Assembly (NCBI RefSeq): GCF_018873765.1
Contig: NC_057919.1
Span: forward strand, 65,342,984-65,406,983
Direction: 5' to 3'
From: Telopea speciosissima
Taxonomy: Eukaryota; Streptophyta; Magnoliopsida; Proteales; Proteaceae
DNA length: 64,000 nucleotides
The notes below the pieces were generated by a model. The model was not told the origin of the DNA, did no database searches, and saw only the letters and a list, made by a program, of their open reading frames with translations. Below, piece after piece: positions 1 through 64,000 of the stretch. The stretch's first letter is position 1. Each line of letters opens with the position of its first letter. The position numbers were made by a program, and so were the translations under genes.

Positions 1-3000
1 TGGTACAAACTACTTGATTTGGGCCAGATCATTATCCCTAACAGTGGCTGGTAGGGGACTCACTGGCCACCTCACTGGCACCACCAAACAACCTACTGAA
101 GAAGGTGTTGCTCGTACTAAATGGGCTGCCAATGATGCAATGGTAATGTCCTTTGTTCTGAACTCTATGACCACCGCCCTTTCTAGTCAGTATCTTCTCC
201 TTGACACTGCTACACAGATATGGACAGCTGTCAAGGGCACTTATGGTCGTTCAGGAAGTGGTGCTCAGGTTTATGAAATCAGGAAGACACTCCAAACCAC
301 TACTCAGAAGGAGATGTCTGTCACCAAATACTATGCTGCCCTCAAATGTTTATGGCAGCAATTGGATCACTATACTCGGTTTCAGCCTACTACTACTGCT
401 GATATTACTGCCTACCACACCTATGTAGACCAATTCCGTATCTATGATTTCCTAGCTGGCCTCAATGATGACTATGATCCTATTAGGGTGCAAGTCCTTG
501 GACGGGTTCCTTTCCCCACTTTAGAGGAGACTTTTTCTTATGTTCACAGTGAAGAGACACGACGGGCTGCCATGATGATTACTCCCAAAGTTGAGAGATC
601 AGCCTTACAGACTGCTGGCCCCACTCTTGTTGCTTCTTCTGACAGTGTTGCTGCTTCTACTACCAAAGAGCCTGTTAAGTGTGAGCATTGTCACAAACCA
701 TATCACACTAAGGCTCAGTGTTGGAAATTATATGGAAAGCCAGCTGATTTTGAGGCCAAATGTGGTCGTGCTAAATCTAAAAACAAAGCCAATCATACTG
801 AAAGTGTAGCTCCAACTCCCACTGCTGACATTGGTTTCTCCCAGGAAGAACTCCAGGCTTTGCGTCGTATGTTGAACACATCAACTGCCTCTACTATGTC
901 TGCTGCCAATTCAGGTTCCTTCTTTGCCCGTACAGGTATTTCTTTTGCTGGTCATTGTACATCAGTAGTATCCACTCCATGGATCATTGACTCCGGTGCT
1001 ACTGATCACATGACAGGTTCTTCTAGCCTTTTTAATACATATTCTCCTGCCTCTGGTAAGGATAAAGTCAAAATTGTTGATGGGTCCCTCTCCTCCATCT
1101 CAGGGAAAGGATCCATTGGTTGTTCTCCTTCCCTTACACTGTCATCTGTGTTGCATATTCCCAAATTTACAACTAACCTTCTTTCCATTAGCAGTATCAC
1201 TAAATCCCTAAATTGTAAAGTGACCTTTTTTCCCACTCACTGTGTTTTTCAGGAACTGGACTCGGGGAAGACGATTGGATTGGGTAAAGTGCATGGAGAA
1301 TTGTACCTGCTTGATGGCGATCCTACTCCGGCTTTGCCTTCGGCATCTTTCTCTTCTGATTTACATAAATGGCACTCTAGACTAGGCCATCCCCCCTTAG
1401 GTACTTTATCAAATTTATTTCTAGCATTAGTTAAAGACTGTAATACGGAAGATTTTTTTTGTAAGCCTTGTGTCTTAGCTAAACAGACGCGTTCAACTTA
1501 TCCTATTTCTAGTAAACGATCCTCTTCCTTATTTCATATTGTTCATACTGATGTGTGGGGGCCTAGTAGGAAAGCTTCCCTGACTGGCCATCGGTGGTAT
1601 GTCACTTTCATTGACTGCTATTCTAGGTTCACTTGGGTTTACCTTCTGCACACAAAGAGTGAAGTTTTTTTATGTTTTCAACACTTTCATCAAATGATTA
1701 AGACCCAGTTTAATGCCACTCTTCAAATTTTGAGGAGTGACAATGGGAAAGAGTATATGGAAGGTCAGTTCCAAAAATACCTTGCTGCACATGGAATCCT
1801 CCATCAGACCAGCTGTGTCGACACTCTAGCCCAAAATGGTGTGGCTGAGAGAAAAAACCGCCACCTCCTAGGGCCCTTATGTTTGCTCGCACTGTCCCTT
1901 CCCTTTATTGGGGGGATGCTGCCCTTACTGCAACCTATTTAATTAATAGGCTGCTCAATCGAGTTCTTCTTTCAAAAGCCCCTATTGAGCTATTACTTGG
2001 CTCTTTTTCCTTTATAGTCCCACCTAAGGTGTTTGGATGCGTTTGTTATGCTAGGGATACAAGGTCCCCTGGTAAACTTGACCCACGTAGCCTCCGCTGC
2101 ATTTTCTTGGGTTATTCTGCTACCCAAAAGGGGTACAAATGTTACTACCCTCCATCCCGCAGGACTTTTGTCAGCATGGATGTTGTCTTTCATGAACATG
2201 TTCCATATTATGTGTCCCCACCTCTTCAGGGGGAGAGTGTCAGTGAAGATGTGCTGACTATTGACTCTCCACCTCCACTTCAGTCTATTTACCATGAGTC
2301 TGAACCAGTTCGGCCTGCCCCTAGTACTCCCCCTAAGGCAGGGGAAGAGGTTCCTACACAGGGGGAGACCATTTCTATTTAAGGGGAGCAATCTACCCTG
2401 GTCCAGACTCCTATCCAAAGGACTATTAGTGAATTTCAGAGGAGGATTGATGCCAGTAATGTGAAGACCTATACAAGGAAACATAAGCAGGTTCAATCAA
2501 CTGTTGCTCCAGTACCCATCCAATTGCCGAACCCGGATCCAGAACCTGCCTCTCCACCTGGTAATGATCCTGACTTATCTATTGCTCTTCACAAAGGTAT
2601 CAGAACTTGCACTCAGCATCCCATATCTCATGTTGTTTCTTATGATTCCCTTTCCCCATCCTTTCGTGCCTTTATTTCCTCTCTTTCTTCTGTTCGTATT
2701 CCTAACAATTGGCAGGAAGCTTTATCAGACGGAAAGTGGAAGGCAGCTATGATGGAAGAAATGGACGCCTTGAAGAAAAATAACACATGGGAGCTTGTGG
2801 TTCTTCCACCTGGGAAGAAAACCGTTGGATGTAAATGGGTGTTTGTAGTGAAACAGAAGGTGGATGGCACTGTGGATAGGTATAAAGCACGACTCGTGGC
2901 CAAGGGGTTCACTCAGACATACGGCATTGATTACTAGGAAACTTTTGCACCTGTTGCAAAGTTAAATACTGTTTGTGTGTTATTATCTTGTGCAGTCAAC

Positions 3001-4235
3001 CTTGGATGGGATTTGCAGCAGCTAGATGTAAAAAATGCCTTCCTAAATGGAACACTGGATGAGGAGGTGTATATAGACATTCCACCAGGGTTCTCTTGTG
3101 ACAGAAACCAAGGAAAAATATGCAGACTGAAGCGCACACTTTATGGGCTGAAGCAGTCACCTCGAGCATGGTTTGGCCGGTTCCACAAGGCCATGATTTC
3201 TATGGGCTATAAGCGGAGTAATGCTGATCACACACTCTTTATAAAGAGGGTTGGTGAAAAACTCACTGTTCTTATAGTCTACGTTGATGATATAGTGGTT
3301 ACTGGCAATGATGGTGATGAGATCAGACGGTTGAAAACCTTCCTTGGACAAGAATTTGAGATTAAAGATCTAGGAAAACTACGATACTTTCTTGGGATTG
3401 AAGTAGCCAGATCTTCTAAAGGCATTTTTCTCTCCCAAAGGAAGTATGTCCTAGACTTATTGGCTGAGACCGGGTTACTAGGCTGTCATCCTTTAGATAC
3501 TCCTATGGACCCTACTGTTCGACTCAAGGAGAAAGAGGGTAAGCCTGTTGATAAAGGCCGGTACCAAAGACTTGTAGGGAAGCTGATTTATCTTTCACAC
3601 ACGCGCGTCGACATTCTTGCCGCCGTGAGTCTTGTGAGCGTTTATGCATGATCCCTACTCTTCTCATATGGAGGCTGTTCTTCGTATCTTGCACTATTTG
3701 AAGTTAGCTCCTGGAAAAGGAATTCTTTTGTCTACGCATGGTCATCTACGGATAGAAGCATACACTGATGCTGATTGGGCTGGTTCTGCTGATCGGAAGT
3801 CTATTTCTGGGTATTGCTCCTTTGTAGGTGGAAATCTTGTCACATGGCGTAGCAAGAAGCAAAATGTGGTTGCTCGTTCTAGTGCCGAAGTTGAGTTTCG
3901 AGCTATGGCACAAGGTATTTGTGAGTTACTATGGCTTAAAGGTTTGCTACAAGATCTTGGTGTTCCTATTCGTCTTCCTATGATGTTGTACTGTGACAAC
4001 AAGGCTGCCATCAGCATAGCACACAACCCAGTACAGCATGATCGTACCAAGCATGTTGAGGTGGATAGACATTTCATCAAAGAGAAGTTAGAAGCTGGGC
4101 TGATTTGTATTCCCTTTGAGACATCTGCGGATCAACTTGCTGATATCTTCACCAAGGGATTGTCTAGAAAATTGTGTCATCCCAATCTAGTCAAGTTGGG
4201 CATGATCGACATCTTTGCTCCAACTTGAGGGGGAG
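1..4235 (+). pseudogene. Ty1/copia gag-pol, broken and cut by the window edge
   Basis: Copia polyprotein in the order gag, protease, integrase, reverse transcriptase, RNase H. Visible: gag followed by a CX2CX4HX4C zinc knuckle (CEHCHKPYHTKAQC, about 685-725); protease WIIDSGATDHM near 980; integrase HKWHSRLGHP near 1365, HTDVWGP near 1545, LRSDNGKEY near 1730 and NGVAERKN near 1840; RT with YVDD near 3280; RNase H with YTDADWAG near 3760. It is not functional: the frame shifts near 1880, stops at about 2380 (TAA) and 2935 (TAG, where the family has Gln), and shifts again near 3645. The 5' LTR and gag start lie outside the window. A polypurine tract at 4227-4235 abuts the 3' LTR. Family identity is secure; activity is excluded by the breaks. 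Confidence 0.93.
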
Positions 4236-4553
4236 TGTTGAAATAGGCTGCTTACCCGATTGGGGTAAGCAGTCCTAGTTGGATTGGGATTAGTCCTACT
4301 AGTCCTAGGCTGATTAGGATTAGTCCTAGTCATGTTAGGAGTAGTACTAGTCGATTGGATTCTTTTCTTTTATTTTATTTTTATTGTTTTATCCTTGAGT
4401 CCTATTCTGGCATTCCTAGTTGTATTAGGAATTCCTAGTAGGACTAGGACTGAGGTGTTATTATTCCTATTTGTACTTTGATCAGTTTACTTCAAGTTAC
4501 TATAAATAAAGGGGCTTGGGTGATCGATTCTAATCACTCAAGCATTCATTCCA
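4236..4553 (+). repeat. 3' LTR of the first copia element
   Basis: Begins TGTTGAAATAGG right after the purine-rich tract that follows the RNase H stop. It contains many CCTAGT/ACTAGG motifs and a TATA-like tataaataaagg at 4501. The end is set at CATTCCA (4553), where antisense copia coding sequence begins. The 5' LTR is outside the window, so the right border cannot be checked by comparison. Confidence 0.6.
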
Positions 4554-6703
4554 ATGCTGTTTACAGTTTGGAACATGAAAGACAGACTTCAAAGGTATAA
4601 ATGGAGTAACCTGGACATCTCCCTTTCCAGAAATGGAAGAAAGGGAACCATCAACAATTTTTACCTTATCTTTCCCAGAACAAACAGAATAGGAATCATA
4701 AAGCTGAGACCTACCAGTCATATGATCAGTGGCACTTGAGTCAATGACCTAGGGAGTGGTGCCAGAGGAGGTAGAGACCTGTAAAGCAGTGGAAGTAGTG
4801 GTAGTAGCAGAGGAGGAACCATCCATGTGGGCTACAATCCGGCGAAATGCAACTGTCTTCTTTGGAGAGAGAAAGGATGGATCAAACTTATGAACTCCAA
4901 CATGGGCCTAGGCCCATTCTTCTTCTGTCCTTTCTATCCTCCAGATGAAACAGAGGATGGCTTCCCGTGAAGATCCCAGCAAAAATCCTTCTTGTGCCCA
5001 GGCTTGCCACAATAGTCACAGGCGAATCTGCCATAGTTGTCATGGCGTCCTGGCGCTGGAGAGGGTTGCATGGCGACCTACGCCATGGCGTCCCTCTTTG
5101 ATTTCTTCTTCCTGTCTCTCTTTCCTTCTTCGATTTCTTCTTCCCTCTTCAATTTCTTTCGATTTCTTCTTTCCCTCTTCGATTTCTTTCGATTTCTTCT
5201 TTCCCTCTTCGATTTCTGAATTTTCTTCTTAAAACTTGAGAAACAATAGAGAAAAAATAAAACATGGCTTGAGTATACATCTATTAACACATTAAAAATA
5301 GAGAAAATAAAAAATAAAACATGGTCGACATGCTCGCCATGGCGTTGTCGATATATCGACGTGACACCCCTCCACCGACTTGGATCGCCGTGACGCCGTG
5401 ACAACTATGGAATCTACCCTTACCAGCTCCCTTAGTAGAGGGAGTACGGTCCTGAAGAATGGAAGAAACAAGAGCAGAGCGCTCAATAATGGGAGCGGTC
5501 TCTATAGCACCCCTACAGGTCTCCTCACTCTGTAGATAACCACACACCTCCTCTAGTGAGGGAAGACTGGGTCGGCCAAGGATCTGCACCCTTAAAGGTT
5601 CAAATTTAGGGTTAAAACCTCCAAGAAGGAACAAGGCCCTCTCCTTCTCAAACAACTGATGCACTTTGGGCTCATCATCAGGACACAACTGGGATCTCTG
5701 TAGTGATCATAGTCCTCCCAAAGTCCCACAACAAGACTATAGTATTCAGAGATACTTTCATCACCCTGTCGCAAGCTAACAATCTGTTGGAGGAGTTGAT
5801 AAACCTTTGTAGAATCTCCCACCCTATCAAAAATACGAGCAACACTATCCCAGATGTCTTTGGCAATCTCCTTGCTCATAAACCTTCTTCCAATCTCCGG
5901 CTTCATCGAAAAAATAAGCCAAGTCATCACAAGGGAGTTTTCGGTTTCCCATTTGGAGTACTCTGGATCAATAGAGGGGGGAGTCTTAATGCTCCCAGAT
6001 ATGTACCCCAACTTCCCTCGACTCCGAAGAATCAGCTTCATAGATTGTGACCAATCCAAGTAATTTTGGTTGTCAAGCTTGACAATGGGAAGTTGAACAT
6101 TTGGGTTCTCATAGGACAGAGGTGGAGGCAAGGCTTGTTGAGGCAAGGCTGTTTCAACATTTTTTTCACCCATCTTGACCTTAAGTCAAACACTTGGAAG
6201 ACCCAAACAACAGCACCTCAAGCAAAACAACTTCTCAAAAAACAGTAGTAAAAAATAGGGACAAACAGTGACAAAAAAATTGAAAAAGCTTGTAGAACCT
6301 CACACGATCATCAAACAGCAGCGGAGTAAAAAGGAGAAACCTTCCTTACCAAAAAATGATACTGAGTAGCCCAAAAAATCTCCCATACAAAGCTCTATTG
6401 AAGAGCTTTTTCCAATCAAGTACCCTGGCTGGCCGAAAAATCAGGCAGAACAGGCATGGCCGAAATGCAGTTCCAACCCTTTGATGCTTCCAAGAGACTT
6501 AAGATGATACACTGGGAAGAAAGAGGACTTCCAAACGAAACTAGAGCACCTGGTTGCTCTCCATTTGGATTCCAAACAAGGGAGAAACAGATCTGTGAAG
6601 ATGCCCTAGGGCTTTCTTCAAACGCCAACAAGAACCAAGAGAAAAGAACAATCCTTACCCTTCCAAACAACCTTCTATCACCTTCAAACTCTAGGAACAA
6701 TAT
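4554..6703 (-). pseudogene. Antisense copia gag/protease fragment
   Basis: On the minus strand a copia gag starts at 6173 (MGEKNVETALPQQ) with a gag N-terminal domain (KLDNQNYLDWSQSMKLIL, then MSKEIAKDIWDSV) and runs, with a frameshift near 5680, to a zinc knuckle near 5000 (CDYCGKPGHKKDFC). Part of the post-protease region is at 4560-4720 (SGKDKVKIVDGSLSSISGKG, also present in the first element, so the families are related). Integrase, RT and RNase H are absent: the fragment stops where the first element's LTR begins. The zinc-knuckle region is split by the MITE at 5032-5409. A roughly 530-bp leader separates gag from its LTR. Clearly dead. Confidence 0.85.
5032..5409. mobile_element. hAT-type MITE inserted in copia gag
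   Basis: 378-bp non-coding insertion with terminal inverted repeats CATAGTTGTCAYGGCG (left 5032-5047, right complement ending at 5409). The 8-bp flanks are GAATCTGC (5024-5031) and GAATCTAC (5410-5417), matching at 7 of 8, as expected for a hAT-type target duplication. Removing it joins the flanking copia gag into the zinc knuckle. Inside, at about 5110-5220, lie roughly 30-bp tandem units built on TTCGATTTCTTC. No transposase. Confidence 0.8.
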
Positions 6704-6715
6704 TCTCTGATACCA
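6704..6715 (-). other. Primer-binding site (initiator Met tRNA type)
   Basis: On the minus strand TGGTATCAGAG follows the LTR end directly. This is the copia-type priming site complementary to the 3' end of initiator methionine tRNA, and it fixes the inner LTR border. Confidence 0.8.
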
Positions 6716-6933
6716 TGTTATGTTTTAGAGTAGAAGAAGAAGAGAGAAAAGCTCCAAGAGAGCAAACACGATTTTGGGATTGTTGAGTTGTGTCTCAAAC
6801 TAGAGACAAACTAGTTTATTTTGAAAAGAATAGGTAAGTACACAGAGGCCCCTGGCCTTATACAAATAACAGAAAGAACATATAAAAGATGTGGTTATAT
6901 ACAAATATACCCCTGAAACTACTATTCTTAACA
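6716..6933 (-). repeat. 5' LTR of the antisense copia element
   Basis: Minus-strand sequence starts TGTTAAGAATAG and ends CTAAAACATAACA, giving the TGTTA...TAACA inverted ends typical of an LTR, 218 bp long. It lies next to the primer-binding site. The partner 3' LTR is missing from the window. Confidence 0.75.
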
Positions 6934-7169
6934 TTACCCACCTCTAATCTAACACCTTAAATGAAGTTCTGCCTGTTGGTCATATGGCGACAATAAGCTC
7001 ATACCCACCTTCAATGAGGTTCCACATGTTGGTCATTATGCACCTCCATAAGCTTGTTCAATAGCTACTAGTTGTAGGGTGATCCATCAGCAGCTCTGTT
7101 TGCATATATCAGGACAGTAGATTCCAATGAAGTAAAGACTGCTTCTCCTATCTTAGTATTTCCATCAAG

Positions 7170-8940
7170 TTAATTTATTTTGCCAAAATTCTTGAGAAAC
7201 ATCTGCAAAATAAGAATATTATGTAACAGAAAAAATTCATTCTGTTTCTCTTGTTGTTCCAGCCCCTCTTCCCTGAGGATTAGGCTTTTCTTTTGTTGTT
7301 GCTCCCCAAAGGGGATTCCTTTTTTTTCTCTCTCTGTCTTTGGTAATGAAATTCTTACTCATGCAAAAAAAAAAATTTTAAAATGTCACAATTTCATCAA
7401 AGAAGTTTACATTTCGATTGATTTTATCACCCTTGGAAGAAAAAAGAAGAGGTAGAAATTTGGTAGCAAAATTTCTTCTTTCCATACCATGATAAACACT
7501 ATCCACAAAATATTCATAGTGGAAATCAGGTAAATCGAAATGAACCATAGATTTAACATATAAACCTAACTGCAAAAGGTACACATACCTGAGAAGGGTT
7601 TGAGCATGCGGTCCCAGCTGACAAGTCCAAGTCCAGGACCCCCAGCTTTGAAGTGCTTCCTTCCTCAACTTCCCAATCTGATGAGCTTTCACTATCTGCA
7701 TTATCCACTAATTTGTCCTATATAGAACATAACTAATAGATTATTAAAAAAAAAGAGGCATACAATTAATTAATTGGAGAAAACAATGTATATGCATGCA
7801 TTGAGAAAATTACCATTTTGCAACCAAGCGCTTCTGCTGAAACTTCGATTTTGACAGTTTTTTAACTAAGCCATCCAAAGCTCTGCAGCAATATCATTAC
7901 TAGTTAGCCTATGAATGCATAACCCAGGACAAAAAGATACTAATATTAACCAACCAAATTGTAAGCACAAAATTCTCCTTCTCTCAGCAATGTAAAAAAA
8001 GCTAATAAGGCAACTCAAAAGGGTTCCTCAACTTTCTTGTAACACTTATATTTTCCTTCTATTGTTGTCCCTAGAGTGGAGTGGATCCTCGAACTCACTC
8101 AACTTTCTGAATCAACATGTTTTTTTTTTTTGGATGAATAAAAAATACATTACCAAAATAAAGAGAAGAGGGGAGAGAACAAACAACACGGCACACAACT
8201 TACAAGACCCTGCCTTTATAGAGGGAGCGAGGCAAGGGCCTGAAAAAGAGAAGGGGGAAGACCCCAAAAAACTACAAACAGACAAATCCAGGGGCCCAAA
8301 GCTGGCAGTGATCTGCATCAAATAAAAAAGAGTCCCAAAACCGCAAGTCCTGGACTTTGCAGACCCTCTTGTGAGATTGCATGCGAATCCGAAAATTGTA
8401 GATAGCCGCAATAAATGCAGGCTTGTCCATCATAACACAGCAAATTGTCTCGGCAAAGGGCATGACCACAACAGATAACCATTCTCTATCGAAGGCCAAA
8501 ATCTTCCTTTTCCAAGGCAGCAGAAGACATCATGCCAGTGCTAGAAATAAGATCATACTTCATCCATCGTCCTGTATGGGCGAGGAATAAAGACCTCGAG
8601 AGTTTCGGAATGACCCCCTGAATCAACATTAATATCCTATTGATGGTAAAATTAAAGCAGTGAAACATTATTCTCTTTTGATTCTCATTGTCTCATGGGT
8701 ACATGGGCGGTATACATTGGCTCCACCTATCACTTCCAGAACCCCAATCATACACTGCTTTAATTTATCAAAACCCCATTTATGTAAGACAAGCAAGTTT
8801 GGTTACATGACGATGACAATCCACTTATGAACACGCTAACAAAGCCCCATCAGCCTATCAATATCTACTAAATTAGTAATTATATTCTTGACACTTGAAA
8901 TAATCTCGAAAGAGGCAGCCTGACTGCCATTAAAGTTTGC
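7170..8940 (-). CDS. Unrecognised multi-exon gene or gene fragment
   Basis: Not recognised. Several minus-strand segments look like exons. 8836-8940 follows a CTCCAG acceptor and reads ANFNGSQAASFEIISSVKN... 7814-7882 lies between CTGCAG and a GTAATT donor and reads ALDGLVKKLSKSKFQQKR. 7589-7717 lies between TATATAG and GTATGT and reads DKLVDNADSESSSDWEVEEG, acidic and serine-rich. 7170-7202 follows TTTTGCAG and ends in a stop. The 7814-7882 exon does not join 7589-7717 in phase, so either an exon is missing from my model or the gene is broken. A minus-strand GTTTGG donor near 9565 could mark a 5' untranslated exon. A LINE copy sits in the 7.9-8.8 kb intron. Confidence 0.35.
8119..8617 (-). 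mobile_element. 5'-truncated LINE-like retroposon copy
   Basis: Flanked by perfect 12-bp direct repeats CTGAATCAACAT (8107-8118 and 8618-8629). On the minus strand it ends in a poly-A tail (12 T on the plus strand at 8120-8131), the signature of target-primed reverse transcription. The minus strand reads AETICCVMMDKPAFIAAIYN... near 8400-8460, which resembles the end of plant LINE ORF2 proteins; that assignment is tentative. About 500 bp, non-autonomous. Confidence 0.75.
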
Positions 8941-10002
8941 CTGGAGAAGAAGAAGAAGAAGTGTCGTGGCAATCATTTGCCATTGTCACTTAACATCATT
9001 CACACAATCAGCTCGTGAGTTGTTACAAACTCTAATTCCTTTAGCCCTTACTTACATTTTTCATTTCCTTGCATTTCAAGGACAATACGATGTTTTGCTT
9101 TGCTTTCAGTGTAAAGATCCGAAAACATAACAACAAGAAATTACCTATCTGGAACAGTAACAAAAAATAATTCAAGCTCCACAGAAATAATTAGACACAT
9201 GCAATAATATCCCAAAAAGATAAACATGCAAGTATCAAGCATAGGCAAAGAACAAGAAACCAGAAACGAGATCAAAGGGAGGGGGGGTAGAAGCATAATT
9301 CACTATGAATAAGGGTTTAGTAGGGAGAGTAATTTAAGCACAAACTACAAGTAAACCAAAAATGTGATCAAACATGCCAAAATACGCATAAAATTCTCAC
9401 CAAAAGCCAAATTGTAAGACAACTGATGATGACTGAACAAAGATCAAATGATATGAAACCCTCCAAATTTCTTCCTTGATATTAGAAACACAAACAAATT
9501 AGATAGTTTGAAGAAAACAGAGGAGCTGAATAGCGAACCGCAGTAAGAAGACAACAATTATCCAAACCTGAGAAAAAACTTTTTTGGATTCTAGTGGAGA
9601 CGTTCTCGTGAGAATCAGCTTAATTGCTCGAGAGACGAAAAAGTGGTGGGAAATTTGCAGGTCGCAAGTACAGTTATGCACATGGTTATACACTAAAATT
9701 ACCGGTGATGCCTAACTGTAAAGTTACAAATATAACCTCATCAATGATGATAGAAACGCAGGTCAAAGTCTTCAACAGCATCAACGCTCAGCAGTCAGCA
9801 ATCACTGCACCGTTACAACTGAGAACGATCCCTGCAGCGCTACTTAGTAGACATTATTCCCACACAGCCAAGTACGGGAAAGTTTTCCTTAAAAAAAAAA
9901 GAAATAGCCAAAAAAGACAAACTCACAGAGGAAAGTTTTTGGGGTGGAGTCGGAGTGAAGAGAGAATCTTTTCATCCAAGGAGATTATTTAAGAGATAGG
10001 AT

Positions 10003-10552
10003 CATAGTTAGCAAAAACGGGAACGGTAATAAAACGGAGTTTTATGGTATGGATTTTAAATGGTAAAAAATTACAAAGAGACGGTCAAATAAAACGGTCA
10101 AAAAAATAGAGAACAGTAAAAAACAAAAAACAGACGATATGGGTTTAAAACGTTTATGTTTCAAAACAACAGAACCAAAAAAATGCCACTATTCTCATAT
10201 AAATTGAGGAATTTTTATTTGAAATACATGCTTTTATTTCTGGTATCCATGCATTGACTTTGAGTTGAAGGTGATATCATGAAAAATTTAGTCTTTCGAG
10301 TCATCTTTACGTCGGTGAAAGAATCAAGCTGATCAAAGTTCGAGAGAGAGAGATATGGTTAGTTAAGTCCAAGATCTTAAAAAATGTCAAAAAAAGGGGA
10401 ACGTGTTTTAAACGCGTTTAAAACGGGAATGCTTGTCGTTTGCCCTTTTTTACCGTATGTTTGGGAAGCATACGGCAAAACGTGTTTAAAAAGGTAAAAA
10501 AGGAAACATGTTTAAAATGGAGTTTTAAACGCGTTTTTGCTAACAATGAATG
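10003..10552. mobile_element. hAT-like MITE rich in AAAACG/CGTTTT
   Basis: Left end CATAGTTAGCAAAAACG at 10003; the right end carries the complement CGTTTTTGCTAACAATG plus an extra AATG. A 9-bp direct repeat ATAGGATCA occurs at 9996-10004 and 10554-10562; read as an 8-bp duplication the flanks are GATAGGAT and AATAGGAT (7 of 8). No coding capacity. The end resembles the MITEs at 5032 and 32348. Confidence 0.65.
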
Positions 10553-10562
10553 AATAGGATCA

Positions 10563-11361
10563 CGTTCCTTTACAACTGTGAGCATACAGCCCAACTCACT
10601 ATTTGATGTTATGATTAGACTCTTAGAAATGGAAAAAATTTGGCTGCAACCCTATGTTCCTGCTGCCCTCAATTGTAGGTGCCAACTTGGAATAATCCCC
10701 TTTCCCTGTAGGTTCACAAGTACCCTCTTAGATTTTAGTATTTAACAAATTACCCTTTAGGATTTCAAGTCAGCGTCTATGATTGGGGCAGTAGAAACAT
10801 GGCTGCAACCTGGGCAGCAGCCAAATTTTGTTCGGAATGGAAAAAATGAATCTTATTATTAATTCATTCCATGCACCCCATTTAAATCTCTATAGTAGTC
10901 ATACTTGATCAAGATTAGGGTTTTAGTTCACAATATTGGTGTTGATATCGATTAGTGTCGATATTGATATTTATTGAACCATATTGATTTAAATTGTTCA
11001 AAAATTAAAAAAATTCACCTTTATAACTGATACCACTCATATGTATCAGTATTGTTTCTGTCGATATAAATCGATTGATACAACTGGTTTGATATCAATA
11101 CCTAAATCGTGGGTATGACATTGATTCACAATTACAGTCATTTTTTTAAACCAAAAAGTGACCTTTTGATCTAGAACTGTATTGATACAAATTGATTCAG
11201 CCAACATGCATCGATATTGGTATCGGTATCGATATCAACAATGACCGATATGGTAACCAATACCATGTTTTATATCCTTCTTTCTGCCTTGCTAACAAAG
11301 ATCTAAAATATCATTCTTGATCAGCTTTCATGCTAGTTCTTACTGGACTATGAAAGGGATT
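10563..11361. other. Intergenic, degenerate repeats only
   Basis: No gene seen. 10640-10830 has two GGCTGCAACC blocks. 10930-11270 is a degenerate stretch of ATCGATAT/GTATCGAT motifs, also found at 13400-13540, probably an old MITE. Confidence 0.4.
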
Positions 11362-11511
11362 GAGCTCCTCTCCAGGGAGCCCAACCTACCCAGGGGGGCA
11401 TCCAGCCGGTGGACTGTGTTGCACACATCCCTAGGTGTGCGCCAAGATGTGTGCATCACAGCCCAACCCTTGGATGCCCCCCTGTTCGCTGAGCTCCCTG
11501 GAGAGGAGCTG
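11362..11511. repeat. Long near-perfect foldback (hairpin) element
   Basis: Three nested arm pairs cover almost the whole 150 bp: GAGCTCCTCTCCAGGGAGC (11362-11380) with its complement at 11493-11511 (18 of 19); AGGGGGGCATCCA (11392-11404) with 11471-11483 (perfect); CTGTGTTGCACACATC with a complement near 11450 (15 of 16). A single strand would fold into one long hairpin. Most likely a foldback MITE; a small-RNA precursor is possible. Confidence 0.75.
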
Positions 11512-12106
11512 GATCTCCATGAACGTTTCATTTCAAAGAAGCACGACGTACCATGATACTTTTTGTTTCATTGAGCCCTGCATTGGTCTTTGGTGTGATG
11601 ATTGTACATACTAAAAATTTGGTACATTCATCAATCGGATAGTCAAATCATGTGGCAGAAGAGATTCTTTCTTCATCATGAGTGAAAGAAACTCACATTG
11701 GACTCTATCAACGGTCTCATTACTTTTGTACCCATGTTAGATTTTGAAATGTTTACCAAAAAAAACAAAGAGTTTGAAATGTAATGGATACCATTTTCCA
11801 TGTGTATTGTGCAAATTCCTATATACCCCTCTCATTTAATAAATAGTGGACCCACACTGACGCACTCTCTCTCCTATGCTGACCATGTGGGCCCATATGG
11901 ACCTCATATGTTTGCTACCATTCTCGATCTAGACCCTCATTTGTACAGCATGTAGATTGAAAAGACCCTTTTTAACTGATGAATCAAGGAACTTTTAGGA
12001 ATAAGACAAATGATGAATATTAAAAGAAGGTTACAAGTTCTAACTACACCTATAGAGGTAACATAATTTAAACAATCCCTTCATATAATTTGGCATCATG
12101 GTTAGT
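11512..12106. other. Intergenic, nothing recognised
   Basis: AT-rich sequence downstream of the GDSL gene stop codon; the first part holds that gene's likely 3' untranslated region. No coding signal seen. Confidence 0.4.
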
Positions 12107-15100
12107 TTAGGCACGACAAAAATAATCAAACTTAATTTGAGGTTGAGAGTAATTTCCAAAAAGGATCTTCGATGTCACTTCGAGATTGGCCGCTTCAGTA
12201 TAGTGAATTCCATCCCAGCTTATATACCGCAATCCTTCGTTGCAAATGTTGTAACCAGTCTTGCCACAGGTCACATTAGGGTTGAAATTGTAAGGAGGAC
12301 CACCATAACCACAACATGCCATTAATGGATTCTCAAAACCTGTTAATATATAGTTGAAAGACCAATTGTTTACCTCTGCAAGTGTAATATATAGTAGTAC
12401 TATGAGACTATGAAAATGAATAAGATTAATAAGGTGGTATTGTAACTGACCATACTTAGTAGAATTTGCGATGAGGTCATACTTGATGGCATATATATCT
12501 ACATATACAATGGTGACATTCTTCATTTCAGTTCTCAGTTCTGTACAAAGGGCACTCAGCCCTTCATTAAACTGTTTTGCAGCATTGTTTAGTTGCTTGA
12601 GGCACCCATACTCATCAACTTCTACCGCCATTTTGCCAGTCATTGTCGAAAGCTTCTGAGGCAAACAACCAAGAGGCCCTGTGTTGTGTATCCAAATGTT
12701 CTTCCCTCCAGTCTTATATATGTTCTAGTTAAGATTTAGCAATGAAAGAAGAATTAGATATAAATGGGGGGGGGGAGGGAATCAAAGATGAAAACTTATA
12801 TAAAGGAATGGAAAGACCATATTGTGGGAAGAAGCCAGTTCCAGATAGATATTGCCCTGCTAAGAAACAAAAGGTTTGAAAATAAAATTTTGAAACAGTA
12901 CCCCACCCTTGTCCCGCCCATGTGTCTGATGCGCTCCCGGACAAAGAGCATGTGCCCTTATTTTTAAAGCAGTTTACCATTTGGAGAAAGTTTTTTAGCT
13001 CCTAAGGTCATTATTACTTCCTTTTACTAAGTAGAAGGCCGAAAATATTTTCTAGTATCTATCACTTTGTAATGATAGGCTGGGGGTACAGAGAAGCTGG
13101 GTCCTTACCATTTATAGAACACAAGGAGAAAGTTTAGACTGAATTTTCAGTTACCTATGATGAAGCTAGATCTCTTCGCTCATAGATTCCTTCTAGTGTT
13201 TAAATGAGACTCTTGAAATAGTGAGAAGGGTAGTTTGGACATTCATATACAGAGGAGGAGAGGTCATTATGGCATTTCAGTGGTGGGATTCCCTTCATCT
13301 ACCGTGAAAAATAACTTTCATCAAAATTTCATACATGATTGACTATATGACTGAGAGTAGAGCGACAGGACAGGAGAATCGTGGATTTAGTGCACAGTAT
13401 TGGATTGGGTATCGATCAGCTTTGAAATTGAGACCGATATCAGTATGTTTCGATCGAATAAGGTCAGATCAGACCATTTTACTCTCTTGTGTTCCGATAC
13501 CACCAATATGGTATCGACAATGTATTGACTAAAACCAATATGAATTCGGCCGACAGTCAATATTCCTAAAACCATGAGGAGGATTGACATGTTCCCTCTA
13601 TACAGGAATGAACCACCCACAAGGAAGAAAACCATGGATAGTGACAGTTCTCCAATGGTGATGTGAACGTGTGAGCGGAAATGAAAATAAACTCTCACCC
13701 AACAAAGAGAGGAGGATAAAAAAAGGAACTCACCCAAACAGCAGCCTTGATCTCTATGAGGAAGGATGGGATTTTTTGGATGACTTGATCATAGGAAAGG
13801 TAAGTGAATGCACCAGCAAGATCATTCTGCCCAATATCAAACATGTAGAGTGCATTCTGGAAGCCATCTCCATCGACCAAATCCTTCCAACCTTCAAAAA
13901 TAATATTTTCAGTACCCCATTTTGTAATACTACTCCATGATGATTTAGGATACCATTGCTTCCTAAGTGGCTTAGTCCTTTAGATTTTTAGAAAGTCTAC
14001 CTCTTATTGAAGGGTATTAACGATAAAATATAATTAATAAAAGAAAAAATCTTGTTGTAACCTAAGTTGGTGAAAAAGAGATTGTAATATTATTTTTTGT
14101 CTATTTTGCACAAAACAATTCTTCTTTCAATGAGGGTAAAACTTGTCATTTCACATGTTTACTCCATAGCGGTATAGAAATTCTTGAGAATGACATAATT
14201 AGAAGTCATTTTTTAAAATTATTTTGAAAACTTTTTTTTACCATTAATTTACCATTTTGGTTACAACAAGATGTACTCATAGAAAACTAAAGATGTTGAA
14301 TTACCTTGTCCCGTGAATTGAAGGGAGCGACTTTGAAAGCGAAGAAACTGAAGAATTTGAATGTCCAAAGAGAAAGGCACGAACTGCGGCAAGGTAGACG
14401 ATCCACTTATGGCGAAATTCGCCCCAGTTGTGAAATTTGGGCCCACTGACTCCAGATATGGGGTCATATAACTTATGTTCAAACTCTCACCTGTGATGGT
14501 AGGATATGAAGAAAATGTCTAATTATAGTCACAAGTGAAAAAGAGGAGAAAAAATGACCCTAAAAGAAACCATGACTCCAAGTTCTGATTTTCTCCCTGC
14601 TCTCGTCCTGCTTTTGTTTTATTTTTAAACACTAGATGATCATTTGAAGGCCTTAACTGATGATCTGAGCTCTTTCCCTCTCGTTAATGAAGCTTATCTG
14701 ACATCGTCTCACCAACCGCCTTTGATTCTTTTTACTAGACCAATTTATTTTGGGTAATATTTAGTTTCAGATTTGGAGAAAGTTTTCATTCACCGGGGAA
14801 GAAGAAAACACCTACGAATCTATAGCCATTATTACTCTCCTTATAGGACGAAGAATACCCTCATCCCATGGCAATGAATACCTATGGTTACAGAATACCT
14901 CTTTCACCATGTCGGAAGGGAAACTAAATCCTTCAGATTTTGCTCTGATTTGGTATCACTTTCGCAGCCCGCAGCAGAACTTGCTGACCACCCTCTACAA
15001 AATTTTGGATAAAAGCATAACCTTCTCACATGCTTAATGTGACTATTGAATAAAGCCAATTAATTTGTCACATATCAAAACCATGATTTTTTTTAAAACT

Positions 15101-16082
15101 AGTTTTATTTCTCTATATATAAATAGAAAAAAAGAACGATGCTTGGTTGTGCACCTCTACACCCAGACACAGGGTTGACAAAATGACCACCCCACCCCTC
15201 ATGTTGACTGCCCAGGCACACATTCCCATTGGCCCCGTGCCGGCAAAGGGGTCACACGACCAAGCAATATTCTCTCCCCAATATAATGCTTTGAAAAGAA
15301 TTTGCATCATTGAAGTAACAAATGGTAGACTCGTATATGTGGTGGACCATACTTGAGATGGACCACTAAACTTATAGCCCATTTTGAGAATTCTAATTTA
15401 TCTAATAATCAGAAAGACAAAGTTTTCCTCCACCCATAGAGGACAGTTCACCCACCATCCCGCCCTCTCCCGCCCCTCGGTGAATGGGATCCCATTCACC
15501 ATGGCTGGCGGGAAACTCGGTCCTAGTCAGAATATCCAATTAGCTGATCTCCTTCACTAAAATAAAAAAAGAAAAAGAAAGACAAGTTTTCCATACGAGT
15601 AGTGTGAGAAACAACAATGGCAAACGAAGTTTTAAGGAGTAAGAAAATGGTAATATAGAGGGACATTGGTGGAAACAAAAGGATGAAATCATACGTGAAA
15701 GCCATCATTTACAGGAGCTGATCTGGAAGGTCGGGCAAAGAACGAGAGAGATGATGGAGGGGAAGGAGGATGTGTGAGGTTATTACAACTTACAGAGGAA
15801 ATCAATGACGAGGCGACCATCAGATAATCGACCGGAGGATTGATGGAAGAAGGTACGGCCATTGGGAAGGCCAATGGTAAAGCCAAGAGCAGCGGAGATC
15901 CCACCAGTGTCTGAGTTAGAGTCGCCGAAGTTGAATATTACTGGCTTCCTGCTGCACTCGTAACCAAGGCTGGGAGGGACCAAGCTCGCTACTACTACTA
16001 CTACTGCCGCTGTTATAGACACCAGAAATGTCAGGAGCTGAACAAGAGGAGGGCGAGAATAAGCTCCTCCTCCATCACCCAT
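12107..16082 (-). CDS. GDSL esterase/lipase, five exons, intact
   Basis: Serine hydrolase of the plant GDSL family (SGNH fold), expected to be secreted and to cleave acyl or acetyl esters. Exons: 15794-16082, 14305-14490, 13734-13891, 12451-12724, 12107-12339; all introns are GT-AG, phases agree, and the sum of 1140 nt gives 379 aa, a normal family length. Residues 16-35 are a hydrophobic signal-anchor. Block I FNFGDSNSDTGG holds the nucleophile Ser55, block II is NFAISGSST, block III GQND is at 179-182, and block V carries Asp345 and His348 (WDGIHYTEAAN). Exon 4 contains the family segment HNTGPLGCLPQ. The protein looks like the At1g54790/At3g26430 type with a Cys-rich C-terminal half. The substrate cannot be inferred. 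Introns contain degenerate repeats but no break in the gene. Confidence 0.93.
15391..15530. repeat. Repeat sequence inside GDSL intron 1
   Basis: Contains a CCTCCACCC block and GGTGAATGGGATCCCATTCACC, a perfect palindrome. A related stretch (CCTCCACC, GGTGAATGTGATCTCATTCACC, GTGGGAGAGGGTGG) occurs at 37990-38060, so this is a dispersed repeat present twice in the window. Confidence 0.5.
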
Positions 16083-16898
16083 ATTGTCTCCCTCCCTTCT
16101 TCTTCTTCTTCGTCTTTTCTAAGTAAAACTCAAAGGCCCCCTCATCAACCGCCATTAACTTGACAGCAATGAGAGAGAGAACCCATTAATGAGGGCAGAA
16201 AATATTACAAATCAAGATAAAGAAAGCGACAAAGATAGCCATTAAGAACAGGATTCCCATTTTATAACCTTATAAGGTAGATTCCCAGAACATGTGGACC
16301 AGTGGTTCACATGATGCCATATTTCCCTTCCAAACTGATGACCCATCCACGGTTTGGCAGATTTTGAATGTATATGCAATTGGATATCACCATTGACCCC
16401 TGCATGGGACAAATTGAGATCACAGAGGGATACATATGCTTACAGATCCAATCCAAGTATTCAACCAGCTCAAGTGTCGGTGGCAACTACCCACTTGCTT
16501 TTCTTTTCTATTCTTTTACCTAAGAAATTTTATAAGAAGTACAGATGAAACTTACCATGAAAAGTCCTTATTCAAGCTTTTTGTTTCATAGTGTCATGGG
16601 CTATTAACTTCAACTCTCCCAATATGATTAAATCTGACACTTCGCACTGTTTCATGAACATATAACTGCATCAAAACATGAAGAAAATAATTAAAATCTG
16701 CACATTGAAGGTAATTCACTACGTTTAATCTAAGCAATCAAATCCCAATCGCAATCTTCTTTCAAAGGGTGATGCAACATAGTCTACGAAAATTTCAGAT
16801 CCACAAGCTAATGCCACTGGCCCACAGTGGCTGGTGGATCATCGGCATCAATGAGCAGCTGATCCTGTTGGAAACTCCTCTTGATTCTCATGGATGTG
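16083..16898. other. Intergenic upstream of the GDSL gene
   Basis: Includes the likely promoter and 5' leader of the minus-strand GDSL gene (16083-16250, with TTC repeats and GAGAGAGA). The rest shows no coding signal. Confidence 0.4.
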
Positions 16899-17024
16899 TT
16901 ATCCCATATCTCTTTGTTGCATGAAAGGATCTAATTGGTAGTTATGTTCGATGGATGCTGTCTCTTCTATGATCATTAGCTCAATCTCATACGCTCCTGA
17001 TAAACCTTTTTCTGCCAACCATTT
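16899..17024 (-). other. Exon-like ORF ending in a stop, gene unrecognised
   Basis: Minus strand, after a CTTACAG acceptor: 41 codons then TAA, starting KWLAEKGLSGAYEIELMIIE, with a protein-like acidic composition. It could be the last exon of an otherwise lost or unidentified gene. No matching upstream exon was found between 17025 and 18300, so it may be a remnant. Confidence 0.35.
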
Positions 17025-17611
17025 CTGTAAGGTTCATATGGCACTAGAGATGATAACAGAATTGAGAAGTGATGGTATAAAGAAAGAGAAACAAGGATAG
17101 ATCAAGACCTGGGAATTGCAGATGACCAAGAAAATCCTTACTGTAGAATGTACGACATATACATTTGCAACCAACACAAAGGTTCCCAAAAATCTAAACC
17201 TTGTATCCTAAGGTTTTAAAATTCAGAACCGGACATAAGAGGCCTCCACCGATTGCGGCAAATTAGCTGGAATTGGCCGAAACTTTAGAAATATAATTTT
17301 TTATGCATAATTTAAGAAAATATAACCAAAAACCAAAAAACAAAAAAAATTCGGAGTTTATTTTGGCACGCTATGATGTAATATATCTATCTTTCACCCG
17401 AATTACGAAGCTGAACTAAGTGCACAAACGCTGAATGGCTCAGTGGGTAGTTCTGCTCTGGTAGTAAAAGGACGAAAGGTAAGTTTAACATCAAAGACAA
17501 CAGAAGAGCAGAAAATAAACAATACTAGAGGCGAGTTGTCCGGGCTAAAAAATCTCCCTCCTGGCAGAAACACTGACACTTTGTTCAGTCGGTATTGTCG
17601 TTTTGATTGAA
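17025..17611. other. Intergenic, degenerate repeat
   Basis: 17205-17290 is a degenerate MITE-like stretch with CGGAATTGGCC-type motifs. 17425-17545 reads weakly on the minus strand and was not identified. Confidence 0.3.
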
Positions 17612-17764
17612 GCCACCCGTGAAAGAAATAAATGAATTCCAAAGATCTTGGACAAATCCAAAGAGGGTTTTCCTGTATGCTCATCACATAATATTTCTAG
17701 ATCCCAATACACCCAGTGCCAGATAGCTGCCAAGAAAGAAGCACAAGCCAGAAAACACAATATG
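17612..17764 (-). pseudogene. psbB: Nuclear copy of chloroplast psbB (CP47) fragment
   Basis: The minus strand encodes about 50 residues of the photosystem II antenna protein CP47, including [14 protein letters not shown] and [18 protein letters not shown]. Upstream of LAAIWHW the match continues in another frame (HIVFSGLCF), so there is a 2-bp insertion. Similarity stops abruptly after HLFLS, where GVACFG is expected. A 150-bp, frame-broken piece outside any chloroplast gene order is a nuclear plastid insertion, not a gene. Confidence 0.85.
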
Positions 17765-18338
17765 TGCCCCGGCCACAAGTCTTATAAATCAAGCTAAAGA
17801 GGTGAGTTTGATTGATGTACTGCTATTTTACTGACTAAAAGAAGAGAGAAAATAGTGAAAAAATGAATATCAAACAGTATTCATGGCCTATTCCAAAATA
17901 AAATTGTGGGAATCTGCATTAATCCCTGAAACATAGAACAGACCCAGGGAAGGAAATAAGTAAAGTGAATTCCATCACCCAAGGTTCAACTGGTCAAGTA
18001 GACAGAATCGGCAACTGGATCAGTCTTAGCTGATTTGGATTCAGTCGAATCGATCAGGAATCAGACGAGTATGGATCGACCGATATCTGCAAGCTCCACC
18101 GATTCCGATTTGAATTGGCCAATTCGACCTGATTCCGATGTTTAAAACCCTGATTCCACCAGCCTTCACTATAACCATATGCTACATTAATCTCACCATT
18201 TAAGGAAACTGATAAAACTTTGGATAGAAACTTTCATTGAGAAACTTCAAGAGTAACAACAGTAATACAATGCTTATTTTTGAATTTTGAAATGGCCCAT
18301 GAAATTATCAACTTCATATTCATGGCCACAGCAGTTCA
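17765..18338. other. Intergenic with degenerate repeat
   Basis: 17985-18160 is rich in GATTCGGTCGAATCGATC-like motifs ending TTTAAAACCCTG, a degenerate MITE pattern. 18180-18338 is the likely 3' untranslated region of the DUF952 gene. Confidence 0.35.
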
Positions 18339-19400
18339 TTACAGAAAACTACAACTAAATTTACCATCCAAGAAATTCAATTTCTCTGCCTTGGCAACAG
18401 CATCTAAAGGAAGAGGAATAAAACACCGGGAAGGGCCATAGAAATGAGGGAAGAAATTAGAACCGTCATCTACAGCTTCATAAACTAGGCCATCTCCAAG
18501 CTGAATCACCAAAGAAAAAAACTGTATTTGAGATGATAATGAACAAATACAAAAGCAGCAGATATTATGTTTTGATTGGGTTTGAGAAGATACAGAGGCG
18601 GTGATAGATGGTGGAGATGAAAATAGTGGCAGAAATTACAGATTCTTGTACCTTCTTACAGTCTATCTGGAGCAAGTAGAGGTCTGGAACGCCCTTGAAG
18701 AAATTCTGTAGAGTCATCTGCACCTGCAAAGTAGAAAACAAGAAAATCCATCAATCCATCGTATGGCTAACTTGAAGTTTCCGTTTCTCTATAACCTAAA
18801 CAAAATCCCTCACAGGTGAACTAATTTTCCACAAATGGCTAATTTCAGCAACCTCGACTCAGTGAACACCTGAATCGAAGGTTTTCAATCCGAAAAATCT
18901 TTTCCTGAAGAATTGAGGCGACCAAACAGCCATTATTCTGAGAACTAAGTGGATATGTTTGTTGTTTTTCTTCCCGATAATTAAAAAGGAAAAGAAAAAC
19001 TTCGATTATGTGCTCAAATGAGAGAAAAAATCAAAACCAAAAGGGCCTGAGCATCCTATTATTCCAGGAATTTCTCGAAGAACGAAAATCCCAACAGTGA
19101 TCGTAGAATTAGCAGCTGTGTTTTTTTATCCGAATTGAACAAAGAAAGAAATTGGAAAGTTGAGAAGCAAATCAAATCAAGGGGCTTAATAACAATAAGG
19201 AAATCAAGGGATAGTCATGAGAAGAAGAAGAAGAAGACCTGATCGAGCTTGCTAAGATGAATACAACCAGTAGTTCTATCAAGGTCTCCACCGAAAATGC
19301 AACCGTTAGTCTGAAACACCTCCCATTCCTTGGCCGTACTAATCCGGTAAACGTATTCTTGGTCTTGGGTTTCGCTTGCTTCTTCCACTCCTCCAGCCAT
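18339..19400 (-). CDS. DUF952 family protein, three exons
   Basis: Exons 19239-19400, 18652-18723 and 18339-18500 are all phase 0 with GT-AG borders and sum to 396 nt, 131 aa. The whole protein is one DUF952 domain: YVYRISTAKEWEVFQ near residue 16, GCIHLSKLDQ at 45-54, DLYLLQIDCKK at the end of exon 2, GDGLVYEAVDDG and FPHFYGP in exon 3, ending LDAVAKAEKL then LDGKF. DUF952 is a small, widely conserved domain in bacteria and plants; its biochemical role is not established. The start is the only upstream in-frame ATG near the domain. Complete and probably functional. Confidence 0.9.
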
Positions 19401-19527
19401 TCCTTTTCCTCTCAGTCAACTGGTTCAGCGGCTCCAGGCAGCCTGCCAATCCAATCCACCCAACTGCCAAGAGAACGGGTGATCTCTACACTTCTTCAGG
19501 ACTTATTTAAGGCAATTTGCAACCCTC

Positions 19528-19745
19528 GAACCCCAAGGGTCAGCTCAGATGGCAAAAGATCAACTCCTCAAATAAGAGGTCATGAGTTCAAACGGCCTTG
19601 GGTCTAACCCATGTGTGCACAGTGGGGCCCACTGTACACACATTAACGGTGCCCAACCGTACAATGCGCACTGGATCGCCCCCAGTATTGGGGGCAATAA
19701 TTTTCCCCGCCCCCCACCCCTAAAGTTCTCCAATGCTCAAAAAAA
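19528..19745 (+). mobile_element. tRNA-derived SINE
   Basis: Flanked by 11-bp direct repeats TTGCAACCCTC (19517-19527 and 19746-19756). The 5' part has tRNA-like promoter boxes: GTCAGCTCAGATGGCAAAAG (box A-like) and GAGGTCATGAGTTCAAAC (box B-like). It ends in an A-rich tail (CTCAAAAAAA). About 218 bp, no ORF of its own. Confidence 0.8.
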
Positions 19746-19756
19746 TTGCAACCCTC

Positions 19757-21972
19757 AACCACAAGTATTTTAAACTCGGAATCCGCATTTCAATTCTGAA
19801 AACCATTGAATCAATCACTCTGAAAATTGATTATTTTAGTGAAATATATACCAAATGGAATAGAAAATTTGAAATAGTTGATGAGTTGTTTCAATTTTAA
19901 AATTGAATTTGATTTCATTCTTGCTCTTCAGTTAGCACATGGTTAATTTGATGAGGTAAAATAATAATTTCATGTTAAAAATAAAATTCCACCCTTCATC
20001 TTCTCCTAATGGTCTCACCACCACCATGCCCCCATCACAACCACCCCCTTCACGTCCCCGGACCCGCCTCTACCCCAACTACCATTACCCTTTCCAAAGA
20101 AATATATATCAAATGGTAAGAGCTGGTAAGCAAGGTAACTATATTGGCAGCCTATGTTGGTGCTCCGCATTTTATCTAGCTTCCGCTCTTACTTATGCCC
20201 CGCCTCACATAGAAGAAGGGGAACCTGGTCAATGGAAGAACCTATGTGAGCAGGAGGGGATTGAATCATTCATTCATCGGATACGTCTTCAATTACCAAA
20301 TGAAATTTTTATTCTTAAATATTTCAATTGATGCAAACAAAACAATTTCAATTTTTTGACAAAAAACTATTTGTTGACTATTTCATAAAATCAATCCGAA
20401 ACTAAAATAAAAACCATACCAAATCTGGCGTAAGGGAAAAAAAATATCCACATAATCAACAAATAAGCGAGGGGATTGTCTAAACAAGCGGTGTGGCCTT
20501 CGCCTCATCACATGATTTTTTTATTAATTGTTTTGAAAAAAAAAAAAGAAAAAATAAATAGAAAAATCTTTCCAAAAAGCATAAGCTACACTGCTTGCTA
20601 AGAGAACTCTTTTCCCTATTTTAAACTGCAGTCGCCATTTCCAAAACCTAATGGTACTCAATTTGCAATGCTTAAACCCCCAGCATTCAAAAAGTAAGGG
20701 ACAGGGTTTGCTGCCGGGTTATCATGCGGCTCCTGAACCAGTATACCAGTATAGAGGCCAATGAGAGGGCATGCAAGGGCTATCAATAGAAGGGGTAGTG
20801 CGGTCATTTCACTCCCTTTTGCGTAGGCAAGGGAACACAACCAGAACATTTTTATTCCATCATTTGATACAGTTAAGAGACCTAGTTAACTCACCCGCAA
20901 CAAAAGGGCTAGCGTAGCAATACACCACCTTCCTTCCCACTTCAGAGTTCACAGTCCTAAAAGTTTGTTTAGTCCTCCTTCAGCACTCTCACTTTTACAA
21001 GTTTGTATTGTCAACTTGAAGAAAGTTTTCTTCCACCATGAGAAGGAAAATCCATGGGTTAGATTGCCAATATGAGGTCTTGGGATCAATTCCCGCATTT
21101 ACCTTATAGGGTTTGGGGTGAAGGTTTTTGTTTGGAGAAAAAAATTAAATTGCTACCTACATCAATATCAATATTTATGTAAATTCTCCAATACAACCAC
21201 ATGTAAAGAGGGCGACGTACCTGCCCATGCTTTGTCTCTATGATTATCAAAATCCACTTTGAAAGCATATCACAGAACCATGGAAACAAACTTTGTGGCT
21301 TGAAGAAATTTAGAGTCTCACAGAAGTAAATACAGCCTCAGGTTTTACTTTCAGATAATCTAACCATTTGATGATCATAAAACTGCAAGCTAGGGATTCT
21401 TTCACTTACTATTTCCATTTACAGGATGTTATAAGAACAATTTTTTTAATGAACTGAGATGACAAAAATTGGTTAAACATTGAGTTATTCGTTCAAAAAG
21501 AATTCACTTTTTCAGGTATATTAGGTTCTTACAGCCAATAATATAAACCATATTAGACTCTTACGGGGAGGCTAAATTTTACTTTCCTAAGATCATACAT
21601 TTCCGAGGCAAATTCAAATAGATGCACCAGCTCTCCAGCCTTCCCCTGTTCCATTCTTCGATAATTCAACTTCAATCTACCCAAACTGTGCTTGCTTCAA
21701 AAGTCCATCTCAGTCAAGTGTGCAAACTAACAAGCACCAGAAAACCCTGCTGATTACCACAGCAGTTCCTTCAATAAAATGAAAAACCAAGATAACCTAT
21801 GATGATTCTTTCACATACGAGCTACCCTCCGATCTGACTTCACTGCTGCCACAATAACCAAAGAGACCACCATCATACAGCAGTAAGAGAACCAAAGAGA
21901 ACTAACTGCAAAAATTCTTCTGTAGCACACCTTACAGTTTGGTAGCTGGCTGGTAACTTGGCTCACCTACAA
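19757..21972. other. Intergenic, no gene recognised
   Basis: AT-rich. A 119-codon plus-strand ORF at 19972-20331 is proline/serine-biased and matches nothing I recognise. 20640-20830 may be an old repeat. 21590-21972 is the probable 3' untranslated region of the helicase gene. Confidence 0.4.
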
Positions 21973-35701
<13,729 letters not shown>

Positions 35702-36320
35702 TCACAGTTGTTCTAATCACAGTAGCAAGGTTCAACCGACAAAATAGAAGAATTCAATCTCCAGCCCTAGCTTCCAATTCCAATATGCTCTATGTAGAGC
35801 ACGGCCAGAGCTTTACCTACAAAAGCTAAGAAAGCAAAATCAATAGAAATAACGGCAGGGAGGGGGTAATACCGAATTAGCTCCCAAGCAAAACATTAAC
35901 GCAACCCAGAAATCAAACTCCAGACCAAAACTCGTTAGCAATTCTCCCCCCCCCCCCCCCAACAAACCCCCAAATAAAATGAAATTGAAAGCAGACATCT
36001 TAAAAAGCGTACGGAGAGCAAGTATTCAACGGCTCCATAAACACCGAGAGAGGAAAACTTACTAACCATCCGGGCTCCGAAGAACGAAGGGAGGAAGGAA
36101 GCACTAGAGAAACGTTGAAGAACCATATCGAAAAATAAGATAAGATTAAGAGGAAAGGAAAAGAGTGCAAAAGTTTCTTACCTTGACGGTTATAACCAGA
36201 CTTTTAGGGTTTTCGAAGACATACTCCTTCCACTATTTCCGCGTAGCTTTGGCGATGAACTACACGAAAACGATAAACCCTAAAAACCCCTCCCTGACCT
36301 CTGCCATTTAGGCTGCCGAG
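35702..36320 (-). promoter_or_regulatory. Helicase 5' leader with intron and upstream ORF
   Basis: The inferred leader has a GTAAGA donor at 36181 and a TTTTGTAG acceptor at 35817, removing a 365-bp intron before the ATG at 35701. The upstream leader exon carries a 10-codon ORF (36222-36190, starting MSSKTL, ending TAA). A 63-codon ORF starting at 36126 (MVLQRFSSASFL) would be included only if the leader intron is retained. The transcription start is not visible; about 36320 is a guess. Confidence 0.5.
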
Positions 36321-36814
36321 AGAAAATCAAATAATTCGAATCTTAACAGCGATTCGAACCCTCGATCTCGACAGAGAGGGAGAGTTGACGAATGCCCTTC
36401 CAAATGAGCCTTGAAAATCTATGGCTGCTTATATTAGGGTTTGGGAGATATTCATCTGCGGCCACAGAGCCAGGCTTAATACGCTGGAGCTTACAAGTGG
36501 ATTTTATTTACAAAAAGAAAATGGGACCTATGACCATCAATCTGGACCGTCCAAGCACAGGCCTACTGATTCTCTCAAGCTTCGAGTATACAGAATCGAA
36601 TACAGGATCGAACGAACCCCATAGATTTCTGCTTAGAATAAGAGCATAGCCGGTCGAAATCGACTGAACCCTAAAAGTTGAAATTAAATGAGAAAGAATA
36701 AACAAATACTTCTTAAAATTTCTTATTTTTTTGAATTTTTTATTCAATAAATTTGAAAATCTTTTTGAGTCATTGTTTTTCTACTAATTTGGCAATTAAA
36801 AAAATGAAACAATA
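36321..36814. other. Intergenic upstream of the helicase gene
   Basis: Holds the probable helicase promoter region. Short ORFs here show no protein similarity I can recognise. Confidence 0.4.
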
Positions 36815-37456
36815 CAACAACAACTATAACCTTATCCCAACTAAATAGGGTCGGCTACATGGATTCGAAGAAACTATGATAGTAAAAGAAATAAGAGAAG
36901 TAAAAAGAAGTACAAGAAGTAAAAGAGAGAATAATAGAAAATAAGTAAAGGAAAAAAAAGGTCAAAACAGCATCCCAGGAACATTCCCCTACGAGGGGTC
37001 GGCTACACGGGTCCTAATCCTCCAAACAACTCTATCTACGGTCATACTAGGATTGAGCCCTACCGCATGCATATCCTTTCTTATCACTTCTCCAATAGTC
37101 ATCTTAGGTCTGCCCCTACCTCTTTTAGCTCCGTCAAACTGAATCTAGTCACTCTTCCTTACTGGTGCATCCATAGGTCTCCGTTGGACATGACCATACC
37201 ACCTCAAGCGGCTCTCACGAAGCTTGTCCTGGATTGGTGCAACTCCCAATTTGTTTCTAATACAATCATTCCTTACTCTATCTCTCCTGATCTTGCCACA
37301 CATCCTCCTCAACATCCTCATCTCTGCTACACTCATATTATCTATATTACTCTTCCTAACTGCCCAACATTCCGCTCCATAAGTCATGGCTGGTCTTATA
37401 ACTGTCCTATAGAATTTTCCTTTGAGCTTAATAGGCATGCGTTTGTCACATAACAC
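36815..37456 (-). mobile_element. 5'-truncated RTE-type LINE
   Basis: The minus strand at 37145-37456 encodes the C-terminal end of an RTE LINE ORF2: KLKGKFYRTVIRPAM, YGAECWAV, VAEMRMLRRMCG, RLRWYGHVQRRP. The 3' end is the AACAACAACAAC run at 36815 preceded (minus strand) by ACCCTATTTAGTTGGGATAA. Reverse transcriptase core and endonuclease are missing. No clear target duplication found. Confidence 0.88.
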
Positions 37457-38604
37457 TCCCGATGCAAAACATAAATAAATAAAATAAGAGATTAAACCCT
37501 AATTTTATGTGATCCAAAAGACGGGTCAAAATATTGACATAAACTTGGATCAGGTGTCATCGATTTTGATTCGAGTCGAGCGATTCACCTAATCTGATTT
37601 CGATTACCTTCTCATTCAATCATGGAAAATTAATAGCACAATGAAGTTTATTCCTTAAAAAGGAATGTTACTATTGATTGCTTTTATGGAAAAGATTTTT
37701 CTAGTCCAACAAGACTGCAATCCAATATAGAGTGATAATGGTTCTACCAACAAATTTTGACTTAGAAATAAATTGGTTGTGTGTTAAATTAGGGATTTAA
37801 ATTTCATCATATACATTCCCATTTCCCATTTCCCATTCCCATATATTGACATATACTTTTGTATTTTCTTTCGTTCACTTCTTTTCAAAAAAGTTTCATT
37901 ATCCCATTTCTCTAACTATATTTTAGGTAAAAAATTTAATATAAACAAGAACCATCAGATTTACATTTATTATTATTATTTTTTATTGAATTTTCCTCCA
38001 CCTACGGTGAATGTGATCTCATTCACCACAGGGTGGGAGAGGGTGGAAAAGGGCATCAGGAGGGTATTTTGAGAACATACTAAAATCCTATACAGGTTTT
38101 GGGAATCCTAGGATGGTGGGTGAACCATCCTCTATGAATAGAGGAAAATTTTCTCCCTTTTTTTTTTTTTTTTTTTCAGTAAAGTGATTTTAATTTTAAG
38201 CTATATCAATTTGTCATGTGGCAGAAATTTGTGCTACTCTAGGGCTATGTTTGGATGACAAGAAAAGAAAAAAAAAATTTTGAGAAGAGAGATAGACACA
38301 TAAATCATTTATTGCATCATTATGATTTTTGTCTCGTTATATTTCTTCTCTTCTTTTCTTGGCATTCAAAGTCCAAATATAACCTAAAGAAACTCTCTAG
38401 GCCTATTAGACTGAAAAAACTTTTATTTGGGCAAGGATTAGGCATCACGCCTACTCCAAGTAAGTTAGTGAGCGGCAGACATGTTGGAGGGGGACAACCA
38501 TGGGTAAGGGATCAGCTCACTGGGATGAGGAGAGAGGTAGACACATTGTTGGGTAGCCCGACAACGTGCCCATGCTTTTTCCTTTTTATTTTTAGGGACA
38601 GAAT
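37457..38604. other. Intergenic, repeats only
   Basis: 37490-37610 is a degenerate repeat; 37980-38150 is related to the GDSL-intron repeat at 15391. No gene. Confidence 0.4.
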
Positions 38605-38772
38605 GCCAACCAATGTTGTGTGTGGGCATGTACATGCGCCTAGACATAATCCGGCACGAAAAGACCGTCATTCCCCTCTGGAAAGGTGGAAAGGTCCAGG
38701 GGTGCGACAGTCTTTTCGCATCAGATTGTGTTTGGGCACAGGTACATGCCCACACACAACACCAGTTAGCGT
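38605..38772. repeat. Foldback MITE-like hairpin
   Basis: Arms of roughly 75 bp: GTTGTGTGTGGGCATGTAC near 38615 pairs with GTACATGCCCACACACAAC near 38742, and CACGAAAAGAC near 38655 pairs with GTCTTTTCGCATC near 38710. The loop is the CTGGAAAGGTGGAAAGG region. No coding capacity. Confidence 0.7.
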
Positions 38773-38846
38773 TCCTTTTCCCTTATTCTTAATACAAAAT
38801 TGGGAAAAAGATTGCTACACTACCTTTGTACAAATTCATTTATACC

Positions 38847-39084
38847 TAGGGGTGTAAGTTTGGCCTTGTCGGCTCGACCCCACCTGGTCCGTCCTGAGCC
38901 CGAATAGGGACTGGGCTGGATTTTTCAACCTTGAGGACGGGTTAAGCTTGAAATTTTTAGGCCCAGGGTTAGGGTCGGGTCGCGCCAAGGTTGAGGCCTC
39001 AAGCTAAGCCGACCCGGCCCAGCCTTATGTTAAGTTATGCTTTAAAATTTAGTGTTTACAGTTTACTATTTTTGTTTAGTATCA
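38847..39084. repeat. Degenerate hAT-like left end
   Basis: Starts TAGGGGTGTAAGTTTGGC and continues with GGGTCGGGTCG-type motifs. Related motif-rich sequence reappears at 40710-40890, on the other side of the Pack-MULE, suggesting the MULE inserted into an older element. The matching right terminus was not found. Confidence 0.4.
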
Positions 39085-39093
39085 AATTATCTA

Positions 39094-39345
39094 GGGTTTT
39101 TTACAATTACCACCCCAAAAACTTTGATATCTACTATTACCCCCCTAAAAACTTTCAAACAACTATTACCCTCCCTTGTTGCATACTAATAACTAACTGG
39201 CCCCCACCGTTACATTTTCGTAACGGAGAGGGTTAGTCGTGACAGTGTGCCGTTGTCACGGATTTTCTAGGACCAAAATGCCCTTTTGGGATGGTGATTG
39301 TAAAAAAACCCCCACCCCATCACCGTCCCTTCTCCTTCTCCTTTT
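39094..39345 (+). repeat. Left terminal inverted repeat of the Pack-MULE
   Basis: About 250 bp, matching the complement of 40258-40509 with scattered differences. It contains CCCCCACCGTTACATTTTCG and AGGACCAAAATGCCCTTTTG. The inner end overlaps the 3' end of the captured reading frame. Confidence 0.9.
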
Positions 39346-40187
39346 TCTTCCTCCTCTGCAACTTTCTCCTTTTACTATGTTGGATCCATCTCGCATCGGC
39401 TTCACCTCCACCACCAATTCTATCTTTTAATCGTTTTACATCCGAAAGCTTTACAGGTTTCACAATAAATTCCTCTGCTCCTTCCTCCAAACACCTATCG
39501 ATTTGAGGCAAGACATTTTTCGACGACATAATCACCACAGGAATTTCTCTGAAAGTCGAAGATTCCTGTTTGGAAAACATGTCGAAATAAAATCAGAAAC
39601 GAAATGAAATTTTTGCATGTCATTCTCTTGTGGAAATCTAAGAGATCAGAAATGTTAAGAAATCTTGAGAGAAAAATCGAACCTTGATTTTCTTAAGCAA
39701 CTCATATCCGTTCATTCCAGGCATACTGTAATCCGTTATTATCATATTAACCTTTAAACCCTGAAAAACAAGTCACCGAAGATGTAAGAAAATCTGTAAA
39801 TCAATAAAAATTGGAACTTTAAAAAATAAATCAACATTATGTTCAGTGAAACTTCTCTTACATTGAATCCCTCAGAGTTCTTCTTCTCCCCATCCAATCC
39901 AAGAAATTGAAGAGCTCTCGTTCCACTATCTACTATCGTCACTGAAGAAATTCCACCACATTGGTTCAGAGAACAACAAATGATGAAAATGTTGAAGAAA
40001 AAAAATTGAGAGATAGAGAGAGCGAGGACTCGGGGTCTAATTAAATAACATGAATTGGGAATCGACCTTTACAAGAGGAGATCTTGAGCAACCGTTCAAT
40101 AAGTTTTCGATCGACGAGGCTATCGTCGACGGCAAGAACATGTAATTCTTGAGAATCCGATGAGGAAGGATCAAAGAACTCATTCAT
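39320..40187 (-). CDS. Type-A response regulator captured in a Pack-MULE
   Basis: Receiver protein of the cytokinin phosphorelay (type-A ARR group). Exons 40067-40187, 39862-39941, 39683-39760 and 39320-39565 have GT-AG introns, agree in phase and sum to 525 nt, 174 aa without stops. Acidic pair Asp21-Asp22 ([19 protein letters not shown]), phosphoacceptor Asp77 ([20 protein letters not shown]), Lys129 ([15 protein letters not shown]). There is no DNA-binding domain, as in type-A members. The C-terminus is basic ([16 protein letters not shown]) and the last codons and TGA lie inside the left inverted repeat, so the tail is partly transposon-encoded. The natural promoter is probably not included: only about 70 bp separates the ATG from the right repeat. 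Expression is unknown; it could be a silent capture. Confidence 0.85.
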
Positions 40188-40257
40188 CTCCGGTACAGAA
40201 ACCTGTGGAAGAACATGTAATTCTTGAGAACGGGCACCCTAGTAACACACTCGAAGA

Positions 40258-40509
40258 AGAAGAAGAAGGAGAAGGGACGGTGATGGGGTGGGGGCTTTTT
40301 TACAATTACCACCCCAAAAGGGCATTTTGGTCCTAGAAAATCCGTGACAACGGTACACTGTCACGACTAACCCTCCCCGTTACGAAAATGTAACGATGGG
40401 GGCCAGTTAGTTATTAGTATGCAACAGGGGAGGGTAATAGTTGTTTGAAAGTTTTTAGGGGGGTAATAGTAGATATCAAAGTTTTTGGGGTGGTAATTGT
40501 AAAAAACGC
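40258..40509 (-). repeat. Right terminal inverted repeat of the Pack-MULE
   Basis: Complement of the left arm. It lies upstream of the captured gene's ATG, so any transcription of that gene would have to start in or beyond it. Confidence 0.9.
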
Positions 40510-40518
40510 AATTATCTA

Positions 40519-42370
40519 TTGGTTTACCCCCCCCCAAAAGAAGAGTCTAATTATTTATTGAACGAAATTATTTAAAATTTTAAGTTTTGAACTAAGTTTT
40601 TTAACTCAAAGAGAATTCAAATAGTCAATTAAGTATCAAACAAACAAATACCCAATCACATGTATCTCATTTTTATTAATGCAAATGAGAACACATATGG
40701 CAAAAAAAGCAAGGCTGGTCAAGATCAATCAAGGCCAACCCGGTCCATCCCGGCCCTATCAGGGTCAATTAGGATCGGGTTGGGCTGGGTTGAGCCCAAC
40801 AAGTTTGGGCCTGGGCTGAGATATCTCCGCCAACCTCAGGGCCAGGTTGGACTTGGGCTAAGCTAAGAGGACTCAGGGTTAGGTTCTCGGTTCTCATGCA
40901 TTAGGTCGGCGCATGGTATTATAACAACCGACAACCTCTTCTTTAAACCCGCATTTCTTCTCTCTCCTTTGTTTTTTTTTAGTTTTTTTTATTAAACTGT
41001 CATTGTATTATTATAAGTGGACCCCACATCTTATTTCTAATTCTTCTTCTTCCATGGAAGGCATCGGTTCTCCAACTGCTCCCCTGGCCTCTGCAACCCC
41101 CTCACCTAGCCCCACAACCCGAACCCCCTTTCTCATCTACCTCCCCATTATTCCAATGTTCCTTACTTCATCAAATCGACCCACAACCACCTCTCCCAAC
41201 ACCATACAACTCTTTCTGACGTCGTCTCTCTATACCCTATTAGAATGTGTAAAACTATGTGTAATTGAATTCATCATAGAGTATGTCATTATACAGGTGT
41301 TAGTATAATGAACTATAAATGTGGTTGGTGGTAGATGATAGATGGAACAGTAGTACCGGTGTGAATTTGTTAACACATCCCTCAAACTCAACATTGTTGA
41401 AAACCATTTGAAGCTTGGATAATAGAAATTGAAGACGCATGGGCGAGCTTTAAAAAAGAATCAACATGTCGTGAACATCCACAAATGAAGCCTGCCTTGG
41501 CGACAAATAGTGTCGATGGATGGGAGACAAATGAATGTTGCTGATGCAGGTGGTGGTTGCTGGTATAACCCCCCTTCAGACGAAAGTTGTTTTTTTTTTT
41601 TCAAACTAAGACAATGGCATGCAAGAATGGACCAAGTCAGTGTTGTTTAACAGAAGCTGGAGTAGAGGCATAAGCCATGCGAAACAGAAAATAGGTCATC
41701 AAACAAACATGAACAACAGCAAAGACAACAACATGTGAGATCAGAACAAAGGTTATTGTGCTTAAACAAACGAAGGCGGTTACAATGGCAGGGAACATGA
41801 ACAAAGTTGTGCAAATGAAGAACAATGAAAGTGTAATATAAATGTGTTTTTTTTTTAATCATGGGAGGGTGTAAATTAGGAGAACACCAGACATCGGGAT
41901 GGGCAAGTTGGAGTAGATGATGAAGGTTGCGAGATTGAGTGGGTAGAATAATAAAGAAAAAAAGACATGGAATAGTTGAAGTAAATATGGTGGGTATGGG
42001 TTAAAATAAAAGAAAGAGCAGAGGTCATCTTGTTCGGTGAAGATTAAAGATTGTGAGTTTTTTTTTTTTCAATAATACAAGAGAAACTCTATGTGGTTTT
42101 ATGGGGAAGAAGACAAAATCTAAGTTTGGAGTAAAGAAAATATGAGAGGAGAGGGGACAAATTTTTTTTTTTTTAAGCTATAAAAGATAGTCTCTCTCCT
42201 GTTGTATTACCAGTTTTAAGGACTTTGAACAAAAAGGCTGAAGTCAGGGAGTTCTAATATACTCTAAATATATAAAACACAAGGGCACCAATATCAACAA
42301 TATCCAAGTACTATCAACAAATTATGTACTAGAAAAGAAATGATACCATAGGATATACTTTGTAAGCATG
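40519..42370. other. Intergenic, possible old LTR retroelement pieces
   Basis: 40710-40890 is rich in GGTTGGGCTGGG-type motifs. Around 41370 the minus strand has a purine-rich TTTGAGGGATG followed by TGTTAACAAATTC, like a polypurine tract and LTR start, but no coding domain was recognised. Otherwise empty. Confidence 0.3.
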
Positions 42371-42374
42371 GCCT

Positions 42375-43258
42375 TCATTGCCTTATCATTTGTTCTTCCC
42401 ATTCCCAATTAGTTTGTTGCCAACCTTCAATTTTCAACGTTAGCCTTTTGGTTTTCATGTTCATCTTCCTATGCTCTAATGAGCTCCACTTGTCCAACAT
42501 CAGCCTCTGCTCCCTCCCTGTTTGCTTGTTCAATTCCAGCATTGAGTGGAACAAGACTCTCAATGCATATATCTATGTCACTCAGAAATAGACCACCTCG
42601 AATCCAAAGATCCCTCAGTCTTCCTCCACGGGGATCATACACGAAGAGCTTTCATGGATCAGTTGTGAGTACAATTTCACCATTCTCTGAATAACATAAA
42701 GGCTTGATAGGCTTAAATCTAACAGAGTTAAAAGCCCTCAACCCAAATGGTCACTGGATCGTGAACAGTATCTACAAAGAGTCTCACACCATAATCCTTC
42801 ATAACCCAAACCTCAATACCGACTGCTTTATAATTACAGATCATGGAGAGTTATCCTCTAAGAACTCCAATAGTCCTTTCAAACTCAATATTCCAAGAGT
42901 CAAAGCCAGGCGGCAGTGGCACCTCTCGAAATTCTTCATCTTTAAGATCAAAGGAAATGATTATAGTGGATGAGGTAAAAGGTCCCCTCAAGCCATATGC
43001 AACCCAATGAAGAGCAAAATTGGCAAGAACCCCAGTTGGGCGTCCGATGAGATAGAAGGGCATGTCCCTGATCCTTCTCCATGAGTTGGTTCTTAATGAG
43101 TAGACCTTCACCTCGCAATCCCAAGTGCCATATGTAATAGAAGTTTGCACAATCCTTACAAGCTTGTAATTGTCGGTGGTGGATTCGTAACCGAATCTGT
43201 AATCCATTCTAATGGGAAGGTAGGGTCTGATTGGAATCTCTATAGTCGTGTTGGGCAA
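42375..43258 (-). pseudogene. F-box associated (FBA) domain fragment
   Basis: The minus-strand open segment 42851-43258 reads like an F-box associated interaction domain: FGYESTTDNYKLVRIVQ, CEVKVYSLRTNSWRRI, FALHWVAYGL, ISFDLKDEEFREVPLPPG. Downstream the match continues in other frames (for example VWVMKDYGV) as far as about 42400, so it is frameshifted. No F-box precedes it; the upstream side ends in an A-rich tract at 43259. The parent would be a substrate receptor of an SCF ubiquitin ligase; this copy is broken. Confidence 0.75.
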
Positions 43259-43537
43259 AAAAAAAAATAAAAAAATCTATCTCCCTATTACCGCATCCAA
43301 CACAATTATATTTCACTGTGGTATCAGAGCCATATTCTGTTGTCGGCCCTTAACATCTCAATCCACCTTTTTTCAGTTTATAATTTGATATTCTACTCTA
43401 ATCATTGTCCTCTACCAATTTTTAGCTCAAGCTTCCAAAGTGACCCACCACCTTCCTCCAAGCGTTCCTTAGACGGTTGTGTGCTTATATATTCTCCTTA
43501 CATTTCTTCTCTCCGAATGAAACCTTAGTACCTAGCC

Positions 43538-43621
43538 ATGGAGAAGGATGACAAGAAGGTAAAGATAAGCAAAGCAGAGACCAAGAATCTCCCTGAGGTC
43601 CTCATCGATGACATACTTTGA
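43538..43621 (+). pseudogene. F-box N-terminal fragment
   Basis: Plus strand MEKDDKKVKISKAETKNLPE followed by VLIDDIL and a stop. LPEVLIDDIL matches the start of F-box motifs (LPxDVLxxIL). Orientation is opposite to the FBA fragment, so they are not one collinear gene. Confidence 0.45.
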
Positions 43622-44109
43622 ATCCAAATAAAACATTAAGATCCTTCTCTTGCTTCATTGGGTTTGACATTTTCATAATTTCTGTTTTCTTTGTGAAATT
43701 ATGCCGATTTGCTTACTTCTCTCCCTCTCTTTTTTTTTTTTTTCTCTAGCAGACCGAACTTGAACAGATCCCTTTTGATGATTTGATCTCCGTTCTCCAT
43801 TACCAGACTTGAACAGATCCCTTTTGATGATTTGATAGAAGTTTGAGAGAAGTTTCAGAAATGGAAGATGGATTTTGGGGAAGATGAGATTTGGGGAAGA
43901 TGAGGGTATTTTGGTAATTATGCCCTAGCAAGGGCATTTTAGTAATTAGGTTGGGTTAGGTTCTTAAGAACAAATAGTGGGGGTAAAAGGGTCTTATCAA
44001 ATTAGGTTAGGGCAAAACGGTCTTTTCATATTATGAACAAATAGGTTAGGGCAATTAGGTCTTTTCAAATTTATAAACATAGGAGAAAGGGTAAAATGGT
44101 CAAGCTTTT
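43622..44109. other. Intergenic with local tandem duplication
   Basis: The stretch CTTGAACAGATCCCTTTTGA occurs twice, near 43760 and 43808. The remainder has GGGTAAAATGG/TTAGGGCAA motifs that lead into the repeat end at 44110. Confidence 0.4.
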
Positions 44110-44271
44110 AGCACTTAACGGCTAAACTTAACGGTTTGGACTTATCTGGAATTAGGGGGTAAAGTAGGGGTGGTATGTGAAATTTGCAGGGGTGGTATGT
44201 GGACCTTTCAGAACCTTAGGGGGTACGAGGACTATGGGGTGCATTATAGGGGGGTACATGTACTTTACCAA
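44110..44271. repeat. Unpaired MULE-like terminal repeat
   Basis: Purine-rich sequence with GGGGTGGTATGTG twice, ending GGGGGGTACATGTACTTTACC before an A run. The complement (GGTAAAGTACATGTACCCCC) has the look of a long inverted-repeat terminus, but no partner was found in the window. Confidence 0.35.
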
Positions 44272-44961
44272 AAAAAAAAAAACAGTTTTTTGATCCAACC
44301 AATGGCCCATGTGGAATAGACAAGAAAATATTGAAAAAGCATATGCAAGCGGCGGAGGTTACTCTAGCACTATCTCCGTATCTCTCTCGCCAATCTCATA
44401 TTTCTCTGTCTTCAAAGTTCAAACCCTCGCACTGACTTACGCTCTGCCCTCTGCGTACTCTCATATCTGCTCACTATGGCTCCCTTTCATTGCTGTTGTT
44501 AAATCCCCGCTGTTAATTACTTCTCCACTTAATACTCCTGTTATTCCTTTCGAAATTCCTTTCTTGAGTGCTGGATTTGGTATTATTTGACCTCCACTAC
44601 CAACCAGTTCCCAACCGAACCGTCGACATTGGTGTGGAGCTACTTAGCTCCATAACTGTTTGTTCTGGACTTACATTGCACTTTCAGATGCATAGCCGGA
44701 TTCGTTGTAGTTGTCTTAAAACAATTTCCGGGACTAATTGGTTTTCTACATCATTGCTACTGATGCCATCCATGGTGGACATAGGTGAACAGAGGGCCAA
44801 TGGATGGCTACAACTTCTGCCCTGGGAAAAGGAAGAGAAGTTTCAGGGAAGGGGGCAGACTATTTTTCATGGTTTTTAATTGATGTGTCATTTCATATTC
44901 TTTAGTCTTTCCAGCTCTCTCTATTTCCCCCCCGCTACTTGTGATTAGAGAGCTTATAGTG

Positions 44962-47900
44962 ATGATGAAGGAAAGCCAAGTTGCCAACTTCAATGCGTTC
45001 GAGATGCAAAGGCGAGGATTGCTGGTACAGAATAATTGTAAGTATTCACTTGGCACTTAACTCGTTATTCGTGAAATGCCAATGGTTAAGTTTCTTTATT
45101 CTATGCTTGTCTATATTATTAATGCGAATTTCCCTAGTTTTCTTGAGAATATCCATCATCAGAACCCATTACCAACATTTATAAAGATTAATTGAAGGGT
45201 TTGTTTCTATTGTTTGTTGTTGGTGTTCCAGGAGTTTGTTTATGGTTTTTGATATTTTATTTCATATATTTGTGAATCTAATCACTGGTGAGATCTTCTT
45301 CTTTTTTTTTGTGTATTATCATTAGTGAGATTTTAGTAAACTAATTATATATAATGTAAGAATTGATTAAAATTTTGTGTATTTGCTCAATTTATTAGTA
45401 TTCTTGTCGGGAATGAAGCTACTGCTGGTTGGTTGCTTTTCTGCGCCACAACTTCTAGATGGAGAGTTAAAATCAAGTATACTAAGAAAATGAGATAAAA
45501 TAAAATAGGTCTTTTATCCTTCTACACTTTGTGATCCTTCTCTTCTTTGAGGTGCGATGGAGGGCGGTGGTTGCGCAATTTGTTCTCAATTTTAGCATTC
45601 TAGGTATTATGAATAGAGTATAGGGAGAATATATTTACATAAAACTACTTGGTGTCACAGAAAGTGTGATTTGGGTAAAGGGAAGACCTTAAAGAAATGC
45701 TTAAGGATCCATTAGTGCAGATTCTTCAATATTCTTATGGAAAATGAGGAGGTAAAGAACAAGCCTTTTTTTTTTCTGAGAAGCATTAGCAGAGAAGGAT
45801 ATATGCTTCTTTCAAAAAACAGGCCAAACCAATCTTCCCCTCTCTTTTTTTCCTTTTCAGTTCACCAAATGTCTTGACCAAGGTAATCCTTGCTTGGTAG
45901 TCTCTTTTGGTTATAATGCAATTTTTTTACTTCAGTTCTAATGTTCTCTGTAACAGAACTGAAACTAAAACTAACCTGCAGCAAGACAACTAGAAGAAGA
46001 AAGCATAGAAGAGAGAAGAAGATCTGAGAAGAGAAGAAGGAGTAAAACCGAGAGAGAGAGAAGACTTCTCACGATTTAGTTGAATGACTAAATCGTGAGA
46101 GGCAGTTTTATTTATAATAGAACTTAAGTGAATTACAATAGAAAACCCCCAAAATACCCTTGAGACATAAAACTAATTAGAACTAATTAGAAAGAACCAT
46201 AAAGACATAAATAACCCCAAACAACTAAACACAATAATCTTAACACTCCCCCTCAAGCTAGAGCGTAGACATCACCAAGATCCAGCTTGGAACAGCCACT
46301 TGCAAACTGTGGTCAAAACAAAGCTTTGGTAAACATATCTCCAAGCTGAAACTGGGATCGAACAAAAGGAGTAGTAATCAGCTTCTTTAGAACAGCATCA
46401 CGAACAAAATGACAGTCAACTTCAATGTGCTTGGTTCGTTCATGAAACATAGGGTTGTTGGCAATATAGATAGCAGCCTGGTTATCACAGTACATCTCCA
46501 TGGGCTGATCACTGAAATAACCAAGCTCATGAGTAAAGGAACGAACCCACATCAATTCAGCAGCTGTGTGAGCCATAGCTCTGTACTCAGCCTCTGCACT
46601 GGAACGAGCAACAATAGTCTGTTTCTTGCTCTTCCAAGTAACCAAGTTACCACCAAAGAAAGTACAATAACTTGTAGTAGATCTACGCGGCATCAGAAAA
46701 TCCAACAATGCTAGTGTGTCCCTGACGGTGATAGACAAGGCCCTTGCCAGGAGCACCCTTAAGGTAACGTAAAATACGACAAGCAGCCTCCCAATGAACT
46801 TGCTTAGGCGTCTGCATGAACTGACTGATAACACCCACAACAAAAGAAATATCAAGACGAGTAACTGTAAGATAGATAAGTCTACCGACCAGGCATCGAT
46901 ACTGGTGTGGATCACTAAAGTCTGTGTCATCAGAAGCACCAAACTTGACATAGGGATCCATAGGAGTATCAATAGGTTTACAACTCATCATACCTGTCTC
47001 ATCAAGTTAATCAAGAACATACTTCCTTTGGGACAAGCTTAGACCGCGAGAACTGCGAACAACCTCAATGCCAAGAAAATACCTGAGATTACCCAAATCC
47101 TTAATCTAAAAATTGTCAAGTAGATATGTCTTCACATGGGCAATCCCAGAAGCATCATTACCGGTAATAATAATATCATCAACATATATTGCTAGGATGA
47201 CCACATTAGACCCCTGTCGTCTGACAAAGATAGAGTGATCAGAGTAGCACTGAGAAAATCCACAACCAGCAACAACACTGCTAAATTTATCAAACCAGGC
47301 ACGGGGGGACTATTTCAGTCCATAAATTGCCTTATGAATGCGACAAACTCGGACACTATCCTCCCCCTGAGCAACATAACCAGGAGGTTGCTCCATATAC
47401 ACCTCCTCCTGCAGGTCACCATATAAGAAAACATTCTTCACATCCATCTAGAAAAGGGGCCAGTCAAGGTTAACAGCCAAAGAAAGCAAAATACGAACTG
47501 AATTCAGCCTCGCAACAGGAGAGAAAGTCTCAAAATAATCGACCCCATAGGTTTGGGTAAACCCTTTGGCAACCAAACGGGCCTTGTGCTGCTCCACAGT
47601 ACCATCGGGATTGTACCTCACCGTGTACACCCAATGACACTTAACAAGATCCTTACCAGGTGGGAGATCAACTAAAGACCAAGTCTTACGAGAGATGAGA
47701 GCCTCCATCTCCACATCCATAGCATTTTTCCACTTAGGGTGAGACATAGCAATGGTATAAAAAGTGGGAATAAAAGTAGAATGTAATGCAGTAGCAAAAG
47801 CACAATAATGAAGAGAAAGATGAGAAATAGACACATAATTTGCCAGAGGATAAAGAGGACGAGTAGTGCAAGTACGAGTACCTTTTCTCTGAGCAATAGG

Positions 47901-50900
47901 GAGATCATCAACACCAACAGGAGGATCTACAGTCAAAGAATCAGCTGGTGGCGGTAAAGGAGTGGCCGCAATAGGTTGAAGTGGGAGCAACGACTGCTGT
48001 TGGTGACGGCGCACATAAACCTGTACAGGTGGGGCAGCTATCGGTAGAGGAAGAGGAGGAAGAGGAGCAGGGGCAGCAACCCGACCAACTTCATCAAGAT
48101 TAACATCAACAGAGGAACCAGCAAAATAAGGGGAACTCTCGAAAAAGGTAACATCAGCAGAAATAAACTGTTGGTGAGTAACAGGGTCAAAACATCGATA
48201 CCCCTTCTGGGTACGAGAATATCCAAGAAACAAACACTTAACAGCCCAGGAAGATAACTTATCAAGCCCTGGGCGAAGCACATGAATAAAACAATGACAA
48301 CCAAAAACACGAGGAGGAAGAGAGAAGACAGCCCGATCAGAAAATACTATGTTGAAAGTAATTTGATTATGTAGAATAGATGAAGGCATACGATTAATCA
48401 GAAAATAAGCTATCAACACCGCATTTGCCCAATAGAGTTTGGGAACATGCATATGAAACATCAAAGAACGAGTGACATCTAATAAATGGCGATTTTTGCG
48501 CTCTGCCACACCATTTTGTTGAGATGTATAAGAGCAAAAAGTTTGGTGAAGAATGCCATTGTCAGAACAAAACTGAGAGGCCTCACGCTGAATTAATTCA
48601 AGGGCATTGTCAGTACGCAAAGTTTTTAAAGAAACACCAAATTGAACTCGAATTTCATTATAAAACTGTTTGAAGACAGATACAAATTTAGATCTATCCT
48701 TTAAGAGGTACAGCCATGTCATCCGAGAGTGATCATCAATAAAACTAACAAAATAAGAAAACCCTAACCGACTTTTGACCCTACAAGGACCCCAAATATC
48801 CGAATGAACCAACTGAAATAAAGAAGTACTCCTAGACTCTGGACTCAAAGGAAAAACAGTACGATGATGCTTGCCAAGCTCACAAGCTTCACACTAGATA
48901 CGGGAGACAGACTTGCAACTGGGAACAAGGTGCTGCAGCTTAGATAGAGAAGGATGTCCTAGCCGATAGTGCCAATGTAAAGGAGATACGCCAGGAGAAG
49001 TAGCAACCGCTGCAGTGGATGTAGTTCCCAAATCAAAGTAATAGAGGCCTCCCTTCTCATACCCGCCACCAATCTTCATCTTTGTTGCAAGATCCTGAAA
49101 GACACAATAAGAAGGGTGAAAGGTTATAGAACAATTCAAAGTTTTAGTTAATTGACTAACAGACAAAAGATTAAGAGGAAGCTTGGGAACATGGAGAACA
49201 TTAGTTAAAGATATGTCAGAAGACAAGGAAACTTTCCTATTGATTGGTATGGAGGATCCATCTGCAATAGAGATCCGAGATGACATAGAAGGCTGTGTGT
49301 AAGATGAAAACAAATTAGGCTTATCGATCATGTGAGAAGATGCTCCGGAGTCAATGACCCACGGGGAGGATGAGGACGCGAAGCAAGCAGTAGTACCTGA
49401 GTGGGCAAGGACAGCTGTAGATGTAGAAGAAGAAGTCTCAAGTTGCAGGACTCGTTGTAAGAGTTGAGAGACTAAATCATTAGAAGAGTTACCACCATCA
49501 GTAGAGGATCCCGGGGCAGTGTCGGAAGAGTGCACAGAATCAGCCCCTCCATCAGAAACGACAGAATTTGTAAATTGCTCACGGGCCCACTGTGGTTTGC
49601 CATGTTTGAGCCAACACTTATCAACAGTATGATTAGACCGATTACAATGAGTGCACCATCGAGAACTAGCATCAACAGAACCAGAACTAGCAGTGTTAGA
49701 CATAGTCCCACGACCTCCAGAACCAGCTCCACGACCACGCCCAAAATTAGAACCACGATCGCGAGAAGAGGTACTACCACCACCACGGCCACGCCCTCCA
49801 GTAGAAGTGAAAAGGGCAGAATTATCTTTGTCGGTAGGAGCTGAATCAAACTTCACCACTGAAGGGGATATAACTCTCTGGAGCCGACAATAAGCTTCAT
49901 TCATAGAGGGGATCTTCTCTCCAATCAACAATTGGCTTGTGATGGATTGAAGATCAGAGTCTAACCCAGAGAGAAATTTGGCAACCAAAAATTCAGATCG
50001 TTGGGACTTAATTACAGCAGCATCAGTAGAAATAGGCTGGTATACATTAAGTTCTTCCCACATCCCCTTTAATGAACTGTAATACTCACCAAGGGATTTT
50101 CCATCTTGTTTAAAAGAGAAGAATTTCTTATAGAGATCATAAATTCGGCACAGATTTGTATCTTGAGAGTAGCTTTCCTTGAGTTCTTCCCAAACACCCT
50201 TGGCAGTTTTATGAAACATAACATTAGAAGCAATGAAGGGTTCCATGCTATTCCAAAGCCAGCAAAGAAGGGTTGCATTCTTAGCCTTCCAATCATCATA
50301 TTTGTCATCAGTAGATTGCAGAGGTTCCATGGTAAGGTATTTCATCTTCCGGCGAGCAGTGATATAGACCTCAAAGCCTTGAGACCAAAGTAGATAATTA
50401 GAAGCACCATTCAGCTTCACACTGGTAATCTGAATGTTAAAGTTGCCGGTAGAAGACTTAGCATCAGCCATTAGGGAAATTAATAGATGCAAACACCAAT
50501 ATCAATATCAGCCCAAAGGAAAAACCCTGATCAGGGTAAAATCGATAGCCTTGAAGAATAGGGCAGAACAGCCCAATACAGAAGTTGAATCTTGATGAAG
50601 ATAACCAGCAATAATGATGTATAATCACTGTAAACCCAGCAACAAGAATGAAGGACAGATCCCAGAAGAAAAACAAATCGATTTCCACAGGGTTTTGGAA
50701 TATCGATTGTCAGGGTTTAGGGACAAGCAGGAACCAATCTTCAAGAGCTTCGAACAGCAGCAGAAACATACACAATCAGTTGTAGCATAGCAGGGAACTC
50801 TAGTCCTTCATGAATATATGACTAGAGTTCAGATCAATATAAGCAGCATATGGTTGCTGTAGACCACGATATAAATAAAGAGGTGAAAAACCTTCAAAAC

Positions 50901-53420
50901 AGCAGCAGTAAGGAGAATCTCGTGGATCAGAATTTATTGCTTTGATACCATGTAACAGAACTGAAACTAAAACTAACCTGCAGCAAGACAACTAGAAAAA
51001 GAAAGCATAGAAGAGAGAAGAAGATCTGAGAAGAGAAGGAGTAAAACCGAGAGAGAGAGAGAAGACTTCTCACGATTTAGTTGAATGACTAAATCGTGAG
51101 AGGCAGTTTTATTTATAATAGAACTTAAGTGAATTACAATAGAAACCCCCCAAAATACCCTTGAGACATAAAACTAATTAGAACTAATTAGAAAGAACCA
51201 TAAAGACATAAATAACCCCAAACAACTAAACACGATAATCCCAAACAACTAAACACGATAATCTTAACATTCTCAATCCTTGGGTGGAAAGGCAAAGAAG
51301 ATTCAGTTGGAGTTCTCTTATTTGTGAACCACTCTGATTCAAGTTGGATAGGATTAATATCTTGGCTCGGCTGGGCCACTAACTCTTACAGGCTGACCTC
51401 AAGTACTTATGACTCAAGGTTCATGTGACATCAGCAACATGCTTGTGAAAGTATAAATACCTTTATAGTTAAGTATGCAATTACTGTTCACATTTCTCTG
51501 GATCTTAATTAGACCCGAGGTGCCAGCCTAGTTTGAAGTAACTGGTTTAGAATCTAGGCTTTCTGGTTGAAGTGAACATACTGTGGAAGATAGCTATATT
51601 TACCATAAGTTGCTCAAAAAGTTGCATCCTTAGAGGCATGGAAGGAGAAAAAAAAGAGATATGGCCAAGCAAAATCTTTTTGAGTATTTGTTAATTGAAT
51701 TAAGTATAGTTTTCTGGAGGGTTGTTATCTCCCCTGTCTCCTTCAACAGTTGGTATTGTGGGAAGACCTAGGCTTCATTGAATAAGCTAAACCAATTTAT
51801 CAAAAGAAAAAAAAAAGGGTCTAAACCTAAGAGCGTTACTAACTGCTACTCTTGCTTACTTATCTATTCTTCTCTCTTGGATATTATTTAATATACTGTA
51901 AACAGATATGTAATCTCAATCTCCAATGGTGTCTTAGGGTTGCTTTCATTGTATTACTACTAGTTATGTGCCATACAGTTGAGTTTTGAGAACTGTTAGT
52001 TTGTTATTAATAATTACAATCTCTAATGGTGTTTTAAGATTCTATTATGTTTATTCTACTTCTAACCAATCAGGTTTACAATATCACAAAAAAAAACCTG
52101 GATTACAAGTGTGCTTGGCCACACTATATTATTTTATCTTCTTTAGGCAAACCAAAAATTTTATTAACAATGAAAGGTTATGTGTATGAGATGTACAGCG
52201 CCCCCCCCCCCTCCCAAAAAAAAAAAAAAAGCCTTTAAAAGCTTTACAAGAATGCATATGACAGAAACTTATCTCTGTGCAGATTACTCTTTTATAAGAT
52301 GTAGCAATTGAACACTCTTGGGGATGCCTTCAACAGCAAAAGCTTGCATAGTTTTAGCCCACCTCATGCTTTTGTAGCATGACCACCCTTTAGTTGGTTA
52401 ATTGTTTTAGAACTTGTGTGGTGAACTGGTGATAAGGTCTAACTTAAGTACTTAACCATGAAATTTTTTATTTAACCTCTTCTTATTGAGGTTCTGGATC
52501 AATCCTGGACTGACTTACATTTCTTAATTATTACTTAGTAAACTTACCTCATTAACATATTTTCAGCTGGTGGAATATCATGCTAGCACTATTTATCCAT
52601 GCACAGAGCAAATAAGCACACTATTAAATCAAACACAAAAGAAACACAAACAAAAACAAAACAGAGCAAAGATGACACAGAGATTTAACGTGGTTCACAC
52701 ACCAATATGATGTGCTATGTCCACAGGCAAAGCTGAAGATGATTCACTATGAAATGGAAACAGTGGAGATCTCTCAAGAACGTCCAAAGCGACGGATCAA
52801 GCTCTCTTCTCAAAACCCTAATATGAAACCCCAAATCTCACGCCTTTTCTCTTGCTTACACAACAAGACACGGAAACATATAAATACTCCTCCCAGTCGG
52901 GTTGGGTCGGGTTGAACCGTACTACGGGGACTTGGCTCCTGCACCCCCAAACAAGATCAGTGATGGGCTTCGGGCTTGAGCCTATCAGCCCAAGCCCTCC
53001 ACTGCCATCACAGACCTCAGAAAAAAACCCCATTCGTGTTGCCACCAAAAATGTCGGAGCGGGTCAATCTTTGAAAACAGGTGCAAGAATTCGAAACACA
53101 CATAACACACACGAAGACCCATGGATGGAACAAAGGAGATGACAGTTCCTACCTAAACTATATAGCTCACCATTTACTAGAATTTTTTCCTCCTATAAGT
53201 TAAGTAATCAAAACTATATGTTTTGTATTAAAAATGTAGGAAAAAGAGGCTTTTGCTGTAACTTAGCAGAATGTTTTTTAGCATAGTGTGAACACAGCCT
53301 ATATTGGACCACCTCTTGACTTGCTGATTCTGCAGCAGTTGTACAATTTGCACATCTTGGCATCCATTGAGCAATATATTGAGCTAAGTAGAGAGCTGCA
53401 GAATGGGCCATATAAAATGA
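44962..53420 (+). CDS. Unrecognised gene, first two exons, copia in intron
   Basis: Not recognised. Exon 1, 44962-45037, starts [20 protein letters not shown] and ends at a GTAAGT donor in phase 1. Exon 2, 53298-53420, follows an AACACAG acceptor, joins in phase and reads [20 protein letters not shown] then [19 protein letters not shown], ending at GTATAG. The joined product so far is 66 codons, mostly helical in character. Later exons were not found; without splicing, the frame ends near 53476. The 8.3-kb intron contains the complete copia element at 45949-51269. Phase agreement and splice consensus support the model, but joining two exons over 8 kb by eye is uncertain. Confidence 0.4.
45949..46245 (-). 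repeat. 3' LTR (element orientation) of the complete copia
   Basis: 297 bp, next to the CTCCCCCTCAAGC complement of the polypurine tract. It contains an internal palindrome around CACGATTTAGTTGAATGACT and AAATCGTG. Confidence 0.93.
46313..50471 (-). pseudogene. Copia gag-pol with nonsense mutations
   Basis: Gag starts at 50471 ([14 protein letters not shown]); zinc knuckle [14 protein letters not shown] near 49650; protease [11 protein letters not shown] near 49350; integrase [11 protein letters not shown] near 48970, HSDIWGP near 48795, LRTDNALEL near 48620, [12 protein letters not shown] near 48500; RT domain after VKCHWVYTV near 47630 with YVDD near 47180; RNase [12 protein letters not shown] near 46590. 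Stops interrupt it at about 48896, 47449, 47311, 47107 and 47010, four of them TAG where the family normally has Gln. Near 46690 a deletion and frameshift remove most of the RNase H DADWAG motif. Confidence 0.92.
50951..51269 (-). repeat. 5' LTR (element orientation) of the complete copia
   Basis: 319 bp. Compared with the other LTR it has a few substitutions, small indels in the GAGAAGAAG and GAGAGA runs, and a roughly 23-bp tandem duplication (CCAAACAACTAAACACGATA repeated at 51218-51260). Confidence 0.93.
51275..52639 (+). other. Intron-like AT-rich sequence, no gene
   Basis: Continuation of the intron interrupted by the copia element. No coding or transposon signature recognised. Confidence 0.4.
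52640..53110. repeat. LTR or TRIM-like remnant
   Basis: Contains CAGAGATTTAACGTGGTTCA followed by CTATGTCCAC, a motif common in plant LTR/TRIM sequences, then AAAACCCTAATATGAAACCCC and a TATAAATACTCC box. Terminal TG...CA borders and target duplication were not identified. Confidence 0.4.
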
Positions 53421-54525
53421 GTATAGTGCCAAGGTTCCTCCCTTGTATTCCCGATCCATTATGTGACATTTGTTGAATTTCCTTCAACTATAGCCCAGTC
53501 AATAATTCTGCTCTTGCAGAGTCACCTCACCTATTGAGCTAAAATGAAAAACCCAACATGGTACTATCTTAAATTCTAATAAAACAACTCAAATATCTGA
53601 TTGCCCTGTATTGCCTCAAGAACAGCCATCAACTATAAATTTGTCCAATCTCTCCAGAGGAGGTTTCCAATGGACTACCTTCCTTTCCACCGATTCTGTA
53701 AAAAAAAATAAAAATCGGAGGAACCCAATACCTAAATAACTGATTAATTGGGTACCTGTAAGGTCATGTCTAGTGCTCCATGTGCCGCCTTACATCTGAT
53801 TTTGTTGATAACTTCAATAACATTGGATTAACAATCTTCAAATAGCATGGCATTGAAGGATATTGCTGGTAGTGACATGGCTGATGTCCCTGTACTGTTT
53901 TGCTTCTGTCATGTGAGGTGCATCTCTGGTCAATGGGGGAACAAACTATTCCCTTCTCTTGTTTAGGAGGCAATGGAGTCATGGAGATGGAATACATTGT
54001 AAACCAACATATACTTCAGCGAATATAAACACAGAAAATTTTCTCCTGTCACTCTCTCCTTGTTCCGTTCAACAGCACAATAAGGGTTTTACATCTTGGA
54101 TTATTGATTCCTTATCTCCTCACACTGCAGGGGCTGAGTGTGGTAAATGATAGTAGGTCAGAATGCTCCAATGAGCAATTAGAGCATGTCTTAATTTACA
54201 ACTTCTAGAATTTCAGCAAACGGATTTTGGCAATAGAATTCTGTTGGACTGAATCAAAAGTTGTTAAAGCTTTCATCATTCATATTCTCGTTTACTTGAG
54301 GTTCAGTCCATCACAAATCTATGAACAGTGTGCATAGATACAGCATACCATAGAGATCAAACATTATAGATGGATCCAACCAACCTCACTGTATTTTGGC
54401 CCACTTTAAAAGTGGGATTTGCACCACATGTTGCCACCACAGGCACGGTGGCTGGAGCACCAACGCATCATTCACAAACGGCTACACCGTCACATCTTGA
54501 CATCTAACTTATAAAGGATTAAAAC

Positions 54526-55509
54526 CAAGGTTTAAAATCTCGTTTCATTTGGTATTTCGGTTTGACTGAAATATCCAATATTTCGGTCGAAATATTGTAT
54601 TTTCTCTGCAATGTTTCGGTAGATCATTTCGGTGGGTTTTAGGCTAAGTTAAAGCCTGGAACTTCATGAAAACCCTATTTTAGGCTATATAAACACATGT
54701 AAATGTTCAAATTACAAAAATAGTCACTCAAAGTGGTGTTTTGGATTTGCACCATTGATTGTCAGTATACGGTCGAATCCTAATGTATAACTTAGTTAAT
54801 TACACATACACATTGTTTAAGACTTTAAGTACTAGAGTATATAATAACTAATAAGGAATTTAAACAAGTAAATTCACTTGGAAACATAAATTCAATGACT
54901 CGTAAGTCATAATATTAAGTACAATTAGTCAGTAACATCAATATCCCAAATTCCCAATACAAGTCAAGTAGTCATCAAGTGACTCAAATGTCTACTAATA
55001 ATAATTACTCCGCCGTCCAAGATTGAGCCCACTCATAGTCCGATGGAGCCGATGTGCATTGTTCTCCGACTGTAGGACATATGAATGCCACATCATAGTC
55101 TGGGAGAAGAAACGAGTGTAGTCATCCATAGTTGCCATGTAAATTGCATCATCAACTTGCTAAAGGTAACGAGTGCTTCTAGCGTAGATGCAGCGAAGAT
55201 TTGAAGACCGATTCAAAAATCACCAAAGAGAAGTGGAGGAGGAAGAAATAGGACAAAAAAAATGAAATATAGCAGCCTTGTGAGCTCTTAGTCGAAATTT
55301 CAACCAAGAGTCACGAGACTTGGTCTTTTTATAAGGTGGGTTTGTAACATCTTGCCGATATTGCGGCGAGATGTTACAAAGTCTCGAAATCTCACGAAAT
55401 GACCGATATTTTGGTCGAGATATTGCATTTTTTCATTTCGAACATGCATTTCGTTTCGGTCAGATCGAGATACTCGAAGTATTCAAATCTCGTGAGTTTT
55501 TGTACATTG
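54526..55509. mobile_element. hAT-type element, perfect 8-bp duplication
   Basis: Ends CAAGGTTTAAAATCTCG and (complement) CAATGTACAAAAACTC, flanked by identical ATTAAAAC (54518-54525 and 55510-55517). Both ends are rich in TTTCGGTCGAAATATTG motifs shared with the 32348 MITE. The 984-bp body holds a minus-strand coding-like stretch near 55000-55170 reading DDAIYMATMDDYTRFFSQTM, possibly a decayed transposase tail or captured sequence. Confidence 0.8.
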
Positions 55510-56166
55510 ATTAAAACTCAACACTGAATGGGTACCACCAAGGAGATCTCCTAGGATGGGGAGGGAGCAAAATCACTATGGGAATAAGTAAAGCAAGGGA
55601 TGGTGAGCACATAGTTGTAGGGTCATACGTTCCAAAGACCACAAAACAGGTCAAAACTAATTTTCTTATGATTTGTTTTGATATGTATCTTACTTCCTAT
55701 TCATTATAAAAATTCCAAATTATCAAAATTGTGCAGGTTGAAGATCTTAAAACAAAATCCGTCTGTCTTAAGATGCATTGAGGTGACCCAAATGTTGAGT
55801 TTTTTTTTAATTTGCAATGTCAACTAGAGCCTTTTTTTGAGTGGAGAATTTTGCTGAATTTTTCAAAACATTTGATTCATGCTCATTTTGTTCGATTATC
55901 ATATTGATCTGATTTCTGATTACTATTCTTCTGATTAGGTATTTATTGATAAGCTTGCCATGTGGTCATTGGAAGAGAGGGAGCAAGAGATAAATTGGGC
56001 AGCTGAAATAGCTGATGTTCTCCTTAGAGGCCGTATAGACACTCTAGTAATGACAAGGTGAGAGCTCATTAGAGGATAATGTAGGCCTTCTTTTAATCAT
56101 TGTCCTTTTCATTCGTCTGTTAATGCAAAAATGTTGTATTTATCTTAAGGATTTCCTATTAAATAT

Positions 56167-56289
56167 ATATTTTTTGGGATAGGTAAGGGGAGGGAAGATG
56201 TGAACCAGAAGGCTTGAACCCAAGACCTCTTGGTAGCAATGGGCTTTTACGCACCACATGCTACCAAGTGAGCTAGGCACTTGTTCACA
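56167..56289 (-). mobile_element. Short tRNA-derived SINE
   Basis: 123 bp between direct repeats TATTAAATAT (56157-56166 and 56290-56299). On the minus strand: GCCTAGCTCACTTGGTAG (box A-like), GAGGTCTTGGGTTCAAGCC (box B-like) and a short A tail (T run on the plus strand near 56171-56175). It inserted into an intron of the DUF1537 remnant. Confidence 0.85.
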
Positions 56290-56299
56290 TATTAAATAT

Positions 56300-57978
56300 T
56301 TAAGCCATGGGATTCCAAAAATTATTAACAACATTTCTCAATTTGTATTTCAAGTTTCCAATTGCTTTGGGCATTAGCTAAAATATGAATAAAGTTCGTT
56401 CCAGAGCTGAGAAAATCTTAAACAAAATGCTTTTAGTAGTGATGTAGATCAAAACATGAAGAAGAAGAGGCCAAACACTGTTCACGTGAACAGTGTCACA
56501 GCCCCTTATTTTGGTTTGGTGAGAATATTCTTAGGAGAATCATGGGGGTATTTTAGTCAATATCACTTGGTCTTTCTTCAACAGAGCTGCTGGCCTATAG
56601 TATCTATGTGGGGACCACATGAGACTCCAGTTTTGACAAGAAGGAAAGGTAGTTTCTATTTTCATGTTTCAAAATATTAGTTTCTATTTCATATCATTCC
56701 TAGTTACTAAATTTTGTTAGTTTCTATTTTTGTTAAAGCTTGAGGGGCAAGTTATGCTTTTATTTATAAGTAACAGCTCTTAGAAGCTCCCTATGATTTA
56801 CGCAGTTGAATGAAAGTTGCTTTTGCTGCAAGTATGATTCCTTTCTCAAGTTGTGTGTGTGACTTGAAGGGCTGAAGGAGCCTGGCTGTGAGAGCCTAAT
56901 CCATCTATTCCCCAATCGTCTATTTTCTATCTTCTCCATCTTCTATGTCCCACCATCGATCCTTGAGTGCTGCTGTGACATTGTCACTTCTCCATCCATT
57001 GAGAAGACCACTCGAGTGCTACTGCTGCTATTCCAGTGCTGCTGCTGTTCTTCAATAAGGAGGATCGAATCACCTTGCTGCTGTCCCTGCAATTCCAGAT
57101 TTGAGGCTGTAACTTGTGGAGATCATATCTCAGCAAATACCCATCAGGTTTGGTTGATTTTTGGAGCACACCACCTCCTCCACTCGACCCCAGTTTGAGA
57201 GGATTCTTCTAGCTGGTTAGGCCTGTAGGCCTTAACTTTCTAATTCTGGAAATCTCTCATAACTCACAATTTAACCAGTACAATTGGCTTTGACTTTCAG
57301 CAGAGGTTTTTCTCTACTTCTTCTTCACTTGATCTGCACTGGAGCTCAAGTCCAGCACTATTTGGAGGTTTTCCATAACCTTCTATTTTGGTGTTTTGCT
57401 CATATCTCAAGATCCAACCATCACAATTGAGTGAAATTGGGAACAAAGATTCCCATTACCTGTCTCTACACTCGATCCAAGTTTGGTGACCATCACTTGG
57501 CTGGTTTGGCTAGAAACTTTAACTTTCTAATCCTGAGTTTGTTCTTATTTTGAATTTTTGTGGGTTTTTGGGACTAGTACTCTAGTCTTACATTAAGTAG
57601 TGAATACATGTCCTTTTGACTAGCTTTATACATAAATTTTATAATCAAAGATGACTGTTAACCAAATCTTTTAGTTGAGGAAATAAAAGCCTCCAGGGGA
57701 AGATAGAAAATAGGAAGTCAGTATTCAGATGTGTCAATTTTATTGTATACATTAAATGGTTAAATTACTTGACACAGAACAACTTTGCCACCACCACTAG
57801 TAATTGGAAAGAGAACTAATCAACATCTCTGATACATCATACAAGAGGATGTAAATTTTAATTTGTAATTGAATAGTTCAAGTTCATTGTTCTTAGTGAT
57901 GGGAACATGGCAGTTATTCTTAAAATTTGAGTTTCCTCATCCTATGACACCCTTCCACCACTTGCTCACATTCTGCAG
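56300..57978. other. Intron of the DUF1537 remnant, no gene
   Basis: Between the third and fourth exon remnants. 56880-57560 is CT-rich with many TGCTGCTG runs and short ORFs without recognised similarity. Confidence 0.4.
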
Positions 57979-58079
57979 CTGCTTCAGAGAGCCTAGAAAG
58001 CAATTTCAAAGTCAGTACTGCACTAGTGGAAATTGTGCGGCAGAGAACTACATGTCCTCGTTGTACTCTTGCTAAGGTA

Positions 58080-59771
58080 TGTTCATTTATTCCAATTTAT
58101 AAGCACACATTCATTTTGTTCATGAGAAAGCAAGTTTTAACACATGGTGAGTAATAGATATAACCAACATGGCTGTATGGTCCACCCACCAAACTTTCCC
58201 TCTTGTGTCATTGTGTTTGTTTTTTATGAATTCAAGTGGATGGATACAAGATGGGCAACACACTTCTCACATCCCCGTTTGTAGGTACAACGCGCTGTCG
58301 GTTTGTGGGCAACATCTTGCGGGTGTCCCCTCTCTGTGCATTTTGCTCCCTGTTAGCGACTCAATGTGAAACTGTAATGGGGTGCGGGGGATGCACAATT
58401 TAAAAATAAAAGGAAGGGAGTCACCACCTAGGTTGTTGAGGGCCTAGCCCAAATCCCGGTTAAAGGATAGGGCTACGATTGATTCCATATGGTCTGGTCA
58501 GAGTTTGGGTAAGAGGTCAGGTTAAGGAGGTGGGAAGATTTTACACACCCCACTTCGCTCAGATGAGCAGGTCCTCCTTTTAGATGCTAGGATTCAAATA
58601 TTCTCTCAAACAAAATGTCCTATACCAACATGTGAGGCTAACATGTACTCATGCAATCGTGGTGTAAATCCTACATCAATTTAATGCAAGCACACTAATA
58701 TTTTACACTATAACAAGTCACTTTAAAGACCTACGTTATGCCAAATTGAAATAAAAATGAAGGGTGAACATACCTAAATACAACCCTCAACGAGGATCGA
58801 AAATGGAAGATTCCTTGCTTCTCGGGTGAACTTTCACACAAAAATTTCGGTGGAGCTTCGGCCCCATCAAACAAGCTTTTGTTGTCAAAATTTTGGGCAG
58901 AACCCCGACTTTATCAAATGAACTTTTGTTGACAAAATTCAGACAGATCCCCAGCGTATCGGTAATGTAGTCCTAGGTTTGAAAAGTCAAACTAGGAGCT
59001 AATTGTTTTGCCCTCTAGGATTGAGTCTTTGTACAGCCGATCTTAGCAGTATCACATGGAAGATCTCATTGCTATAGAAAGGCGGCTAATGCTATTGCTG
59101 ATTTTTTTGGCTAAGGACGCTGCAAAGTCAGGTGTGTCTAATTCTATATTCAGCCCAAACAAATTATCATGATGGGATACTACTTTTCTAACTCCATTGG
59201 GTTGTCTGTCAGTTTCAGCTGCCATGGAGTCGAAGGTCCATATTTTACGGTTAGAGCTTTGCATCCCTGCAGGAGGGCTCATGTTTGGAGTTTGAGGCAT
59301 GAGTGGTAACTCTATTGTTAGCACTTATAAATTGGTTAAAACCAGATGCTACTCAACACTTATCTGGCGACTGAAATGCCCCATTTCTTATTCTGGCTAG
59401 CGATATCTCACTCGTTGGAGAGTTGGCTTGGGCAAATCCCTGATGAGCAAGCTAGGGAGAAATAAGGGAACTTGAGAGTTACATATATATTTTTGTCATG
59501 TTTCTGTACCGGCCCCATGGATTATTTAGCTTTTAGGTGCCTCCAATTTGCTTCAATCAATGGCTAGTGTGATAAAACACCCATCTATGAATTGTTTATA
59601 AGATTAGTGTTGACAGGATCCTAGGAATATCAGTAATTGTGCTCTTCCAATCATTTTTCTTTAAAAGATTTTTAGAACATTGATGTATTCTATTATATTC
59701 AATGAATTTCTATGTTATAAATTCAATACTTATGCATGACAGGTACCAATAACTGTTCACTTTGATATATC
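58080..59771. other. Intergenic, possible LTR retroelement debris
   Basis: 58380-58600 (GGAGTCACCACCTAGGTTGT, AAATCCCGGTTAAAGG) resembles a sequence common in plant LTR retrotransposons. 59050-59330 shows broken short frames only. Nothing firm. Confidence 0.25.
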
Positions 59772-61483
59772 TGTTGGACAAGTGTGTGTCCATCAAACCC
59801 GGTTCAGTCCGGTTTAACTCAGTTCACCTTTGTATTGAACATTTATACATTTTAGTTTGATATTGTCACATGCGATATAAAATTTTTGAGCATTATGTGT
59901 CCGTAAGTTATACTTAAAATGGTAGTCACGACTAGGGTTTGGGTTGGACACCCTTATCATATGGTCGTCGCATTGGGTATGCCTAGACATGTGATGTTAG
60001 GGTACGAATGATAGTTCTCACATGTTTGATGTGTGCATTGACGAAGAATTTACTTTGTTGATTCCCTCATGTATTACTGCCAGATGTAGGAAGGGATAGA
60101 CATGTGTCACTGACACCCTGTACTTGAGGGAACCCTGTCACTGCAAAGTGTGATCGCATTCTTTGGTTCATCAATGACTAAGACTCAAGCGAGTCAAACC
60201 CGGTGTTCTGAGAATGCGTGAACACTTTGTGAGTGAAGGAGTTATCCAACACGGTCACTACTGCCCAATTGGGGAACACCAAGATAGAGACTGTCTGTGC
60301 ATAGTCGTATCAGAATCTGGATCCAGTGCCGTTTTGGAAATGGTTTGCAAAAATCTATTTTACATAAAATGATACATTATTTATAATTATTTGAACAAAG
60401 TATTTTATCGAGTTTTGCGGGACCCGATCAGATGCACAAACGCTCGTATATGGACTTGTACTATGGATTGAGGTTTGTCAGTACATGTGTACTTGCCCTA
60501 GATTCCATAATGATGGTGTTGATTAGTGGGGGGTTGTATATGATAATAGTTATCATTTAGGGAGTTATTTGGAATTTGCTAACTTAATTATCTCTTTATT
60601 TAATTAATGGAATTGGTGCTATTTGTAATTATCCATTAATAATTAAATAAAGTAGCTAATTAATACTTTCCCTATTAGATTCTGTTTCTTCCCCTTTTAG
60701 AAGCACTTTGAGTTTAAACAGAACTGCCAAACTAAGAGAGAGAGAGACAGACTCTCATTGGGATTAAAGTAATCCATCTAGGGTTTAATTAAAACCCTAG
60801 ATCTATAAAAGGATTACAAAACGCAGGAGGGGGGCAGTGCTCCACGTTTTTGCCTGGCCCCCTCTTCTGCTTTTTGGTCTCTCTCTCTCTCTCTCCCTCT
60901 TTGAGATCTCTTCTTCTTCTTCTAGTTTCTCTCATCTGTGTTTGAGAGTTAGGGTTTGCGAAATCCTAGATCTGTGCTGAAGAATTTGAGAGCATCTGGG
61001 ATTGACTTGAAGAACCTTGGTAGCACCATTGGAGGTTCAGATCTGTTTGCTTGGAACGCTCACTGGAGGAAGAACCGCTATTTATTGGAGGAGCAACACT
61101 TGAGGCTCACCAGGTTAGCGGTTCTTTATTAATTCCTTCAGTTTATTGATTATTAATATTTATGGGATGCGAAAGAAACTCGAATCGATTTAATTCCGCT
61201 GCGCATTCGAGTATGGGATGGATCCCTCTTGCCATGTGATGGACTAGAGATGAATTTCTCCGTCCCTATTGTGATAATTAATTGTATGGGACGCAATAGG
61301 GAAGGAGAAACCCTAATAGGGATGCACCAGGGTTCCCATGGGCGACCATGAGAAACCCTAAAATTTAATGAGGCACTCATAAGACACCATGGGATAACCC
61401 AGGGCGTGCAAAACCCTAATTTGTAGTATATTGGTTTCCCTAGGGAACCATGGCTTGATCCCTGGACCGTAGTTTGACCTACA
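59772..61483 (+). repeat. Candidate solo LTR, 1.7 kb
   Basis: Starts TGTTGGAC and ends GACCTACA, flanked by identical ATATC (59767-59771 and 61484-61488). It has a TATA-like CTATAAAAGG near 60804 followed by a CT microsatellite and, near the 3' side, AATTCCGCTGCGCATTCGAG, a motif frequent in plant LTR ends. No coding region. A 5-bp flank match alone is weak, so the right border is provisional. Confidence 0.5.
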
Positions 61484-61854
61484 ATATCATGGAAGTTCCA
61501 ACCAAGAATGAGCTCTGCTTGAAACGATTGAATTGGTGTATGTTAAAAGTTTTCTTTGTCTCATTTCCTTACCCAGTCATTAATATGTTTCCCCGTCAGA
61601 TGCATATTTTAGTTTTCAGTTGGGTATTTATCTTTTCTTTTAAGATATGAAATTTTTGGACATGTTGGCAAAAGAATATGTATTTGCGACGAAAAATAAA
61701 CGTGCTTAGTGGTCCCAAGTCCTCTGTCTTTTGTCGCGGATAATATCTATGACAAAAATAGATGGAAACATATGGAGCCTATTCATCTTATAAGTTTTAT
61801 GCCTTTTGCCACAGGTTAAACCAAGTTGTTGTAACCTGAAGGAAGTATTTAGGG

Positions 61855-62090
61855 AAAATATCATCCCCCTCCCCTCTAAGTTTGCCTAATATCAATCCAG
61901 TACCTAAGTTTTGAAAAATATCTTCCCCCTCCCCTACTTTATAAAGTTACTATCAACCGTACCCTAACCGTTAAAAACTACCATTAATTGATGACATGGA
62001 CAGGTCCACTTTATCTAAAACCCTAAATTACCCTTAATTTATTTTAATTCCATTTTTACCCCTCCAATCCCAAAATCCCCGTTTTCAGGT
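61855..62090. repeat. Unpaired long-TIR-like sequence
   Basis: Pyrimidine-rich CATCCCCCTCCCCT blocks, ACCGTTAAAAACTACCATTA and CTAAATTACCC resemble the terminal repeats of MULE-type elements such as the one at 39094. No partner repeat or target duplication was found before the window ends. Confidence 0.35.
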
Positions 62091-62121
62091 GATCCATATC
62101 GGTTTTACTAGTCATCACTCG

Positions 62122-63245
62122 AGAGCTTCTTCTCCACTTTCTTGTTGATTGCTCCAAATAATAAGTACAATAAGTACAATATCTTCATCAACTAACGACC
62201 TAAAAGAGTTCATCCCCTATAACTTTCAATATATAACTCGATTTGATGTGATTCAAATTAGGTTGTGAAGATAAGAGACGGAGTTATAACTTTTGTGAAA
62301 CAAGATTTTCTCAAATTCCACACGAAAATGGGTTAAAATGGACCATTAAGGGATTGCTTCTGCACATGTCCGAATTTGGAAAGGGTTTGAAATTAGTTTC
62401 AAGAGACCTACTCTTCAAGGTGATCTTTAAAGGAAAAATCTTCAACTCTTCAAGATTGAAGGTGCTAACTCTTCTAGGCTACAAAAAGGGAAGAACTTAC
62501 TCTTTTAGGTAAGGGAAAACTTTTCGAGGTTTCTTTAAAACACTTCAAAGTTCTCATAGGATACTAAGAGACAACTTGAAATTTGATTAACAATCAAAAC
62601 TGGATGCCTACATAGAGAAGTTGACACCTATTTATAGGGGTCTCCTTATGGGTTTGTAGTATCAATCGGTAATAACAACCACTACTAATATCACTTACAT
62701 AGGTTGCCTCAACATTGGTTCCACATGGACCAACTACAAAATTTTATGAGAAATAAAGAAAATAGAAAAATAAAAAAGTAGGAGATGGTTGACATCTTTA
62801 AGATTTTGATACAAAAATGATGTAACCAGCGGAAAGGTCGAACTGGGCAAGTGAATCGTACAAACACAAAGTGTGCAAATATGGATAAACAATAAAATAA
62901 AGAACAAAATTAAAAATAATAAAGGGATGGATATGGGCTAAAATACTTCTCTTCAAGGATGTGTAGTAACACCAAGGAGTTGCAATCTCTTCAAGGATGA
63001 AAGAGAGTGACAAAGCTCATACTCTTCAAGGTTTCAAAGAATGAACTCTTCTAAGTTCAAAAGGGAGAAATCATCATAGTTCTAACAAAATGTTCAAAAT
63101 AATTTTTCATTCACAAAGCTCTAGTCTTTATTACAAATAAGATAGAAAATAAGGTTCCAATGATTGAGATTACATCTTGATTTATAAACACTCTAGAGTT
63201 TCTCCTCCACTTTCTTGTTGGTTGCTCCAAACAATAAGTACAGTG
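62122..63245. repeat. Direct repeat pair with ACTCTTCAAGG-rich interior
   Basis: CTTTCTTGTTGATTGCTCCA (62138) and CTTTCTTGTTGGTTGCTCCA (63204) begin about 45-bp similar segments that continue AATAAGTACA. Between them ACTCTTCAAGG-like motifs recur (62410-62560, 62945-63060). No coding domain; origin unclear. Confidence 0.4.
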
Positions 63246-63619
63246 TCTTTGTTCTTGTATCAAGGTACTTTGGTTATTGTTTTGAAGAGTCTTGATGCTA
63301 TCTTCAAGAGAAGACTAAAGAAGAGAAGAACTTAATTAAAGATATTTTGATAGTGGGTGTCACATCATCATCCACTATGGTACCTCAAGAGGCATTGTAG
63401 AGATTCTCCACTTGCAAAGCTAATCTTAGAATGGTTCTCTTTTGGTCTGGTGTTCTTGGACCTGAGTTGGTTTTAGCTAAGAACCAGCCTTATTTGAGCT
63501 AATTTTGTGATAGGGTCTTCAAGATGTGGGTTGGGCCTGCATCACAATAAGTCTCTTCTCCTATCTTTCCCTTTCCCACATAACAAGGACAAGAAAATAG
63601 AATTAAAGGGTACAAAAGT

Positions 63620-63828
63620 GAAATCGGATGTGAACCGATGGTACAAATCGATTGTTAACCGAATAACAAAAATTGAATAGAAATTCATGAAAACCGCACC
63701 GCATATAAAACGATTATGATTTTGGCAAATTCTTATCCGGTGCAGTTTTGATTTCTATCTTGCAAAATGTGCACCGAATCGAAATTGAACCGTATAACCA
63801 AAACCGTACCGTTTGACATCCTTACCTT
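63620..63828. repeat. Fragment related to the 30674 hAT element
   Basis: Contains AACCGATGG, GTGCACCGAATCGAAATTG and ends CCGTTTGACATCCTTA, resembling the right end (TTGACACCCTTA) and body motifs of the 30674-31462 element. The left end is not visible. Confidence 0.4.
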
Positions 63829-64000
63829 CATCTCCAATCATAGTCTCCTTAAGCCTCCACCCTTGCATCTCCTGTCGCCGTTGTTACTCCTCTGATAATC
63901 TCTCTCTCTCTCTCTCCCTCTTTGGGAAAACACCAAAATTTCTTTTTCTTTAACTAAAAACCACTACAAGAAAAAAGGTCTACGATGGCGTTTACAAACG

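Follow-up and report, generated by a model that had tools for sequence, protein, structure and literature searches.

A Mutator-like element carrying a truncated copy of an ARR5-like response regulator in Telopea speciosissima

The 64-kb window analysed here, by which is meant the whole stretch of Telopea speciosissima DNA under study, contains a 1416-bp element (39094-40509) bounded by two long inverted arms (39096-39350 and 40253-40507, 255 nt each, 96% complementary, with 902 nt between them). Copies of a perfect 9-bp target duplication, AATTATCTA, abut both ends of the element, and a match of a given 9-mer by chance has a probability of about 5e-6 at the local base composition. The inverted repeats and the duplication reported in the initial annotation are thus borne out. 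Between the arms lie four minus-strand exons, interrupted by three GT-AG introns, which together encode 174 amino acids. The features on which the argument rests are the following.

21973-35701, minus strand: WW-domain reading frame and pieces of a DEAD-box helicase (PF00397, PF00270, PF00271)
39085-39093, no strand: left copy of the target site duplication, AATTATCTA, by sequence identity
39094-39350, plus strand: left terminal inverted arm, by inverted-repeat match
39094-39310: outer 217 bp of the left arm, with 27-nt inverted ends of its own (89% complementary)
39565-39320, minus strand: exon 4, holding S107, K109 (T+2), Q114 and K129
39760-39683, minus strand: exon 3, holding the phospho-acceptor Asp77
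39941-39862, minus strand: exon 2, flanked by GT..AG introns
40187-40067, minus strand: exon 1, with the ATG at 40187 corresponding to donor Met15
40209-40230, minus strand: 22-nt repeat of exon 1 at the 5' breakpoint, identical in DNA to 40134-40155
40231-40252, no strand: 22-nt filler between the right arm and the exon-1 repeat, with at least 7 mismatches to the best other site in the window
40253-40509, minus strand: right terminal inverted arm, on the 5' side of the gene, by inverted-repeat match
40296-40506: outer part of the right arm, with 24-nt inverted ends of its own (100% complementary)
40510-40518, no strand: right copy of the target site duplication, AATTATCTA, by sequence identity

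No second element with the same arms was found in the 64-kb window, where the arms and interior, apart from matching the element itself, find only low-scoring matches of 17-30 nt, near 16.1 kb, and a 46-amino acid reading frame from the left arm, used as a probe for other elements, gave no matches. A scan of the whole window for pairs of inverted ends accompanied by 9-bp duplications also returned places near 10.4, 32.4 and 46.1/51.1 kb. A hAT-like start at 38847 that would have enclosed the element was rejected, there being no partner end rightward on the minus strand. A foldback with 77-nt arms, 77% complementary, occupies 38601-38774. Elsewhere in the window, the reading frames at 14-4228 and 5284-6173 look Copia-like by eye, a fragment of a GDSL lipase (PF00657) lies at 12107-12664, and a scan of the window against Rfam returned nothing at gathering scores.

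The initial annotation described a four-exon gene with consistent splice sites, 174 codons and the residues Asp21/Asp22, Asp77 and Lys129, and its coordinates and residue numbers are exact; it was silent on the strand of the gene, which is minus, on the arm-encoded C-terminus and on the lost donor ends. The protein carries the residues expected of a receiver (the Asp pair at 21/22, D77, Ser107 and K129), and Pfam places Response_reg over residues 17-136 with an E-value of 5.1e-21. The overlapping NCBI protein P0005, discussed below, was modelled with AlphaFold2 from 36 of the listed proteins, with a mean pLDDT of 67.6, which is too low for fine argument; its PDB matches are receivers, with TM-scores by query of about 0.43-0.52 among the matches listed. 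Residues 164-174 and the stop have no donor counterpart, residues 166-174 and the TGA (39322-39320) being encoded by the left arm.

The five best protein matches are four Telopea speciosissima proteins and one Macadamia ARR5-like protein. Three of the Telopea proteins (P0001-P0003) lie on a 65.8-Mb sequence, while P0005, the protein of the element locus, lies on a 72.07-Mb sequence; P0001-P0003 and the Macadamia protein P0004 all begin 14 residues before the opening Met of the copy, and all possess a Ser-rich stretch after KRRKLQ or KRKLQ. Compared with these proteins, the copy lacks donor codons 1-14 and the Ser-rich C-terminal tail, and the captured segment starts near donor codon 6, retains the introns and extends through the KRRKLQ motif, where it ends. 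The receiver is closest to that of P0002, an ARR5-like protein with the same catalytic residues but with the N-terminus and Ser-rich tail that the copy is without, from which it differs at four of 128 columns (V29L, T43I, E109K and R114Q; 97% identity over 127 columns). Residues 1-14 of the copy match P0003 rather than P0002, so the donor is taken to be some member or ancestor of the Telopea group and not P0002 in particular. A tree of 20 rows chosen from 121 groups the copy with the four Telopea paralogs (five rows) with support of 99/92 and gives no resolution within the group. By its best matches and its place in the tree, the copy clusters with ARR5-like proteins and is of type-A origin.

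Type-A response regulators are defined by a native start and a C-terminal extension, and their expression is induced by cytokinin. The copy possesses neither the native start, its own being donor Met15, nor the C-terminal extension, so that by alignment the capture is that of a complete receiver domain without a complete gene. The description of the locus as an intact type-A response regulator therefore holds for the receiver, which is complete, but not for the donor start, the tail and the sequence upstream of about codon 6, which were not captured; it is further weakened by the changes at E109 and R114, which are constant or nearly so in relatives.

These comparisons also bear on whether the gene is native to the locus, with the arms arriving later on either side of it. 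The introns and the receiver are intact, as that would predict, but both ends are missing relative to Telopea P0001-P0003 and Macadamia P0004, and only one target duplication is present, placed outside the two arms taken together, so that a native origin deserves almost no credence. The search for a parental gene proposed at the outset, made at the protein level only, succeeded to the extent of placing the nearest paralogs on another chromosome-size sequence. Because the arms are long, the duplication is 9 bp and paralogs elsewhere retain both of the terminal regions that the copy has lost, the element's classification as a non-autonomous Pack-MULE (a Mutator-like element) holding a truncated copy of a Telopea ARR5-like type-A response regulator is well supported at the level of sequence, and the capture by a MULE-type element that was originally proposed is upheld by the arms, by the duplication and by the fact that the Telopea paralogs map to a chromosome-size sequence other than that of the element.

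One further Telopea protein, P0007 (on a 67.75-Mb sequence), was considered as a second transposon copy and rejected. This ARR5-like model has anomalous termini, carries Asn at position 22 and shows 10 residues that occur nowhere in the conservation background; it looks like a decaying copy. Of the element's changes it shares V29L but not T43I, E109K or R114Q, and its receiver differs from that of P0002 at 11 positions, so that it may not descend from the element. V29L also occurs in Brassica P0121.

The structure of the arms and of the 5' breakpoint is informative about the route of capture. The outer 217 bp of each arm, with its own inverted ends, resembles a small complete element, which is what would be seen if two neighbouring short elements flanking the gene had been mobilised jointly through their outer ends. 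This Pack-TYPE fusion model is described in passages of PMC8903248, where it predicts contiguous donor DNA. Inside the nested inverted ends, however, the two arms have about 40 bp more in common, which is unexpected of two independent insertions; the 5' side is not contiguous with the donor, being occupied by the exon-1 repeat and the filler; and the closest paralogs are found on another sequence of chromosome size, an argument tempered by the chance that a fused element has changed place in the meantime. Joint mobilisation is on this evidence an unlikely route. Upstream of the ATG and in frame with it, the exon-1 repeat encodes SQELHVL and is joined to the donor-encoded VLPQVSVPE, and the last 6 nt of the repeat (8 if the donor Asp codon is GAT), as judged from the donor protein, would match the donor sequence at the join as well. 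A join at 6-8 nt of homology favours capture by template switching; microhomology at one or both breakpoints is reported for 190 (67.6%) of the animal Pack-TIRs in the part of PMC8277862 that treats them.

The sequence of events that best accommodates these features would begin with the copying of a genomic segment of an ARR5-like gene, introns included, between the arms of a Mutator-like element, probably during aberrant gap repair in which the template was switched, an event that would account for the short exon-1 repeat and the short filler seen at the 5' breakpoint; the element would then have come to sit at its present site with its 9-bp target duplication. The two arms have diverged by 3.5%, which amounts to about 1.8% for each arm from the time when the two were alike, although the capture itself may be older.

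The captured exons are already represented in public annotation. The NCBI protein P0005, under an ARR5-like name whose listed part mentions no transposon, maps to the window over 175/175 residues in six minus-strand blocks, of which the first (46576-46517) is a piece of Copia RNase H, the next four are response-regulator sequence and the last is 35817-35770; this full match identifies the window as Telopea DNA. The RNase H piece, the first exon of P0005, belongs to a minus-strand Copia element at 45949-51240, whose LTRs (45949-46239 and 50951-51240) are 97% identical over a 293-nt alignment. The last block lies just before the ATG (35701) of the WW-domain reading frame which opens the DEAD-box helicase, and exon 4 of P0005 (39404) is joined to 35817 by a GT..AG junction. 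If that junction is used, the captured exons could serve as an alternative leader of the downstream same-strand helicase and the element could act on its neighbour. P0005 starts, however, with the Copia piece over a junction to exon 1 that is not GT-AG in the window, from which it follows that P0005 may be a prediction artefact, and a leader role is accordingly rated very improbable. Within the helicase span and on the same strand, 27732-28094 is an ATP synthase alpha/beta fragment (PF00006) that by eye resembles organelle atpB.

A gene model at the locus, together with the 174-codon open frame, the GT-AG introns and the retained catalytic residues (DD, D, S and K), could also be taken to indicate a functional new gene that is transcribed either out of the right arm or from farther upstream and whose receiver-only protein drains phosphate from His-phosphotransfer proteins and so damps cytokinin signalling, with kinetics altered by Lys at T+2. 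Within the element no TATA[AT]A or AATAAA motif is found on the coding strand, and two ATGs precede the start, one of which lies in the exon-1 repeat and opens a frame of 10 codons that terminates in a stop overlapping the main ATG; these features count against expression as a gene. So do the substitutions at near-constant sites. Of 156 relatives, all of them listed matches, 155 have Glu at position 109, one has Asp and none has Lys; at position 114 all 156 have Arg and none has Gln. S107-S108-K109 aligns with Thr-Ala-Glu of CheY (3h1g), which identifies K109 as the T+2 residue; E109 thus corresponds to E89 of CheY, and Glu89 mutants of CheY occur among the titles of the matched PDB entries. 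Passages of PMC8510515 and PMC12632262 state that the T+2 residue influences receiver reaction rates, and those of PMC8510515 add that bacterial receivers often have Lys or Arg at T+2 and that its pairing with Met at D+2 is associated with slow autodephosphorylation. Lys109 need not, on this account, be fatal. Because the D+2 residue here is Ser and not Met, which itself tells against the working-gene reading, the direction of any kinetic effect of K109 is unpredictable. That the copy works as a gene is distinctly improbable.

The distribution of the changes can be compared with that seen among other regulators. Three of the four receiver differences between the copy and P0002 fall in columns that are at least 90% conserved (91 of the 128 columns qualify), compared with 39 of 166 differences in 38 close pairs from other species (one-sided P 0.043), the conservation background comprising 111 of the 120 listed matches (the best 120 of 3427), with P0001-P0009 and the window copy left out. 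This pattern looks like relaxed constraint, as far as four changes can indicate. The corresponding counts against P0002 are 0/6 for Macadamia P0004, 1/4 for P0003, 5/7 for P0001 and 9/11 for P0007, and since P0001 keeps both ends and still shows 5/7, the pattern is one of relaxed duplicates in general rather than of the transposon copy specifically. The dominant phosphate-sink role that the initial annotation envisaged is possible but gains no support from these results, in which the residue changes, small in number, resemble relaxed constraint.

An open frame does not by itself prove selection. In a neutral simulation of codons 1-162, with transitions set by us at 67% and indels at 0.12 per substitution, the frame, splice sites and phase survived together in 26% of runs at 1.8% divergence, 15% at 2.5%, 7% at 3.6% and 2% at 5%, so that between 1.8% and 3.6% an intact frame is retained in 26-7% of runs without selection. 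At a divergence of 3.6% or more, the joint survival of frame, splice sites and catalytic residues without selection becomes improbable, which counts against a neutral passenger. The loss of the gene's own start and end and the changes at constant positions make a passenger more likely than a working extra gene, and the copy is probably a passenger without function, its receiver frame having been kept, as we infer, through the youth of the copy and not through selection. The explanation as a whole, a young Pack-MULE capture made by gap repair with template switching and carried as a neutral passenger, is given a probability of roughly 0.78.

With Pack-MULEs in general the element has in common its long inverted arms, its 9-bp target duplication and its intron-bearing host gene segment; it differs from them in holding a whole receiver in frame, in its nested arm ends and in the breakpoint repeat of a captured exon. 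It also resembles the MULEs with multiple terminal inverted repeats described in PMC3310237, since each side has the end sequence more than once; in those MULEs, however, the additional copy lies mostly in tandem and shows similarity across 100 bp or more, whereas the repeat of the end in this element spans 24-27 nt and is in inverted orientation inside each arm. In the open-licence literature no paper was found that brings type-A response regulators and cytokinin together with transposon gene capture, although the element may still have been described; one paper, PMC8232201, mentions both Pack-MULEs and response regulators.

It would be a long shot to suppose that a tail-less receiver with a phosphate lifetime altered by E109K has become a transposon-born competitor in Telopea cytokinin signalling, possibly also within a helicase leader. 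The element is of interest because it holds sequence captured from a single gene, with a breakpoint scar that can still be read, so that a template-switching origin of the exon-1 repeat can be checked against donor DNA. A second point of interest is that the captured copy passes in public annotation, as P0005, for an ordinary ARR5-like gene, and as such would inflate counts of cytokinin regulators.
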